From contig NZ_SJPF01000003.1 of the NCBI RefSeq assembly GCF_007859755.1, positions 124,001-188,000 of the forward strand: a stretch of DNA of 64,000 bases, read 5' to 3'. Origin of the DNA: Blastopirellula retiformator (GTDB taxonomy: Bacteria > Planctomycetota > Planctomycetia > Pirellulales > Pirellulaceae). This document shows, in pieces, positions 1 to 64,000 of the stretch. The position numbers and the translations under genes were made by a program. Each line of letters starts with the position of its first letter. The stretch's first letter is position 1. The notes beneath the pieces were generated by a model. That model was given only the letters and a program-made list of their open reading frames with translations, searched no databases and had not been told where the DNA came from.

Positions 1-172
1 GATAGACGGGGGCCGAGATCGGAGCAGGTTGCGGCGCGCCGTTTTGGGTGTGATCGGTCTGAGGTTGCGCCGGAAGTTGAGCCAGGATGCGCGCGGTCAG
101 ATCGGGCGGGCTTTTCTGTTGGAAAAGCTCGTCGAGCAGAGAGTCGATCAGTGGATCGTCGCGATCGGTCAT
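1..172 (-). CDS. Partial N-terminus of a protein encoded just downstream of an ECF sigma factor
   Basis: Only the first 57 codons lie in the window; the frame is open to the left edge. The protein starts MTDRDDPLIDSLLDELF and continues with a SPPDLTARILAQLP stretch, then a Pro/Gln-rich linker. Its ATG overlaps the TGA of the upstream ECF sigma gene (ATGA, 169-172), so the two are probably co-transcribed and translationally coupled. Short acidic N-termini of this kind are common on planctomycete proteins encoded beside ECF sigma factors (anti-sigma-like membrane proteins, or von Willebrand/YfbK-type proteins). Which of these it is cannot be decided from 57 residues. Confidence 0.6.
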   Translation of the reverse strand, partial: MTDRDDPLIDSLLDELFQQKSPPDLTARILAQLPAQPQTDHTQNGAPQPAPISAPVY

Positions 173-723
173 GGCTTACGGGTCGACAGGTGATCTTCGA
201 GACGCAGTTTTCGTTCGATGCATTGTCGCAGTTGCGTCTTGGCGCGTTGCATCAGGTTTTTCGCTCCATGTTCGCCCACGCCCAACGCATCGGCGATCTC
301 TTGCCGCGACTTGCGACTTTCAAATCGCATTCGCAGCGCCTTTTGTGCCCGGCCGGTCAGCGAGTCCATGCATTCCTGCAGCACGCTGATGACCTCTTTT
401 CCTTGGTCGACGGTCGTCACTTGCTGCCAGAACGCATCGATCTGCTCGATGTCGTCAGTCACGATCTGCCGCTTTTGGCGACGCCGCAGATCGATTAGCA
501 GGTTGTGCGCGACCCGTCGCAGGTAAGCGGCGGTGGCGGTTCGATCAAAGTCGTCAAACGGCTTCTGCAGGACTTTGAGAAAGGTTTCCTGCGTCAGGTC
601 TTCCGCCTCGTGATCGTCACAGCCAAGCGAACGCAGATACCGCCAGACCCCTGTTTGGTGGGTCTGAATCAGGCGAGTCGCCTGAATTGCAGCGTCTGAC
701 AGATCGGGTGACTGTTCACTCAT
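169..723 (-). CDS. RNA polymerase sigma factor, ECF (sigma-70) family
   Basis: A 184-residue protein of normal ECF size that should direct RNA polymerase to a set of stress or envelope promoters. Region 2 is visible around residues 22-80, with DDHEAEDLTQETFLKVL and the following AYLRRVAHNLLIDLRRR, typical of the core-binding and -10-recognition helices. Region 4 occupies about residues 120-175, with the helix-turn-helix SRQEIADALGVGEHGAKNLM. It overlaps the next gene by 4 nt, and that gene may encode its regulator. The 533 nt upstream are non-coding and carry a structured repeat. The family call is secure; the regulon is unknown. Confidence 0.93.
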   Translation of the reverse strand: MSEQSPDLSDAAIQATRLIQTHQTGVWRYLRSLGCDDHEAEDLTQETFLKVLQKPFDDFDRTATAAYLRRVAHNLLIDLRRRQKRQIVTDDIEQIDAFWQQVTTVDQGKEVISVLQECMDSLTGRAQKALRMRFESRKSRQEIADALGVGEHGAKNLMQRAKTQLRQCIERKLRLEDHLSTRKP

Positions 724-1256
724 AGAAGCGGCCGAAACGGGCGATCGTACTCAAAAAGAGGGTTGCGGGAGGCCGATTGCTTCGCAAGTTGTTATTGGGA
801 AACTAGTTAGCTTGCAAGGCAAACCGCCCGAGGGAAGCGGCCGGGGGCTCTATTCTATTTGCCGGGTCTATTTTTTTCACCGATTTTGTCAGGCATCATC
901 GCTAGCAGTCCGTTGATTTTCTCGACGGACTGCGTGATCGAACGGATGCGATCCCAAAATAACGACGTAAGTCGTTATTTTGCGAGCCGCGAAGAGCTAC
1001 GCTCTGAGCCTGGCGAGGTTGGAAAATGCCACGATGGCATTTTTCAACAGGCAGCTAGCGATCGCAGGCCAAGGGAGGAGAGCCTGCCGTGTTCCTTTTT
1101 CGCCGCTGGGGTCGCGGCGCCTTTAGTTCGGTTCGTGGCGAACCTCTGAATTTATTGTACTGCGCTCCCGGCTTCTTTTTGTGCAATCTGCGACGCACAG
1201 CCGATACAATGCCGTTAGAGGGAGTTTCTACCGAGTTTGGCGAGGGAGACGATTTC
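724..1256. other. Intergenic region between divergent genes, with a 152-bp structured repeat
   Basis: 533 nt separate the start of the ECF sigma gene (minus) from the start of the next plus-strand gene. Apart from the repeat at 903-1054, no convincing coding region is seen: the open frames here are short and only overlap the repeat. Promoters for both genes must lie here, but none could be assigned with confidence. Confidence 0.6.
903..1054 (+). repeat. 152-bp interspersed multi-hairpin repeat, copy 1
   Basis: Nearly identical to 6099-6250 (same length, about ten substitutions by eye, no gaps). It folds into consecutive hairpins: GCAGTCCGTTGA against TCGACGGACTGC near the left end; a perfect AAAATAACGAC-GTAA-GTCGTTATTTT palindrome in the middle; AGAGC-TAC-GCTCT; and GTTGGAAAATGCC against GGCATTTTTCAAC at the right end. 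No coding potential is shared between copies. It could be a non-autonomous mobile element or a structured RNA. Confidence 0.85.
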
Positions 1257-1730
1257 ATGCGGTCCAGCTGGTTGATTTGCGGTTTGATCGGGATGTTGAC
1301 GTTGGCGTGTTCCGTAACCGCTGCGGCGCAAGAGGTGCGCGTCTCGCCGGGCCAACACGCGCTTCCCAACGACCTGACCGCCTACATGAAGTTCTTGGCG
1401 GGGCAGCAGATCGAATCGCTGCGTCTCTTCAGCGACTACATGCAGCAGCGGGCCGACGACAAGCAAATTCCGCGTGGGCTCTACCTCAACGCGAAAGCGA
1501 TGCAGTTGCAAGCCGAGTTAGCGTCGGCCCAAGACCCGATGGCTAAGAAAGAGCTGCTGACCGAAATGGCCAAACTGTACGACCAGCGCGTTCAGCTTGA
1601 CGCGGGGTCGCCGCAGCAAACCTGGTACGGCGTCGATCGAACGAAACTGGCCCAGTATATGAAGCGGGAGTATCAACTCTTCCAGCAACAAGCGGCCGAG
1701 CAGACCAAGAAGCCGGCGGCCGAAAAGTAA
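1257..1730 (+). CDS. Small exported protein of unknown function
   Basis: 157 residues with a signal peptide at 1-25 (MRSSWLICGLIGMLTLACS, then an AAA-Q cleavage region). The mature part is helical and rich in Gln, Lys and Ala, with no domain I recognise. The frame is open further upstream, but ATG 1257 is chosen because GAGGGAG lies about 8 nt before it and because the signal peptide starts exactly there. The next gene begins 8 nt after its stop, so it probably heads a three-gene unit with the redoxin and the glyoxalase-like gene. Confidence 0.75.
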   Translation: MRSSWLICGLIGMLTLACSVTAAAQEVRVSPGQHALPNDLTAYMKFLAGQQIESLRLFSDYMQQRADDKQIPRGLYLNAKAMQLQAELASAQDPMAKKELLTEMAKLYDQRVQLDAGSPQQTWYGVDRTKLAQYMKREYQLFQQQAAEQTKKPAAEK

Positions 1731-1738
1731 CGCGAACC

Positions 1739-2305
1739 ATGAACACGATCGCAGCAAAAAACCGTCTGGTCGTCGGCGACGTGGCGCCGCAAGTGAAGGT
1801 GCAATCCTGCCAAGGCGAATCAGTCGCGCTGGCCGATCGCTGGAGCAAGCAACCGCTGCTGATTCAGTTTGCTCGGCATCTGGGGTGTCCCTTCTGTCGC
1901 GATCGGGCGCAGCAGCTGAAGCTCGACTACGAAGAGATTGCCCAACACCAGGGGAACGTCGTCTTCATCACGATGGGCCCGCAGGAGCGAGCCCAGCAAC
2001 TGCAGGAAAGCATGCAGTTGCCGTTTGACGTGTTGGTCGATCCGTATCGAACCGCATACCAGGCGTTTCGCGTTCCGCGGGGCGGCTTCTCCGAGATTGC
2101 GGGACCGCGCGTCTGGCTGCCCGGCCTCAGCGCGCTACTGCGAAGCGGCATTCGTGCGCCCGGCGACGACTTGGTCCAGCTGCAAGGGACATTCGTCGTC
2201 GATTCGCAAGGAGTCATCCGGCTGGTTCACTTGCCGCGACACTCGGCCGACTTTCCGCAACTCGCTGAAATCTTGACGGCGCTTGATGCGTCGGCGGCGC
2301 CATGA
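1739..2305 (+). CDS. Peroxiredoxin-like (AhpC/TSA) family protein
   Basis: 188 residues with a thioredoxin fold. The putative redox site is HLGCPFCRDRAQ near residues 46-57, a CPFC pair at the position where AhpC/TSA-like antioxidant proteins carry their cysteines. The C-terminal half contains the QLQGTFVVDSQGVIRLVH strand-turn-strand typical of this fold. No signal peptide, so cytoplasmic. It overlaps the following gene by ATGA (2302-2305). A thiol-dependent peroxide-reducing or disulfide-exchange role is inferred from family; the substrate is unknown. Confidence 0.82.
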   Translation: MNTIAAKNRLVVGDVAPQVKVQSCQGESVALADRWSKQPLLIQFARHLGCPFCRDRAQQLKLDYEEIAQHQGNVVFITMGPQERAQQLQESMQLPFDVLVDPYRTAYQAFRVPRGGFSEIAGPRVWLPGLSALLRSGIRAPGDDLVQLQGTFVVDSQGVIRLVHLPRHSADFPQLAEILTALDASAAP

Positions 2306-2676
2306 AAGCGGAACTCTTCGCCGTCGAAATTCGGACTGCTCGGTTCGAGACGATGCTCGCGTGGTACCAGAACGTGTTGCAGCTGAAGGTCGGCATCCGT
2401 CAGGCGGAAGAAGGCTACGCGCTGCTGGTTGGCGAAGGTTACCGCATCGCTCTGCTCTCTCGCAACGACGCCCAGCAAGGACAAGCGATCGTCAGCCTGG
2501 CGATCGAAGTCGACGACTTCAACGTCTGGCGCGAGCATCTCAATAGCAAGAGCATCCCGCTCGTGACCAGCGAAAACCCGGAGGACTTTCGCGAGTTGAA
2601 GCTGACCGACCCGGATGGGAATCGGGTGAAGTTGTTTGCGTGGAAGGGGGAAGAAAAGCGGACAGCGGAAAGCTGA
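2302..2676 (+). CDS. Glyoxalase/bleomycin-resistance (VOC) superfamily protein
   Basis: 124 residues, the size of a single VOC module made of two beta-alpha-beta-beta-beta units. The first unit runs from KAELFAVEIRTARFETMLAW to IALLSRND; the second contains AIEVDDFNVWREHL and ends with the characteristic LTDPDGNRVKLFAW. VOC proteins use metal-bound His/Glu residues for isomerase, dioxygenase or binding roles; the reaction cannot be deduced here. It is coupled to the redoxin by a 4-nt overlap. Confidence 0.85.
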   Translation: MKAELFAVEIRTARFETMLAWYQNVLQLKVGIRQAEEGYALLVGEGYRIALLSRNDAQQGQAIVSLAIEVDDFNVWREHLNSKSIPLVTSENPEDFRELKLTDPDGNRVKLFAWKGEEKRTAES

Positions 2677-2724
2677 AAGCGGAGGAAGAGATGGACATGA
2701 CGCTTTGTTCCGTTTGGCATCACT

Positions 2725-2875
2725 CGTAGGGTCCGCTGTGTGCGCGGACCACGAACCTTCTCGACGCTCAATATGCATCTCGCGTGGAAGCGCCCATGGC
2801 GGCGCAGGTTGCGGCGCTACGTGATTGTAAGACGCCGCCAAACGGCGAATCTTGGTCCGCATAGCGGACCCTACG
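2725..2875. repeat. REP-like doublet of GGTCCGC palindromes (element 1)
   Basis: The left unit (2725-2751) carries GGTCCGCTGTGTGCGCGGACC; the right unit (2853-2875) carries the inverted GGTCCGCATAGCGGACC followed by CTACG. Each unit is itself a small hairpin and the two face each other across about 100 nt. The same arrangement recurs at 6251-6335. The element lies between the convergent VOC and LRR genes. Confidence 0.8.
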
Positions 2876-2929
2876 GCAGAAAATGGATCGAGGTAAGATG
2901 TGCATTACCCCTTTCTCCGCTTTTCTTCA

Positions 2930-3652
2930 TCAGTGCGTATGTTGCACATCCGTTTCCGGCAGCAGTTCTTGCAGCTGCTTCACGCCTTCGGCCGTCACCG
3001 GCGTTTCGTGCAGGTAGAGATGCTTGAGCGACTTCAGCTTCGCCAGGTCGTCGATTGCGGCGTCGGTGACTTGGACGTCGACCAGGAACAAGGTTTCTAG
3101 ATTGGGTAGCTCGGCTAGCGGCGGAATCGCGGCGTCGGTTACTCCGGTGCGAGCCAGGCTGAGAAGTCGCAAGGTTTTCAGCTTCGTGATGTGCGGCAAC
3201 GCATCGTCGGTGATGGTGGTGCGAAAGAGGGTTTGCTCGACGTCGGTGATGACGCTGCCGCCGAGATAGAGCTCTTGCAGTTTCGGGAGGTTCTCGATGT
3301 GAACGAGCGCCTGGTTGGTGATCGGCGCGCCGCGGAGGTCGAGCACTTCGAGCTCTGGCAGGCCGTCGACGATCGCCAGCTCTTGATCGGTCAGCAGCAG
3401 CGGATAGCGGGTGGCGACGACTTGGATTTGGTCTTCGCCATTGCGGCCGACTTCGAGCCCGATCTCGCGAAACTTGGCGACCGTTTCGTTCTGGTCGGTC
3501 GCATCGCGATCCGGCGGCGGTGGCGCGAACGCCAACGCGATTCCCCAGCCGATGATCGCCAGCACGCCGCACATCACCACCACCGCGCAGATCGTCACCG
3601 CGAAGTGAGAGAGGAGCGATTCCCGCTGTGGGCGAGTTGGTTCGGTCGACAT
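2930..3652 (-). CDS. Membrane-anchored leucine-rich-repeat protein
   Basis: 240 residues from ATG 3652 (MSTEPTRPQRES). A single hydrophobic helix at about 17-43 (FAVTICAVVVMCGVLAIIGW) anchors it. Residues about 85-235 hold leucine-rich repeats of about 24 residues, such as LEVLDLRGAPITNQALVHI and LRLLSLARTGVTDAAIPPL, of the kind common in planctomycete proteins. The frame is open to 3784, but that would overlap the next gene's start and add an unlikely Arg-rich leader. LRRs usually bind proteins; the partner is unknown. Confidence 0.82.
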   Translation of the reverse strand: MSTEPTRPQRESLLSHFAVTICAVVVMCGVLAIIGWGIALAFAPPPPDRDATDQNETVAKFREIGLEVGRNGEDQIQVVATRYPLLLTDQELAIVDGLPELEVLDLRGAPITNQALVHIENLPKLQELYLGGSVITDVEQTLFRTTITDDALPHITKLKTLRLLSLARTGVTDAAIPPLAELPNLETLFLVDVQVTDAAIDDLAKLKSLKHLYLHETPVTAEGVKQLQELLPETDVQHTH

Positions 3653-3775
3653 CAGGGCAGATAGATGCGTGAGTGAATTGCGAGGAGAAGCGTAGCGCTT
3701 TAGTGTAACGGATAGGCGAGTGCGATGCTTTGATCGAACGCCAAGATTAGCCATGATCCAACGAGGAGTGCCCCG

Positions 3776-3997
3776 ATGCAACAAATCAAGATTTTCATGT
3801 CGGTCGAAAGCGAAGTTTCGCAGACCGAAGCGGAAGTGAACGCCTGGCTGAAGGAGAGCGGCGTACGGGTTCTGCAGATTTTCGGCAACATCGCGCCCCA
3901 GACGACGCCGCTGGGAGATACGCCGGGCGGTTCATCGGGCCCGCTACGTTTTCCGCCGTCGGACGTTATTTTGGTCGTTCTTTACGAAACGCCTTAA
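3776..3997 (+). CDS. Small conserved-looking protein, function unknown
   Basis: 73 residues, starting MQQIKIFMSVESEVSQTEAE and ending DVILVVLYETP. AGGAG sits about 8 nt before the ATG. The pattern (a beta strand with Ile/Phe, an amphipathic helix VNAWLKES, then two further strands) suggests a compact alpha/beta protein. No Cys or His metal motif. It stands alone between divergent and convergent neighbours. No function can be assigned. Confidence 0.7.
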   Translation: MQQIKIFMSVESEVSQTEAEVNAWLKESGVRVLQIFGNIAPQTTPLGDTPGGSSGPLRFPPSDVILVVLYETP

Positions 3998-4082
3998 GAA
4001 CCAAACCGAACGCCCCTTCGTAGAAAGCCCGCGGCAGCAAGGAGCGCCGCGGTAGCGTAAGTTTTACGGAGGAGTAGGAAAG

Positions 4083-4313
4083 ATGCGGCGATCGGGTCGA
4101 ACGCATAGAGCATCGTTCTCATTGGGCGCTTTCGCCAACATGCTGTTGATCGAAGGGTGCGGCTTGTTGGCGATTGCGGCGATGTTGGGCGCCCCGCTCG
4201 ACGGACTTTCGCCGCCAGCCGGACAAGACCAGGCGCAATCAACGGCGTCGTGTAGTTGGGGCGCCTGCACGCCGATCGCGGCGGTCTTGCGATTTCTGCA
4301 AATCAACGAATAG
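4083..4313 (+). CDS. Possible small membrane-associated protein
   Basis: 76 residues. GGAGGAG about 8 nt upstream of the ATG and codon use like its neighbours (gcg, atc, ttg, ggc) favour a real gene. A hydrophobic helix (NMLLIEGCGLLAIAAMLG) at about 19-38 follows an Arg-rich start; two cysteines occur in SCSWGAC. Its end overlaps the convergent membrane-protein gene by 11 nt. No homologous family is recognised. Confidence 0.42.
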   Translation: MRRSGRTHRASFSLGAFANMLLIEGCGLLAIAAMLGAPLDGLSPPAGQDQAQSTASCSWGACTPIAAVLRFLQINE

Positions 4314-5085
4314 AAGACGCGGCGTCTCGTGCTAGCGGTAGCAGGACGGGACCGGGGTCGTCGTCCAACTCTTCTTCAACCGGCTCGGTTTCTGGTTTTC
4401 GCAAGCCATGTTTCTCGACCAGCATCCAGATCAAGTAATAGACCGCCATCGCGGTGAAGATGGTCGACGCAAAAAAACCGGCCGCCGGCGAAGCGTCAAG
4501 CGTTCCCATCAGTTGCCCCAGCACAAACGCGATGATGATCAGCGAGGCTTGCGCCAGCGGGCCATTTCTTCCGGTCGCAATCAACCAAGCGGCCACCCAG
4601 GTGATCGTCGCCAGCGCCGTGATGCAGCCGAGCGCGAGCCCGGCATATTCGATTTGCCACGGCAGCGAGCGAAATGCGGCGCAGAAGACGGCGATCAGCG
4701 TCATCAGCCCTAAGATCTCGGCCAGCGAAAATTGTCGTCGCTCGGCGGTCAGCAATCGGCTGGCCAGGATCGGCCCAGCGATCATCGTGATCAGCGCCGC
4801 CAAGGTCGCCAGCCAGATCGGCCAGGCGAGCGGCGTGAGCCGCGCCATCAACAGCGCCGCCAAGACGGCCGCTCCGCTGCAAGCGGCCAGGCGAAAGGTG
4901 AGCAGGCGCCGCGGAGAAAGCCCCAGATAGATCGCCACCGCACCACATTGGGCGAGGATCACGCCCAAGAGCAGGACGCCTGGGATGCTGCGAGCCCCGA
5001 ACTTTTCGGCCGCCGCAAAAAAGGCGGCGTCGACCGCCAAGGTGGCGGCGACGAAGAGCAGGCGAAGTAACTGGAGGGGATTCAT
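4303..5085 (-). CDS. Polytopic membrane protein of unknown function
   Basis: 260 residues starting MNPLQLLRLLFVAATL. About eight hydrophobic helices are evident (for example GVLLLGVILAQCGAVAIYL, WLATLAALITMIAGPILAS, LIIIAFVLGQLMG), followed by an acidic cytoplasmic tail (PETEPVEEELDDDPGP). The frame is open to 5631, but the upstream part is only antisense to the next gene. ATG 5085 has a GGAAG just before it; ATG 5097 is an alternative. No transporter or enzyme motif is visible. Confidence 0.72.
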   Translation of the reverse strand: MNPLQLLRLLFVAATLAVDAAFFAAAEKFGARSIPGVLLLGVILAQCGAVAIYLGLSPRRLLTFRLAACSGAAVLAALLMARLTPLAWPIWLATLAALITMIAGPILASRLLTAERRQFSLAEILGLMTLIAVFCAAFRSLPWQIEYAGLALGCITALATITWVAAWLIATGRNGPLAQASLIIIAFVLGQLMGTLDASPAAGFFASTIFTAMAVYYLIWMLVEKHGLRKPETEPVEEELDDDPGPVLLPLARDAASSIR

Positions 5086-5206
5086 AACTTCCAGCATGAC
5101 TGGCCAACCGGGCCAAGGGAAGCGCGAGGGTCGCTGGGGCCGTTGCAAGGTCGCCCATTTCGCTTCAGAATATATCGGCCGTACCGATTTTTCCCCTGCC
5201 GATGCC

Positions 5207-6025
5207 ATGTCGCACGAAACGCTCCAAGAGATCGTCTGCTCGCTCGGTTTTCCCGCCGCGGGAAACCCGACGCAGTATGTGATGGAAAAATGCTTCGAGG
5301 CGGCCAGCTGCGACTGGCGCTGTCTGACGCTGGAAGTCGAGCCCAGCGACATCGCCGACGCGCTGCGGGGGACCAAGGCGCTTGGGTTTCTAGGGGCGGC
5401 GATTGGCCCCCCATTCTTGCAGGAAGCGGTCGCCCTGCTCGACGAAAAAACGCCGGTCGTCGAGATCGGCGGCATCGTCAATTGCGTCTCGATCCGCGAC
5501 GGCAAGCTGCACGGCGAATACAGCGAAGCGGCGGCGGTCGCCAAGGTGTTGAGAGACGTCGCCAAGAAGCGAATCGTGATCGCTGGCGCCGACAATCGCG
5601 GTCGGGCCATCGCCGCCCAGCTGGCCGCCATGTCGCCCCAGAAGCTGACGATCTTGGCCGCAGCCGATGAACCGGGGCGGTCGCTCGCTGATCGCCTGGC
5701 GGCGGACTACCAGATCGAGACCGCCTACCAGCTGGTCGAAAAGCCGTGGCCGCTGGCCGAAGTCGACATCGTGGTGCAAACCACCGACGAAGAGGACAAA
5801 CCGCTGATCGACCTGGCGACCTTGACCGGCGACATGACGATCGTCGATCTGGCGATCACGCCGAGCAACGCCTTGGGAGACGCTGTCGAAGCGTCATCCG
5901 CAACGCTGCACGACGGCCTGACGATCGCCGCTCACGTGCAAGCGATCAACTACCACGTCTGGACCGGTGGCGAAGCGGACGTGACGATGATCCGCGAAAC
6001 GCTGGAAGAGTATCTCGGCGTTTGA
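5207..6025 (+). CDS. Shikimate-dehydrogenase-like protein with altered catalytic residues
   Basis: 272 residues with the two-domain outline of AroE: an N-terminal substrate-binding part (1-115) and a C-terminal Rossmann part (120-272, from RIVIAGADNRGRAIAAQLA). In AroE the catalytic Lys lies in an NVTxPxK motif; the matching GFLGAAIGPPFLQEA stretch (60-74) has no Lys. The catalytic Asp of the GxNTD motif corresponds to Glu107 in GEYSE. The nucleotide loop is GADNRG instead of GAGGA. It is therefore unlikely to be the housekeeping shikimate dehydrogenase and may have another substrate or be a binding protein. ATG 5207 (MSHETLQ) is chosen over ATG 5202, which is in another frame. Confidence 0.72.
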   Translation: MSHETLQEIVCSLGFPAAGNPTQYVMEKCFEAASCDWRCLTLEVEPSDIADALRGTKALGFLGAAIGPPFLQEAVALLDEKTPVVEIGGIVNCVSIRDGKLHGEYSEAAAVAKVLRDVAKKRIVIAGADNRGRAIAAQLAAMSPQKLTILAAADEPGRSLADRLAADYQIETAYQLVEKPWPLAEVDIVVQTTDEEDKPLIDLATLTGDMTIVDLAITPSNALGDAVEASSATLHDGLTIAAHVQAINYHVWTGGEADVTMIRETLEEYLGV

Positions 6026-6027
6026 TG

Positions 6028-6050
6028 GTAGGGCAGGCCGTGCCTGCCGA
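6028..6050 (+). repeat. GGCAGGC palindromic repeat, left half
   Basis: Contains GGCAGGCCGTGCCTGCC, the same unit as at 57945-57968. It starts two bases after the TGA of the shikimate-dehydrogenase-like gene. A degenerate opposite half lies at 6366-6392, with other repeats nested between. Confidence 0.75.
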
Positions 6051-6098
6051 TAACAAGTGGTCGGCGCTGGCGACATCGGTCGTTCTTCGCATTTGGCG

Positions 6099-6250
6099 TA
6101 GCAGTCCGTTGATTTTCTCAACGGGCTGCTGGATCGCAGGGATGCGATCCCAAAATAGCGACGTAAGTCGTTATTTTGCGAGCCGCGAAGAGCTATTCTC
6201 TGAGCCTGGCGAGGTTGGAAAATGCCACGAGGGCATTTTTCAACAGGCAG
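6099..6250 (+). repeat. 152-bp interspersed multi-hairpin repeat, copy 2
   Basis: Same length and orientation as 903-1054, with about ten substitutions. The central AAAATAGCGAC-GTAA-GTCGTTATTTT hairpin and the right-end GGAAAATGCC/GGCATTTTTC hairpin are kept, and the left-end stem is kept with wobble-compatible changes. This copy lies between convergent genes and directly abuts the GGTCCGC repeat at 6251. Confidence 0.85.
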
Positions 6251-6335
6251 GTAGGGTCCGCTATGCGGACCAAAGGCAGGGTCCAGCAGCTTAGACGATC
6301 AATCGGCGATTCTTGGTCCGCACAGCGGACCCTAC
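6251..6335. repeat. REP-like doublet of GGTCCGC palindromes (element 2)
   Basis: The left unit 6251-6272 (GGTCCGCTATGCGGACC core) and the inverted right unit 6314-6335 (GGTCCGCACAGCGGACC core) match the element at 2725-2875, with a shorter spacer. Confidence 0.82.
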
Positions 6336-6365
6336 GTTGATTGGTAACTAAATCGCAACGCGTTC

Positions 6366-6392
6366 GCATTCGGCCGCCGCGGCCTGCCCTAC
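6366..6392 (-). repeat. GGCAGGC palindromic repeat, right half (degenerate), supplying a stop codon
   Basis: GCATTCGGCCGCCGCGGCC followed by TGCCCTAC resembles 57982-58008 (GCATTCGGCAGGCACGGCC, then TGCCCTAC). The TAG stop of the DUF2752 gene (6389-6391) is the TAG of this repeat's GTAGGG end. Confidence 0.65.
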
Positions 6393-6877
6393 AGCAATTT
6401 GACGACCCATTGGATCAGCATCACGGCGAAGATGGCCGAGAAGATCGCCGCCGTCGCCAGGCCCATGTCCCAGGCTGGGTAGCCTTGGCGGATGCGCCAT
6501 AGCTGTCCGACGCGATACGGCACTTGGAACAGGATCACGCCGAACAGCAGAATGCCGGACGGGTTGTAGGCGAGCGAAGCGGCGACGTCGCCGTGAGCGA
6601 GCAAGATGAAGCTCCGGGTCAGTCCGCAGCCGGGGCAGTCGACGTTCCAGAAGATCTTCATGCCGCAGCTCGGCGGAACTTGGATTTCGCTCCAAGGAAA
6701 GTAGACCGTTTCGCCTGCTTGAAAGTTGAGCGTGAACGAGGCGAGCAAGACCGCCGAAGCGAGCGCGAGCATCACCCAATGAAAGGTGGACGACGGGCCA
6801 GCGGGCGACTCGATCAGTTCGTACTCTTCCAGCGGAACGACGTCGATCGCGTCCGCCGATTCGCCGCTGGCGTTCAC
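6389..6877 (-). CDS. DUF2752 membrane protein
   Basis: 162 residues from a GTG start (6877) that overlaps the TGA of the upstream HEAT/TPR gene as GTGA; no ATG lies near. The DUF2752 signature DCPGCGLTRSFILL is present in the middle, flanked by about three hydrophobic helices (VMLALASAVLLASFTL, GILLFGVILFQVPY, AAIFSAIFAVMLIQW). The N-terminal 35 residues are acidic and cytoplasm-like. DUF2752 proteins are small inner-membrane proteins with a conserved CPGCG motif and no established function. Its stop codon is provided by a repeat. Confidence 0.85.
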   Translation of the reverse strand: MNASGESADAIDVVPLEEYELIESPAGPSSTFHWVMLALASAVLLASFTLNFQAGETVYFPWSEIQVPPSCGMKIFWNVDCPGCGLTRSFILLAHGDVAASLAYNPSGILLFGVILFQVPYRVGQLWRIRQGYPAWDMGLATAAIFSAIFAVMLIQWVVKLL

Positions 6878-8802
6878 TTGGCCGCTTTCTCTTTGGCGTC
6901 TGGGAAGAACGACTCGGGATCGACCGGCGGCTGCCAGCGAACGAGCGGGCCGACATGCTTTTCGTAGGCGTCGGCGAACTTGGAGTACTTCTCGCGAATC
7001 TCCATGTAGTGCGGCATTTGCTCGACCGCCTCGGACTGACACTCAACCGCCTTGGCGTATTGTTTGTCAGAGAAGTAGCAGTGAGCTAGCGTGTCGAGAT
7101 AGGCGCCTTCGCCGGGCGCCAGTTCCAGCGACAACAGGCTCGACTGGATCGCGTGATCGAGATCGCCGTAGGTGTTGCCGACCAGCCAGGCGTATTGGTT
7201 CAGCTCGCGGGTATAGGTGCGGATGTCGCTGCCGAGAAACTCGACGCCGCGGCCGTTCCGCTTGAAGAAGTCCCAATGTTTCTGGAAGTCTTCGACCGTC
7301 TTTTTGAACTCGGCCCGGGCTTCTTCGATTTTCGGACGGGTCTGCTCCAGCCATTTCGGATCGGTCGAAACGCGGTGCATCATGATCAGCACGTCGACTT
7401 CGAACGGGTCGCGCTCGTTCGCCGCGATTAGTTCTCGCTTGGCGGTTTCGACATCTCCCTTTTGCTCGGCGGCGCGAGCCAGGAAGTAGTGGTAGCGAGA
7501 GCGATCGCTTTCGGCTTCTTCGGACGTCTTGTTCCGCTTGTTCTCACTTTCGTAGGTCTCGATCAGCGGCTTGTAGGCGGCGGCGGCATCGGCGAATCGC
7601 CCGCGATCGGCGACCATCTCGGCCATGCGGCGCGTCGGCCAGGCGCTGTAGCGCGGGCTGAGAGCGCCTTCTTTTTCGATCACGCGGCGATACTCTCGCT
7701 CGGCCCAGCGAATCAGGCCGCGGTCATGCAGCGCTTCGGCCGTCAGAAAGACGTTGTCGACCAGGGCGTCGTTCATGTGGTGCGCTTGATCGGCGACGGC
7801 GGTCGCTTCGTCGATCTTGGATTGCACCAGTTTGGCTTCGGCCAGTAGGTACAGCAGATTCGCCTCTTCGGTGAACCGACCGGTGATTACTCCGTTGGCC
7901 ACCAGGCCATTGGGATCGGCGTAGTGAGCGGCCAACTCTTCAACCACTTGCGGACCGCGCTGGTCGAGCAGCCAGGTGGTGATGTCGATCAATTCTGAGC
8001 TGGACCCTTGGCTGATGCGAATCACTTGCCGCATCGTCTCCAGCGAGTCGTCGTCGCGACCGAGCTTGCGCTGCTGCTCGACTTGCCAACGAAGCAGGTC
8101 TTGCACGATGTGCCGCGTCGTTCGCTCGGGGCGACCCGCGAACGTTTGCAGCTCTTTTTCGATCAACAATTCTCGCTCGTCGATCGCCGGCGCCGGATCG
8201 TCCAGGCTCTGTTCATACAGTCGCAGCCAGACGGGCCCGATTCTTTCGCTGCTGCCGATCTCAGCGCTGATTGTTTCTTTCAAACGACCGACCGATTCAG
8301 GCGAAAGGCCAAGCTGTTGATTGAGCGCGATCACCAGCGAGGCTTCTTTGGATAGCCGCTCCGAGATTTCTAGTCGGCTGATCCGCGACAAGGCCGAGAC
8401 CGCGTCCATCGAAGTCAGTTCGCCCAGTTGGCCAATCAGGCTGCTGCGCTGATCTTCGTTTTGTTTGCTGTAGCGGGTGAGGATCGCGCGGACTTCCGGG
8501 CTGTAGTCTTCGCGGGCCCAGTTGACGTTCAAGCTGCGAGCCAGGTACTGCGCGCGACGGGCGATCTCCAGGTCGCGATGGTTCATCGCTTCGTAGACTT
8601 GATCGAACGCGGGGACGCCGATCGTCGAGAGCTCGTTTTGGGCCCGCTCGCGAATGGCGAAGTTGCGGTGTCCCAGCTGTTGGATCAGTTGGTTGATGCG
8701 ATCACGCGACGACGGTTCCTCGTTGGCAGCCGACGAAACCGACTGCGTAGCGAGCGTCGAAACGAGTGCGAGTAGAAATAGGATAACCAGGCGGCCGCCC
8801 AT
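6874..8802 (-). CDS. Exported HEAT/TPR-repeat protein
   Basis: 642 residues from ATG 8802, which has GGAGGG 6 nt upstream; a start ten codons earlier (8832) lacks this. A signal peptide (MGGRLVILFLLALVSTLAT) is followed by a HEAT-like segment (IQQLGHRNFAIRERAQNELSTIG is split over about residues 38-60), then a long helical region with tetratricopeptide-like repeats towards the C-terminus (YAWLVGNTYGDLDHAIQSSL, AYLDTLAHCYFSDKQYAKAV). Such repeats make protein-protein scaffolds; periplasmic location is predicted. It is translationally coupled to the DUF2752 gene. Confidence 0.8.
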   Translation of the reverse strand: MGGRLVILFLLALVSTLATQSVSSAANEEPSSRDRINQLIQQLGHRNFAIRERAQNELSTIGVPAFDQVYEAMNHRDLEIARRAQYLARSLNVNWAREDYSPEVRAILTRYSKQNEDQRSSLIGQLGELTSMDAVSALSRISRLEISERLSKEASLVIALNQQLGLSPESVGRLKETISAEIGSSERIGPVWLRLYEQSLDDPAPAIDERELLIEKELQTFAGRPERTTRHIVQDLLRWQVEQQRKLGRDDDSLETMRQVIRISQGSSSELIDITTWLLDQRGPQVVEELAAHYADPNGLVANGVITGRFTEEANLLYLLAEAKLVQSKIDEATAVADQAHHMNDALVDNVFLTAEALHDRGLIRWAEREYRRVIEKEGALSPRYSAWPTRRMAEMVADRGRFADAAAAYKPLIETYESENKRNKTSEEAESDRSRYHYFLARAAEQKGDVETAKRELIAANERDPFEVDVLIMMHRVSTDPKWLEQTRPKIEEARAEFKKTVEDFQKHWDFFKRNGRGVEFLGSDIRTYTRELNQYAWLVGNTYGDLDHAIQSSLLSLELAPGEGAYLDTLAHCYFSDKQYAKAVECQSEAVEQMPHYMEIREKYSKFADAYEKHVGPLVRWQPPVDPESFFPDAKEKAAK

Positions 8803-8913
8803 CGGAGCCCTCCGCAATTGGATTAGCTGCAAAGATTTACTCCCTCAGAATAACCGCTGAGTCGAACCAGAGGCAAGGTTGAAGGCTGCGGCCCAGTCCC
8901 CCTGATAGCGTGG

Positions 8914-10221
8914 TCAGGCGGAGGGTGGCCCGTCGGCTGCTGGCGCCGATCGGCTCCGGATCGCCCAATATGCGGCCCCGCCGACGCCAAACGTGATCGC
9001 CACTGGAACCAGCGCCCAAGGCTCGTTGATCGACATCAAAACCGCCGATACCAGCGTACCGATCAAATATAGTACCGGCGGAATGCTGCTAAGGCGAAAT
9101 AGTGGGCCGGGCCGAACCGACGGCAATAACGCACAGAAAACGGTCAAAGCGGCGCAGAGCGAGAGAGTCAGCCCCAAATAGCCGAGCAGCGACTCTAAAC
9201 GGGAATAAAACAAAATCATCCCGATCGCCAGGACGCTTTGCAGGGCGATCGCCGTCTGCGGGGCCGACTCTTGGGCCCGGAACGAATGATGCAGGAATCC
9301 ATCATCCGCCATTTTTGCGTAAACCCGCGGCGCCGCCATGATCATGCTCATCACCGAGGTGAACAGGGCCACCACGATGGTCGCGCTGACCAATTGCGAC
9401 AGCGGCTTGCCCCCGATCGCCTCGGCTGCGATCGCGGCGACTTCCGGCTTGCCGATGATCGCCGTGGGCGCCGGCGCATAAACGAAGACGGCGTTCAGCA
9501 GCACATACAGCAGCGTGACCGCCACTGTGCCGTAGAGCAGCGCCTTCGGCACGTCAGAGACTTCTTTCGCTTCGCTGGCGACATAGACGGCGGCGTTGAA
9601 GCCGAGATAGCTGAGCGCGATCCAGACCAGCGAGTTGCCAAACGCCAGCGCTAGCGCCCAACCTTCGGGCCGCTGTTCCGCAGGTAGCGGAGCGCCTTGC
9701 CAATCGATGTCGGATGTGATCGCCAAGAATAGGAACAAGCCGAGCAATGCCAGCTTCAGCAGCACCACTACGTTTTGCAGTCCGGCGCCAAGTCGCGCTC
9801 CCAGCCCGTGCAGCAGTCCGCAAACGCCGACTGTTACGATCGCGATCGAACCGTCAAACAGCGGCAGGTCGACGCTGTGGATGACGTACTTTTCGAGCGT
9901 GATCGCCGCGTAGGCGATCGCGCCGGTAAAGCCGGCGATCAGCGAGATCCACCCGCCGACAAAGCCGGCCGCCGGATGCAGCGCTTGCGAGAGGAAGAGA
10001 TACTCACCGCCTGACTCCGGCATGACGCGGCTGAGCTGGCCGTAGCTGATCGCGCCCATCAGAGCTAGAAAGCCGCCCACCACCCAGGCCGCCACCACCC
10101 AGCCCGGCGAACCGACGCTGGCCAGCGTAAAGCCGGAGGTGGTGAAGACGCCGGCGCCAATCATGTTGGCGACGACCAGGAACGTCAAAGTCCAAAGGCC
10201 AAACGCCCGACGGTCGCTCAT
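8914..10221 (-). CDS. APC-superfamily amino acid permease
   Basis: 435 residues, about 12 transmembrane helices. The N-terminus FLVVANMIGAGVFTTSGF is the conserved helix-1 motif of amino acid/polyamine/organocation transporters, where the unwound GAGVF segment binds the substrate. Further helices include AISYGQLSRVMPESGGEYLF (helix 2-3), also typical. ATG 10221 overlaps the TGA of the methyltransferase gene (ATGA); longer starts would run through that gene. Substrate cannot be predicted. Confidence 0.9.
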   Translation of the reverse strand: MSDRRAFGLWTLTFLVVANMIGAGVFTTSGFTLASVGSPGWVVAAWVVGGFLALMGAISYGQLSRVMPESGGEYLFLSQALHPAAGFVGGWISLIAGFTGAIAYAAITLEKYVIHSVDLPLFDGSIAIVTVGVCGLLHGLGARLGAGLQNVVVLLKLALLGLFLFLAITSDIDWQGAPLPAEQRPEGWALALAFGNSLVWIALSYLGFNAAVYVASEAKEVSDVPKALLYGTVAVTLLYVLLNAVFVYAPAPTAIIGKPEVAAIAAEAIGGKPLSQLVSATIVVALFTSVMSMIMAAPRVYAKMADDGFLHHSFRAQESAPQTAIALQSVLAIGMILFYSRLESLLGYLGLTLSLCAALTVFCALLPSVRPGPLFRLSSIPPVLYLIGTLVSAVLMSINEPWALVPVAITFGVGGAAYWAIRSRSAPAADGPPSA

Positions 10222-10946
10222 TCGGCCGACTTTTTCCGAAACTTCAGCAGGTAGTTTTCTTTCAGCGAATCGAGCTTGGGCGCTTCGTCGAGCGCGAAGC
10301 CCGCCTGCTCGATCTCTTGTTGAAAAACCTCTTTGCCGGCGCGGACATGGTCGAGCGTCCACTTCCGCGATGTGCCGGGGATCCGCTCGAAATCGATCAC
10401 GACCAGCACGCCATCTTCGCGAAGTGCGCTGTGGATCGAAGCGAGCGTCGACTGCGGATACTCAAAGTGATGGTAGGTATCGCAGATGAAGATCAGGTCA
10501 ACCGAGTCCGGCGGCAGCTGGATCGAGCGTTCGCCCCCGAGCACGCAGGTGATGTTGTGCAGTCCCAGTTCGGCGTTGCTGCCGCCGATGTGCTGCAGGA
10601 ACTTGGGGGAGATGTCGACGGCGTAGACCCAACCTTTCGGACCGACGGCGCGGGAGAAAAGCCGGGTATAAAAGCCGGAGCCAGCGCCGACGTCGGCGAT
10701 GCGCATGCCTGGTTTGACGCCGGCCGCTTTCAGGACGTCTTCGCGGGCATGGTAGACCTCGCGGCTTTCGACTTCAAACTGCTTGACCCAGCGGTCGACG
10801 TCGAGCGACTCGTCGAGGAATTTTTCGTTGATGCCAGGTTTGACGCTTTGTTCGGCGGCAGGACCTTTGTCTTGCGCGCCGGCCACCGCGACCATCCCCA
10901 ACAGGATGGTCGCGCTAAGAACGAGAGAACGATACGTAATTGGCAT
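10218..10946 (-). CDS. Exported class I SAM-dependent methyltransferase
   Basis: 242 residues. A clear signal peptide (MPITYRSLVLSATILLGMVA, Ala-rich cleavage site near 24) precedes a Rossmann methyltransferase: motif I ADVGAGSGFYTRLF (about 84-97), the acidic end of strand 2 at YAVDIS, post-motif DLIFICDTYHHF, and VLVVIDFERIP. An intact SAM-binding motif behind a signal peptide is unusual because SAM is cytoplasmic; this architecture is seen in proteobacterial and planctomycete proteins of unknown role. It overlaps the permease gene by 4 nt; the esterase gene ends 10 nt upstream. Confidence 0.88.
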   Translation of the reverse strand: MPITYRSLVLSATILLGMVAVAGAQDKGPAAEQSVKPGINEKFLDESLDVDRWVKQFEVESREVYHAREDVLKAAGVKPGMRIADVGAGSGFYTRLFSRAVGPKGWVYAVDISPKFLQHIGGSNAELGLHNITCVLGGERSIQLPPDSVDLIFICDTYHHFEYPQSTLASIHSALREDGVLVVIDFERIPGTSRKWTLDHVRAGKEVFQQEIEQAGFALDEAPKLDSLKENYLLKFRKKSAE

Positions 10947-10956
10947 GAAGCGATCC

Positions 10957-11706
10957 TTATTGCTTTTCGCCCATCAGTTTGGCGACGGTCGGTTCGACCG
11001 CTTCGGCCCAGATGCGATAACCCTTTTCATGCGGGTGCAGCAGGTCGGGCATCACTTCTTTGGTCAGCGTACCGTCTTCGGTCAGGAACTTGTCGTTGAT
11101 GTTCAGGAAGAAGACCATCTTGTCGTCGGCCAGATCTTTGATGATCTCGTTGGTACCGTCATTGATCTTCCGCATCTCGTCACTCTTGTTGGCGCTGCGG
11201 GGGAAGATGGCCAGGATCAGGACCTTGGTTTCCGGCAGTTTCTCACGCAACTGGCCGACGATCTTTTTGATGCCGGCGGCGGTGTTTTCCGACGGGTCTT
11301 TACGATGGCCGGTGTTGTTGGTGCCGATCATCAGGATGGCCAGCTTCGGCGACATGTTGTCGAGTTCGCCATGTTCGAAACGCCACAGGACATGTTCGGT
11401 ATGATCGCCGCTGAAGCCGATGTTGTGAGCGTTGCGGTCTCCGTAGAATTCTTTGAAGACTTCTTTGCCGCGGCCTTCCCAGCCGTGGGTGATCGAGTCG
11501 CCGACCATCAGCAGATCGATCTTGTCGGCGGCCTTGGCGGCGGCCAGCTTTTGTTCGTGGCGATCTTTCCACCAATTTTTGTCGTTGCGCGATTCCGAAG
11601 TGACGGCGGTCGGAACTTCCTTGGCGTCTTCGGCGCGGGAAACGTTCATAATCGTGAGCGAGGCGAGTAGTCCAAGCGTCCAGATGCGCAGCATGGCGAG
11701 TCTCAT
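10957..11706 (-). CDS. Exported SGNH/GDSL-family hydrolase
   Basis: 249 residues with a signal peptide ([21 protein letters not shown]). Block I is [14 protein letters not shown] with the nucleophile Ser71; block III is the GTNNTGH motif; block V is [10 protein letters not shown] with the catalytic Asp and His. This matches the platelet-activating-factor-acetylhydrolase-like branch of SGNH esterases, often linked to glycan deacetylation in planctomycetes. ATG 11706 or ATG 11694 may be the start; both keep the signal peptide. It lies 10 nt upstream of the methyltransferase gene. Confidence 0.88.
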
Positions 11707-11876
11707 CTAAAAGGAGGGTGGGGCGAGACGGCGAATAGGGTGACGCCGTGGCGCTGGCGGTCTGCGCTTGGCCCGGCATCTCTGATATTCTAGTTTCTCT
11801 CGGCGGCGGTTGCACGTCGCTCTGGAGAATCGGTAAATTTCCAAAACCGCTGGCGGTCCTGGGAAGTAAGAACCTT

Positions 11877-12767
11877 ATGCTCGCAACCGACCGACTCACC
11901 AAACGATATGGCGATTTCCTGGCTTTGGACGGGGTGACCCTGCACGTCCCGACTGGTCAATGCTGTGGGGTGTTGGGCCCCAACGGCGCCGGCAAGACGA
12001 CGATGTTTCGCCTGCTGCTGGGTTTTTTACGCCCCACTTCCGGCCGTGCGTCGATCGACGGCATGGACTGTCACAGCCGCAATCTGGACGTGCATCGCCG
12101 GCTCTCGTACCTGCCGGGGGATGTTCGCCTGTTTGGCGAAATGAAGGGACGCGAGGTGCTGCGGTTCTTCGCCGACGTCCACCCGCACGGCAGCCGCGAC
12201 CGGGCCGAAGAGACGGCGCAGCGGCTCGATCTAGATCTGCGCCGCCGCGTCGCGTTCATGTCGACCGGCATGCGTCAGAAATTGGGGCTAGCAATCGCGC
12301 TATCGATCGACGCGCCGCTGTTGATCTTTGACGAACCGACGACCAGTCTCGATCCCAACGTCCGGCACGAAGTGGTGCAGATGATTGGCGACGCCCACAG
12401 CCGCGGCAAGACGGTCGTCATCTGCTCGCACGTGCTGTCGGAGATCGAAGACATCTGCGAGCGGGCGGTGATCATGCGGCAAGGCCGGATCGTGCATGAT
12501 CAAGACTTGCACGCGATGCGGCGCCAGCATGTGATTCGGGGAACGCTGACGCAGCCGCTACCGCAAGTTCCGCACGAATTGTCGTCGCTGATCGTCGACA
12601 TTCGGCAGACGGCGGAGAGTTTTCAGATCGAGACCGATGGCGACTTGCGGCCGGCGCTGGCGTGGCTGGCCGATCTGCCGACGGGGCAGATTCAGATTTC
12701 GCAGCTTGGACTTCGAGCAGTTTACAATCGCTATCACTTTGAGCAGTCAGAGGCGGTTTCGGCATGA
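11877..12767 (+). CDS. ABC transporter ATP-binding protein
   Basis: 296 residues. Walker A GPNGAGKTTMF near residue 37, signature region MSTGMRQKLGLA (a degenerate LSGGQ), Walker B LLIFDEPTTSLDP, and the switch His in VICSHVLSE. The C-terminal 70 residues form the extra domain common in ABC-2 exporters of the CcmA/NatA kind. ATG 11877 (MLATDRLTKRYGDF) is chosen because it begins exactly at the ABC domain. ATGA overlap with the permease gene shows a two-gene exporter operon; the substrate is unknown. Confidence 0.93.
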   Translation: MLATDRLTKRYGDFLALDGVTLHVPTGQCCGVLGPNGAGKTTMFRLLLGFLRPTSGRASIDGMDCHSRNLDVHRRLSYLPGDVRLFGEMKGREVLRFFADVHPHGSRDRAEETAQRLDLDLRRRVAFMSTGMRQKLGLAIALSIDAPLLIFDEPTTSLDPNVRHEVVQMIGDAHSRGKTVVICSHVLSEIEDICERAVIMRQGRIVHDQDLHAMRRQHVIRGTLTQPLPQVPHELSSLIVDIRQTAESFQIETDGDLRPALAWLADLPTGQIQISQLGLRAVYNRYHFEQSEAVSA

Positions 12768-13738
12768 GCATGGCGCTGTTGGTGCGGTCGTTTCGCGAGG
12801 CGCGATGGCTGTTGCTCGGTTCGTTAGTGACGATTTTCGGCTTCTGCATGATCCGGGCCTGGATTGTCGGCCGGGTCGAAATGAGCCGCTTTCAAGACAT
12901 CGTCGAGATCCTCCGGCCGGAGGTCGAACGGTACTCGGCGGTCGACGTCGCGCAGCTGTTTACCTATCCAGGCCGGGTCGGCGTCACCTTTAACGAACCG
13001 CTGGTCGTGCTGTTGATGGTGACCTGGGCGATCGCTCGGGGAAGCGACTCGGTCAGCGGTCCGCTGGGACGCGGCACGCTCGAGATGCTCCTCTCGCAAC
13101 CGATCAGCCGCTTTCAGTTGCTGTTTACCAAAAGCTTGGTCACGGTGGTCGGATGCGCGCTGATTGCGACGGCGGCGTGGCTCGGCACGCATACCGGAGT
13201 TCATACGACCAAGATCAAGCAAGAGCGACCGCCGGTGTCGATCAAGCTGCCAGTGCTCAACATGCGGATCGAGGTCCCCTTCACCGAAGTGAAAGAAGCG
13301 CCGGAACGCGTGCCGCTGGCCGACTTTGTCGACACCAGCCTCTTCATTCCGGCGGCGATCAATCTGGGCTGCCTGGGAGTTTTCTTCGCGGGGCTGACGA
13401 CCTGGATGAGTTCGTGGGATCGTTATCGCTGGCGGACCATCGGCATCGTTACCGGGTTCTTAATCGTGCAGATGATCGTGCGGGTCGTTTCGCTGGCGGT
13501 CGATTCTGCCCATTGGCTGAAGTACTTCACCATCTTCACACTGTACGAGCCGGAGGTGCTGACCTCGTACGGCGTGCGGTACCCGACCGAGGTCTGGACC
13601 TTCTACTTCGCTGACAACAAAGGGATGACGGTTCTGGGAGGCTTTAGCCTGGTCAGCGGGCTTTTGCTCGGCGGAGCGGGGACGTTCGCCCTGGGGCACT
13701 GGATCTTCTGTCGCCGCGACCTGCCGGCGCCGGTGTAG
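12764..13738 (+). CDS. ABC-2 type transporter permease
   Basis: 324 residues with six predicted membrane helices, including WLLLGSLVTIFGFCMIRAW near the N-terminus, a MLLSQPISRFQLLFTKSLV stretch typical of ABC-2 permeases (coupling region after helix 2), and a last helix GLLLGGAGTFALGHWIF. A large soluble loop lies between helices 3 and 4. Coupled by ATGA to the preceding ATPase gene. Confidence 0.88.
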   Translation: MSMALLVRSFREARWLLLGSLVTIFGFCMIRAWIVGRVEMSRFQDIVEILRPEVERYSAVDVAQLFTYPGRVGVTFNEPLVVLLMVTWAIARGSDSVSGPLGRGTLEMLLSQPISRFQLLFTKSLVTVVGCALIATAAWLGTHTGVHTTKIKQERPPVSIKLPVLNMRIEVPFTEVKEAPERVPLADFVDTSLFIPAAINLGCLGVFFAGLTTWMSSWDRYRWRTIGIVTGFLIVQMIVRVVSLAVDSAHWLKYFTIFTLYEPEVLTSYGVRYPTEVWTFYFADNKGMTVLGGFSLVSGLLLGGAGTFALGHWIFCRRDLPAPV

Positions 13739-14055
13739 TTGGCCAGGCGATCATATCGCGCAAATCCCATGATATTAATAGGTTATGTCGCCGGTTCTAT
13801 TGGCGAATCGGGCGAAACTTCACGACGGTAGCTGGCTGCCATCGACGTCTCGGCAGGGTATGGATCCGCTAACTTGGGTGGCGTGCAGTGTAGTGGAGTC
13901 GTTGCCTCCGCTGCGCGCCCACCCAAATCGCCACGCTTTTTTCTAGAAATCTGTTAAAATTTTCTATTCTCGGCGACGGGCGATTTCTCTCGCGCTCGCT
14001 TTTCGATTCCCGTTCTTATCTTCACATCTCGTCTCTTTCCCAAGGAAACCTCGTC
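13739..14055. other. Intergenic region with an imperfect inverted repeat and the DUF1559 leader
   Basis: 317 nt. An imperfect inverted repeat lies at 13874-13926 (TTGGGTGGCGTGCAG against CTGCGCGCCCACCCAA), resembling the REP-like units elsewhere. The following AT-rich stretch (13940-13970) is a plausible promoter region for the DUF1559 gene, whose AAGGA ribosome-binding site is at 14042-14046. No gene is seen. Confidence 0.6.
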
Positions 14056-14988
14056 ATGCGATTTCCTCCCAATTCGCTGCGCCGGCCAGGCGGCTTCACG
14101 CTGGTCGAACTGCTAGTGGTGATTGCGATTATCGGCGTTTTGATCGCTCTGTTGCTGCCGGCTGTGCAGCAGGCCCGCGAAGCGGCTCGCCGGATGCAGT
14201 GCACCAACAACCTGAAGCAAATGGCTTTGGCGGTGCACAACTACCACGATACGTTCCTCGTCTTTCCGTCGGGGCATGTGCAGATCAACGACACCTATTA
14301 CGGCAATTGGGCGATCGCCATTTTGCCGTACATCGAACAGCAGAACTTGTTCAACCAGTATGACCACACGACCCACTGCAACACCGCCGCCAATGCGACC
14401 GTAGCGCGCACGCAGGTCGACGAGTACCTTTGTCCCAGCGATGCGATCTCGTCGCCGATCTACCGACCGGCGTCCGGGTATAGCTATGACCTGCGCGTCA
14501 TTTCATACAAGGCGATGAGCGGCTACACCGACGATGGCGCCAAGAACTGGGATCACTTCGCGGAGATCACCGGACTCAGCGGATCGTGGAAAGGGATCTT
14601 TCACACCGTCGGCAGCGGGCACAGCCAATCGCTCGGCTTTGAGAAAATGGCGTCGGTCACCGATGGCACTTCCAACACGCTGCTGATTGGCGAATACCAT
14701 CAGCCACAAGACGAGCCCGGCCGCAGTTCTTTCTGGGGCAACTCTTACTGGGGCTATAACCTGGGAATGGTAATCAACGAGCCGTACATCATCGGTAATC
14801 AGTACGACGACTGCGCGGCGGTCGCGTCGAACATCGGCGTCTGTCGCCGGGCTTGGGCTTCGCACCATCCTGGCGGCTTCAACTTTTCGCGGGCCGATGG
14901 GTCGGTGTCGTTTGTGCCGGAAACGATCGACCTGACGATCTTCGCCGGGCTGGCGACGATGGCCGGCGGCGAAGTCGCCGATCTGTAA
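14056..14988 (+). CDS. DUF1559 protein with type IV pilin-like N-terminus
   Basis: 310 residues. The N-terminal prepilin motif [17 protein letters not shown] (residues 14-30), with cleavage after Gly and Glu at +5, leads into the hydrophobic helix, then the family hallmark [15 protein letters not shown]. The C-terminus has [16 protein letters not shown], also diagnostic for DUF1559. These proteins are greatly expanded in planctomycetes and are thought to form pseudopilin-like surface structures; the exact role is not established. A transthyretin-like lipoprotein follows 46 nt later, a common pairing. Confidence 0.95.
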
Positions 14989-15034
14989 GTTCTACGTACC
15001 GTCTCGAAACTCTCCCCGACGAAGAGCGAACTTC

Positions 15035-15478
15035 ATGATGAACGATTCACCGATGCAAGCGATTGCGGTTGCTGCCGCGGCGGCGCTGCTCTGCTGCGTA
15101 CCACTGGGTTGCGGCGCCAAGCGAGCGCCGACGGCGCCGGTCTCTGGCACGGTTACCGTCGCCGGCAAACCGCAGGCCAACCTGGTGGTCAGTTTCCTGC
15201 CGCAGACCGGCAAAGCGGAAGTCGGCGGCAAAGGTTCGATGGGCGTTACCGACGCGGCAGGAAAGTTTACCTTGCGAACCGCCGACGACGAGCCGCGCGA
15301 TGGCGCCCTGATCGGCAAGCACCAGGTGGTGATCCGCGTGCGGACCGCAGAACGGGCCGAAGATGAAAAGGCCGCGGCGGCGAAACCGGCGATCAAGCTG
15401 CCGAGCGAAGCGAACGACGGTAGCCTGCAGTTTGAAGTGCCGGCCGGCGGAACGACGGCGGCCGACTTTCAGTTGTAA
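15035..15478 (+). CDS. Lipoprotein with carboxypeptidase-regulatory-like (transthyretin-like) domain
   Basis: 147 residues. A lipobox is seen at LGCG (signal peptide with AAAAALLCCVPLGC). After it comes a single beta-sandwich domain beginning VSGTVTVAGKPQANLVVSF and including GVTDAAGKFTLRT, the pattern of transthyretin-like or carboxypeptidase-regulatory domains. Likely anchored to a membrane. It follows the DUF1559 gene, with a strong terminator after its stop codon. Confidence 0.87.
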   Translation: MMNDSPMQAIAVAAAAALLCCVPLGCGAKRAPTAPVSGTVTVAGKPQANLVVSFLPQTGKAEVGGKGSMGVTDAAGKFTLRTADDEPRDGALIGKHQVVIRVRTAERAEDEKAAAAKPAIKLPSEANDGSLQFEVPAGGTTAADFQL

Positions 15479-15480
15479 GT

Positions 15481-15538
15481 GGGCGCTTGGCGCCCTACTC
15501 TCCTTTCAGTCGTCCCACCGACGACTGAAAGTATTTTT
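15481..15538 (+). terminator. Rho-independent terminator inside the end of a convergent gene
   Basis: A small GGGCGC-TTG-GCGCCC hairpin (15481-15495) is followed by a perfect 12-bp stem, CTTTCAGTCGTC (15503-15514) and GACGACTGAAAG (15520-15531), with a 5-nt loop, then TATTTTT. It should end transcription of the lipoprotein gene. The stem also encodes the last codons of the convergent gene ending at 15495. Confidence 0.85.
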
Positions 15539-15902
15539 GCCGGCGTGGCTGGGCGTCTTCGCATTGCGAGTCTTGCTGCGACGACAGGTCTTGCAGGTTG
15601 GCCTGGCAGACGCGGCAGCCGACCGTCTCAAGATGGAAGCGGATGTAGGTCGCTTCTTCGTCGTCGAGGACTTGCAGCAAGTAACTGCCGAGCGTTTCGC
15701 GACTGGGGCAGGTCAACCGATGGCGCCGCCAGATTTCGCCGATCGTGTGGACGCCGGCGTCGCGACGTCCGTTGATTTGCGAAAGCTGCTCGGCCAGTTC
15801 GGGCTGCGAGCGCAGCTTGTCCTCGATTTCCGCCATCCGCTCGGCGGGAAGCGCCTCGTCGAGATAGGCTTCGAGATCGGTTCTGCTAATGGGCCGCGTC
15901 AT
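15495..15902 (-). CDS. Zinc-finger-like protein, possible anti-sigma factor
   Basis: 135 residues with no membrane helix. Two half motifs are visible: an acidic helical N-terminus (TDLEAYLDEALPAERMAEIE) like that of anti-sigma zinc-finger proteins, and FHLETVGCRVCQANL, a His-x5-Cys-x2-Cys reminiscent of the zf-HC2 HxxxCxxC motif. It is the last gene of a minus-strand run that contains an ECF sigma factor two genes upstream, so a sigma-binding role is an inference. Its final codons overlap the terminator of the opposite lipoprotein gene. Confidence 0.65.
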   Translation of the reverse strand: MTRPISRTDLEAYLDEALPAERMAEIEDKLRSQPELAEQLSQINGRRDAGVHTIGEIWRRHRLTCPSRETLGSYLLQVLDDEEATYIRFHLETVGCRVCQANLQDLSSQQDSQCEDAQPRRQKYFQSSVGRLKGE

Positions 15903-15937
15903 GAGCGACAGTTACTCCTGCAATATCGAGCGAAGAT

Positions 15938-16645
15938 TTAGCCTTCGACCGAGTAGAACTCTTCGTACGGTTGAATGACGACGAAACCGTTGCCGCGGAA
16001 TTCCATCTGGAAAGACTCGCCGCTGCCGCGACCGAAGAAGGTCTTCAGCGAAACGTCGGTTCGCAGGCTCGGTTCCAGCGAACCGCTCCACGCGACCGTG
16101 GCGTTCGGATCGGTGTAGACCGGGCAATCAGGCGTGACGACCAGCGTCAGCGGTTCGTAGTGGGTGGTGATGGCGACCATGCCGGTGCCGCGCAGATGGA
16201 CCTGAAACAGTCCGCCGGCGAGCATCGACGATACCCGCTTCATCATCTTGATGTCCCAGTCGACCGACTCCTCAAAGGCGAGGATGTCGTTGCCGTTGAC
16301 GACGATCGCTTCGTTCTCCAGTTTGAGGATCTGGACCTTCTTGCCGTAGTCGGCCAGGTAGAGCCTCCCCTGCCCGACCGCCTTGGTCAGACGGGCGCCT
16401 TCGCCGGTGACCGCCTTTTTGAAGAAGCCGCCGAGACCCTTCTCGAAGACCCCTTCTCGCTCAAACTTGATGTTGCCGAGGTACGAAACCATCGAGCCCA
16501 TCTTGGTCCAGACCATCCCGTTCAGGTTGACCTCAAGCAGGCGTTGGCTCTCCATCTCGAAGATCCCTTGCCCACGATCACGCTGGCGGGTTTGTTCCAC
16601 AAATTCGCGGAGCGTGTAGCGGTTATCGACTTCAGCAGAGCTCAT
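15938..16645 (-). CDS. AIM24-family protein
   Basis: 235 residues, all-beta, with glycine-rich strands typical of the AIM24/TIGR00266 family: MVWTKMGSMVSYLGNIKFER near the N-terminus, a central LYLADYGKKVQIL, AITTHYEPLTLVV, then SGESFQMEFRGNGFVVIQPY at the end. Bacterial members are soluble proteins of unsettled function; the mitochondrial relative is needed for membrane organisation. It lies between an ECF sigma gene and a zinc-finger-like gene on the same strand. Confidence 0.88.
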   Translation of the reverse strand: MSSAEVDNRYTLREFVEQTRQRDRGQGIFEMESQRLLEVNLNGMVWTKMGSMVSYLGNIKFEREGVFEKGLGGFFKKAVTGEGARLTKAVGQGRLYLADYGKKVQILKLENEAIVVNGNDILAFEESVDWDIKMMKRVSSMLAGGLFQVHLRGTGMVAITTHYEPLTLVVTPDCPVYTDPNATVAWSGSLEPSLRTDVSLKTFFGRGSGESFQMEFRGNGFVVIQPYEEFYSVEG

Positions 16646-16764
16646 AGGTTCCCCCGGGACTTTCGATTGGATGCGATTAGGCGATGTGGATGAGAAGCGG
16701 CGTCGTTGCGTTTGCCGGGCTACAACGACCGCACTGAGTTCTATTCGCGGTAAATGCGCGAATC

Positions 16765-17412
16765 TTAATTGGCTGCGTAAAGTTCTGGGAAGATCTCCTC
16801 GTTCAGGCCCTGCTTCCGCACGGCGGCCCGCAACTTCGCCAGAAAATCAAACTTGTAATTGGCGACGTTTTGTTCGGTCAGGTCCAAAAGCTCAGCGACG
16901 TCTTTGTTGGCGTAGCCGCGGACCAGCAGCATCTCTAGGCACTGGACCTTCACCCAGTCGCCGCGGCCGCGCCAATGATCGAGCTGGCCATTGATCGCTT
17001 CGACCAGGGCCGCTTCTTCCAGGTCGCGGCGCTCGCCGCTACGGACGATGCTGGACGCGGCCCGCTGCGTGCCGGGCAGTTCCCAGTTGTCGCTGGAGCC
17101 ATCGCCGCCCGAGTGGATCGGCAAAGTGGGACGTCGCCCTTCGCGGCGGAGGTGATCGGTCAGCTTGTAGGCGCAGATCGCGAACAGGTAGCTCTCCAGC
17201 GAGCGCTTGCCGTCGTAATTGGGCAGGCTGTTGAGAAAGCCGATGAACGTCTCTTGGACGACGTCTTCGCTGGGCGCGCGACGACGCAGGCGACTCTCGG
17301 CAAATGCGAGCAGGCGACCTTCGTAACGGCCAATCAAATCGGTCCAGGCGTCAGCGTCGCCGGTTCGAATCCGATCGATCAGCAGCACGTCGGTTTCAGA
17401 AACCTCAGACAT
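16765..17412 (-). CDS. ECF-type RNA polymerase sigma factor in the kinase locus
   Basis: 215 residues from ATG 17412 (MSEVSETDVLLIDRIRTGDA); ATG 17421 is an alternative three codons earlier. Region 2 spans about 10-80 (RLRRRAPSEDVVQETFIGFL); region 4 spans about 150-205, with RGYANKDVAELLDLTEQNVA as the helix-turn-helix. A linker of about 55 residues between them is longer than usual. Co-directional with an upstream Ser/Thr kinase and FHA protein; planctomycetes are known to have ECF groups linked to Ser/Thr kinases, so phospho-regulation is plausible but unproven. Confidence 0.88.
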   Translation of the reverse strand: MSEVSETDVLLIDRIRTGDADAWTDLIGRYEGRLLAFAESRLRRRAPSEDVVQETFIGFLNSLPNYDGKRSLESYLFAICAYKLTDHLRREGRRPTLPIHSGGDGSSDNWELPGTQRAASSIVRSGERRDLEEAALVEAINGQLDHWRGRGDWVKVQCLEMLLVRGYANKDVAELLDLTEQNVANYKFDFLAKLRAAVRKQGLNEEIFPELYAAN

Positions 17413-17487
17413 AAGCGGCATTTTGGGCGGATAGAGGAGCAGCCGCGTCCGTCATTGCAGCCGCCCTGCAGGCATTCGCTGCGCCGA

Positions 17488-18549
17488 CTAGACCGGCGGG
17501 AACCATTGCGTCAGCAGGATCGCCCCACCGACTACCCCTAGTATCGCCGCCCCGGCGATCGTCTGCAACCTTCCCTGGTGACGCCGATCGGTCGCCGCAT
17601 TGTAAGAAAGGGCGCTGTAAAGAATGCCGAGAACCGCCAGAACGCCGGCAAACAGGCCGCCAGCGTAGCCCAGACGGGTCGACTGCTGCACCTGACGCCA
17701 TCGCTGCTCAATTTCGCGGCGGAACTGGTCGTTGAACTGCAGATGGGCGTGCCACTGCTGCATCGGGCCGACGGTCGTGTCGAGTTGCTCTTTGTAGGTC
17801 TGCAGATGAATGTGGTCGGCGATCAGTTGGTCGTCGAGCGGAATGCGGCTGGCGCGGGCCTCGCTGCCAAGCAACTGGGCCGTCTGTTCCAGGACCGCCT
17901 CTTCGGTCAAAGCTTGGAGCGCTTTGTAGCACTCGGTCGAACTGCTGTAGGGGCCGGTCGAAAGCGAGACGTAATCGACGCCATCTTGCGAAGTAGGCTC
18001 TTGGTCGACCCAGTCGGGGCGCCCCGGCGGGATAATCCGCGAGGCGCCAGCATTTTCGGCCGTGTTGACTGTCGGCTGCACAAACGCGTCATACAGCGCG
18101 CTGCCGACCGCATTGACGATGGTCGCTTGCGACGCCGGGTTCGCTGGAGGACTTGCTGGATCGGGCAAAGTTGGCTGTTCGGAGGTTTCGGCCCGCAGTT
18201 CAATCGGCGGGGCCGTGGCGAGCTGCCGTGTCGTCGTACGCTCGACTCGCATGGACGACCGGGTCCGATAAGGGCTGTTATTCTCGGTCTGTACATCTAC
18301 CCGAACCGCAACCAGGCTCAGCAGCCCCAGCCCAATGGTTCCCAAGACGCCGCAAACCAGCAGCCCGGCCAAGATCTTCCAGCGGCCGAAAATGATGGTC
18401 AGCAAGACCGCCAAGAAGCCACAGGCCGCAATCGCCAGCAACAAAACGATCGCCGGCGACATCGCCACAGACTGGGTGGTGGCTGAAATCGGTTCGGCGA
18501 TCTGCCCCAAGCAGGCGACAGACTGAGCGAGTTGTAGTGCCGGCAACAT
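17488..18549 (-). CDS. Membrane protein with helix pairs at both ends, function unknown
   Basis: 353 residues from ATG 18549 (MLPALQLAQ); a GTG at 18585 is possible. Two helices near the N-terminus (IVLLLAIAACGFLAVLLTII and ILAGLLVCGVLGTIGLGLL), a soluble Pro/Thr/Ala-rich and then helical region (about 80-290), and two C-terminal helices (LFAGVLAVLGILYSAL, AGAAILGVVGGAILL). This would give a large loop on one side of the membrane. It follows three microprotein genes and the kinase on the same strand and precedes the ECF sigma gene, so it may be the membrane part of that system. Confidence 0.75.
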   Translation of the reverse strand: MLPALQLAQSVACLGQIAEPISATTQSVAMSPAIVLLLAIAACGFLAVLLTIIFGRWKILAGLLVCGVLGTIGLGLLSLVAVRVDVQTENNSPYRTRSSMRVERTTTRQLATAPPIELRAETSEQPTLPDPASPPANPASQATIVNAVGSALYDAFVQPTVNTAENAGASRIIPPGRPDWVDQEPTSQDGVDYVSLSTGPYSSSTECYKALQALTEEAVLEQTAQLLGSEARASRIPLDDQLIADHIHLQTYKEQLDTTVGPMQQWHAHLQFNDQFRREIEQRWRQVQQSTRLGYAGGLFAGVLAVLGILYSALSYNAATDRRHQGRLQTIAGAAILGVVGGAILLTQWFPPV

Positions 18550-18633
18550 GATCAATTCCAGGGAACAGTACTGCGTCTCTACCACAGATTCGTCGCTCAG
18601 AGGCGAATCTTGGCGGCGTGCGCAGCGAAATTC

Positions 18634-18717
18634 TTATTTTTTGGTGCGTTGTCGAAAAGCGAAAGCGCCCAGCGCAATGACGCCTCCGACAATGACGATC
18701 TCTTGAATGCCTAACAT
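18634..18717 (-). CDS. 27-residue single-helix membrane microprotein (microprotein 1)
   Basis: ATG 18717 to TAA 18634. It begins MLGIQEIVIVGGVIALGAF and ends with a basic tail (RQRTKK). One transmembrane helix with an acidic residue near its start (Glu6). Below normal gene-calling cut-offs. Supported by position: same strand and close spacing with two other microproteins (13 nt after microprotein 2), between the kinase and the four-helix membrane protein. A short N-terminus with Glu before a hydrophobic helix recalls TatA, but the Phe-Gly hinge and amphipathic helix are absent. Confidence 0.6.
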   Translation of the reverse strand: MLGIQEIVIVGGVIALGAFAFRQRTKK

Positions 18718-18730
18718 GATGACTCTCGAG

Positions 18731-18847
18731 TTACTTTTTTGAATTCTTTTGTGCGACAACGATGGTCGCCACAACGCCGACGGTCACAATCAGCGGACAG
18801 ACGACCAGCATCCCGATGATAACAAGCTCTAAAACGCCGATGCCCAT
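18731..18847 (-). CDS. 38-residue single-helix membrane microprotein (microprotein 2)
   Basis: ATG 18847 to TAA 18731. Starts MGIGVLELVIIGMLVVCPLI and ends in VVAQKNSKK. It is one long hydrophobic segment with Glu7 near the start and a Lys-rich end, the same plan as microprotein 1. TTAGG lies about 11 nt before the ATG. Too short for usual annotation. Its presence in a tight row of three similar frames argues against chance. Confidence 0.6.
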   Translation of the reverse strand: MGIGVLELVIIGMLVVCPLIVTVGVVATIVVAQKNSKK

Positions 18848-18877
18848 GATGCTGCCTAAGATAATTCCGTGTCCCGT

Positions 18878-18976
18878 TTATTGGCCTCGTCGCGACACCG
18901 CCGCGATGATGACGATGGCGATAATTGCAATGACGGCCAATAGGCCGCCAACGCCGAGTAGTAACATAGTGCTCAT
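18878..18976 (-). CDS. 32-residue single-helix membrane microprotein (microprotein 3)
   Basis: ATG 18976 to TAA 18878, 45 nt after the kinase stop. Starts MSTMLLLGVGGLLAVIAIIA and ends AAVSRRGQ. One strongly hydrophobic helix followed by a basic tail; ATG 18967 is an alternative start. It is the first of three such frames; together they fill almost all of the 472 nt between the kinase and the next large gene. Confidence 0.55.
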   Translation of the reverse strand: MSTMLLLGVGGLLAVIAIIAIVIIAAVSRRGQ

Positions 18977-19021
18977 GGACCAATCAGGGGAAGCTGCCAT
19001 TAGAAACTTATTTCGTCACAA

Positions 19022-21055
19022 TTAGGCGGAGGCGGAAGTTTCGGTCATCGCTTGTTGCTCGTGCCGCAGCGCCTCACGTTCTTTGGGGCTGTACCAAGGC
19101 GCCGAGATCTGAACTACCAGCGAGATCGCCCCGCTCAAGATCAGGCCCCACGGTTGAATGAACGGCGTGAAGTAGTTGACCAGTGCGGCGGTCATGACCG
19201 TCACAAACAACGTCCACAGACTCAGCCGCGTCTTGCGGAGCGGATCGCTCAGTTTCCACCAGCGAAGCAAGCCGAACTGGGCGCCAAAGACGATCGCATA
19301 GGTCGTCAGCGACGGGGAGCCGTCGAGCGACTCAAACCAACCGCGTAGTCCCAGGTTCGGGCGCCAACCAGTGACCGTTCCTTCTACCGGCAACGGCATG
19401 TCCAGCAGCAGCGCTTGTCCCGCCGCATAGCCGATCAAGCCGATCACCAAGCCGATGCCAGCCATCGCGAACCGGCGAAGCCAAGGATCTCCTTCGTTTC
19501 GTTCCCACAACTTGCCGACCAGCAAGATGCTCCACGACCCACAGATCGTCATCGCCGTCAGCCAGCCAAACAGCGGCGCCCAGGTCGCCAGCGGGCCCTC
19601 GACGGAGACGCCCCCCAAAGCGAGCGCCAAGATCGAGATCACCGCCGCTGAGATCGCGCTGATCAGGAACGAGCCGACCAGGCTCTTCATTCGCAGGTCG
19701 AGCGGGATCGCGGCGAGCGCCTCACGTTGTCGCTCTCGACGGCTCAGCTTTTGCGTCCGCTTTTCCTTGGCTCGCTCTTTCCGCGTCATGACGACCGGAT
19801 GGTACGGCGAGTACTCGGTCACCGTATTGCGAGTCGGCGTATCGTTCATATGCAGAAAGATCGAGCGACCTGCCAGGTAAACCATATAGACGGCGCCTGC
19901 CAACAAGCCGAGCGGCAGCAGCCAACCTAGATTGGCGATCAGCGCGAACGAGCAGAGGACCAGCACCAGGAGCTTTGGCGCCAGGCTGACGTTCTCGTTG
20001 TTCCACCAGTCGGCGACCGAACGCATGCCGCCGGATACCGCTTTGGCGACCGGCTCCTCGTCGCCGCCGTTGAGCGGCGCGACGATCGGCTCTTCGGGCG
20101 ATTGCGGCGCAGTCGCTCCATTCGCCCGCTGGATCGTGACGTCATCATGCAGCGAAGCGACGACCGTTTCGTTCTTCGAGAGGCCGAGATTGGCCAGCAT
20201 CTCTTCGACCGTGCCGGTCCGCTTGTTCGGGTCTTTGTGCAGCGCCTGGGTGATCGTTGTGCGGAACGGCTCCGGCACGCCACGCAGGTCGGGCTCGGCG
20301 GTCAAGTGCTTCATGATGATCTCTTGGCTGCTTTCCCCTTCAAAGGGAACGCGGCCGGTCAGAATCTCATGCAGCATGATGCCTAGAGCGTATATGTCGA
20401 TCTCTTTGCCGTAGACTCCTTTGCCGATCTCGGGCGCCATGTAATGGAACGTGCCGACGCTTTCGGTTTGTCCGCTACGGCGGCTGACCGAGATAAACTT
20501 CGACAGGCCGTAGTCGCCGATCTTGATCGTGCCGGCGTCATTAAAGATGTTGCCCGGCTTCAGATCGCGGTGGACGATGCCATGATCGTGCAGATAGCCG
20601 ACCGCCGCGGCGATCGGACGGAACCAGCGAATCGTTTCTTCCGGCGAAAGTCCGCTGGGGCGACGATCGAGCGTCTCCTTCAGGTTTTCGCCCCGTACGT
20701 ATTCCATCACGACCCAGCCTTCGCCGGCGTCGTCAAACTTGATGTCGTACAGCGCCACCAGGTGCGGGTGCTTCAGGTTCAAGCAATGCTTGACCCCCCG
20801 CATCTCGATATCGAGGTTGCGTTGAATATGTTTGAGAGCGACTTCCTTGCCGGCGTCGGTCAGCGCATAGAAGACTTCGCCGAAGCCCCCGGCGCCGACG
20901 CCTCGTTTGATGGTGAAGCCGTCGAGCGGCTTCGACCCACTGGCATAGGTAAATTTCATCGTTCCCCCTCGCGGGCGATGATCGGCCTGAGAAGGAAGCT
21001 GGGCGGTGTTTCCCTGCTCCTCTTCCGGCTCTATCGTCGCTGCGTCGTCGCGCAT
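19022..21055 (-). CDS. Membrane-bound Ser/Thr protein kinase
   Basis: 677 residues from ATG 21055. Kinase domain at about 45-320: P-loop RGVGAGGFGEVF, catalytic Lys75 in EVALKHI, HRDLKPGN with Asp164, DYG (instead of DFG) at 181, and APE in YMAPEIGKG. A short linker is followed by a membrane part: two or three helices near 360-400, a basic loop (KERAKEKRTQKLSRRER) and about five more helices to the end. The catalytic residues are complete, so it is probably active. An FHA-domain gene lies upstream and three microprotein genes downstream on the same strand. Confidence 0.93.
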   Translation of the reverse strand: MRDDAATIEPEEEQGNTAQLPSQADHRPRGGTMKFTYASGSKPLDGFTIKRGVGAGGFGEVFYALTDAGKEVALKHIQRNLDIEMRGVKHCLNLKHPHLVALYDIKFDDAGEGWVVMEYVRGENLKETLDRRPSGLSPEETIRWFRPIAAAVGYLHDHGIVHRDLKPGNIFNDAGTIKIGDYGLSKFISVSRRSGQTESVGTFHYMAPEIGKGVYGKEIDIYALGIMLHEILTGRVPFEGESSQEIIMKHLTAEPDLRGVPEPFRTTITQALHKDPNKRTGTVEEMLANLGLSKNETVVASLHDDVTIQRANGATAPQSPEEPIVAPLNGGDEEPVAKAVSGGMRSVADWWNNENVSLAPKLLVLVLCSFALIANLGWLLPLGLLAGAVYMVYLAGRSIFLHMNDTPTRNTVTEYSPYHPVVMTRKERAKEKRTQKLSRRERQREALAAIPLDLRMKSLVGSFLISAISAAVISILALALGGVSVEGPLATWAPLFGWLTAMTICGSWSILLVGKLWERNEGDPWLRRFAMAGIGLVIGLIGYAAGQALLLDMPLPVEGTVTGWRPNLGLRGWFESLDGSPSLTTYAIVFGAQFGLLRWWKLSDPLRKTRLSLWTLFVTVMTAALVNYFTPFIQPWGLILSGAISLVVQISAPWYSPKEREALRHEQQAMTETSASA

Positions 21056-21117
21056 CGAATGTGTCCCCCGCAATTCGGCCGTCACAGACGTTCCCCAACG
21101 TCTTGCCGCGCTCTCGG

Positions 21118-21747
21118 TCAGGCACTAGCGGCCAACCGTTCCAGATAAAACGAAAAGTCTTCTCCCTGGACCGAGCAGTCGGCGACGAGCGGCGATTTGT
21201 TCTTCACCGCTTGGCCGTTGACTTGAAATGCGCCGGGAGAGCGGACATGCAGTCCGTCTCCCTGCTTGTACAATACCACATCCCGATTCCAGCCGCCGCA
21301 AACCACATGGTTGCAGCTTTTGGGGCCCAGGATGCAGGTTTCGGCCATCAGCAAAATTGCGTCGGCCGCTGGTTCGGTACGCTGCGAGCTTTCGAGTCGC
21401 AGCACGGCGCTGGCGCTCAGCGGATGCCGTTTCTGAAAACTGAGGACGACGCTGCGTCCCAACTGAATCAGGTCTCCATCCGATAAGACGGTTGGCTGGT
21501 CCAACAGTTTTCCGCGGCGGCGCACTTCGGCCAGCGGTTCGACTACATACTCCGCTCCGCGGCGGCGGATCCAAGCGTGCCGCCGGCTGACGTCGCCCAA
21601 AATCGGCACGTCGACTCCACTTTGCGGCGTCGCCTGGCCGATCAAGACGTCGGGACCGGTCAGCAGCAGGAAACCGCCGACTCCATCGACCCACAACTGG
21701 CGCCGCGTGGGCGCTTCAGCCAATGGTTTCGTCGATGATCGCTTCAT
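21118..21747 (-). CDS. FHA-domain protein
   Basis: 209 residues from ATG 21747 (MKRSSTKPL); the frame is open to ATG 21891, which would add 48 residues. An FHA-like fold begins at QLWVDGVGGFLLLTG; DVSRRHAWIRRRGAEYVVEP matches the SxxH strand-loop that contacts phosphothreonine, and SDGDLIQLG the following turn. A second, weaker repeat of the same kind may follow (CNHVVCGGWNRDVVLYKQ). FHA proteins bind phosphothreonine, so it is a natural reader or substrate for the adjacent Ser/Thr kinase. Confidence 0.8.
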   Translation of the reverse strand: MKRSSTKPLAEAPTRRQLWVDGVGGFLLLTGPDVLIGQATPQSGVDVPILGDVSRRHAWIRRRGAEYVVEPLAEVRRRGKLLDQPTVLSDGDLIQLGRSVVLSFQKRHPLSASAVLRLESSQRTEPAADAILLMAETCILGPKSCNHVVCGGWNRDVVLYKQGDGLHVRSPGAFQVNGQAVKNKSPLVADCSVQGEDFSFYLERLAASA

Positions 21748-22113
21748 GACCTGTTCTCGTGCTGTCTTGGCGCCGACCTGCGTTTCGAGGACGGCCGAGG
21801 CGTAAGAGACCGCGCCAGTGCTGAGCCAGACTTGATCGGGACGCGTTTTTCGCGAGTCCGAGTCAGGCGAGTTGTGGCGGTTTCGTCTCATTACTACTTT
21901 AGTTCGTTGGTAAGCCCCGGAACACGCGTCTTTGCCGTCGATTTCAGTCGCCGGCGACCCGTTTTCGCTGTGCCCAGATATTGCTGGGCCCGAGGATGCG
22001 ACGTAGCGAAGAAGGCTTTCGCCCCCTTCGCCACGCGCTCACATCCAATCTGCTATTCGTTGGCGGCGGGCAATTATTGCGACGCCGCCGGAACAATCGT
22101 TATCAAATGCCAG
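21748..22113. other. Gap between the FHA gene and the coiled-coil gene
   Basis: 366 nt if the FHA protein starts at 21747, or 222 nt if it starts at 21891. No separate gene, repeat or terminator was recognised. It may carry the promoter of the FHA-kinase run. Confidence 0.5.
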
Positions 22114-22962
22114 CTAGTTCAGGCTCGGTTCGAGCGATTTCTTGCTGGTCAGCTCGATCGTCGGCACCCGCTGGTCGACCACGATTTCTGCGGAATTGCC
22201 ATCCGAGAAGTAGGCGGCGACTTCGTCCGAGACGTCCTTGACTTCGACTTCGTCCAGCTGGATCTCTTCGCCGAAGTAGCCTTCCGAGGAGACGAGCTTC
22301 TCGGCAACTTCGATTCGCGTCGAGATATCTTCCAGCAGCTTCTCGGTGCGCGACAGTTGGCTGTCGTCAAACTTGAAGGCGCTGGTCGTCTGGGCGACTT
22401 CGACCATCTTCAGGCGAGCCTGGAGATTCTCGACGTCGACTTCCAGCTGACGCTTGGCGACCAACATGCCGTCGAGCTTCGCCCGGGCGGCGTCCAGTCC
22501 CTTCTGGCGAGCGCGGAGGATTCCTTCCAGCTTTTCGCGTGTCGCGTCCTGCGTCTTGAACCGCTCGAAACGGCCGGCCAAATCAGCCTTCACCTGATCG
22601 CGGGTATAGCGATGGCTGGCGTATTGATAGGTCTGCGAGCCGTCATCCAGGTCGGCTTTCAGACGCAACACTTCTCGTTTGTCCTGGGCCAGGCTGTCGT
22701 TCAGCTTGTCGACCTGACGTTGCAGCTTGTCGACGTCGACCTCTTCCTTGGCGATCAGATGCATGTTGCTGCGAATTTCCGGAGTCAGATCATTGATCAT
22801 CCGGTGGGCTCGTTCGAGTTCAAACTCGATCGGCACGTTTTGTTTCACTTGGTCGTGGAGACGACCATATCCGGTGGCGACATAGCTGACGGCGTCGCGA
22901 CCAAATAGTAGACCGAGCGCCAGCGCGGAACCGGCGCCCACAAGAATCAACTTCTTAAACAT
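22114..22962 (-). CDS. Membrane-anchored coiled-coil protein
   Basis: 282 residues from ATG 22962, with GGGAGGG about 8 nt upstream. An N-terminal helix (LILVGAGSALALGLLFG) anchors it. Residues about 50-215 are a long coiled coil with heptad patterns (EVDVDKLQRQVDKLNDSL, EKLEGILRARQKGLDAAR). An acidic C-terminal tail follows. It could act as a spacer or scaffold in the envelope, perhaps similar in principle to PspA-type proteins, but no family was recognised. It is the first gene of the minus-strand run that continues with FHA and kinase genes. Confidence 0.78.
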   Translation of the reverse strand: MFKKLILVGAGSALALGLLFGRDAVSYVATGYGRLHDQVKQNVPIEFELERAHRMINDLTPEIRSNMHLIAKEEVDVDKLQRQVDKLNDSLAQDKREVLRLKADLDDGSQTYQYASHRYTRDQVKADLAGRFERFKTQDATREKLEGILRARQKGLDAARAKLDGMLVAKRQLEVDVENLQARLKMVEVAQTTSAFKFDDSQLSRTEKLLEDISTRIEVAEKLVSSEGYFGEEIQLDEVEVKDVSDEVAAYFSDGNSAEIVVDQRVPTIELTSKKSLEPSLN

Positions 22963-23534
22963 CGAAAAACCCTCCCAGTGACTGCGTAGCTGCCGGCAGT
23001 GATTGTGCCAACATGCATTGTTCGTGGTTTCGCTCATTCCCTGCCTCCGGAACAGAAACGTCCTGACATAAGGAAGTCTTCGCAGCACTTGAGGCGATAT
23101 TGGGAAATTCTCGCCGCCAGCGGAAAAAAATTTGCGGCCGCAGATCGGACCGCCAGGATGGGGGAATCGCTTTTAGACGAGACTCCCCCAGAAGCAAGAA
23201 TAATCGGATTGACCGGCCCGGTTTGCCAAAACAGGGCGAAATTGGCCGTAGAACGATCTCTTAGGCTCTGAAGACGCCGCAAAGCGCGGCGGTCGATGTT
23301 GACCAAAATGGCACATTGTTGTCTTTTGGGCACACTCGCTACGAACGGTACTCAGGTGCAAGACGTAGTCAGAAAAGCAGAAGTGCTTACCATTTCCTAG
23401 GTTGCGGCCCAAAAAACGCCAAATACGGGAAATACCCGCGAACATGGCGCACCGGTTGCATTGTCCTGAAATGTGCTCGCACAGCGATCAAGAATCAGCA
23501 CCAAATTGCGAATAACTTCTCAGGAGCCAACGCC
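22963..23534. other. Long intergenic region between divergent genes
   Basis: 572 nt between the coiled-coil gene (minus) and the 66-residue gene (plus). The sequence is richer in A+T than its surroundings and shows no open frame with good codon use and no clear repeat. Promoters for both genes must lie here. Confidence 0.5.
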
Positions 23535-23735
23535 ATGAAATCGTTTAGCAAAATTCATCCTGAAGTTCGCAATTCGTCTGCCTCGCTGTTGGCGGAAACC
23601 GTGATCGTCGCCCAGCCGCAGACGATCGACAAAGTGGCTGCCTGGATGGATCAGCAACTGAGCGATCTCGAGCTGAAGTTCGCTTCGTACGTAACGAAGA
23701 ACTCGCTCGGAAAATCGATTCGCCAAGAACGCTAA
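23535..23735 (+). CDS. Small soluble protein of unknown function
   Basis: 66 residues, MKSFSKIHPEVRNSSASLLA to the end ...SLGKSIRQER. CAGGAG about 9 nt before ATG 23535 and a perfect terminator after the stop argue that it is a real, separately transcribed gene. The protein is amphipathic-helical (TIDKVAAWMDQQLSDLELKF). No family recognised. Confidence 0.72.
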   Translation: MKSFSKIHPEVRNSSASLLAETVIVAQPQTIDKVAAWMDQQLSDLELKFASYVTKNSLGKSIRQER

Positions 23736-23837
23736 CCGACCAGAAACGCTACGCGGCTTGCGTGGACGAGAGATCTTACCCTGCCCAAAAATAGATCCGC
23801 CGGCGTACTTTGAAGGGCCGGCAAATTTTCGCTGATC

Positions 23838-23868
23838 AACAGGACGCAGACATTCGCGTCCTGTTTTT
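23838..23868 (+). terminator. Rho-independent terminator
   Basis: Perfect 10-bp stem AACAGGACGC (23838-23847) and GCGTCCTGTT (23856-23865), 8-nt loop, followed by a T-tract. It ends transcription of the 66-residue gene just before the convergent DUF481 gene. Confidence 0.9.
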
Positions 23869-23874
23869 ATGCGC

Positions 23875-24861
23875 CTACAGCTTCCAGAGCAGCAGGATCG
23901 AGTAGTTCGTGTCGTTTTTGTTTTTGTTGGCGCCGGGGGTGCTGTCGAAGCGATTGATCACCCCAAATTTCAGACTCAGATTCGCTGCGTCGTCGAGCAG
24001 GATCTTGTAGCCGATATCGGAAATGCTGCGGTATTCGCCAAACTGCTCCCACTCCGGATAGTATTCGTACTTTCCTTCCAGGGAGTGCCACTTGTTGAAG
24101 TTGTGATCGAAGAAGATCGTCATGGCGCCTTCCGGCACGTACTCTTCGTCCGGGCTATCGAACTCTTTCGAGAAACCAGAACCGAGCTCGACTGTCAGGT
24201 CGGTGTCGTCGGTCTTCACCACTTCGTAGCCCATACCGCCGCTGACCCACAGTCGTAGGCCAAAGTCTTTGAACGCGTCATATTCCATACCGTTCTTGGC
24301 GTAAACGTGCCATCGCTTGTTGACGAACGGCCACTCAATTTTGAGGTTGGAGAGCGCATTGTCTTGTGTCGGAACGCCATCGTTGCTGGTTCGGGCGTAG
24401 ATGATGTCGGCGATCGTCTTGGTCGCCTTCCCTTCGCGCTTGATCTTGGCGCCGGAGCGCAAACTGAGCGAATCGGTATTGCCGGTCTGACCATTGATGC
24501 CCAACTCGATCGAACTGTCCCATTTCGCGTCGCCAAGCCAGTAGTCGATGTGAACGTAGTTTCCGCCGGGGACATAACCGAGGTAGCCGTAGTCGGGCTC
24601 GCCGATCGCTTCGGCCTCGATATCCCCCACATCCGCGTTCACATCAGGAAATTCCGGCAGCGGAATCGGCTCATATTCAAAATTACAGAGCGTCGCCGGC
24701 ATAAAATCGCCGTCGATGAACATCGCCTCGACATCGACTTCGGGACGTGCCGCTGCTGGCTCCTCGGCGGCGTAGGCGAACGCCGCGTCTTGGGCAAACG
24801 CATTTGCGACCACGCATGTGATCAGGAGCCAAGTCGAGATTTGCATAAATCGAAAGAACAT
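23875..24861 (-). CDS. DUF481 outer-membrane beta-barrel protein
   Basis: 328 residues. A signal peptide (MQISTWLLITCVVANAFA) is followed by an acidic region and then the DUF481 barrel from about residue 110: DSSIELGINGQTGNTDSLSL, followed by alternating hydrophobic/hydrophilic strands (IADIIYARTSNDG, WHVYAKNGMEYDAF, TIFFDHNFNKWHSLEGKYEY) ending in an aromatic/leucine C-terminus (YSILLLWKL), as expected for an outer-membrane protein. DUF481 includes the E. coli YdiY protein. Function not established. Confidence 0.85.
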   Translation of the reverse strand: MFFRFMQISTWLLITCVVANAFAQDAAFAYAAEEPAAARPEVDVEAMFIDGDFMPATLCNFEYEPIPLPEFPDVNADVGDIEAEAIGEPDYGYLGYVPGGNYVHIDYWLGDAKWDSSIELGINGQTGNTDSLSLRSGAKIKREGKATKTIADIIYARTSNDGVPTQDNALSNLKIEWPFVNKRWHVYAKNGMEYDAFKDFGLRLWVSGGMGYEVVKTDDTDLTVELGSGFSKEFDSPDEEYVPEGAMTIFFDHNFNKWHSLEGKYEYYPEWEQFGEYRSISDIGYKILLDDAANLSLKFGVINRFDSTPGANKNKNDTNYSILLLWKL

Positions 24862-25127
24862 GGGTGCTCAAACGTCTCTGCAAGGTTTTTCACGTAGAAA
24901 TGCAGAGATCTCGGTAGGCCTTGTGGGTGTAAAGGACTTCGCCAGCAGTCCATGGCGCTTGGGCGAGGACCAATCTCGACCGAACTTCGGCGAGGTGTCG
25001 GCTTATACAAAAATGCCGCAAATGGAACAACGCCGATGCCGAAGTCGTCGTGCGCGGGAGGCGCCGCGATAGGGCGTGAACTACAATAGAGGATTGCACT
25101 TATGAATAACTACCCGGAGAGTAGATC

Positions 25128-27749
25128 ATGCGGATTTGGGGCGCGATGCTGGCGCTAGCGTTGATGGCCGGAACCTTGAGGGCGGGCGATCCCCAGGCGG
25201 TCATTTACCGTGGAGCGAAGATTTTGACCGCGACTGGTAAGACCTACGATCCCGGCGCAATGGTCGTCTCGGGCGGCAAGATCGTGGCGGTGGGCGAGTC
25301 GAAACGGATCGAGACTCCGGAAGACGCTCAAGAGATCGATCTGGGCGGGAAGGTGATCATCCCAGGGCTGGTCGATACCCATTCGCACATTGGACTGTTC
25401 GGCACCCCAAGCGCCGGCAATGACGCCAACGAAGTCAGCGGCCCAGTCCAGTCGATCGTGCGGGCCCTCGATTCGCTCAACCCGTTTGACCCCAGCATCC
25501 GCATCGCCCAGTCGGGCGGCGTGACTACGGCCAACGTCATGCCCGGCAGCGCCAATGTGATTGGCGGACAAACGATCTACATCAAGCTGCTCGGCAACAG
25601 CCCAACGGCGATGTCGCTAGCAACACCCGAAAATCTGGGCGGCCTAAAGATGGCCAACGGCGACAATCCCAAGGGTGTCTACGGCCGCCGCGGTCAATCG
25701 CCAGCGACGCGCATGAAGGTCGCCGCGATGCAGCGAAGTGAGTTTCTGAAGGCGCAGCAATATCGCGACAAATGGTCGAAGTACAAAGAGAAGCTGGCCG
25801 CCGGCGAGACGCCTGATCCGCCGACCGTTGATCTGGCGATGGAGCCGCTGGTCGAAGTGCTCGATGGTCGCCGTACCGTCCATTTTCATACGCACCGCGC
25901 CGACGACATCCTGACGACGCTGCGGCTGAAAGAAGAGTTCGGATTCGAGCTGGTGATCCAGCACGGCACCGAAGCGTTCAAAGTGATCGATCAAATCGCC
26001 AAGTCGGGCGCCATTGTCTCGCACACCATCGTCGACAGCCCCGGCGGCAAACCGGAGACGGTTGAGTGGTACGACGAGACCGCCGCCATGCTCAACGAAG
26101 CCGGCGTCAAAGTGGTGATCAACACCGACGATCCGGTGACCGATAGCCGGTTCCTGCTGCGAACCGCTGCGACTGCGGTCCGTGGAGGATTGCCGGAAGA
26201 GACGGCCTTGCGGGCGTTGACGCTGCATGCCGCCCAGGCGATGCGCCTGGACGAGAAGATTGGCTCGCTCGAACAGGGAAAAGACGCCGACTTTGTCGTG
26301 CTGAGCGGCGAACCGTTCAGCATCTATGCCCGCGTGCTGCAGACCTACATCAACGGCAAATCGGTCTTCGATCTGCAGGACGCCGAACAGCAGCGCTACC
26401 AGATCGGCGGTTTCGCCCTCAGCCCTTCCACCGAAGTTCCCTTCTTCGAGCCGATCACCCCGCCGACCGCGGCTCACCCGACGCCGAAAACTCCCAAGAA
26501 CGCGAAACGACCCGACGGCGAAGCGACCGAGTTTGTCGTTGTCGCTGGTCTGGTGCATACCGTCTCGGGCGAGCCGATCAAGAACGGGGTCGTCCACGTG
26601 AAGGATGGCAAGATCGAACACGTCGGCCCCCGCAAGGGTTTCGAGTTTCCCAAAGACGTGGCGGTCATCGAAGCCAGCGCGATCACGCCCGGGTTGATTG
26701 ACGCTTATAGTTCGGTCCCGCTCTCGGGCATGGTCAACATCGACGCCGATCAGGAAGCGAACGAAAAGGGAGGCGCCATGCATCCCGACCTGCGCGCGAC
26801 CGATGGTTTTAATCCGGCCGAGCCGCTGCTGCGGCATCTGCTGGCCAACGGCATCACCCTGGTTCACTCTTGCCCAGGTCGCCGCAACGTGATTGCTGGT
26901 CAATCGGGTCTGTATCGCACGCACGGGACCGATGTGACCGAAATGACCGTCCGCTTTCCGCAAGCGATCGTCTTTAACATTGGCAACGCCGCCAAGGGCA
27001 ATGGCGCCGGCGATACGCGGATGGGGGTGATCGCCAACTTGCGGAAGACCCTCTCTGACGCCGGCAACTATCGCCGCGATCGTCAGAAGAAGCTCGACAA
27101 AGACGAAACGGTCGAACCGAACATGTCGAAGGATCCGCTCGCCGACTTGCTCGACAAGAAGGTGCCGGCGCTGTTTGTCGCCAACCGGGCTGACGATCTG
27201 CAAACGGCGATACGTCTGGCGGAAGAGTTCCACTTTGACCTGCAGATCGGTCTGGGAACCGAAGCGTATCGCGTTGCCGATCGGATCAAGGAGGCGGGCG
27301 TGCCGGTGCTGGTCCATCCGACGCAGCAGAAGAATGGCGACATGAGCAAGGTCAACACGTTGACGACCAACGCCGCCTATCTGGCCCAGCAGGAAGTCCC
27401 GCTGGCGATCGGCAGCGGTTTTGAAGGCTACGTGCCGAAGTCGTTTATCGTTCGACTCGAGGCGGGCCTCGCCGCCGCGCATGGGCTTGGCTTTGAGCAG
27501 GCGCTGAAGATGCTGACGCTGGATGCGGCGAAGATATTGAAGGTCGACGACGAGTTCGGCAGTCTCGAATCTGGGAAGGTAGCCGACATCGTGCTTTACG
27601 ATGGCGATCCGCTGGAACAGACGACCCACGTCGTCGCCGTGATCGTCGACGGCAAGGTGGTTTATGATCGCGCGACGGCGCTCCAGGTTCCCTTGGCCGA
27701 GCGGTTTTACGAAACGATCGTTTCGCCCCCCTGCTGCTTGAGCTTCTAG
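25128..27749 (+). CDS. Exported tandem amidohydrolase, second half without metal ligands
   Basis: 873 residues with a signal peptide (1-19). The first amidohydrolase domain (about 20-430) has the metal site: DTHSH (H85, H87), FHTHRADD (H252-H256), IQHGTEA and NTDDP (D334). After a Pro-rich linker a second copy (about 468-873) keeps the fold but has DAYSSV for DTHSHI, VANRADD for HTHRADD, IGLGTEA for IQHGTEA and no NTDD, so it should be inactive. A GGAGAG ribosome-binding site precedes ATG 25128. Imidazolonepropionase-like cyclic-amide hydrolysis in the envelope is likely; the substrate is unknown. Confidence 0.9.
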   Translation: MRIWGAMLALALMAGTLRAGDPQAVIYRGAKILTATGKTYDPGAMVVSGGKIVAVGESKRIETPEDAQEIDLGGKVIIPGLVDTHSHIGLFGTPSAGNDANEVSGPVQSIVRALDSLNPFDPSIRIAQSGGVTTANVMPGSANVIGGQTIYIKLLGNSPTAMSLATPENLGGLKMANGDNPKGVYGRRGQSPATRMKVAAMQRSEFLKAQQYRDKWSKYKEKLAAGETPDPPTVDLAMEPLVEVLDGRRTVHFHTHRADDILTTLRLKEEFGFELVIQHGTEAFKVIDQIAKSGAIVSHTIVDSPGGKPETVEWYDETAAMLNEAGVKVVINTDDPVTDSRFLLRTAATAVRGGLPEETALRALTLHAAQAMRLDEKIGSLEQGKDADFVVLSGEPFSIYARVLQTYINGKSVFDLQDAEQQRYQIGGFALSPSTEVPFFEPITPPTAAHPTPKTPKNAKRPDGEATEFVVVAGLVHTVSGEPIKNGVVHVKDGKIEHVGPRKGFEFPKDVAVIEASAITPGLIDAYSSVPLSGMVNIDADQEANEKGGAMHPDLRATDGFNPAEPLLRHLLANGITLVHSCPGRRNVIAGQSGLYRTHGTDVTEMTVRFPQAIVFNIGNAAKGNGAGDTRMGVIANLRKTLSDAGNYRRDRQKKLDKDETVEPNMSKDPLADLLDKKVPALFVANRADDLQTAIRLAEEFHFDLQIGLGTEAYRVADRIKEAGVPVLVHPTQQKNGDMSKVNTLTTNAAYLAQQEVPLAIGSGFEGYVPKSFIVRLEAGLAAAHGLGFEQALKMLTLDAAKILKVDDEFGSLESGKVADIVLYDGDPLEQTTHVVAVIVDGKVVYDRATALQVPLAERFYETIVSPPCCLSF

Positions 27750-27786
27750 TTCAACGGCACAGACCGCTGAAAAAAAGATCGATTTT

Positions 27787-27819
27787 GCGAAAGCCGGGAT
27801 AAATAGTCTCGGCTTTCGC
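27787..27819 (+). terminator. Terminator-like hairpin
   Basis: Perfect 10-bp stem GCGAAAGCCG (27787-27796) and CGGCTTTCGC (27810-27819) with a 13-nt loop, 38 nt after the amidohydrolase stop. The following T-tract is weak. Confidence 0.6.
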
Positions 27820-27923
27820 CCGTTTCTGGCGCAGGTACAACCTCGTCTTCACCGCCGGTATCGGAAACAATAGATGCAACGAGACCAGCAGCCGGAAAGC
27901 ATTCGATTGAAGGAGCGGACAGA

Positions 27924-30413
27924 GTGGCCAAAGACCCTATCTGCGGAATGGACGTCGATCCGAACAAGGCGCTGCAGTTAGAGCAAGGCGGAGAGACCTA
28001 CTTCTTCTGCAGCGAACATTGTCGCACCAAGTTCGCCAATCATGAGGGCGATCAGGCGGATGCTGCGCACGAAGGGGAACATTCTTGCTGTCACGGGAAC
28101 GGCGGACACGGCGGTCATGGGGTCGAACTGACGCAACTGTCGACCGGGCCAGCGAGAGAAAGGCCTGCTTCCACGGCCGCCTATATCTGCCCCATGTGTC
28201 CCGGCGTCGAAAGCGACAAGCCGGCCGCCTGTCCGAAGTGCGGCATGGCGCTGGAACCGAATCCATCGGCGCCGAAGAAGGCCAAGAAAACGATCTACAC
28301 CTGCCCGATGCATCCCGAGATCGAGCAGGATCATCCCGGCAGTTGTCCCAAGTGCGGGATGGATCTGGAAAAGAAGAGCGTCACCGCCGAAAGCGATGAG
28401 GACGAGGATGGCGAACTGAACGACATGACGTTGCGATTTTGGATCGCGACGGCGTTGGCGCTGCCGGTCTTCCTGCTGGCGATGGGACCGATGGTCGGCG
28501 TGCCTGTCGATCAGTGGCTGGGGCACACCGCCTATGTCTGGATTCAGCTGATCCTAAGCACGCCGGTGGTGCTGTGGGCGGGCTGGCCCTTCTTCATGCG
28601 GGGCGTTCGTTCCTTCCTGACCGGTCACTTGAACATGTTCACGCTGATCGCGGTCGGAACCGGCGCGGCGTATCTCTACAGTTTGGTCGGCGTGTTCGCT
28701 CCAAGCCTTATACCCGAGGCGTTCAAACACGAAGGCCGCGTCGAAGTTTACTTTGAAGCGGCGGCTGTCATCATCGCGCTGGTACTGCTCGGACAGCTGT
28801 TGGAGCTGCGGGCTCGCAAAAAGACGAGCGGCGCGATCAAGGCGCTGATCGCCCTTGCGCCGCCGACGGCGCATCGGGTGCGTGACGGCAAAGAAGAGGA
28901 TGTCGAGCTGGACGAAGTTCACTCTGGCGACTTGCTTCGCGTTCGACCGGGGGAAAAGATCCCGGTCGACGGCCGCGTGACCGAAGGAGAGAGCAGCGTC
29001 GACGAGTCGATGTTGACCGGCGAGCCCAACCCGGTGAAGAAGCAGGCGGGCGACGAGGTGATCAGCGGCACCGTCAACAGCACTGGTTCGTTTCTGATGG
29101 AAGCCGAAAAAGTTGGCGAGGATACCGTCTTGTCGCAGATTGTCGACATGGTCGCCAATGCCCAGCGGAGCCGCGCCCCGATTCAGCGGATCGCCGATCA
29201 GGTTGCTGGCTACTTTGTGCCGGCGGTGCTGGCGACCTCGCTGGTGACGTTCGTCGTGTGGGCGATCTTTGGGCCGGAAGGTTCGGCGCTCTCGTGGGCG
29301 CTAGTCAATGCGGTCGCAGTGTTGATCATCGCTTGTCCATGTGCGTTGGGATTGGCGACGCCGATGTCGATCATGGTCGGCGTCGGCCGCGGCGCCAGCG
29401 AAGGAGTGCTGATCAAAGACGCCGAAGTGCTGGAGCGCATGGAGAAGGTCGACGCGGTTGTCGTCGACAAAACGGGGACGCTGACCGCCGGCAAACCGAA
29501 GCTGACCGAGTTTGAATCGCTCGAGAAGGTGTCCCCCAGCGGCGTACTGCGGATGGCGGCCGCCGTTGAGCAGAACAGCGAACATCCCCTGGCCCGGTCG
29601 ATTATTGCTGGCGCCCAGGACCAAGGAATCGAACTGCCGAGCGTTGAGAAGTTCGACTCGATCCCCGGCGGCGGCGTGAGCGGCGAAGTCGAAGGGCGGA
29701 AAGTCTTGATCGGCAACAACGCTCTCTTGGAAGAACGTAACGTGGAGAACCGAGACGCGATGCAGGATCGCGTCGCCCAGCTGCAAAGCCAGGGGCGAAC
29801 CGTGATGCTGGTTGCGCTCGACGGAAAAATGTCGGGACTGGTCGCCGTGGCCGATCCGATCAAAGATCCGACGCCGGAAGCGATTCGTCAGTTGCATGAG
29901 CTCGGTTTGAAGGTGATCATGCTGACCGGCGACAACCAGCGAACCGCCGAGTCGGTCGCCAAAGAGTTGGGGATCGACGACTTCACCGCCGAAGTCCGCC
30001 CGCAAGACAAGCAAGATCGCGTTTCGCAACTCAAAGCCGAAGGCTACGTCGTCGCCATGGCGGGAGACGGAGTGAACGATGCGCCCGCCTTGGCCGCCGC
30101 CGACGTCGGCATTGCGATGGGGGCGGGATCGGACGTGGCGATCGAATCGGCTGGCGTGACGCTGGTCAAAGGAGATCTGCGGGGAATCGTGCGGAGCGTA
30201 AGATTAAGTCGCCGCACGATGAAGAACATCCGCCAGAATCTCATCTTCGCGTTCGCCTACAACGTGGTAGGAATCCCGATCGCCGCCGGCGTTCTCTATC
30301 CGCTGTCGTATCACCTGCTGCTCAACCCGATGATCGCCGCTGCTGCGATGAGCTTTAGCTCGGTCTCGGTGATCGGGAACTCGCTGCGGCTGAGAAAGGC
30401 GAAGCTGGATTAA
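27924..30413 (+). CDS. copA: Copper-transporting-type P1B ATPase with YHS and two zinc-ribbon metal-binding domains
   Basis: 829 residues from GTG 27924, preceded by GAAGGAG. N-terminus: a YHS domain (DPICGMDV ... [11 protein letters not shown], 4-37), a His/Cys-rich linker ([18 protein letters not shown]), and two heavy-metal-binding domains ([12 protein letters not shown]...CPKCGM at 87-108; [20 protein letters not shown] at 125-144). The P-type core has eight helices, TGE in the actuator, the CPC motif (471-473), DKTGT with phosphorylated Asp515, and [11 protein letters not shown] plus this domain set points to Cu(I) export. It stands alone, with no CopZ-like or regulator gene beside it. 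Confidence 0.93.
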
Positions 30414-30482
30414 GCTCGTTTACTTGGTGGCATGTTCTTAGCGCATCTTCGCGAGAAGAGCATGTCTTGGGCGTGGCTGGCT

Positions 30483-30602
30483 GTAGGTTGGGTGCAGCAG
30501 AGCGAAACCCAACGATGCGGTTGCAAACAAAGAAGGTGGGTTGCACAAGCTAGAGAGGTCCAGCTTCAGGCAGCGCCTTACGCGATTGCTCCACCTACCC
30601 TA
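30483..30602. repeat. REP-like GTTGGGT inverted repeat region
   Basis: Starts with GTAGGTTGGGTGCAGCAGAG followed by CGAAACCCAACG, a hairpin (GTTGGGT/ACCCAAC), and ends with CTCCACCTACCCTAC, so the outer ends are GTAGG...CCTAC. It lies between the convergent P-ATPase and FHA genes. This REP-like type is common in many bacterial genomes. Confidence 0.7.
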
Positions 30603-30623
30603 CAAAAAATGGAACGCTTGGCT

Positions 30624-31307
30624 TTACAGCCCAGGGTCACCAATCCGGCGGAGCAGGATCGAGATGCGGGCCTGCAGGTCGAGCAGGTTTTGCCATTCGC
30701 GAGTGTCGAGCGCCACTTTTTCGGCCGCATCGTTGACTTCAACCGACAGCAACAGGTGGCGAATTCGGATGTGGATGTATTCCATCAACTCGGCCAGCTG
30801 GGCCGCTTGAGCCGGGCTCAGACGCTCGGGCAGCTCTGGCGGTTCCAGCGAGTAGATCGCCGCTTGGAGGTCTTCTTCCTGGTTGTTCCAGTTCAGCTCG
30901 AACTCGAGCGACGAGGCGCTGTCGCTGGGATTGAGCGGACCATTGGTCCGCTCTTCCTCTCCCCGCTCTTTTTGCCGCTGCACGCGGAGCTGGGCCAGAC
31001 GATCGGCGATTTCGTCTTCCGAGCCGTAGAGGATGACCGAGCGGCCGACGTGGATCATGTCGCCATACCGCAAGATGCGGAGGTGGATGTCCTCGCCGTT
31101 GACCCGCGTGCCGTTGGTGCTCTCAAGGTCGACCAGGACGATTTTGCCATGGTCCTCCTGGATCTTGACGTGAAAACGGCTGACCCGTTCGTCCTTCAAT
31201 TGGAGGGTATTCCCCTCTTCGCGGCCAATCGTGACCGGCGTCTCGAGACGATCAAACACCGTACCGCGATCCGCGCCGTCGATGATGCGTAATGTAACCA
31301 GCGCCAT
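30624..31307 (-). CDS. FHA-domain protein
   Basis: 227 residues. A textbook FHA domain at 1-95: TIGREEGNTLQLKDERVSRF (the GR...S.H core, completed by HVKIQE) and VDLESTNGTRVNGE with the conserved Asn-Gly. The rest is a charged linker and a helical C-terminus (LAELMEYIHIRIRHLLLSVE). It binds phosphothreonine, probably acting in a kinase pathway. It stands alone. Confidence 0.92.
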   Translation of the reverse strand: MALVTLRIIDGADRGTVFDRLETPVTIGREEGNTLQLKDERVSRFHVKIQEDHGKIVLVDLESTNGTRVNGEDIHLRILRYGDMIHVGRSVILYGSEDEIADRLAQLRVQRQKERGEEERTNGPLNPSDSASSLEFELNWNNQEEDLQAAIYSLEPPELPERLSPAQAAQLAELMEYIHIRIRHLLLSVEVNDAAEKVALDTREWQNLLDLQARISILLRRIGDPGL

Positions 31308-31504
31308 GATAAGAATTTGCTGCGTTGGTGAACCCAGATCCAGGAAAGCCCTCTATTATTGCGCATAGCGGCCCCAAAAACGAGTATAGCGCCGAAAGCG
31401 ACCCCCTGGGCGTGCTGGCGCCATTGCTGAAGGCGGCCAAAATGGTATTATTTGCGGTGCTGCAGTGCCGGCGATTCGTCGTTTTGCGCACCAGCAGCCA
31501 GCGT

Positions 31505-31577
31505 GCGGATGTAGCTCAATGGATAGAGCATCGGTCTTCGGAACCGAGGGTTGGGGGTTCGAGTCCCTCCATCCGTA
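31505..31577 (+). tRNA. tRNA-Arg(TCG)
   Basis: 73 nt with a full cloverleaf: acceptor GCGGATG/CATCCGT (one G-T pair at the end), D arm GCTC/GAGC, anticodon stem TCGGT/ACCGA with loop CTTCGGA (anticodon TCG, reading CGA and related Arg codons), T arm GGGGG-TTCGAGT-CCCTC, discriminator A. CCA is not encoded in full. A T-run follows at 31582-31588. Confidence 0.95.
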
Positions 31578-31614
31578 CCTTCTTTTTTTGTCGGTTTTCG
31601 TCTTGAGCCGCCGT

Positions 31615-32412
31615 TCAGCTTGCCCGCTTTCGCAGCACAAACACGGCGTCCGACAGCTCATCATCCAGCGGAACCGGCTCGTCGATGTCGTAGTTGAAAT
31701 CGAACGTTTCGCACAGCTGAAGCTGCGGGACCTTCTCTAGCAGCTTCAGAAACTGCGTCCGCGTGTAGAGTCGATAGTCATACTCGGATTTGAGCTTCAG
31801 GTCGCGCCGGCCGCTTTTGACCCGCAGGTTAAAGCGGATCCGCTCGAGTCGGCGGCGGCGATTGAAGTCGACCACCCGCAGCGTCAGCGTAACCTTGGTC
31901 TGTCCATGCTTGGCGGTCGAACGCTCGGTGCAGTCGGGATCGGCGTCGAGCGGAATCAGGTGAAAGCCAAGCAAGAAAAGTCCGCCAGGGCGCAGTGCGG
32001 CGGCGACTTGCTGCAGATGCGAAAGGGCCGCCGCTTCGGTCGTAAGGTGGCGAAACGTATTGACGAAGTTGACGACGCAGTCGATCGGCTTGGGCAAGGT
32101 AAAGTCGGTCATGTCGCCGACAAAGACGTCGCCCGGCAGTTTACGGCGTTTGAGTCGCTGCTGCACGTAGCGGACCGACGGTTCGCTTAGATCGAAACCG
32201 CTGACCTGATACCCGCGTTTGGCGAGCTCGACCATCAGGCGACCTCCGCCACAGCCAGGCTCTAGGATCGACTTGACCGGAACGATCGCGTACTTATCGG
32301 CGGCCGACTCGACAAAGTCAGCCTCGAACAGAGTCTCGTCCCGAAAGGCGAGATCCCAATACTGCGGATAGTCGTAGCAATCGGCGGAAGAGGAGCTAGT
32401 CGACGTCGTCAT
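31615..32412 (-). CDS. SAM-dependent methyltransferase
   Basis: 265 residues from ATG 32412 (MTTSTSSSS). Motif I is ILEPGCGGGRLMVELAKRGY (about 48-67), followed by SGFDLSEPSVRYVQQ and GDMTDFTL; motif IV region CVVNFVNTFRHL. A C-terminal part rich in Arg is typical of small-molecule methyltransferases of the class I fold. Its start overlaps the stop of the FixJ-like regulator gene by 17 nt, making it the last gene of the two-component cluster; its target is unknown. Confidence 0.85.
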   Translation of the reverse strand: MTTSTSSSSADCYDYPQYWDLAFRDETLFEADFVESAADKYAIVPVKSILEPGCGGGRLMVELAKRGYQVSGFDLSEPSVRYVQQRLKRRKLPGDVFVGDMTDFTLPKPIDCVVNFVNTFRHLTTEAAALSHLQQVAAALRPGGLFLLGFHLIPLDADPDCTERSTAKHGQTKVTLTLRVVDFNRRRRLERIRFNLRVKSGRRDLKLKSEYDYRLYTRTQFLKLLEKVPQLQLCETFDFNYDIDEPVPLDDELSDAVFVLRKRAS

Positions 32413-33043
32413 CCTCACCGCCGGTCGAATCGATATCTTGCCCTAACCGAATCGCCATCCGAACCAAGTCCGGAACGTTGTCGACTCCCATTTTCTTGAA
32501 GACGTTATGACGGCGAGCTTCAACCGTTCGGAGACTGACGTCCAGGCGGCGGGCGATCACTTTGTTCGCTTTGCCTTGCACCATCAGCCGCATGACGTCT
32601 TTTTCGCCATCGGTAAGCGTTTGGTAGAGTCGTTCCGCTTCCTCTTTGTCGACGTCTTCGGCCCGCCATTTGGCGTCCAGGGCGATCGCTTCGTTGACCG
32701 CGTCGACAATTTCTTGCTCTTTGCACGGCTTGTCGAGGAAGGTCACCGCTCCGTTGCGCATCGCGCGAACGGTCGTTTGAGTATTGGCGTGGGCGGTGAT
32801 CAAAATTACCGGAATCCGGTAACCGACCGACAACAGGCGTTCCTGCAGCTCGACGCCGCTCAATCCCAGCATCCGCACGTCGGTGATGACGCAGCCGCAG
32901 CGATCGGCCGAAAACGCCGCTAAGAATTCTTCGGCCGACGAAAATTGTTCGGTTTTCAGGCCCAAAGAATCGATCAGCATTCCGATCGATTCCCGCGCGG
33001 CGGGATCGTCATCAATGATGAACACGGTTGGTGTCGTTGGCAT
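32396..33043 (-). CDS. FixJ/NarL-type response regulator
   Basis: 215 residues from ATG 33043 (MPTTPTVFIIDDDPAARE), with GGAAGA upstream. Receiver domain at 1-125: acidic pair at DDD (11-13), phosphoacceptor Asp55 in VITDVRM, Lys105 in FLDKP. LuxR-type helix-turn-helix at about 145-205: LTDGEKDVMRLMVQGKANKV and SLRTVEARRHNVFKKMG. It overlaps the upstream kinase gene by 32 nt, so that kinase is its likely partner (FixL/FixJ-like). Confidence 0.93.
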   Translation of the reverse strand: MPTTPTVFIIDDDPAARESIGMLIDSLGLKTEQFSSAEEFLAAFSADRCGCVITDVRMLGLSGVELQERLLSVGYRIPVILITAHANTQTTVRAMRNGAVTFLDKPCKEQEIVDAVNEAIALDAKWRAEDVDKEEAERLYQTLTDGEKDVMRLMVQGKANKVIARRLDVSLRTVEARRHNVFKKMGVDNVPDLVRMAIRLGQDIDSTGGEDDDVD

Positions 33044-34928
33044 GTTCTTCTTCCGTAGGTTCAGAGGCAGTCGGCAAAGTGAATCGGAATTCCGCTCCCT
33101 CGGCGGATGGCTGGCACCAAATCTTACCTCCGTGTAGCTCGATGATCGAGCGAGAAATCGCCAAACCCATTCCCATTCCGCCTTCTTTGGTTGTGCGGAA
33201 CGCTTCAAATATGTCGACGTTGCCGGGAAGGCCAGGCCCAGAATCGCGCACGCAAAATTCGACTAGATCATCGCTCACTTGCGCGCTAATCGTCACCGTC
33301 TTGCTTTCGCTGATCGCCTTCATCGCCTCGCAGGCGTTGGTCACCAGGTTAATCAAGACTTGTTGAATCTGGATCGCATCGACCGTCACCGGCGGCAGTT
33401 GGTCGGGCAACTCGTACTGCACGAAGACGTCGCTATCGCGAATCATCGGGGCGATCAATTCGACCGAATCATGAATCAGCTCATGGACGTCGCGATCTTC
33501 CAGCTTGGGATCGGTGCGGCTGGCGAAGTTGCGCAAGCGCCGGATAATTTCGCCGGCGCGAGTCGCCTGATCGACGATTCGCGTGATGCAGTGGGTGATG
33601 TTCTCTTCGCGGTCTTCGCGCTGCGACTTCAGCAGATTCAAGCAAGTGCTGCCGTAGTTCGAGATCGCATAGAGGGGCTGATTCACCTCGTGGGCGATGC
33701 CGGCGACGATTTCGCCCAACGTGCTCAGCCGGGCGACGTGCGCCAGTTCCATGTTACGGCGGCGGAGTTCGTCATCGGCCAAGATCTTCTCGGCGATGTC
33801 GTTGACGACGCCCACGACATGGGTGACGATTCCCTTTTCGCCCCGGACCGGTGCGATCGAAATCTCACACCAGCCAAATTCCCCTTCGGCACGGGCCAGC
33901 CGCAGCGTCTCTTGCATGGCGCCGCCGTTGACGATGCCCCAATTCAACTGCCGCAGTTGCTCGGCTTCGCGGGGATCGGCGCGGAAGACGTCCAGGCTTT
34001 TTCCTTCGAGCATCCCCGGGGCGACGCCGAGCATCACCTCCAGCGCCGGATTGCCATAGACCAATTGCGGTTCGTTTTCCGACAGGCTGACGATGAAGAC
34101 GCCGTTGGTCGTCGAGGCGATCGCCCGCTCGCGGATCTTCAGGGCCAGTTCGGCTCGTTTCCGCTCGGTAATATCGAGGAAGACGATCTGACAGGCGGGA
34201 TGTCCCAGGTAATCGATCGGCGTGCCGGCGACCGAGACGTCGATCGTGCGGCCATCGACGCACAGCATGTGCTGCTCGGCGGCGGTGGTCGGTTCACCCT
34301 TGTACAAAGAGCTGATCCGCTCGCGGACCGATTGCCGCTCATCCGGAACGATGAAGTCTTCGATCGGGCGTCCGATCAGGTCGGCGTCGGACGTTCCTCC
34401 CAAACACTCGACCGCCTTCTCGTTGGCCAGGACCACTTTTTCCATGCTGTGAACGAGGATCGGCACCGGCGAATTGTCGACCAGCGCTCGGTAGCGGCGT
34501 TCGCTGTTACGCAGCGCTAGCTCCGCGTCGCGCTTGTCGCAGATCAATTGCCATTGGCGAATGGCCCGTTCGGCGATGCGGGGCAGTTCGGAGAAGAAGT
34601 GTTCGGTCTTGACGACATAGTCGATGGCGCCGCGCTTGAGCGCCTCGACCGCGGTCCGCTCGTCGCCGTAGCTGGTCATCACGACGATCGGAAACTGTTG
34701 GTCTTCAGGACGGCGATGCGACAGTAGATCGACGCCGCGGCCGTCCGGCAGCATGTTGTCGACCAGGGCCAGATCGGGACGTCGCTGGACGATCTCTTGT
34801 CGGGCTTTTTCCAACGAAGAGGCGATGATGACTTCAAACTGCGAAGAGAAGGTGTTTAACGCCCGGCTCATCAGAATCGCATGAGAGCGTTCATCTTCGA
34901 TGATCAAGATGCGATATTCGTCCGGCAC
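33012..34928 (-). CDS. Hybrid sensor kinase: receiver, two PAS, FixL-like histidine kinase
   Basis: 638 residues from GTG 34928, with AGAGGA 7 nt before it; a TTG at 34994 would overlap the upstream regulator. A receiver domain at the N-terminus (Asp57 in LVDNMLPDGRG, Lys107), PAS domains at about 140-260 and 265-385, then HisKA with His413 in AGIAHEVNQPLYAISN (the FixL/DctB type) and an ATPase domain with DSGPGLPG and GMGMGLAISR. No membrane helices, so cytoplasmic. The receiver in front suggests it receives phosphate from another kinase, perhaps the one encoded at 35406-38681. Confidence 0.9.
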   Translation of the reverse strand: MPDEYRILIIEDERSHAILMSRALNTFSSQFEVIIASSLEKARQEIVQRRPDLALVDNMLPDGRGVDLLSHRRPEDQQFPIVVMTSYGDERTAVEALKRGAIDYVVKTEHFFSELPRIAERAIRQWQLICDKRDAELALRNSERRYRALVDNSPVPILVHSMEKVVLANEKAVECLGGTSDADLIGRPIEDFIVPDERQSVRERISSLYKGEPTTAAEQHMLCVDGRTIDVSVAGTPIDYLGHPACQIVFLDITERKRAELALKIRERAIASTTNGVFIVSLSENEPQLVYGNPALEVMLGVAPGMLEGKSLDVFRADPREAEQLRQLNWGIVNGGAMQETLRLARAEGEFGWCEISIAPVRGEKGIVTHVVGVVNDIAEKILADDELRRRNMELAHVARLSTLGEIVAGIAHEVNQPLYAISNYGSTCLNLLKSQREDREENITHCITRIVDQATRAGEIIRRLRNFASRTDPKLEDRDVHELIHDSVELIAPMIRDSDVFVQYELPDQLPPVTVDAIQIQQVLINLVTNACEAMKAISESKTVTISAQVSDDLVEFCVRDSGPGLPGNVDIFEAFRTTKEGGMGMGLAISRSIIELHGGKIWCQPSAEGAEFRFTLPTASEPTEEEHANDTNRVHH

Positions 34929-34957
34929 TGGCGTGTCCTCTCGTAACGAGATTCCGT

Positions 34958-35398
34958 CTACCGTCGTTTCGGCGGTTCGTTCCAGACCAACCAATAGAAT
35001 CCAAGATCGCTCAACATTTTGGAGAACTCAATGAAATCAATCGGTTTGACCAGGTAGCTGTTCACGTGGTGTCCGTACGCCTGATTGACGTCGGCCTCGG
35101 CGTCGCTGGTGGTCAATACTACCACTGGAATGTTGGCGGTCGAAGGATTCTTTTTGATCTCGCTCAGCACATGTAGGCCGTCATACTTAGGAAGCCGCAG
35201 ATCGAGCAATACCAGGTCAGGTAGAGTATCTACGTTTTGGTATTGTCCGATCTGGAACATATATTCCAGCGCGGATTCGCCATTGTCGACATGGACGATT
35301 TCGTTGGCGACGGCATGCTCACGAAAACTGCGCATGACCAATTTCGCATGCGCCGCATTGTCTTCGACCAACAAGACCTTGATGGGTCGTCCTTGCAT
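34958..35398 (-). CDS. Rcp1-like single-domain response regulator
   Basis: 146 residues, receiver domain only: KVLLVEDNAAHAKLVMRSF, Asp66 in LVLLDLRLPKYDG, Thr in VVVLTTSDAEADV and Lys118 in SYLVKPIDF. The DLRLPKYDGLHVL pattern and the length match the Rcp1/phytochrome-associated type. The large PAS kinase gene ends 7 nt upstream, suggesting a direct pair. Confidence 0.92.
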   Translation of the reverse strand: MQGRPIKVLLVEDNAAHAKLVMRSFREHAVANEIVHVDNGESALEYMFQIGQYQNVDTLPDLVLLDLRLPKYDGLHVLSEIKKNPSTANIPVVVLTTSDAEADVNQAYGHHVNSYLVKPIDFIEFSKMLSDLGFYWLVWNEPPKRR

Positions 35399-35405
35399 CG
35401 TTCAC

Positions 35406-38400
35406 TTAGCCTAGCGTTACAGTCGATAACAATGGGGAGTTGGGATCGCGCGGAATGCGGAAGCAAAAGCAAGCGCCTTTGACAGGATTCGGCTCGACCC
35501 AGATCTCACCCTGGTGAAACTCAATAATACGTTTTGCGATCGCCAGTCCGATTCCGGTTCCGTCGGAATGGGGATCGAGCTTTTCAAACAATCCGAAAAT
35601 CTTTTCCCGAAAGCTCTCCGGGATGCCGGGGCCGTTGTCCCGGACCCAGCAAGTCGTATGGGTCTTGTCGGACGATAACTGAATTGTGACGCGTGGATCG
35701 GCCGGATCCGAGTATTTTACCGCATTTTCGACAAGATTTTGCAGCACTTCTTGGAGACGCACGCGGTCGACGTAAAATTGGCGATCATCGCAGCTAACCG
35801 CAACGTTGACCTGCTTTTCGGCGATACGACCGGCCAAAAAGGTCAAAACGGCGTCGACAAGCTTCTGCCCCTCGACAAATCCGTTCGGATTGCAAACCCG
35901 GCCAATTCGGGACAATTCCAACAGATCGTCCAGCAGATCCGCCATTTTTTCGGCCGCGTCGCTGATGATCTGCATATCTTCCTGCACCGCTGGCATATCG
36001 CCGCGATCAATATCCTGGGAGAGCGCCCCTAGAAATCCTTTGATCGTTATGAGCGGAGATTTCAGGTCGTGAGAAACGGTGTAGGTGAACCTCTCCAGTT
36101 CCGTGTTCTTCGCTTCGAGGTTGCCGATCAGGGTCTCCCGCTCTTTGGCCGCCATTCGCGACTCGGTCACGTCGAGCACCGTCCCCAGCGCCAAGCGTCG
36201 TCCGTCCGCCTCATACGGAACTCCGATGACGTCGGCGTAAAAAACGCCGCCATCCTTGCGGATACCGATCGCCGGGGCCTCAAAGCGTTTGCCCGCGGCG
36301 ACCGTTTTCAAGAATTCTTCGAAGGTGAGATGGCTGTCAGGGTGGATGAACTCCCGAGGGTCCATCGCCAACATTTCTTCCCGCGTATAACCGTGGATTC
36401 GGCATGCGGCCGGATTCACGTCGACTAGTTCCCCCTCCAGCGAGTAGAGGAAGAAGCCGTTGACCGCCGCTTCAAAAATCGCGCGATAACGGGCTTCGTT
36501 CTCGCGGACGAACTGTTCCGCCTGTTTACGGGCGGTGATGTCGGTTAAGGCCCCCGCCAGACGGATGATGGCGCCGCTCTCGTCGCGCTCGCCGTCTCCG
36601 GAAAGTCGGAACCAGCGATATTCGCCCGCGGCGACGCGGAAACGGCACTCGGCGTCGAAGGGCCCCTGTTGCGCTTCGAACTTCTCGAACATCTCATCGA
36701 CCCGCTGCCGGTCGTCGGGATGAATCCAACTGCGGATCGCATCGCGGGGCGGCGGACCATTCTCTGGCGAAATGCCAAAGTGCTCGAACATCCGCTCCGA
36801 CCAGTAGGTGCGGTCTTCGACAAGGTCCCATTCCCAAATTCCCTGCTGGGCCCCGCGGACCGCCAACTGAAAGCGATCCTCGCTCGCCTTCAGCGCTCGC
36901 TCGGCCTGGTAGGCGTCGGTAATGTCGTCGACAACCAATACGGCGCCGTCAAATTCTCCTTGCTCGTTATGCAGCGGCGCCCCATTGATGTGCAGCACGC
37001 GGCGGTCTCCCGGTCCTCTCTCCAGAAGATAGCGAACGCCATAGACGGGGGCGTTGGTCTTGCGAACCCGCGAGTAGGCGGTCTGCGTTTCTTCGTTCAA
37101 CGGTTTGCCGCTCCAGTCAAATCGACGCCACGCTGGTTCGGAGAAGCCATATTCGGTGGGAGAAAGCGCCAGCAGTTCGATCGCGCGGCGGTTCGCGAAC
37201 TTCGTCTTGTCGTGGGCGTCGACGATCATGATGGCGGCGACGCTCGCCTGCATCACGCGCTCGAGCATCGCCTTTTCGCGGCGGATGATTTCCTCTTGTC
37301 GCAGGCGGACCTCGACGTTACGAACGATCGCGATAAACAGCGGCTGCCCGTTTTCGACAAAGCGGCCGATCCGGACTTCAACCGGAAACTCGCTCCCATC
37401 TTTGCGGCGGTGCCGCCCCGAGACTGGCGAAAGGGGATCGTTTTCCGCGATCGAATCCTGTAACTCAACGATTGCTTCCCGTTTCCACCCAACTTCAACT
37501 TCGTCCGAGTGCATCTGCTGCAACTCTTCGCGGGTATAGCCCAGACTGCGGCACGCTTCGTCATTGACGTTGATGATTTTGGCTTTGACGTCGACCAGAA
37601 ACATGGCGTCCGCGGCGGCGTCGAACAGGGCGCGAAAACGGGCCTCGCTCGCTTCGACGTCGCGCAGATGCTGCTCGCGTTCGCTTTCGACCGCCGAGAT
37701 GCGACTGGCCAGAAAGTTGAACGACTGCGCCAGCGGTGCAAACTCGTTGAGCTCATCCATCGGCAAGCGGAGGCTTTTGTCTCCCTTGGCGTATTGCGAA
37801 TGGGCGTCCGAAATTTTCTTGATCGGCGCCATCGCGGCGTTGGTGAATAGGACGCCCAGCGCCAGGGCGACCGCCAAACCAACGGCGGCCCCTCCCAACT
37901 GCGCCCAACGCAAGCGGCGAAAAATCGGCAGGAACGTCGTTTCGTCGGGATAAATCAGTGCCAGCGACCAGCCTGAGTTGGGAATGGCGCCAATCACGAT
38001 CGTCTGGTCTTGGCTGCGGTTGGTCTTGGTTGAATCTTGGCCTTCGGCCGAGACGGAGGAGGCCGAAAAGGAGTCGTTGGCGTCGCCGGCGATCATTTTC
38101 CCGTCTTGGTCGAATAGATAGAGCCTGGCGTCGTGCGAGACGGTTGCACTATCCAGATAGTCGATCAGGTGACGTTCCAGGATCGTTAAACCGACAGCGC
38201 CGTTTCGCGCGCCGTTGGTGTCGAACGTCGGAACGAGAATCAAGACGACGTCGGCTCCAGAGCCGCGACTCTTAAGCAGGCGCGAGATAACCAACTCGCC
38301 CGCGGAAATCTTGGCGAAATAGTGGCGATCGCTGACGTTGAACTTGGAACCGTCGGTATCGTAGACGTCGCCGTCGACGGTATTGTAATAGATCGCCTCG

Positions 38401-38681
38401 ATTTCATTCCCTAGCGATTGGCGCTCTTTCGCCAGATAGGGCATGATCTCTTCCCGCCGTCCTGCCTGCAGTTCGGACGACTCGGCCAGCGTTTCTAGCC
38501 GAACGACCAGACGCATGAAAAACGACTCGATGCGCTCGATCTGCAATTGAAGTTCGGTTTGCTGTACCTGTTCGATTTTCTCCAAGACCAGCGTTCGGGT
38601 CGTTGCGTAGTTCAGCACCATCGCCAAGCCGACGGCCGCGAGCGCAGGTACGATCCCGAGCAGAAGGTATTTGCGTAACAT
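35406..38681 (-). CDS. Multi-PAS membrane sensor histidine kinase (cache, HAMP, four PAS)
   Basis: 1091 residues from ATG 38681 (MLRKYLLLGIVPALAA); the longer open frame upstream is an Arg-rich leader without support. Helix 1 at about 5-25, an extracytoplasmic cache-like sensor at 30-250 (YYNTVDGDVYDTDGSKF, LYLFDQDGKMIAGD), helix 2 at 258-284, HAMP at 285-335, PAS at about 340-460, 465-590, 600-715 and 725-845, then HisKA with His871 in TVSHDLKSPLITIKG and an ATPase domain (N box 982-990, DNGPGIPE at 1015, GTGIGLAIAK at 1041). The ligand is unknown. Confidence 0.92.
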   Translation of the reverse strand: MLRKYLLLGIVPALAAVGLAMVLNYATTRTLVLEKIEQVQQTELQLQIERIESFFMRLVVRLETLAESSELQAGRREEIMPYLAKERQSLGNEIEAIYYNTVDGDVYDTDGSKFNVSDRHYFAKISAGELVISRLLKSRGSGADVVLILVPTFDTNGARNGAVGLTILERHLIDYLDSATVSHDARLYLFDQDGKMIAGDANDSFSASSVSAEGQDSTKTNRSQDQTIVIGAIPNSGWSLALIYPDETTFLPIFRRLRWAQLGGAAVGLAVALALGVLFTNAAMAPIKKISDAHSQYAKGDKSLRLPMDELNEFAPLAQSFNFLASRISAVESEREQHLRDVEASEARFRALFDAAADAMFLVDVKAKIINVNDEACRSLGYTREELQQMHSDEVEVGWKREAIVELQDSIAENDPLSPVSGRHRRKDGSEFPVEVRIGRFVENGQPLFIAIVRNVEVRLRQEEIIRREKAMLERVMQASVAAIMIVDAHDKTKFANRRAIELLALSPTEYGFSEPAWRRFDWSGKPLNEETQTAYSRVRKTNAPVYGVRYLLERGPGDRRVLHINGAPLHNEQGEFDGAVLVVDDITDAYQAERALKASEDRFQLAVRGAQQGIWEWDLVEDRTYWSERMFEHFGISPENGPPPRDAIRSWIHPDDRQRVDEMFEKFEAQQGPFDAECRFRVAAGEYRWFRLSGDGERDESGAIIRLAGALTDITARKQAEQFVRENEARYRAIFEAAVNGFFLYSLEGELVDVNPAACRIHGYTREEMLAMDPREFIHPDSHLTFEEFLKTVAAGKRFEAPAIGIRKDGGVFYADVIGVPYEADGRRLALGTVLDVTESRMAAKERETLIGNLEAKNTELERFTYTVSHDLKSPLITIKGFLGALSQDIDRGDMPAVQEDMQIISDAAEKMADLLDDLLELSRIGRVCNPNGFVEGQKLVDAVLTFLAGRIAEKQVNVAVSCDDRQFYVDRVRLQEVLQNLVENAVKYSDPADPRVTIQLSSDKTHTTCWVRDNGPGIPESFREKIFGLFEKLDPHSDGTGIGLAIAKRIIEFHQGEIWVEPNPVKGACFCFRIPRDPNSPLLSTVTLG

Positions 38682-39030
38682 GCTATGGAGGAAGGAGGCC
38701 AGTGGAATCGCGGGGCGGGAACAGCGGCTGCCCGGATTATTGACGAAATAGGAGCGACCGTCAAAACGCACGTCGCCGCGGCGACGTCTGTGTAGTCGTT
38801 CGGTCGGCGCTTCCCCGCATCTCTCTTCACGCGAATTGGGGGGCGCTCCGGAACCGGTAGAGGCCCTGCAATCGATTCGTCGGCCGGAGGGGCGGTTGCA
38901 CTTCACATGCCGCCGCCGCGATCTCTGCGCAATCTTCTACTAGCGAATCGGAAGCCACTTTCCGCCGGTCAATTCTGTTATCCTGACTGGCTGTCGATCC
39001 TTCACCTCTCATCCGGCGACTGGAACTGGC
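38682..39030. other. Intergenic region between divergent genes
   Basis: 349 nt between the sensor kinase (minus) and the FHA-cyclase gene (plus). No gene or repeat was recognised. A possible promoter-like TGTTAT occurs near 38976, but the assignment is weak. Confidence 0.4.
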
Positions 39031-40725
39031 ATGTTTGACTTGTTCGTTCGTGATACGCAATCGAATCGCCGTGCGCGCCGCCCCTTGGAAATCGGTCAAA
39101 CCTTTCTGATTGGGCGTAAGACCGAACCGTTTGCGGCGCCGTGGGACGGGAAGATCTCGGGACAGCATGCCGAAGCGACCTGGGACGGCAAGTCGCTGAA
39201 GATCCACCGCCTGGCCGCCGCCGCCAATCCAATCTTCTTTCAAGGCCGGGCGACCGACTCGCTGACGGTCGCGCCCCGGCAATATTTTGTGATCGGGCGA
39301 ACCGAGTTTCATGTCGTGCCGCACGAAATCGACGTGACGATCGATTCGCCCAGTCCGCAGGCCGAGGTGACGCTCGCGCCGGCGCGCCTGGCGGCCGCTC
39401 CCTTTCGCGTCGCTGCTGAGCGGATTGAAGCGATCTCGAAACTCGCCAGCGAGGTCGCCGGAGCGGTCAGCGACGATCAACTGGCGGCTCGGACGTTGGA
39501 GATCGTGGTCAAAGGCATCCCGCACGCCACCGGCGCCGCCATTTTTGAAAAGCGGGGCGATCCAATCGTGACCTCCGCGATGCATCTCCGCGACGATTCC
39601 GCTCCGATGACGCCAAGCGCAAAACTGATTTGCCAGACGCTGAAAAGTCGCGAGTGTACGATCCACGTTTGGGAAAAAGAGGACGCTATCTCGGCGCACG
39701 GCGTCACTGTCGACCCGCACGCCGAATGGGCGCTCGGAGCGCCGATCGGCACGTTGCCGGCCGTGCTTTACGTCTCTGGCGTCAGCCCGCGATTGATCGG
39801 ACAAGCGACCGAAGTCGAAACGCTGCAGGATGACTTGAAGTTCACCCTGTTGGCGGCCGCGACTTACGGCAACTTGCTGGGCGCCCGCGAACTGCAGAAG
39901 CGTCAGGCCTCGTTCGCCCAATTCTTCTCACCCAGCTTGCAGGAGCTGATCCAGCAGGACGATTGGGAGAATCTGCTCAAGCCGCGAATCGCCGACGTCA
40001 CCGTCCTGTTCTGCGATCTCCGCGGTTTCAGCCGCCGGGCTGAACTGCAACGCGATCGTCTGCTGCAGCTACTGGAAGAAGTGAGCGATGCAATCGGCGT
40101 GATGACGGCCGCGATTCTAGGGCATGGCGGCGTGATCGGCGACTTTCATGGCGACGCGGTGATGGGGTTTTGGGGCTGGCCGGTCGCCAAAGAGGATGAT
40201 GCGGCGGCCGCCTGTCGCGCGGCGATGCAGATCTTGGAAGCGGCCGATCGCGACGGACGCTATCGGGTTGGCGTGGGGATCGCCTCGGGCAGCGCCGTCG
40301 CCGGCAAGATTGGCAGCCAGGATCAGGTGAAGGTGACGACGCTCGGTCCACCGGTCAATCTGGCGGCGCGGCTGGAGAGTCTGTCCAAGCAGTTCGCCGC
40401 CCCGGCGCTGATCGATGAGGCGACCGCGCAAGCGGCTGGCTGTGACGATTTGCGATTCGAGCGGCTGCTGAAAGTTCAACCAGCCGGAATGGAAGAGGCG
40501 ACCTCGGTGTACGCCCTCTCATCGGCCGACACGCCAGCCCGGTTTCTGGAACTACAGCCGGCGTTGGAAGCGTTCGACCGCGGCGATTGGAACGCGTCGC
40601 TCACGGCGCTTCGTCAAACGGGCGCTGCACATCCCTTGGGCCAACTGATCGAGGCCTATATCGCCGAAGCTGGCCCTGCACCGGACGAAGGTTGGAACGG
40701 CGCGCTCCCGATTCGGCGGAAGTAG
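39031..40725 (+). CDS. FHA/GAF-type class III nucleotidyl cyclase
   Basis: 564 residues. A degenerate FHA region at 1-105 (FLIGRKTEPFAAPWDGKISG and HAEATW), a GAF-like region at about 130-285, and a class III cyclase domain at about 318-500. Metal-binding Asp329 (VLFCDLRGFSRR) and Asp375 (FHGDAVMGFWG) are present, as are transition-state Asn443 and Arg447 (PPVNLAARLE). The adenine-specifying Lys, usual before FIGD, is Asp371 here; the second specificity position is Thr436, as in type IIIb enzymes. The product may be cAMP or cGMP. No membrane helix. Confidence 0.88.
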   Translation: MFDLFVRDTQSNRRARRPLEIGQTFLIGRKTEPFAAPWDGKISGQHAEATWDGKSLKIHRLAAAANPIFFQGRATDSLTVAPRQYFVIGRTEFHVVPHEIDVTIDSPSPQAEVTLAPARLAAAPFRVAAERIEAISKLASEVAGAVSDDQLAARTLEIVVKGIPHATGAAIFEKRGDPIVTSAMHLRDDSAPMTPSAKLICQTLKSRECTIHVWEKEDAISAHGVTVDPHAEWALGAPIGTLPAVLYVSGVSPRLIGQATEVETLQDDLKFTLLAAATYGNLLGARELQKRQASFAQFFSPSLQELIQQDDWENLLKPRIADVTVLFCDLRGFSRRAELQRDRLLQLLEEVSDAIGVMTAAILGHGGVIGDFHGDAVMGFWGWPVAKEDDAAAACRAAMQILEAADRDGRYRVGVGIASGSAVAGKIGSQDQVKVTTLGPPVNLAARLESLSKQFAAPALIDEATAQAAGCDDLRFERLLKVQPAGMEEATSVYALSSADTPARFLELQPALEAFDRGDWNASLTALRQTGAAHPLGQLIEAYIAEAGPAPDEGWNGALPIRRK

Positions 40726-40732
40726 TCGCGGA

Positions 40733-41893
40733 TTACGACTTCGTCTTCGATTGCAGCAGGCTGGTGATGAAGCCGAGCATGTCGTCTCGCTTTTGGCAGA
40801 ACGTGGCCAGCTTTTCGTAGTCGCCGGAGGCGTTAGAAAGTTCGGCCAGCGTCGGGGCGATTCCCATCGTGTGCACCCCTTCCGGAATCATGCGGAGCGC
40901 CACGTCGAGCGCTTCGCTCGCTTTGCCAGTGCGGGCCAACAGCGAAATGTAAGTCTCGATCGCCAGCGAGCCTTCGCGGCGGATGTCGCTCGCTTCCGCC
41001 TTCTCGCGAAAGTGCTGCATCGCCGCATCGTAGTTTTCGCCCAACAGCGCCTGGAAGAAGAGCGCGTTGTGAGGATAGGTGTCGGTAAACGGAACTGGCT
41101 GCTCGTATTGCAGTTGCGGATCGAGCCGCCGGCCGTAGGCGGTTAGGTCGAGCGCCAAGCGAACCAGCTCCGGATCGTCGAGAACGCGCGCAAAGCGAAC
41201 GGTCGCCGCCAAGTGACTGGCGTCAATGTGATAGCCGCTGGTGCTAAACAAGTAATCGCGGGGCTCGATGATCTCGGCCAGCGTCGGTTCGGTCGGATCA
41301 CTCCCTTCCTGATGTGAGACGTCCGCTTTGAGCGTCGCGGTCAACTCTTCGTGCAAGTGCTTCAGCAACTTCGCCGCCAGCGGCTGTTGCTTGGCGGGCG
41401 ATAATCCGGCGAATTGTTGTTCGTACGTGGTGATCGCGTTGCAGGTGCCGTGATGCTCTAGCAATAGGCCAAACCCAAGCTCTTGATCGACTCCTTCGTG
41501 CAGCGCCACTTCGATCACGTCGTCGAGCGTGTCTTCCTCGTCAAAATCAGCTTCCCGAATCGCCCGCAAGACCGGCTCTTTGTCGCCGACGGGACGCAAG
41601 TAGTACCACCCTTCGCGGATCCGCCCTTCGTCTAGCAGCAGCGTGCCGACCTCGCGGCAGACCTCGATCAGGGCGTCTTCCAGCTGATTCCGCTTCTCTT
41701 CGGTCAGTTCGTCCCCGAGATCGTTGTAGAGGAGCGGCAGGCCGAGCCGCAGCCGCGCAAGCATCTTCAGCGCTTCAAACAGCTCGTAGTACTTCTTCTC
41801 TTGACGCAGTTGGTCCGAAAGACGCTCTAAGGCCGCCTCGGCGCCTTTTTCGTCGAGGGCATTCCGAATTTCGTCGTAGGGGCTGGCGGACAA
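40733..41893 (-). CDS. Helical-repeat protein of unknown function
   Basis: 386 residues from TTG 41893, with GGAG 8 nt upstream (GGAGACCCGCCGTTG); no ATG lies close. All-helical and acidic, with many short alpha-hairpins (ALERLSDQLRQEKKYYELFE, LVRLALDLTAYGRRLD, AIETYISLLARTGKASEALD) suggestive of degenerate TPR-like repeats. Related proteins of this size occur in planctomycetes. It converges with the cyclase gene (7 nt between the stops). Confidence 0.75.
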   Translation of the reverse strand: MSASPYDEIRNALDEKGAEAALERLSDQLRQEKKYYELFEALKMLARLRLGLPLLYNDLGDELTEEKRNQLEDALIEVCREVGTLLLDEGRIREGWYYLRPVGDKEPVLRAIREADFDEEDTLDDVIEVALHEGVDQELGFGLLLEHHGTCNAITTYEQQFAGLSPAKQQPLAAKLLKHLHEELTATLKADVSHQEGSDPTEPTLAEIIEPRDYLFSTSGYHIDASHLAATVRFARVLDDPELVRLALDLTAYGRRLDPQLQYEQPVPFTDTYPHNALFFQALLGENYDAAMQHFREKAEASDIRREGSLAIETYISLLARTGKASEALDVALRMIPEGVHTMGIAPTLAELSNASGDYEKLATFCQKRDDMLGFITSLLQSKTKS

Positions 41894-42096
41894 CGGCGGG
41901 TCTCCTGATGGCGGGCAAGTGGGATCGAAGCTGATCGATCTATCGTAACAGGCCGAGCCGCGCGAGTGAAGAAAGCGGCCTGGTCGGGTTGCGCCGATTC
42001 TGACGGCCAGCAAAACTGCGCTCGACTTTATGGGGGCGGCAGGGCGATGCTAGCCGGTGAAGTTAGGAACACAATTCTCGTCACGGCGGAGCGGCG

Positions 42097-43719
42097 ATGG
42101 CTGGCGGAAAATTTTACGACTGCGTCATTATCGGCGGTGGACACAATGGCCTGGTCACGGCCGCCTATCTTGCCAAAGCCGGCAAAAAAGTGTGCGTCCT
42201 GGAGCGGCGTCACGTTCTGGGTGGCTGCAGCACCACCGAAGAGCTATGGCCCGGCTTTAAGGTCTCGACCGCCGCGTACGTGATCAGCCTGTTTCTGCCC
42301 GAGATCATCCGCGACTTGCAGCTGAAGTCGCACGGCCTGGCGATCTTGCCACGCAATCCTTCGTCGTTCACGCCGACGCTGGATGGGCGCTCGCTGCTAA
42401 TGGGGCCGGATGAAGTGGCGACGCAAAAAGAGATCGCCAAATTCAGCCAGCGCGACGCCGAGAACTATCCCAAATACAACGAACTGCTCGAAAACGTCGC
42501 AAAGGTGATCGAGCCGCTCCTGTCGCGGACCGCGCCCGATCCGATCCCGATGCCCAAGACCTGGCGGAAGATCGGCCTGACGAAACGCCTGCGTGACGCC
42601 AGCCGTCTGTGGGACATGTACAGCGAAGTCGGCAAACTGGGAACCGATCTGCCGGCGGCGCTAGAGCTGTTGACCGGCGCCGCGCGGCCGATTGTCGAAC
42701 GTTGGTTCGAGAGCGAGCCGCTGCGAGCCACGCTGGCGACCGATGCGATCATTGGCGCCTTTGCGTCGATCTCGGCGCCGGGGACCGCCTATGTGCTAAT
42801 GCATCACGTGATGGGGGAAGCAGGCGGCAAACGAGGCGTCTGGGGCTACGTTCGCGGCGGCATGGGGGGATTGGCGACAGCGCTTGAAAACGCTTGTCGG
42901 CAGTATGGCGTCGACATTCGCCGCGAAGCGCCGGTCGCGCGGATCCTGGCCGACAAGGGCAAGGTACGCGGCGTTCAACTAGTCGACGGCGATACGATCG
43001 AAGCGGAGTGCGTCGGTTCGAGCGTCGACGCGCACTGGACGTTTGAAAAGTTCCTCGATCCCGATCAGCTTCCGCCCGAGTTTTTAGCGGCGGTCAAGAA
43101 CATCGACTACGCGTCCGCCTCGGCCAAGGTGAACCTGGCGCTTTCGGAGCCGCCGAACTTTACCGCCCTTCCCTCGACCGGCGTTGCGCCGCAGCATCAT
43201 GGCACGATGCATGTGTCGCCTGACATCGACTACATCGAACGGGCCTACGACGACGCCAAGTATGGCAAACCGAGCGCCAGTCCGATTCTGGAGATGACGA
43301 TGCCGACGTCGGTCGACAATACGATCGCGCCGGACGGACAGCATATCTTGTCGATGTTCGTGCAGTACGCGCCGTACAACCTGCGGGAAGGCTCGTGGGA
43401 CGACATCAAAGAGTCGTTCGCCGACCGCTGCGTCGAAGTGTTGGCCGAGTACGCGCCGAACGTCCCGGGCTCGATCTTGCATCGCCAGGTCCTCTCACCG
43501 CTCGACCTGGAGCGGACCTACGGCATCACCGGCGGCAACATCATGCAAGGAGCGATGAACTTCAATCAGCTCTTTGTCACCCGTCCGGTGCCAGGGTGGG
43601 CCGACCACCGGACCCCGGTCTCGGGGCTCTATTTGTGCGGCGCCGCCAGTCATCCCGGCGGCGGTGTGATGGGGGCAGCCGGCAAGAATGCGGCTGCCGA
43701 GATGCTGCGAGATTTCTAG
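42097..43719 (+). CDS. FAD-dependent oxidoreductase of the phytoene-desaturase/PYROXD2 group
   Basis: 540 residues. Rossmann FAD motif DCVIIGGGHNGLVTAAYLAK at 6-25, followed by VLERRHVLGGCSTTEE. The C-terminal motif GLYLCGAASHPGGGVMGAA is characteristic of CrtI-like and PYROXD2-like enzymes. It is not next to carotenoid genes, so the substrate is uncertain. GGAG at 6 nt before ATG 42097. It has no signal peptide. Confidence 0.9.
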   Translation: MAGGKFYDCVIIGGGHNGLVTAAYLAKAGKKVCVLERRHVLGGCSTTEELWPGFKVSTAAYVISLFLPEIIRDLQLKSHGLAILPRNPSSFTPTLDGRSLLMGPDEVATQKEIAKFSQRDAENYPKYNELLENVAKVIEPLLSRTAPDPIPMPKTWRKIGLTKRLRDASRLWDMYSEVGKLGTDLPAALELLTGAARPIVERWFESEPLRATLATDAIIGAFASISAPGTAYVLMHHVMGEAGGKRGVWGYVRGGMGGLATALENACRQYGVDIRREAPVARILADKGKVRGVQLVDGDTIEAECVGSSVDAHWTFEKFLDPDQLPPEFLAAVKNIDYASASAKVNLALSEPPNFTALPSTGVAPQHHGTMHVSPDIDYIERAYDDAKYGKPSASPILEMTMPTSVDNTIAPDGQHILSMFVQYAPYNLREGSWDDIKESFADRCVEVLAEYAPNVPGSILHRQVLSPLDLERTYGITGGNIMQGAMNFNQLFVTRPVPGWADHRTPVSGLYLCGAASHPGGGVMGAAGKNAAAEMLRDF

Positions 43720-43835
43720 GCGAAACGGCGATTTGTTCAAAATCGCTGAATGTTGGGGAGTTTTCGGCAATAATAGGGGGCCGCAGCGCATCTGTGCTGC
43801 AATATTCGCCCCTCAATGACCGGAGCTTGCCCCCG

Positions 43836-45506
43836 ATGCTTCGCCTCTTCGTTTTCGCGATCGCGTTATCTCCCTGGTTGGCTTCGTTGGCAATCGCCGC
43901 CGACAAGCCGAACGTCCTATTTGTCGCCGTCGATGACTTGAACGACTGGGTCCACTGCCTGGGCGGTCACCCTCAAACCAGGTCCCCGAATGTCGATGCG
44001 TTGGCGGCCAAGGGGGTGTTGTTCGAGCGGGCCTATTGCTCGGCGCCCGCCTGCAATCCTTCTCGGGCATCGCTGCTCACCGGGATCCCGCCTTCAACCT
44101 CCGGCGTTTATCACAACGATCAGCCTTGGCGGCCGGCGCTGCCTGATGCGGTTACCTTGCCGCAGTTCTTTCAGGCGAGCGGCTACGAGGTGATCGGCTG
44201 CGGTAAGCTCTTCCATGGTTCTTACCGCGAAGAAACAGGGTTTGATCAGTACCGGAAGCAGATGGGCGATCCGAAGCCAAAGAACCTGCCGCTTAACGGC
44301 ATTCCCAAGACCTCCCACTTCGATTGGGGCCCGGTTAACGCGCAAGACGCCGAGATGAGCGACTACCAGATGGTCGACTTCGCCATCAAGCAGTTGCAGC
44401 AGAAGCATGACAAGCCTCTCTTCCTGGCATGCGGCATCTACCGCCCTCACCTTCCCTGGTACGTGCCGCAGGAATATTTCGATCACTTCCCGCTTGATCA
44501 GATTCAACTGCCTGAGATCAAAGAGGACGACTTAGCCGATGTTCCGCAGGCCGGCGTCAAAATCGCCCGGCCGGATGGCGACCATCGCAAGGTGACGTCG
44601 ACCGACAACTACGCCAAGGCGGTGCAAGGTTATCTCGCCAGCATCGAATTTGCCGACGCCCAGATCGGGCGGTTGATTGCGGCGCTAGAGGCGAGCGAGT
44701 ACGCCGACAACACGATCATCGTTCTGTGGGGCGACCATGGTTGGCACCTGGGCGAGAAGCAACACTGGCGGAAGTTCGCCTTGTGGGAAGAAGCGACCCG
44801 CGTGCCCCTGCTAGTCGTCGCCCCCGGGGTTACCCAGCCCCAGCAGCGCTGCGGGCGAACGGTGACGCTACTCGACATCTACCCGACCCTGGCCGAACTC
44901 TGCGGGCTCACACCACCGGCCGCGGTGGAAGGAAAGAGCCTGGTCCCGCTGCTTAGCGATCCAGCCGCCGCGTGGGATCGCCCGGCCGTGACGACGCACG
45001 GGCGAAACAACCATGCCGTGCGTGACGAGCGGTGGCGCTACATTCGCTACGCCGATGGCAGCGAAGAGCTTTACGATCATCTGGAAGATCCGCAGGAGTG
45101 GACCAACGTCGCCGATCAGCCGGAAAACGCCGCGGTGAAGAAACGTCTGGCCCAATGGGCGCCAACGACCAATGCGGAAGATGCGGAGCGCGAGAAATCG
45201 GCCACCGCCAAGGGGCGCAAGCCGATTACCATCGAAGGAACCGTCATCGTGAATGGAGCGCCTGTCGCCGGTTTGGAAGTGGCGATCTATGGCCGAGGAG
45301 GAAAGGTCAAAGCTCGCGGCGTGACCGACGCGAAGGGGAAGTATGTGTTGCAAGAAGAAAACGGCGGTCTGCCCGAAGGAGAGTTCCGGTTGACGATTCG
45401 TGGCGGAAATCTGCCGCCGAAATATGCAGAGTTGAGCAAGTCAGTTCTGAAGGTTGCGGTCTGCCGAGGAGCGAACTGGTTGGATTTTCAGTTATTGTCG
45501 CAGTAG
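43836..45506 (+). CDS. Exported sulfatase with C-terminal transthyretin-like domain
   Basis: 556 residues from ATG 43836, with a signal peptide at 1-22. The type I sulfatase motif APACNPSRASLLTG has Cys73 as the formylglycine precursor; DDLND near 33-37 and GDHGWHLGEKQHW give metal-binding and active-site residues, as in iduronate-2-sulfatase-like enzymes. Residues 462-556 form an added beta-sandwich (KPITIEGTVIVNGAPVAGLE, GVTDAAGK-like GVTDAKGKYVL), a carboxypeptidase-regulatory/transthyretin-like domain that could bind a glycan or the cell surface. A formylglycine-generating enzyme encoded elsewhere is needed for activity. Confidence 0.92.
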   Translation: MLRLFVFAIALSPWLASLAIAADKPNVLFVAVDDLNDWVHCLGGHPQTRSPNVDALAAKGVLFERAYCSAPACNPSRASLLTGIPPSTSGVYHNDQPWRPALPDAVTLPQFFQASGYEVIGCGKLFHGSYREETGFDQYRKQMGDPKPKNLPLNGIPKTSHFDWGPVNAQDAEMSDYQMVDFAIKQLQQKHDKPLFLACGIYRPHLPWYVPQEYFDHFPLDQIQLPEIKEDDLADVPQAGVKIARPDGDHRKVTSTDNYAKAVQGYLASIEFADAQIGRLIAALEASEYADNTIIVLWGDHGWHLGEKQHWRKFALWEEATRVPLLVVAPGVTQPQQRCGRTVTLLDIYPTLAELCGLTPPAAVEGKSLVPLLSDPAAAWDRPAVTTHGRNNHAVRDERWRYIRYADGSEELYDHLEDPQEWTNVADQPENAAVKKRLAQWAPTTNAEDAEREKSATAKGRKPITIEGTVIVNGAPVAGLEVAIYGRGGKVKARGVTDAKGKYVLQEENGGLPEGEFRLTIRGGNLPPKYAELSKSVLKVAVCRGANWLDFQLLSQ

Positions 45507-45513
45507 CGCCGCG

Positions 45514-46305
45514 TCACGCGTCCAGCTCGCCCCGCAAGACGGTAACCGCCGCGCCGCGTAACTTCGCGCGATCACCGTCGAGGGTCACTTCCACCTCTCC
45601 ACCACGCTGCGAGCATTGAAACGCCCGCAGCGTTTCTTTTTGCCATTTCGGCGACCAGTAGGTCACCAGCGCGCAGTGGGCCGAGCCGGTCACCGGGTCT
45701 TCGTCGATCCCGCTGCCTGGGGCAAAGAAGCGAGAGAGGAATTCGTACCGCTCTCCATCGCCCCGGCACGTCACCATCACGCCGCGCACGCGGATCTCGG
45801 CCAAGGCGCGAAAGTCAGGCTGCACGCTCCGCAGCTCGGCTTTGGTCGCGACTTCGACCAGCACGTCGCGGCGATTGCGCCCGGTGGCGATCGCCTTGCA
45901 GCCGAGCGCCGCGATCAGTCCGGCCGGCGGCGGGCAGACTTCGATCTCGTCGATCGGAAAGTCGAGCTCGATCCGCGAACCAACCTTCGTCGCGGTCAGC
46001 ACGCCGCTGCGGGTGTTGAACTCAATCGTCTGCTCTGGCGCCGCTTTGCCGGTTTCCCATAGGAAGTGCGATGCCGCCAAGGTGGCGTGCCCGCAAAGAT
46101 CGACTTCGACGGTCGGGGTGAACCAGCGCAAACGAAAACGGCTTTCCTCTTGCCAGAGAAAAGCCGTTTCGGAGAGATTCATTTCCGCGGCGACCTGTTG
46201 GAGCCAACTATCTTCGCACGGTTGCGAGAGCCAACAGACGGCGGCGGGATTCCCAGAGAGGGGTTGGGACGTAAAGGCGTCAATTTGATAGAGCGGCTGC
46301 GGCAT
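45514..46305 (-). CDS. PhzF-family isomerase-like protein
   Basis: 263 residues. The N-terminal motif YQIDAFTSQPLSGNPAAV and MNLSETAFLW with the conserved catalytic Glu46 mark the PhzF family (diaminopimelate-epimerase-like fold of two similar halves). The second half has the FFAPGSGIDEDPVTGSAHCA motif. Physiological substrates of most family members are unknown. It converges with the sulfatase gene, 7 nt apart. Confidence 0.93.
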   Translation of the reverse strand: MPQPLYQIDAFTSQPLSGNPAAVCWLSQPCEDSWLQQVAAEMNLSETAFLWQEESRFRLRWFTPTVEVDLCGHATLAASHFLWETGKAAPEQTIEFNTRSGVLTATKVGSRIELDFPIDEIEVCPPPAGLIAALGCKAIATGRNRRDVLVEVATKAELRSVQPDFRALAEIRVRGVMVTCRGDGERYEFLSRFFAPGSGIDEDPVTGSAHCALVTYWSPKWQKETLRAFQCSQRGGEVEVTLDGDRAKLRGAAVTVLRGELDA

Positions 46306-46447
46306 GTTGGGCTCGTGGGGTAAGGTGCGGGTTCTACTCTTCCCTCGACAACCAAGTGGTCCGCCAGGTTCGCCTTCCTAGCGGTCGGGCGGCGATCTGA
46401 TTCTAATAAGAGGGAGAGATTGTCCCGCTTTGTTCGTCTAGATTGCT

Positions 46448-47482
46448 ATGAAACCGAGAATTGCCGTCACGATGGGGGATCCGGCCGGAGTTGGTCCGGA
46501 GATCGCCTTGCGCCTATTAGCCAATGCCGATGTCGCCCAATATTGCACGCCGATCGTCTTTGGCGACGCTCCGCTACTGCGCCGGGTGGCGAAGTTGCTG
46601 GACCTGCCGATGTGCGAACAGGTGATCGCTGCTGCGGACGGCGCCGATCAACTGCGCGACGTGACGACGCCGGCCATTTATGATCTGCAAGCGATCGATG
46701 CGGCGGCCGTTGTGCCAGGCGAGATTTCGGCAACCTGCGGTCAAGCCTGTTACGACTACATCCTGGCGGCGATCCGCGCCGCAGAAGCGGGACAGGTCGA
46801 CGCGATCAGCACCGGCCCGATCAACAAAGAAGCGCTGCACGCCGCTGGGGTCAACTATCCGGGGCATACCGAGATCTTCGCCGACGAGACCGATTCGGCC
46901 CGCATCTGCATGATGCTGACGTCGGAAGAAATCACCTGCGGGTTTGTGACGACGCATGTCGGTTATGGAGAAGTTCCCGGCTTACTGACGCAGGAAAGAA
47001 TTGTCGAGGTAATTGAGCTTTGTCACGAGGCGATGCGTCGCATTCGGGGGCACGCCCCCAAGATGCTGATCTGCGGGCTCAATCCTCACGCTGGCGAACA
47101 TGGCTTGTTCGGCAATTCGGAAGAAGAGCGAATCATCGCGCCGGCTGTCGCCGAGGCACAATCGATGGGCGTTGATATTTCCGGGCCTTTGCCGCCGGAT
47201 ACGGTCTTTCTGCGGGAGCGCCGCGCGACGACCGATTGCGTGATCTGCATGTATCACGATCAGGGACATATTCCGCTGAAGGCGTTGGCGTTTGATGTGG
47301 CGGTAAACATTACCTTGGGACTGCCGATTATCCGCACCTCGGTCGATCACGGCACCGCGTTTGATATCGCGTGGCAAGGTAAGGCCGGCGTGACCAGCCT
47401 GATCGAAGCGGTTCGCCTGGCGTCGCGGTTGGCGATTGACCCGACAGCGGCAGTCGCCCCCGAATTGGGCGGATTGGCCTGA
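46448..47482 (+). CDS. pdxA: 4-hydroxythreonine-4-phosphate dehydrogenase
   Basis: 344 residues. N-terminus RIAVTMGDPAGVGPEIAL, metal-binding His in NYPGHTEIFADET, and MYHDQGHIPLKALAF with SVDHGTAFDIAW near the end are all signatures of PdxA, which oxidises 4-phosphohydroxy-L-threonine in pyridoxal phosphate synthesis. A PdxA2-like side branch in catabolism is possible; the neighbours give no help. Cytoplasmic. Confidence 0.93.
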   Translation: MKPRIAVTMGDPAGVGPEIALRLLANADVAQYCTPIVFGDAPLLRRVAKLLDLPMCEQVIAAADGADQLRDVTTPAIYDLQAIDAAAVVPGEISATCGQACYDYILAAIRAAEAGQVDAISTGPINKEALHAAGVNYPGHTEIFADETDSARICMMLTSEEITCGFVTTHVGYGEVPGLLTQERIVEVIELCHEAMRRIRGHAPKMLICGLNPHAGEHGLFGNSEEERIIAPAVAEAQSMGVDISGPLPPDTVFLRERRATTDCVICMYHDQGHIPLKALAFDVAVNITLGLPIIRTSVDHGTAFDIAWQGKAGVTSLIEAVRLASRLAIDPTAAVAPELGGLA

Positions 47483-47575
47483 TTTCGTGTTGGGCGGCTC
47501 ATAGAAAGGGGCGTTGGAGAAGGCTAAAATAGTCCGGAACCGAAATCCCCCCTTTCCAAACCACGAGTCGCATCC

Positions 47576-48790
47576 ATGCCGTTTCGCCGAACGTTTTCGT
47601 TGTTTCTGTTGTTGGCGATGTTCGCCGCCGTCGTGCGAGCTCAAGAGGCCGCACCGGTCGCTTTCTCGGAAACGCCGCTCGACACGGTCGAGATGGTTCG
47701 CACTTTCAAGAACCTGCGAATCCGCCGTCCCTTGATCATCACCCATGCCGGCGACGGAAGCGGCCGGTTATTCGTCGCCGAACAGCAAGGTGTGATTCAC
47801 ATCATGCCGAAGGACGAAGCGGAAGGGGAAACGACCGAGGTCTTCCTCGATATCGACAAGCAGGTCCATTTCAACCCGCGACAAAACGAAGAAGGCTTCC
47901 TCGGCTTCGCGTTTCATCCCGACTACAAGTCGACCGGCAAGTTTTACGTCTACTACACCACCGAGAAAGAACCGCAGCTTTCGGTGATCTCAGAGTTCTC
48001 GGTGTCGCAGGATGATCCGAACAAGGCCGACCCCGCGTCCGAAAAAGTGATCATGACGATCAAGCAGCCGTTCTGGAATCACAATGGCGGCACGATCGCG
48101 TTCGGCCCCGACGGCTATCTCTACATTGGTTTGGGCGATGGCGGCAGCGGCGGCGATCCGAAAGGAAACGGGCAGAACCTGTCGTCGCTGCTCGGTTCGC
48201 TGTTGCGGATCGACGTCGATCATCAGGCTGACGGTAAGAGCTATGCGATTCCGGCCGACAACCCGTTTGTTGGCGTCAAAGGCGCCCAGCCCGAGATCTA
48301 CGCCTATGGTCTTCGCAACATTTGGCGGTTCAGCTTTGATTCCAAGACCGGCGTATTGTGGTGCGGCGACGTCGGCCAGGATATCTGGGAAGAGATCAAC
48401 CTGATCGTCAAAGGCGGCAACTACGGCTGGAACAAGCGCGAAGGGTTCCACCAGTTCAAAAACAGCGGCGTGGACGCCAACGACAAGATGATCGAGCCGA
48501 TCTGGGAATACAATCACGAGGTCGGTAAGTCGATCACCGGCGGCGTCGTCTATCGCGGAACCGCCGTGCCGGAATTGGTCGGAAAATACTTGTACGCCGA
48601 CTACGTGACCGGTAAAGTTTGGGCGCTGGATTATGATCTGGAAGCGAAGAAGGTGAAAGCCAACTATCGCATCGCCAATCCATCGAACCCGCCGGTGGTT
48701 ACGTTTGGCGAAGACGAATCGGGAGACGTGATTGTCAGCGCCATCTTTGGCGAATACGGCACGCTCTATCGATTCAAGTCGAAGAAGTAA
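47576..48790 (+). CDS. Exported glucose/sorbosone-dehydrogenase-like beta-propeller
   Basis: 404 residues with a signal peptide (MPFRRTFSLFLLLAMFAAVV). A six-bladed propeller with the family motifs EGFLGFAFHPDYKSTGKFYV, NHNGGTIAFGPDGYLYIGLG, and AYGLRNIWRFSFD. Related to soluble aldose (PQQ-type) sugar dehydrogenases and hedgehog-interacting-like proteins; substrate and cofactor are not settled by sequence. The next gene begins 19 nt after its stop. Confidence 0.9.
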   Translation: MPFRRTFSLFLLLAMFAAVVRAQEAAPVAFSETPLDTVEMVRTFKNLRIRRPLIITHAGDGSGRLFVAEQQGVIHIMPKDEAEGETTEVFLDIDKQVHFNPRQNEEGFLGFAFHPDYKSTGKFYVYYTTEKEPQLSVISEFSVSQDDPNKADPASEKVIMTIKQPFWNHNGGTIAFGPDGYLYIGLGDGGSGGDPKGNGQNLSSLLGSLLRIDVDHQADGKSYAIPADNPFVGVKGAQPEIYAYGLRNIWRFSFDSKTGVLWCGDVGQDIWEEINLIVKGGNYGWNKREGFHQFKNSGVDANDKMIEPIWEYNHEVGKSITGGVVYRGTAVPELVGKYLYADYVTGKVWALDYDLEAKKVKANYRIANPSNPPVVTFGEDESGDVIVSAIFGEYGTLYRFKSKK

Positions 48791-48809
48791 AACCAGGAGG
48801 GAAGGAAGC

Positions 48810-49790
48810 TTGAAAGTCGCGATTATTGGCGCTGGATTGTCGGGCCTCGTTTGCGCTCGTGAGCTTTCTTCCCAACATGACGTGCAGTTGTTCGACAAGG
48901 CCCGCTGCGTCGCGGGCCGCATGTCGACTCGCCGCGTCGAGCCGGATCTCCAGTTCGACCATGGCGCCCAGTACTTCACTGCCCGCGACCCACGCTTTCA
49001 TGTCGAAGTTGATGCGTGGGTCGCTGCCGGAGCAGCGGCTCCCTGGACCAGTCCAATTGGCGTGCTCCAGTGCGGCGAAGTCACCCTCTCAGAAAACAGC
49101 CCGGTTCGCTACGTCGGCGTTCCGGCGATGAACGCGCCAGTCAAACGGCTCGCCGAAGGGCGGGCGATTCATCTCTCCACACGCATTGAAGCCGTCAGCC
49201 GCGACGACGACGGCTGGACGTTGGCCGCTGAGTCGGGCGAACGCTTCGGCCCGTTTGATGCGCTTATCTGCACGGCGCCGCCAGCGCAAGCGACTGTGTT
49301 GCTGGGCGAAGTCGCGCCGCAGTGCGCTGCCGAGGTCGCAAAAGTCACGCTGAACCCATGCTGGGCGACGCTTGTCCAATTTACGCAGTGGTTGCCGTTC
49401 GATCTGGATGGCGCCTTTGTGCATGACTCTCCGCTTTCCTGGATTGCGCGGAACGGCAGTAAGCCGGGCCGCAATGCGGAGCCAGACTGTTGGGTTTTGC
49501 ACGCGACGCAAGCGTGGAGCGAACGGCACGTCGAGCAGTCGCCCGACCAGATCGCCCCGCAGATGTTGGCGGCGCTGGCGGCGGCGATTGGCAAGTCGCT
49601 GCCAGGGGTCGCCTATCAAACGGCTCATCGTTGGCGATACTCGATTCCGCCGCAGCCGCTGTCGGTTGGGTGTCTGTCCGACGCCGAGTTGCGTCTGGCG
49701 GTCGGCGGCGACTGGTGTCAACAAGCGAAAGTGGAAGGCGCTTTTTTGAGCGGGCTCGCATTGGCCGAAACGGTAGTCCAGTGGGAGTGA
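48810..49790 (+). CDS. Renalase-like FAD-dependent amine oxidoreductase
   Basis: 326 residues from TTG 48810, preceded by AGGAGGGAAGGA. FAD motif VAIIGAGLSGLVCARELSS, followed by CVAGRMSTRR (the GRMSTRR motif is typical of the renalase group) and FDHGAQYFTARD. The C-terminus has LAVGGDWCQQAKVEGAFLSG, binding the FAD pyrophosphate. Family members oxidise NAD(P)H isomers or small amines. It is probably co-transcribed with the propeller gene before it. Confidence 0.88.
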   Translation: MKVAIIGAGLSGLVCARELSSQHDVQLFDKARCVAGRMSTRRVEPDLQFDHGAQYFTARDPRFHVEVDAWVAAGAAAPWTSPIGVLQCGEVTLSENSPVRYVGVPAMNAPVKRLAEGRAIHLSTRIEAVSRDDDGWTLAAESGERFGPFDALICTAPPAQATVLLGEVAPQCAAEVAKVTLNPCWATLVQFTQWLPFDLDGAFVHDSPLSWIARNGSKPGRNAEPDCWVLHATQAWSERHVEQSPDQIAPQMLAALAAAIGKSLPGVAYQTAHRWRYSIPPQPLSVGCLSDAELRLAVGGDWCQQAKVEGAFLSGLALAETVVQWE

Positions 49791-50077
49791 GCAAGCGCTA
49801 GATACGAGAACGTTTCCTCCGAAGAAAGGATTGGAATGAACGATTCGTGGAGCATGATCGTTTTTCGCCTGGTGGAACTTCCGGCTCGCTTACGCGGGCG
49901 ACGTCAGTACGAGGATCGCATCCGTCAGCGGAGCGGCTGGCGTCATGCTCATGGTCGTCGTCGCTACGATCGGCATGATTCGCACGACAGTCGCCGAGCG
50001 CGTATGCTACCCTTTCTGAGAAAGACGCCGGCCAGTCGTACGGCGCCCTCCGCCCCGCTTCTCTGAAAGCCGACCCA

Positions 50078-50932
50078 ATGAGTAAACGCTCCAAGTCGAA
50101 AGACGATCACGCCAAGAAGAATGACAGCGATTTGGATCAAGAGCGCGACCCACGCGACCGCATGAAGAAGAAGCAGTACGAGAAGGAGCTTGAGCGGTTA
50201 CAGATCGAGTTGGTCAAGGCGCAGGAGTGGATCAAAAAGCAAGGAACGGGATTCGTCGTCCTGTTTGAAGGTCGCGACGGCGCCGGCAAAGGAAGCACGA
50301 TCAAGCGAATCGCGGAAAAGATGAATCCACGCGGTTGTCGCGTCGTCGCCCTTAGCAAACCTTCTGACGTCGAGCAGACTCAGTGGTATTACCAGCGGTA
50401 TGTCGCGCATCTGCCGTCAGCTGGCGAGATCGTGTTGATGGACCGCAGTTGGTACAACCGTGCCGGCGTCGAGCGAGTGATGGACTTCTGCACCGACGAG
50501 CAGTACCAAGAGTTTCTCCGCAGCACGCCGGAGTTCGAGCGGATGTTGATCCGCAGCGGCATCCATTTGATCAAGTACTGGTTCTCGGTCAGCTACGAAG
50601 AGCAAGGGCGGCGGTTTCAAAAGCGGTTGGACCAGCCGGACAAACGGTGGAAGTTTAGCCCGATGGATATCGAGGCCCGCAAGCGGTGGTACGACTACTC
50701 GAAAGCCCGCGATGCGATGATGGCGGCGACCGATATCCCGGAAGCGCCGTGGTACGTCGTACCGTCGGACGACAAACGCCGCGCCCATCTCAACTGCATC
50801 TCGCACTTGTTGAGTCTGGGCGAGTACGAAGACATTCCGCGCAAGAAGATCAAGCTGCCGAAGCGGGATGATGACCAGCCGTACGAAAACAACCTGCGGG
50901 GCGAGCGCCGGTTTATCCCGCAGCCGTACTAG
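50078..50932 (+). CDS. ppk2: Polyphosphate kinase 2
   Basis: 284 residues. Walker A FEGRDGAGKGSTIKR (64-78), lid region and Walker B MDRSWYNRAGVERVM (about 121-135), and the WKFSPMDIEARKRWYDY motif of single-domain (class I) PPK2. The N-terminal 30 residues are charged. It transfers phosphate between polyphosphate and nucleoside diphosphates (mainly GDP/ADP), linking polyphosphate stores to nucleotide pools. Its TAG overlaps the stop of the convergent gene in one CTAG (50929-50932). Confidence 0.95.
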   Translation: MSKRSKSKDDHAKKNDSDLDQERDPRDRMKKKQYEKELERLQIELVKAQEWIKKQGTGFVVLFEGRDGAGKGSTIKRIAEKMNPRGCRVVALSKPSDVEQTQWYYQRYVAHLPSAGEIVLMDRSWYNRAGVERVMDFCTDEQYQEFLRSTPEFERMLIRSGIHLIKYWFSVSYEEQGRRFQKRLDQPDKRWKFSPMDIEARKRWYDYSKARDAMMAATDIPEAPWYVVPSDDKRRAHLNCISHLLSLGEYEDIPRKKIKLPKRDDDQPYENNLRGERRFIPQPY

Positions 50933-51147
50933 AAACCGCTGTCGGGTGAGAGTAGCTGTTTAAGCACGCGATCTTTTTCGGCGACGGCGTCGGCGATCGC
51001 TTGTTCGATGTCGTCGCGCTGAGCGTCGTCGGACGCTTCTTCCAGAGCCGCTTGTAGATCTTCGACAACCGCCTGATGCGCTTCCTCGATCGCCTGACGG
51101 GCGACATCGGGGCCGGCATTGCAGAAACCGCGGAAGTCTTCTTTCAT
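50929..51147 (-). CDS. Small acidic helical protein
   Basis: 72 residues, Ala/Glu/Asp-rich, predicted as one or two long helices (QAIEEAHQAVVEDLQAALEE, AEKDRVLKQLLSPDSGF). No membrane helix. It shares the CTAG palindrome with ppk2, each strand reading its own TAG. No SD of note, and no family recognised; low complexity makes it less certain. Confidence 0.55.
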   Translation of the reverse strand: MKEDFRGFCNAGPDVARQAIEEAHQAVVEDLQAALEEASDDAQRDDIEQAIADAVAEKDRVLKQLLSPDSGF

Positions 51148-51245
51148 CGTGAGTGCGCCTGGCCGCAGTTAGATTTTCGTGGTTAGAGAGTAACGTTTTA
51201 CCGTTTGTCTATCATAGCAAGGTAAGCCTGTCGTCGCTCCCTGAT

Positions 51246-52370
51246 TTGTACGAGAGAATCCTTCATGCGTCGCTGTTGCTCCTGTTGAATATCTGCTGTT
51301 TTTCCGCTGCGGCCGATCTGCCCGAAAGTCTGCCGGCGCCGCCGGAGAGCGCCAAGCTCGTCTTTACCGAGGATTGGTCGACCGGCCAGATTGATCCGCA
51401 AAAGTGGTATGTGCTGCGGAAGAAATGGGGCGGCGGCAATCATGGCGTGGCGCCGGAGAATGTCGCCATCGCCACCGACGACGTGCATGGAGAACAGAAA
51501 AGCGTCCTGGTCTGCACCGGCCATGGCGATCAGTACGATGGCGACGTCGTCGGCCTGTGGGGCCGCAAAGATCGCGTGGGCGGCGTGATCGTGTCGAAGC
51601 CCTTCTTTGCTTCCGGCCGATATGAAATTGTCGCCAAGGTCGGCCAAAAAGAACGACACGAAGGAGGCCCGCAAGACCCGCGCGAGCCAAGGGGCGCCAT
51701 CCCGGCGATGTGGACTTACGGCTATCGCTGGGTTCACGCCAGCGACGAACCGCTTGATGAGTTCCAGGCCGACAAGCCGATGTACAACCCGCACATGAAA
51801 GCGTACGGCATGGGCGCCAACGAGTACTGGTCGGAGCTCGACTTCCCCGAGTTCGGCAAGGGTGGCAAATATTCGGAGGCGCTCTACAACACGTTTCTGC
51901 AGAACCGGCACGAGCCGCTGCTGTGGGATGTGTCGCACGCGATCGATGGCGACTACCACGCCTTCGTCACCGAGTGGCGGACCAAGCTGCAGCCCTTGCC
52001 GGCCGTGACCGACGCGATGGTCGCCCAGCAGGACGGCTTTTACTGGATTCAGGAGAAGTCGATTCCGTTTGCAGACTATGTCGGCAACCCACTGAAGAAG
52101 CTCGGGCCTGATCAATACGCCGTCTACGCGGTTCACTACATCGACGGCAAGAAGGTGGCCGAGAATCATCGTTTCGTTCCGTCGATGGCGGCCCAGTTGA
52201 ACCTGGGCATCTGGCTGCCTGATTGGGCGGGACCAGCCGCCTGGAAAACGGCCAGCATTAAGTTTGCGTCGGTCAAAGTGTGGCAATACGACGACCCCGG
52301 CGACGTGCGAGACGTGATCGTCGACGACCTGAAAAACAACATGGACGAACAAGGACGTGAGATCCGCTAA
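51246..52370 (+). CDS. Exported GH16-family glycoside hydrolase
   Basis: 374 residues from TTG 51246, which begins a signal peptide ([19 protein letters not shown]); the frame extends to GTG 51153 and there is no suitable ATG, so the start is uncertain. A GH16 fold with the catalytic motif ELDFPE (E197, D199, E202) and nearby [12 protein letters not shown]; jelly-roll strands such as [12 protein letters not shown] surround it. GH16 enzymes cleave beta-glucans, agars, carrageenans or similar marine polysaccharides. A sugar ABC importer cluster lies convergently next to it. Confidence 0.85.
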
Positions 52371-52384
52371 GTCTATGCCATGCT

Positions 52385-52431
52385 CTTAACGTGTGCCCCT
52401 GCTGGCTTGTCCAGCAGGGGCACACGTTAAG
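52385..52431. terminator. Bidirectional 21-bp perfect hairpin
   Basis: Perfect stem 52385-52405 with 52411-52431 (core GTGTGCCCCTGCTGG), loop CTTGT. It lies between the convergent GH16 and permease genes and has no T-tract, so it may be a REP-like element working as a terminator. Confidence 0.7.
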
Positions 52432-52446
52432 ACCTTGTAGTCCGAG

Positions 52447-53271
52447 CTACTTCAACCCCGTCGTCGCGATCCCTTTGAGGAACGTCCGCTGCGTCAGAAA
52501 GAACAGAACCACAATCGGCAGCGTGAACAACGTCGCCGCCGCCAGCAGCAAGTGGGTTTGGTCGCTGTAGGAGCTGACGAACTGCTCCAGGCCATAGGCC
52601 AGCGGGAAGTTTCTCTTGTCGCTCAGTAGCAGCAACGGTCCGCTGAAGTCGTTCCAGGCGGCGATAAATTGAAATAACGCCACAGTGGCGATCGCTGGTT
52701 TCGACAGCGGCAACACGATCCGCCAGAAGATCCCCCATTCGCTGAGCCCGTCGATCCGCGCCGCCTCGCTCAGTTCTTCGGGAATGGTCCGAAAGAACTG
52801 TCGCAACAGAAAGATCGAGAACGCGTCTCCCAGGAAAGTCGGGATGATCAACGCGCCCAGCGTGTTGTAAAGACCGACCTCGCGCAGGAGGAGAAACCGC
52901 GGGATCATCGTCACATGCCATGGCAGCAGCATCGTGCCGATCAGCACGCCAAACAACAGATTGCGGCCAGGCCAATTCAGTTTCGAGAACGCATACGCCG
53001 CCATCGAGCAAGAGATCACCGTTCCTACCACCGAACCGATGCAGATCAGCAGCGTATTGCGCAAGTAAAGGAAGAAGGGCATCGCGCTGACCGCGTCGCC
53101 ATAGTTTTCCCACCGCCACGACTGCGGCAGCAGCGCATGCGGATTGGCCTGAATCTCGGCCGGCGTTTTCAGTGACGAACAGACCATGATCGCCAGCGGT
53201 CCGGCCAGCAAGACCGCCACGACCAATAGCGCCAGGTAGGCGAGAATTTTCTCGATCGGGTTCAGTTTCAC
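52447..53271 (-). CDS. Sugar ABC transporter permease, MalG-like
   Basis: 274 residues, six helices. The EAA motif SEAARIDGLSEWGIFWRIVL (residues about 190) binds the ATPase. GTG 53271 overlaps the TGA of the solute-binding-protein gene (GTGA). It forms a heterodimer with the permease at 54629-55561. The ATPase subunit is not encoded here. Confidence 0.93.
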   Translation of the reverse strand: MKLNPIEKILAYLALLVVAVLLAGPLAIMVCSSLKTPAEIQANPHALLPQSWRWENYGDAVSAMPFFLYLRNTLLICIGSVVGTVISCSMAAYAFSKLNWPGRNLLFGVLIGTMLLPWHVTMIPRFLLLREVGLYNTLGALIIPTFLGDAFSIFLLRQFFRTIPEELSEAARIDGLSEWGIFWRIVLPLSKPAIATVALFQFIAAWNDFSGPLLLLSDKRNFPLAYGLEQFVSSYSDQTHLLLAAATLFTLPIVVLFFLTQRTFLKGIATTGLK

Positions 53272-54626
53272 TCTTCCGACTCCCGGGCTGCATTGATCTG
53301 TCGCTGAATGACTCGCGTTGCGTCGCGCAGCATCGCCTCGCAGTCAGGTTCGGCGGCGCCCAGCATCGCCTGCTCGGCAACGTTCTTGATTTCGTTGTTG
53401 AAAAACGGGCCGGCCGGAACGACCGGGATCGGGTATTGGTTGTCGCTGCCGGCCAGCTCGACAAACTGGGCGAACAGCGGCTCTGACTTCAGAAACGCTT
53501 GGAACTGCGGCTGCTGGGCGACCTGCTGGGAAACCGGGATCCAGCCGCCGGCGACGCAGGTTTGCGCCGCTTCCGCTTCGTGCCCCATGCCGCTCCAGAA
53601 CTTCATGAACTCCCAGGCCCCAGCCGCGTTTCGGGCGCCTTGCGGCACGACAAAGTTATTGCCGTTCACCCAACCGGCCCGCTGGCGTCCACCGGGCGGC
53701 GGAGGCAACGGACACACGCCAAACTGCGTGATCGGTTCGCCTCGTTCCGCTTGCGCCGCCTGATAAGCCCGAATATCGCGTACCCGCCACTGACCATCCA
53801 TCATCACCGCGTACCGCCCCGACAGCAGCGGAAACGCCTTGCCCGGGAGCGACTGATCGCCGGCCCGAAACGCGGCGATCTCGGCTGGCCCATATCGCTG
53901 TCGATAGCCGACCATCCACTGCAGCGCCGCGTCAATTTGAGCGTCGTCTGCCGTCACTGTCTGTGACGCTTCGTCATAAAACTGCCCGCCAAAGACATAG
54001 CCCCATGCCCACAAACGCCGCGAGTCGGGCAAGTAGCCATGTCGCTCATAGCTGGTTAGCCCCGGCGGAGCGATCGTCGCTTCGATCTTATCGAGATCGG
54101 CCAAAGTCTCCGGCGGCTGTAATCCGTACTGATCGAGCAACGTCTGGTGATAGTAGAGTGCCCGAATGTCGAGACCGTTGGGCAGCGCGTAAAGACGTCC
54201 CTCGTACGTCGCCAAACGTCGCGCGGCGGGAAATAGCCACGCTTCCGCCTGGCGAACTTCGTGCTCAGGGGCAAACGCATCGAGCGGCAAGATCGCGCCC
54301 CGAGCGCCCCAGTCGGCAATCACCGGATCGTCGATGTTCAGCAGATCCGGCGGATCTCCCCCCGCCACGGCCAGGAAGAACTTCAGGTCGAGGTTGTTGC
54401 CGGGCATCGCAATCGCGCGAACAAAGTGCTCGTCTTGCGACTCGTTGAAGCGGCGGACGATTTCTTCGACGGTCGCCCGGTCGGCGCCTCCCCAGAAATG
54501 CCAGAACAGAACCTCCTTGCGCCCCGGCGGCGTCGCTTGCTCTTGCTTGTCGCCCAGCGACGCCGCATAGGCGACAACGCCCAGCAGCAAAAGAATCGCG
54601 GCGATCTGAAGCGTGCTGCGGTGCAT
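53268..54626 (-). CDS. Extracellular solute-binding protein of a sugar ABC importer
   Basis: 452 residues. ATG 54626 is 6 nt after GGAGG and is favoured over ATG 54632, which overlaps the permease stop. A hydrophobic N-terminal segment (LQIAAILLLLGVVAYAASL) serves as signal or anchor. The mature part has the group 1 fold: KEVLFWHFWGGADRATVEEI, RFNESQDEHFVRAI, ALPNGLDIRALYYHQTLLDQ, typical of multiple-sugar binding proteins. No lipobox seen. Confidence 0.9.
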   Translation of the reverse strand: MHRSTLQIAAILLLLGVVAYAASLGDKQEQATPPGRKEVLFWHFWGGADRATVEEIVRRFNESQDEHFVRAIAMPGNNLDLKFFLAVAGGDPPDLLNIDDPVIADWGARGAILPLDAFAPEHEVRQAEAWLFPAARRLATYEGRLYALPNGLDIRALYYHQTLLDQYGLQPPETLADLDKIEATIAPPGLTSYERHGYLPDSRRLWAWGYVFGGQFYDEASQTVTADDAQIDAALQWMVGYRQRYGPAEIAAFRAGDQSLPGKAFPLLSGRYAVMMDGQWRVRDIRAYQAAQAERGEPITQFGVCPLPPPPGGRQRAGWVNGNNFVVPQGARNAAGAWEFMKFWSGMGHEAEAAQTCVAGGWIPVSQQVAQQPQFQAFLKSEPLFAQFVELAGSDNQYPIPVVPAGPFFNNEIKNVAEQAMLGAAEPDCEAMLRDATRVIQRQINAARESEE

Positions 54627-54628
54627 GA

Positions 54629-55561
54629 TCATCCTCCGTAATAGACCCAGCGACGCGACGTGCGAAACAGCAACAGCGTCGCCGCGAGCAAGAGAACGAA
54701 CAACAACCAGGCGATCGCCGACGCGTACCCCATATCGAGATGTTGAAACGCGCTGAGGAACAACTGCAGACTGATCATCATCGTCGAGCCGGCCGGCGAG
54801 CCGCGGCCTTCGCTGACGATGTAGATTTGCGTGAAGGCCTGCACCGATTGGATGAGCCCCATCACCAGGTTGAAGAAGATGATCGGGGTGAGCATCGGCA
54901 GCGTGATGTGCACAAATCGGCGCAGCGGTCCGGCGCCGTCGAGCTGCGCCGCTTCGTACAGCGACTTTGGCACATCGCCGAGCGCCGCCAGATAGATCAC
55001 CATAAAGTTGCCGACTCCCCAAAGGCTCATCAACACGAGCGCGTCCTTTGACCCCGGCGCAAGACTGCCGGTTTGCCAGAACGCCGCGAAGACATTGCCC
55101 GGAGACTCGAGCCACTTTGGCTGGCCCAGACCGAGAGATGAGAGACCGTAGTTGACGATCCCATCGGTCGGGTCGAGCAGCCACATCCACAAGATGCTGG
55201 CCGCGACCACGGGAATCACCGACGGCAGAAAAAAGAGAGTGCGGAAAATCGCCTGGCCACGGACCGGCAGTGACAGCAGGACGGCCAGCGAGATGCCGAG
55301 CGCGATCGACAGCGGCACGCTAACGGCGGCGTAATAGGCGGTATTGCCCAAAGCCTGGCCAAACCCGGTCCCGCTGGCGATTTCCTCCGCAAGCCGGGAG
55401 TAGTTTTCGCCCCCAATCCACTGGGGCGGATTGATCAGATCGTAGCGGCAAAAGCTCCAATACAGAGACGCCGCGAACGGAAACAGGTATAACAGCACCA
55501 ACCCAACCAGCCAGGGGCTGGCGAATGCGTAGCCTGCGATGCGATTTCGCGTCGAACTCAC
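54629..55561 (-). CDS. Sugar ABC transporter permease, MalF-like
   Basis: 310 residues, six helices, from GTG 55561 with GAGGCGG upstream. N-terminus FASPWLVGLVLLYLFPFAAS is typical of MalF/UgpA-like permeases; the EAA loop is YEAAQLDGAGPLRRFVHITL. First gene of a three-gene cluster (MalF-like, binding protein, MalG-like), all overlapping or nearly so. A shared MsmX/MalK-type ATPase must be encoded elsewhere. Confidence 0.93.
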   Translation of the reverse strand: MSSTRNRIAGYAFASPWLVGLVLLYLFPFAASLYWSFCRYDLINPPQWIGGENYSRLAEEIASGTGFGQALGNTAYYAAVSVPLSIALGISLAVLLSLPVRGQAIFRTLFFLPSVIPVVAASILWMWLLDPTDGIVNYGLSSLGLGQPKWLESPGNVFAAFWQTGSLAPGSKDALVLMSLWGVGNFMVIYLAALGDVPKSLYEAAQLDGAGPLRRFVHITLPMLTPIIFFNLVMGLIQSVQAFTQIYIVSEGRGSPAGSTMMISLQLFLSAFQHLDMGYASAIAWLLFVLLLAATLLLFRTSRRWVYYGG

Positions 55562-55738
55562 GCCGCCTCACGGTCGGTTAACGATGAACTGGTGGGGTGC
55601 AACACAGGGGTTAAACCAGTTGCTCCGCTGGCGGGCGCCAGCGTCACGATTGTAACGCTGACAGCGGTAAACTGGGACACGCCTGGCGGTCGATACTACG
55701 AATACCACCCGATCTCTCCCGACATAGCTGCGCCAGCG

Positions 55739-57949
55739 ATGACACTAACTCCCCTTTCGACGCCGAACTGCCAACGAAAGTTACGGATTGCCCGCGATGA
55801 AGCTGGCGTTCCGCATGTTTTTGCCGAATCTCACCACGATGCGCTGTACGGGCTCGGCTACATGCATGCGACCGACCGCATCACGCAAATCATGTTCGCC
55901 CGGGCGGTTTCGGCCGGTCGCGCGTCAGAGTTGATCGCCGACAAGGAGGAATTGCGCGAAACCGATCGTTTTTTTCGTCGGATCGGTTTGCATCGCAATC
56001 ATCAGCGCGAGGTCGGCCTGCTCCGCTCCCACATTCGCGAGCAAATCGCCCACTACGCGGTCGGCGTCAATGATGGCGCCGCCGCCGTTGGGCAATCGTG
56101 GCCAATGTGGGCGACCGGTTTTGAATCCGAGCCGTGGGATCCGGTCAGCGTGCTCTTGATCGGCAATTTGCTCAGCTTTGGCGGCTTGGCGGTCAGTCAG
56201 TTGGAAAACGAGCGGATCGTCGTCGAGCTAATCCAGTCTGGCGCCAGCGAAGAGGCGCTCCGCGAGATGTTTGAAGGACGGCTCGATCATGTTGACTTCG
56301 AGTTGATTCGAAAGGTCCCTTCCCTGCCCCGCATGTCGGACGAAGCGCTGGAAGTGCTGGCCGACTTGCCGCGCTTGGCCGGCAGCAACGCGTGGGCCGT
56401 CGCGCCATCGCGCACCGCTTCAGGCGGGGCGATGCTCTGCTCCGACCCGCATCTGGAAATCAACCGTCTGCCGGCGATCTGGTACGAGGCGGTGCTCGAC
56501 TGGGGGGACGACTACGTGATGGGGGCGACGTTGCCGGGGTGTCCGCTGGTCGCCGTGGGGCGCACCTCGAAGTTGGCCTGGGGCGTTACCTACATGAAAG
56601 GAGATACGATCGACATCTTTGTGGAAGATTGTCGACGCTCTCCGACCGGCGAGTGGCAATATCGCCGCGGCGCTGATACCTGGATGAACTTTGAAGTTCG
56701 CGAGGAGACGCTCGGCCGCAAGGGGGGCGCCGAAGCGGAGACGATGACGGTACTCGAAAATCCGCAAGGGACGCTCGACGCCGATCCGCTGACGCCCGGC
56801 TATCAGTTCTCGCTCGCTTGGAGCGGCACGGCGCCTGGCAGCGGCGCGGCGATCGGCTCGTGGCTCGATGTGATCGCGTCGCCGGACGTGACCACCGCGA
56901 TGGAAGTGGCCGAACAGTGTCCGCAGCCGACGCTCTGCTGGGTCTTTGCCGACGTCGAAGGAAACATCGGCATGCAGGGGAACGGGCGTTTTCCGGCACG
57001 TCGCCCTGGCGCGACGGGACTGGGGCCGCTGGCCGCGTGGGACGAAGCGAATCACTGGAACGGCTTTCTCGGCCCCGAGTATCTGCCGAGCATTTACAAT
57101 CCCGAGTGTGGCTTTGTCGCCACCGCCAACGAAGAGCAGCCGGAAGTCGACGGCGTGCGGGTCACCAGTCAAACGCTGCCTGACTATCGCAAACGCCGCA
57201 TCGTCGAGCAGCTGACCTACGCCGGCGAAGTGACCGTCGAAGAGATGCAGACGCTGCAGTACGACCTGGTCAGTCTGCAGGCCCGCGAACTGCTTCCCTA
57301 TTTGTTGCCGCATGTCGCCGACAAATCGATCGTGCAGCGGCTCGAGAACTGGAACCAGGACTATTCGCCCGACAGCTACGAAGCGGTCCTTTTTCAACGG
57401 CTCTACCGCAACACGCTGCTCGAAATCTTCGGCCAGGCCGAAGGACTCGGTCGTCGTCGCGTGTTGTACGTCGCATCGCGGGTCGGATTTTCGAGCATGG
57501 TGATCGCCGCGGTCGATCGCATCCTCAAGAAAGACGAGTCGCTCTGGTGGAAGGGACGCAACAAAGGAGAATTGATCCGCGCGGCCGCCGACAAGCTGAA
57601 GCTGGAAGTCGAGAAGCCGTGGTCCGAAGTAAACAACTTCCACTTCACCGACCGCTTCTTCGGCGGCATCAGCGTCGGGCGGTTACTTGGTTTCGAGAGT
57701 CGCCCTTACCCAATGCCGGGCAACTTCTCGACGATCTTCCAAGGGCACGTGCTGCAAACGGCGAAACGATCGTCGACCTTCGCCCCCAGCTACCACTTTA
57801 TCGCCGACATGGCGACCAGCGAGGCCTGGTCCAACCTGCCCGGTGGACCAAGCGAGAGCCGGTTCTCGGCGTTCTATAAGAGCGACGTAGCGCGATGGTT
57901 TGAAGGGGCGTATAAGCAGTTAATCAAAGAAGAGTTGCCTCCGACGTAG
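55739..57949 (+). CDS. Penicillin-acylase-family Ntn hydrolase
   Basis: 736 residues from ATG 55739. The N-terminal nucleophile is Ser216 in LAGSNAWAVAPSRTASGG, where autoproteolysis before Ser would produce alpha and beta chains; the beta-chain has the expected SDPHLE and GVPHV... features. Penicillin acylases and acyl-homoserine-lactone acylases share this fold; the substrate is unknown. Unlike many members, no signal peptide is seen, suggesting a cytoplasmic role or a missed upstream start (frame open to 55592). Its TAG stop is part of a repeat. Confidence 0.88.
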   Translation: MTLTPLSTPNCQRKLRIARDEAGVPHVFAESHHDALYGLGYMHATDRITQIMFARAVSAGRASELIADKEELRETDRFFRRIGLHRNHQREVGLLRSHIREQIAHYAVGVNDGAAAVGQSWPMWATGFESEPWDPVSVLLIGNLLSFGGLAVSQLENERIVVELIQSGASEEALREMFEGRLDHVDFELIRKVPSLPRMSDEALEVLADLPRLAGSNAWAVAPSRTASGGAMLCSDPHLEINRLPAIWYEAVLDWGDDYVMGATLPGCPLVAVGRTSKLAWGVTYMKGDTIDIFVEDCRRSPTGEWQYRRGADTWMNFEVREETLGRKGGAEAETMTVLENPQGTLDADPLTPGYQFSLAWSGTAPGSGAAIGSWLDVIASPDVTTAMEVAEQCPQPTLCWVFADVEGNIGMQGNGRFPARRPGATGLGPLAAWDEANHWNGFLGPEYLPSIYNPECGFVATANEEQPEVDGVRVTSQTLPDYRKRRIVEQLTYAGEVTVEEMQTLQYDLVSLQARELLPYLLPHVADKSIVQRLENWNQDYSPDSYEAVLFQRLYRNTLLEIFGQAEGLGRRRVLYVASRVGFSSMVIAAVDRILKKDESLWWKGRNKGELIRAAADKLKLEVEKPWSEVNNFHFTDRFFGGISVGRLLGFESRPYPMPGNFSTIFQGHVLQTAKRSSTFAPSYHFIADMATSEAWSNLPGGPSESRFSAFYKSDVARWFEGAYKQLIKEELPPT

Positions 57950-58009
57950 GGCAGGCCGTGCCTGCCGACTTGCGGGCGTTTGCATTCGGCAGGCACGGCC
58001 TGCCCTACG
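57945..58009. repeat. GGCAGGC palindromic repeat, complete inverted pair
   Basis: 24-bp perfect inverted arms 57945-57968 and 57986-58009 (core GGCAGGCCGTGCCTGCC) with a 17-nt spacer. The TAG stop of the upstream hydrolase (57947-57949) lies inside the left arm, and the convergent AAA-ATPase stop is 4 nt after the right arm. Confidence 0.9.
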
Positions 58010-58012
58010 CCC

Positions 58013-59389
58013 TCATCGTCGCCGTTTCTTTTTCTTCGGAAGCTGCCGGGGTCTCTGGCGCGGCGTAGGGACTGGACTCGGCGGCGCTTTTTTTTGCTCC
58101 GCCTCGTCCAAGGCGAGTAACTCGGCGCACGTTAGCGTCACGAAGCCTGGCTCGTCGGACGGCAGTGGACTCCGCGGTTCGTTTTTTTCTGGCCGGTCTT
58201 GGAGTTCGTCATTGTCATCGGCCAGAGGGGAGTGGACTCGACTCGCTTCTTTTTTTTCGGCTCCATCCGCCAGGCGATAACAGGGTTCGCCGAACTGCGC
58301 CGCCGCCGCGTAACGCGGGCGAATTGGGACGATCTCGCCGTCGGCGACCATGCGGTCCCACGTCGCGGCGAACTTGCCGCCGTTCATGCCCGACAGCTCG
58401 CGGATTTTCAGCTTTGTGGCGAGTAGCGGATCGACCCGCTTTAGGACGGCCCGCAACTTCCACCGCAGATGTTCGGCCTGATCAGCGGCGATTTGATCGG
58501 CCTCTTCTGCGCGGATCGACGCCAAGTCGCGCGGGGTCACCTGCCAAGCGTCGCCGGCCGCTCCTTCGTCGATGTCGACCCCCAATTGATCACCGACGGC
58601 GCCGCTGCCGCCATAGGTGAGCCAGAGCCGATGCGCGCCGCTCCCCGGCACAAACGCTTCGCGGCGGTTGACCAAGATCCATTGCCGGGCAATCGCATCG
58701 CATGGATCGCCGGCCAGGTCGGCCGTGCCCAAGGGGCGCGGCTTTGGCTCTTTGCGCAAAGGGCAACAGAAGATCGGCGTCGCCCCGGCGTTTTGAATGC
58801 AGCGGACCAGATCGCGCAGCTGGGCCGCGGCTCCCCGCCGCGTCGGCGCCAGAAGATCGGCCGCGTCGATCAGCACCACCTCTAATTTGTGCCGCTCGAT
58901 CCAATCGCTTAGCCGACGCAAGTTGGCCGGCCCGTCCAGGCTCGCCAGGTCGAAGCTCCAGGTCAAACGCTCGAGCGACTCCAGCTCGGTTCCGTTCGCA
59001 CTGGCCCACCGCACGGTCAGGTCAACCGCCACGTCGCGAGTCGCCTCGCCGGCGACAAACCCAACGCGAAAAGCCCGCTCGGCGGCGAACTGCCCCAGAA
59101 ACGTACCGCCGGTCGCCAGCGCGCCGGCCAGGTCGATGGCGATCGAGCTTTTCAGACAACGACTCGGCCCCAAGAGAACGGCCGCTTGATGCTGCCGCAA
59201 CATCCCCGGCAAGAGCCAAGCCGGCGGCCGCCGCCGCGCGAACATCTGTGCCGTCGTCACACTTGTTAGCGGAGAATCGGACGGCGCTGTCTCTGGTTGG
59301 CTGGTTCGAGACGGGGCCGCTTCAACGCAGCTCTGATTTTCAAAACTCGGCTGCTGCAGTTCGCAACTTTCTAACATCGCGATCGACAT
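58013..59389 (-). CDS. RepA/RecA-like AAA ATPase with unusual Walker A
   Basis: 458 residues from ATG 59389 (MSIAMLESC), with GGGAGA 9 nt upstream. An ATPase core at about 60-270 with the P-loop LLGPSRCLKSSIAID (Gly74 to Ser81, where Leu79 replaces the usual Gly before Lys80) and Walker B VVLIDAADLL. A winged-helix-like part follows (IRELSGMNGGKFAATWDRM), then a charged C-terminal tail (PKKKKRRR). Similar ATPases occur in planctomycetes; relatives work in plasmid or phage replication or DNA binding, but this gene is not in an evident mobile element. Confidence 0.75.
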   Translation of the reverse strand: MSIAMLESCELQQPSFENQSCVEAAPSRTSQPETAPSDSPLTSVTTAQMFARRRPPAWLLPGMLRQHQAAVLLGPSRCLKSSIAIDLAGALATGGTFLGQFAAERAFRVGFVAGEATRDVAVDLTVRWASANGTELESLERLTWSFDLASLDGPANLRRLSDWIERHKLEVVLIDAADLLAPTRRGAAAQLRDLVRCIQNAGATPIFCCPLRKEPKPRPLGTADLAGDPCDAIARQWILVNRREAFVPGSGAHRLWLTYGGSGAVGDQLGVDIDEGAAGDAWQVTPRDLASIRAEEADQIAADQAEHLRWKLRAVLKRVDPLLATKLKIRELSGMNGGKFAATWDRMVADGEIVPIRPRYAAAAQFGEPCYRLADGAEKKEASRVHSPLADDNDELQDRPEKNEPRSPLPSDEPGFVTLTCAELLALDEAEQKKAPPSPVPTPRQRPRQLPKKKKRRR

Positions 59390-59902
59390 GACCAACTTCT
59401 CCCTTGGCTGTAGGAGCGCGCGTACGGAGAGCGCCACCGGAGTCGGCGTTTTCCGAAAACAACACTGCCCAAACCACCACGCGCGGCCTGATCCTGCGGG
59501 CCGAGCGCGCTATGAAAAAGAGAACCCAACGCATCCTGCAGGCGCCGGGAAAGGAGAGGAATCGCTCGCCGATCTGGGACGAATGCCGAGATCTGCGTGC
59601 CTGTACAAGTTTATACTAAAAGTGGGGGTGGTGGGTCAAGCATTTTTGGGGGATGCGGCGAGGCCGACTCAACCCGTTGGGCTCGAGCAAGACAGACAAG
59701 ACATTTTCTGTAATCTGCGACCATCTGCGTACATCTGCGGTTCCATCCTTCGCCAGCAGAGTTCTTGAACCGCAGATTTACGCAGATGATCGCAGATGGA
59801 GAAGGGATTGCGGCCTGGTGTTGGTTTGGGAGTGGACTTGCACCTGCATGCCTTGGTTGGTGCTTGCGGCCGAATTCCCTCGGCTCGCGCCTCGGGCTAC
59901 GA
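59390..59902. other. Intergenic region with an inverted repeat of CGCAGAT units
   Basis: 513 nt between the AAA ATPase start and the PKS stop. It contains the inverted repeat at 59714-59796; the rest shows no gene or other signal. Confidence 0.55.
59714..59796. repeat. Inverted repeat built from ATCTGCG units
   Basis: 30-bp arms 59714-59743 and 59767-59796 (2 mismatches) with a 23-nt spacer. Each arm has three ATCTGCG-like units spaced about 11 bases. This type of intergenic repeat is common in planctomycete and related genomes; it may form a cruciform or RNA hairpin. Confidence 0.8.
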
Positions 59903-62900
59903 TTAACCTTCGGCTTCCAGCTTCGCCAGTTCTTCCGCCGTCGCATCGACCGTGTCGCGGATCTGTTTTTCTTTGTGCTCGGACGTGATAAAGAACCGCA
60001 GGCGGGCCGCTTTTTCTTCGACGGCCGGGTAGAGAATCGGTTGGACGTTAATTCCCCGGGCGTACAGCTTCCGCGACAGCTTCAGCGCGCGGATCGAGTT
60101 GCCGATGATCACCGGCACGACCGGCGTGTTTTGGCCGAAGCCGGTGTTCAGGTTGCGTTCTTTGGCGAGCTTCAGGAACAGCGCCGAGTTGGCGGAGCAT
60201 TGGGCGACAATCTCCGGATGCGCTTCTAACCGACGGAGCGACGCCAGTGCGGCCGCTGCATTCGATGGTGGAATGCCGACGCTGAAGACGAAGCCTGGGG
60301 CGGTGTACTTGAGGAACTTCACCAGTTGCTTGCGACCGGCGATGTAGCCGCCGCAGCTGCCGAACGTTTTGCTGAGGGTCGCCATCAGCATGTCGACGCG
60401 GTTGGGGTCGACGTCAAAGTGTTCGCAGATGCCGCGGCCCGTTTTGCCCATCGTGCCGATCGAGTGCGCCTCGTCGACGAAGAGCATCGCCTTGTACTTC
60501 TCTTTCAGCTCGATGAACTTCGGCAGATCGGGATAGTCGCCATCCATGCTGTAGACGCCTTCGACGACGATCAGCACGCGGCGATAGTTGCCCCGCGATT
60601 CGGCCAGCATCCGCTCGGCCGCTTCAAAATCGTTGTGGCGGAAGGCGCGGCGCTGGGCGCCGGACAAGATGCAGCCTTGGATCAAACTGTTGTGCGACAG
60701 TTCGTCATGCAGGATCAAGTCACCCGGCTTCATGAGATAGCCGATCGTCGATTCGTTGGTTGAGTGACCACCGACCAGCACGATCGCGTCTTCGACCCCC
60801 AGGAACTTCGCGATCCCCTGCTCTAGCTCGCCGTGGATCGGTTTTTCGCCGCTGACGATTCGGCTGGCCGAGACGCTGGTGCCGTATTGGTCGATCGCCG
60901 CCCTAGCCGCGGCGTCAACCTCCGGGGCTCCGCTTGAGCCAAGGTAGTTGTAGCTGGAGAAGTTGATCATCACCCGGCCGCCGATCACGGCCGTGTCGCG
61001 GGTAACGCTCTCGTGGATGTCGAAGTAAGGATTCTCGACCCCCATCCGCGCGAACGTTCCGAGCCGCGTTTCCAGCTCACGAACCTCAGGGAACTCGCGG
61101 ACATCGTAGTCGCCGGGGCCGATCTCGTCGATCGAACGTTTTTGCTGCGAGTTGGCGACCGGCGCGGCGGGCGATTCGCCGCTATTGGAATCAGCGGAGA
61201 CGTCTCCTTCGATCCCCAGTACTTCCTGCACCGCGACGGCCAGGCTGTTGACGGTCGTTTCTTCCGAGAAGCTCTCCATCGGGATTTCGATGTCCAGCTC
61301 CGACTCGAGCCCGTTCTTCAGTTCGATCCCCATCAGAGAGTCGAGGCCCATGTCGGCTAACGGCTTGCTGCGGTCGAGTTGGGCGGCGGCGACGCCCAGC
61401 GTCTTGCCGACCGCTTCGGCGACGTAGTCGGCAATCAGTCGGGCTCGCTTTTCTTCTCCGGCGGCGGCCAGTTGACCTTTCAAACCGCCGGCGACAGCGC
61501 CAGCGGCGGCGACCGTTGCGCGGCGATGCAGAGTCGCCAGCTGGTCGAGCAACCGCGGGTGCTTGTTGCGGGAGAACTGCTTAAGGAACTTGCTCCAGTC
61601 GATCGGGAAGACGCCGGCATTGGCGCTCAAGCGATCGCTGACGATTTGCTCTAGGGCGAACAATCCTTCCGGCGGCGAGATGACGCCAACGCCGAGCTTG
61701 GCCCATTTCGTGTGATCCTGATCGGCCGCCATGCCGCCGCCGGACCAGGGGCCCCAGTTGATGCTGAGCCCAGCCAGCCCTTGCCCGCGACGATACTTGA
61801 CCAAGCCGTCCATAAAGGCATTGGCCGCCGCGTAGTTCGACTGTCCCGGCGAACCAATCACCGCCGCCAGCGACGAGAAGGTGATGAACATCTCCAGCGG
61901 CAACTCGGCAGTCGCCATGTGCAGATTCCACGCGCCGTCGACCTTCGACGAGAAGACGGTCTGGAACCGCTCCCACGACTGTTGCGGCAGCGTCGCATCG
62001 TCAAGCACGCCGGCGGCGTGGATCACGCCGACCAGTTGGTTTTGCTTGTTGATGGCGGCGATCGACTTGGCGACGCTCTCGGCATCGGCGACGTCGAGCG
62101 CAACGCACTCGACCGTGACGCCTTCGCTTTGCCACGCTGCGATCCGCTCGGCGGCTGTTTCGTTCGGCTTGCCGCTACGGCTGGCCAGAGCCAGGCGTTT
62201 GGCGCCGCGGCTGACCAGCCACGCGGCGACTTCCAAGCCGAGGGCGCCGAGACCGCCGGTGATCAGGTAGGTTCCATCGCCGCTAACCAGCGACGTTTCG
62301 CTCAGCGGCCGGGCCATGCCGATCACGACTTTGCCGCGATGCTTGGCCTGCTGCATGTGACGGAACGCTTCGACTGATTTCTCGACCGGGAAGACTTCCA
62401 TCGGCAGCGGTCGCAGCTCGCCCGAGTCAAACTGTGGGCCAAGTTCGCCCAGCAGCTTGGCGATCAGGCCAACGTCATTGCGTTCTTCTTGACCCAGGTC
62501 AAACGGGAAGTACTTCGCTTTGGGGCGAACCTCGGCGAATTGTTCCTTCGTCCAGATGCCGATCTTGCCGATCTCGACAAAGCGTCCCTTCTCGGCCAGC
62601 ACTTCGACGCTTTTTGGGATGAAGTCTTGGTTCAAGCTGTTGAGCACGACATCGACGCCGGCGCCATCGGTATCGGCCAGGATCTTGTCGGCAAAGCTGG
62701 TCGTGCGGGAGTCGTAGATATGCTCAACGCTAAGCGAGCGGAGGAAGTCCCACTTGCCGCGACTGGCGGTGGCGAAGACCTCGGCGCCGGCCGCTTGCGC
62801 GATGGCGACCGCCGCTTGTCCCACACCGCCTGCGGCGGCGTGAATCAGCACACGCTCGCCCTTCTTCAGCTTCGCCAGTTTGGCCAGGCCGTAGTAGGCG

Positions 62901-64000
62901 GTCAGGTAGGCCAGGGGCAAGGTCGCCGCTTCTTCGTGCGACATTTTGGTCGGACGGGGAGCGACGTAATTCTGATCGATCGTCAGGTGGCTCGCCATGC
63001 TAGCGGTCGCCAGCGCGATCACCGTATCGCCTGGTTTGTACGACTTCACCTTGTCGCCGACGCGGGTGACGACGCCTGAGCATTCAAAGCCGAACGTGAC
63101 GTCCGCTTCGCTGAGGATGCCGATCTCTTTTTCGTACTCTTGCAGCATGCCAAGGGCCCGCAGCACGTCGCGGAAGTTGAGCCCCGCGGCGCTCACCGCG
63201 ATCTCGACTTCGGTCTCGCCCGGCTCGCTAACGGCGAACTCACGGAGCGTCAGTTGATCGATCAGGCCAAACTTCTGCAGGCCCAGCTTGTACGGACCAT
63301 ACGGAATCGCGAGTTGTCCCCGCTTGGCGTCAGCGGCCGATACCAGTCGGGACGAGTAGCGTTTGTCGCTGCGAAGGACGATCTCGACTTCTTTGTCAGG
63401 CACCCAAAGTTCGCCAAACAGGCGAGCGGCGTTCTCGGCGCCAGCCGGGTCGAGATCGATCCGCGTGCAGGAGAGCTTTGGCGCTTCGGCGGCAATAACG
63501 CGACCGAGTCCCCACAGCGTTGTGCCTGACGGCTGAGCGACGCCACAATCGGCGGCGACTTGTTGGGCGCCTTGCGTGACCAGGGTCAGCTGCGGAGTTT
63601 GATCTTCAAGCTTTAGTAGAGCCTGCGTCAGATGCAGCGTCGCTTGCGCCGCTTGCGTATCGGCGTTGTCGCAATCGTCGGCCAGCACCACGACGCCGCG
63701 CAGCGGGCTATCGGCCGAGAGCTTCAATTCGGCAAACAGCGATTCAAACTGGGTCGGATCGCCGGTTGCAACTTCGGCCGCGTCGCTGGTTACTTTCAGC
63801 TTCTTGCCACGCGAGGCGATCACGCACCGCTGTTTGCGATCGGTTAGCTCTTTGTGGAGCGAAGCGGCGAGCGGGCTTTTCTTGTCATCAGCCCAGACCA
63901 GCCAGACCGGCGTTTGCGTTTCGTCCACCGAAAGCGGCGAACCGATCCGCGGCGTATCGCGCCAGATCACTTCGTACAGCCAGCTGTCGACATGATGATG
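59903..64000 (-). CDS. Polyketide synthase C-terminal part (ER-KR-ACP) fused to an alpha-oxoamine synthase domain; 5' end outside the window
   Basis: 1365 residues visible, with no stop to the right edge. In order from the edge: a WLYEVIW linker typical after a dehydratase, a non-catalytic KR-like half (about 25-200), an enoyl reductase (about 245-560: NFRDVLRALGMLQ, HAAAGGVGQAAVAIA), a ketoreductase (about 575-760: TYLITGGLGALGLEVA, Tyr in SPGQSNYAAANAF), an acyl carrier protein (MGLDSLMGIEL, Ser for phosphopantetheine), then a PLP-dependent alpha-oxoamine synthase (about 960-1365: FSSYNYLGSSG, VDEAHSIGTMGKTGRG, Lys in ATLSKTFGSCGG). AOS domains condense an acyl thioester with an amino acid, releasing it with decarboxylation as an amino ketone. 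Confidence 0.92.
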   Translation of the reverse strand, partial: HHHVDSWLYEVIWRDTPRIGSPLSVDETQTPVWLVWADDKKSPLAASLHKELTDRKQRCVIASRGKKLKVTSDAAEVATGDPTQFESLFAELKLSADSPLRGVVVLADDCDNADTQAAQATLHLTQALLKLEDQTPQLTLVTQGAQQVAADCGVAQPSGTTLWGLGRVIAAEAPKLSCTRIDLDPAGAENAARLFGELWVPDKEVEIVLRSDKRYSSRLVSAADAKRGQLAIPYGPYKLGLQKFGLIDQLTLREFAVSEPGETEVEIAVSAAGLNFRDVLRALGMLQEYEKEIGILSEADVTFGFECSGVVTRVGDKVKSYKPGDTVIALATASMASHLTIDQNYVAPRPTKMSHEEAATLPLAYLTAYYGLAKLAKLKKGERVLIHAAAGGVGQAAVAIAQAAGAEVFATASRGKWDFLRSLSVEHIYDSRTTSFADKILADTDGAGVDVVLNSLNQDFIPKSVEVLAEKGRFVEIGKIGIWTKEQFAEVRPKAKYFPFDLGQEERNDVGLIAKLLGELGPQFDSGELRPLPMEVFPVEKSVEAFRHMQQAKHRGKVVIGMARPLSETSLVSGDGTYLITGGLGALGLEVAAWLVSRGAKRLALASRSGKPNETAAERIAAWQSEGVTVECVALDVADAESVAKSIAAINKQNQLVGVIHAAGVLDDATLPQQSWERFQTVFSSKVDGAWNLHMATAELPLEMFITFSSLAAVIGSPGQSNYAAANAFMDGLVKYRRGQGLAGLSINWGPWSGGGMAADQDHTKWAKLGVGVISPPEGLFALEQIVSDRLSANAGVFPIDWSKFLKQFSRNKHPRLLDQLATLHRRATVAAAGAVAGGLKGQLAAAGEEKRARLIADYVAEAVGKTLGVAAAQLDRSKPLADMGLDSLMGIELKNGLESELDIEIPMESFSEETTVNSLAVAVQEVLGIEGDVSADSNSGESPAAPVANSQQKRSIDEIGPGDYDVREFPEVRELETRLGTFARMGVENPYFDIHESVTRDTAVIGGRVMINFSSYNYLGSSGAPEVDAAARAAIDQYGTSVSASRIVSGEKPIHGELEQGIAKFLGVEDAIVLVGGHSTNESTIGYLMKPGDLILHDELSHNSLIQGCILSGAQRRAFRHNDFEAAERMLAESRGNYRRVLIVVEGVYSMDGDYPDLPKFIELKEKYKAMLFVDEAHSIGTMGKTGRGICEHFDVDPNRVDMLMATLSKTFGSCGGYIAGRKQLVKFLKYTAPGFVFSVGIPPSNAAAALASLRRLEAHPEIVAQCSANSALFLKLAKERNLNTGFGQNTPVVPVIIGNSIRALKLSRKLYARGINVQPILYPAVEEKAARLRFFITSEHKEKQIRDTVDATAEELAKLEAEG

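Follow-up and report, generated by a model that had tools for sequence, protein, structure and literature searches.

Small membrane microprotein genes between a Ser/Thr kinase gene and a membrane protein gene in Blastopirellula retiformator: candidate accessory subunits of a kinase complex

The sensor kinase PhoQ is regulated by two small membrane proteins, MgrB and SafA. They are not known to lie in a row inside the operon of that kinase. Small membrane regulators of kinases are already known as a kind, MgrB being a membrane protein of 47 residues with an inhibitory effect on a membrane kinase (PMC8404706, PMC10576120). KdpF is presented as a 30-residue membrane peptide co-transcribed with a complex that it supposedly stabilises (PMC3618439). 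The locus analyzed here lies in a window of 64,000 nt (the whole stretch of DNA that was analyzed) of the Blastopirellula retiformator genome. It resembles the MgrB and SafA cases, by description only, in associating a small membrane protein with a membrane kinase; it differs in that the kinase there is a histidine kinase, whereas here a Ser/Thr kinase is accompanied by one to six microgenes. Two of them, M1 and M2, appear from their hydropathy and the selection on them to be small, single-span, coding and selected, as in the MgrB-like class. The likeness to KdpF would be that of a small membrane peptide co-transcribed with its complex; in contrast, KdpF belongs to a potassium pump, and no KdpF model was listed for M1- or M2-type peptides in Pfam and NCBIfam scans.

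The junction between the kinase and P0002 genes

The small frames occupy the minus-strand gap between the kinase gene (19022-21085) and the gene of a membrane protein, P0002 (17488-18549). The features of the region are as follows.

15938..16645, minus strand: AIM24-family protein (Pfam AIM24, E 3.5e-39)
16765..17421, minus strand: ECF-type sigma factor (Pfam Sigma70_r2 and Sigma70_ECF above cut-offs)
17488..18549, minus strand: P0002, membrane protein, hydrophobic helices near either terminus (start 18549 picked by comparison)
18550..18633, minus strand: P0002 leader, conserved non-coding (column identity among genus members)
18634..18717, minus strand: M3 frame, 27 aa (begins MLGIQEIVIVGG; a doubtful gene, or an M2-type copy that was shortened)
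18731..18847, minus strand: M2 microprotein gene, 38 aa (begins MGIGVLELVIIG; single helix; KNSKK tail)
18878..19000, minus strand: M1 microprotein gene, 40 aa (begins MAASPDWSM; single hydrophobic helix; SRRGQ tail)
19022..21085, minus strand: Ser/Thr protein kinase with a C-terminal membrane part (Pfam Pkinase, E 1.8e-49; GTG start uncertain)
21118..21891, minus strand: FHA-domain protein (Pfam FHA 26.1 bits, cut-off 20.7)
22114..23088, minus strand: protein with an N-terminal hydrophobic helix and, by our own reading, a coiled-coil look (no Pfam family above cut-off)

An earlier note on this DNA had placed three frames in the gap, of 27 aa (18634-18717), 38 aa (18731-18847) and 32 aa (from the ATG at 18976, ending at 18878), with spacings of 45, 30 and 13 nt, and these positions and distances were confirmed. 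The frame of 32 residues does exist from its internal ATG; however, the ATG at 19000, which gives 40 codons, is the more likely start of M1 on sequence comparison, because the longer N-terminus is present in all four members of the genus, with Met1, Trp7 and Met9 invariant in 4/4. The gap between M1 with this start and the kinase stop is 21 nt. The note had also ascribed one common plan to the three frames and an early Glu to two of them. M2 and M3 do share a Gly-x-x-Glu start and M1 lacks an early Glu, so that two kinds of peptide are present; the common plan was not retained, as M1 is of another type and longer than had been stated and M3 is not clearly conserved.

The row had been considered unlikely by chance. 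By a rule requiring an ATG start, 25-75 codons and a hydropathy of at least 2.3, the junction stretch holds two small frames in a row, M1 and M2, and two such frames were found in 0/2000 dinucleotide shuffles and in 0/1252 other, overlapping stretches of the window. M3 falls below the rule (the best mean hydropathy over 17 residues is 3.28 for M1, 2.86 for M2 and 2.02 for M3), and the claim thus stands for M1 and M2 but not for M3.

The kinase was found in 56/60 genomes (E<=1e-60) and P0002 matches in 48/60, the own genome included in both counts; P0002 has four hydrophobic segments by hydropathy in 13/13 homologues. The 55 other genomes with the kinase yielded 52 loci (G055, G056 and G032 were left out, the kinase and P0002 lying on separate contigs in the first two), and these and the own locus, as 53 stretches of about 8-13 kb, were searched by tblastn at 1e-3. 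The coiled-coil protein was present in 50 loci, the FHA protein in 52, the kinase in 53, P0002 in 41 and the ECF sigma factor in 43; AIM24 was found within 7/53 of these stretches. The operon formed by the coiled-coil, FHA, kinase, P0002 and ECF genes is order-wide and mostly without microprotein frames. Outside the genus of the window (g1) and G022, the first frame of at least 150 codons lies within 100 nt of the kinase stop in 44/48 loci, the distance being taken from the earliest possible start and the frames being not all P0002 but in some cases the sigma factor. Hydrophobic small frames were present in 4 of the same 48 loci: the one in G044 has 49 codons and a different plan, and those in G019, G053 and G014 overlap the long frame.

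On the coding strand, no terminator-like site was found from the kinase gene to P0002, and a promoter scan found none, the promoter type sought being one that may not suit this phylum. The P0002 leader (18550-18633) is the best-conserved non-coding part of the junction across the four genus members, with 81/85 columns identical between G001 and G003 and 66/88 between the own genome and G002; a 28-base segment within it has no second copy in the genome at up to 3 mismatches. A structured RNA in the leader was dropped as a candidate (z-scores between -2.95 and 1.80 in 13 genomes, with no consistent fold), and a structure model of P0002 from a three-row alignment had a mean pLDDT of 46 and was not used for a fold search. 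A GGGGTCAGGTCCC stretch precedes M1 in G001 and G003 (palindromic in G003) and is lacking in the window and G002; it lies at about 6059-6173 of L063 and on the other strand in L065, and looks like a repeat element.

Distribution of, and selection on, the small frames

An M1-type gene lies between the kinase and P0002 genes in 14/14 genomes examined, from three genera: 4/4 of the genus of the window, 9/9 of a second genus, g62, and G022 (genus g20). The g62 genomes (G084-G092) each carry one such gene of 35-38 codons behind the kinase; G090, counted in the 9/9, stands outside the codon test (8/9) and the kinase tree. Among 61 kinases in a midpoint-rooted tree, the 13 carriers included form one clade with a support of 1.0, which fits a single gain at the junction. 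A profile of 13 M1-type peptides, from which the sixth frame of G022 was excluded, matched 23/241 genomes of the family (E up to 0.01); among the 22 new loci (L218-L239), tblastn located this kinase at the g62 and G022 loci and at no others. Depending on the genome, the locus holds 1 to 6 such frames. G000-G003 all have M1 and M2, and a third frame occurs only in the window and in G002; the six frames of G022 comprise two of M2 type, three mutually similar ones of M1 type and the sixth.

Conservation had been named in the earlier note as a check on the three frames: M1 and M2, the latter with a Gly-x-x-Glu-Leu start, are kept in 4/4 genus members, whereas M3 has no clear orthologue. For M1, dN/dS is 0.17-0.33 over the 6 genus pairs, and differences are in excess at third positions (P = 0.006-0.03 for five pairs, 0.15 for the remaining one). 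Between the own genome and G002, 84/123 columns of M1 are identical and the spacers drift (12/31 and 10/28 columns identical). In g62, dN/dS of the M1-type gene is 0.05-0.49 in the 22/28 pairs with a finite dS, and all of the pairs together, though not independent of one another, show 308, 210 and 549 differences at codon positions one, two and three. For M2, dN/dS is 0.07 for G001-G003, the other 5 pairs giving no ratio as dS is saturated; the third-position excess has P = 2e-5 for G001-G003 and P = 0.03 for the own genome and G002, where 74/131 columns are identical and 22 are gap columns. By these measures, M1 and M2 have the behaviour of real protein-coding microgenes that purifying selection maintains. 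The third frame of G002 is of M2 type, with 39 aa and a GTG start, and G001 and G003 are without one; M3 and the G002 frame share 62/123 identical columns, with 42 gap columns. M3 is matched by the M2 profile, which was itself built with M3 included, and is either a doubtful gene or a shortened copy of an M2-type gene.

M1 was also compared with the membrane helices encoded around it. The M1 profile gave a median of 14.4 bits on P0002 helix 1 (only 5.6 in G002), against medians of 1.0-4.2 on P0002 helices 2-4 and 0.2-4.2 on kinase helices, with single values up to 9.6; the helices came from the same genomes, G022 being missing on the P0002 side. This signal is mostly one of composition, helix 1 scoring a mean of 13.5 bits and shuffled cores 8.4. 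At most 4/200 shuffles reach the real helix 1 score in 6/13 sequences and 16 to 65 do so in the other 7, and the reversed helix 1 outscores the real one in 3/13. That M1 is a proven duplicate of helix 1 was rejected, as the pairwise scores within the genus were reached by 367 to 1168 of 2000 shuffles. Two G022 frames gave weak matches to Blastopirellula P0002 with their N-termini, the score being reached by 602, 62, 146 and 47 of 2000 shuffles for m4 and by 1157, 67, 557 and 76 for m5. In an earlier control, 31 P0002 N-termini outscored a set of 89-90 other helices at N-termini (P 2e-11 and 3e-10); it did not separate composition and was flawed, with at least one P0002, that of L093, among the controls and the high-scoring L129 and L138 coming from M2-search loci. 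Combined, the comparisons suggest, and do not prove, a common origin or a common partner for M1 and P0002 helix 1.

M2-type frames elsewhere in the Pirellulales

The M2 profile matched 25/241 genomes of the family (E up to 0.01). A wider profile matched 39/396 genomes of the order (1e-3) and 6/392 genomes phylum-wide (1e-4), all six from the window's own family, a count in which distant members may be missed because the phylum search was stricter. As found here, the M2 microprotein family would be confined to the Pirellulales. Part of the matches fall inside longer frames, and the clear ones have 36-45 residues and a G-x-x-E start. When 18 loci were taken more widely, a kinase-like match was present in 3 of them; the M2-type frames lie mostly away from this kinase. 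In g62, an M2-type frame lies behind a gene ending ELFRIPMLDGKK (G091, G089, G084 and G087; L158, L163, L171 and L181), which is sulfatase-like, a putative sulfatase judging from its start. Other M2-type frames adjoin a gene with a WLxKTEP-like start, presumably an EVE domain, in G063, G098 and G103 (L124/L147, L204 and L182), and an M1-type frame is also found at L124/L147 and L204. At L127, L128, L135, L169 and L184 the M2-type helix precedes a tail that is rich in cysteine, has CxxC pairs and, in our own reading, resembles a zinc ribbon.

M1-type and M2-type frames are neighbours in G063, G064, G098 and G225; in G225 the two lie together about 610 nt behind a different Ser/Thr kinase, and in G050 an M1-like frame comes before an M2-like one. 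A hydrophobic small frame was found near the M2-motif frame in 5/25 cases (two in G022) compared to 130/4000 random intervals. Because the M1 profile used was seeded with paired cases, only new cases count for pairing, of which G064 and G098 are paired and G229 and G109 unpaired.

Eight M2/M3-type and 13 M1-type peptides were scanned against Pfam and NCBIfam. Where cut-offs were compared, no match above them was obtained for 8/8 M2/M3-type peptides in Pfam or for 11/13 M1-type peptides in NCBIfam, the best scores being 17.9 of 23.2 bits (DUF3149) and 17.8 of 40 bits (NF038396). For most of the other scans, the best E-values were 0.069 (M2-type in NCBIfam) and 0.051 (M1-type in Pfam), and the M2 profile had nothing better than E 0.26 in the PDB. 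The locus also points to a microprotein family without an above-cut-off match in the scanned family libraries. An FG hinge and an amphipathic helix after a short membrane helix are the marks of TatA/TatB/TatE. M2 shares the single span with these proteins, and its start MGIGVLELVI is in register with MGLGVNELLI of the own TatA-like protein (L187); however, read against the own TatA, M2 has neither the FG hinge nor the amphipathic helix. PF02416 had 7 matches in the genome (E<=10), none of them at the place of M2 (C3:142734-142847), and was above cut-off for two own genes on contig C2. In the open-access literature searched, we found no publication on planctomycete microproteins and no report of a variable row of small membrane regulators beside a Ser/Thr kinase.

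A possible role with the kinase-P0002 complex

The earlier note had proposed small regulators or subunits of the kinase/membrane complex. The frames kept at the junction appear coding and selected, the kinase and P0002 genes co-occur over the order and M1 is kept at their junction, and a role with the membrane complex is therefore the natural reading; the partner would be the kinase-P0002 complex, judging from the place in the operon and the likeness to P0002 helix 1. We thus regard M1 and M2, and perhaps M3, as candidate single-span accessory subunits of this complex, with a probability of about 0.5. M1 and M2 would be produced from the operon of the membrane-bound Ser/Thr kinase and its partner P0002, following a single gain at the junction after which the number of frames would have varied from 1 to 6. 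By the positive-inside rule, the helix would sit in the membrane and leave the basic C-terminal tail on the cytoplasmic side. It may then pack against membrane helices of P0002, of the kinase or of both, as P0002 helix 1 might, and this packing could determine how the kinase assembles or at what threshold it signals; a buried Glu near the amino end of M2 would serve helix-helix contact. In related bacteria the operon of this kinase carries none, one, two, three or six small membrane frames, which constitutes a natural experiment in which the contribution of a membrane microprotein to a bacterial Ser/Thr kinase is testable.

The microproteins might alternatively be general membrane microproteins whose function is a separate one and whose sole link to the kinase operon is shared transcription. 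M2-type frames occur at many other places, such as behind the sulfatase-like gene in g62, as this would predict, but M1 stays at the junction in a clade of three genera and resembles P0002 helix 1, and we consider it unlikely. Rather unlikely, too, is a bolder form of the subunit reading, in which the microproteins would be detached, separately encoded copies of P0002 helix 1 that arose once at the 5' end of P0002 and then multiplied, serving as interchangeable plug-ins whose number (1 to 6) tunes the Ser/Thr-kinase/ECF-sigma complex, with the Glu-bearing M2 type coming from the wider Pirellulales microprotein family.

If translation rather than the product mattered, the small genes would be leader frames that couple or tune the translation of P0002. 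This improbable reading would suit the short spacers and the conserved P0002 leader downstream in the genus of the window; however, the amino-acid sequence is selected while frame number and spacing vary, and most relatives do without such frames. Decidedly improbable is that the operon has taken in membrane-active peptides resembling the toxins of type I toxin-antitoxin loci: the size, the single helix and the basic tail, the several similar frames in a row in G022 and the joint occurrence of M2-type and M1-type frames at other sites would agree with it, whereas the M1-type genes are kept at one junction in 14/14 genomes examined of the clade. Chance frames are very improbable, for although M3 alone could be one, the selection on M1 and M2, their third-position bias and the shuffle tests contradict it.

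By analogy with known pairs, the kinase may signal to the ECF factor. ECF43 and similar groups have a kinase gene nearby, and phosphorylation activates them in a region where neutral residues replace an acidic motif (PMC8103513). The sigma factor P0005 keeps Glu-Asp in what we read as the presumed ECF43-type region, and the exact ECF43 mechanism is therefore not indicated.

The P0002 homologues of G482 and G521, which lie behind the same kinase, start in an M2-like manner and score 34.3 and 28.7 bits, values that are selected because both loci came from the M2 search itself. In G521, the P0002 homologue (L173, 556-1617, minus strand) seemingly has two successive helix-basic-helix units at its start, as if doubled.
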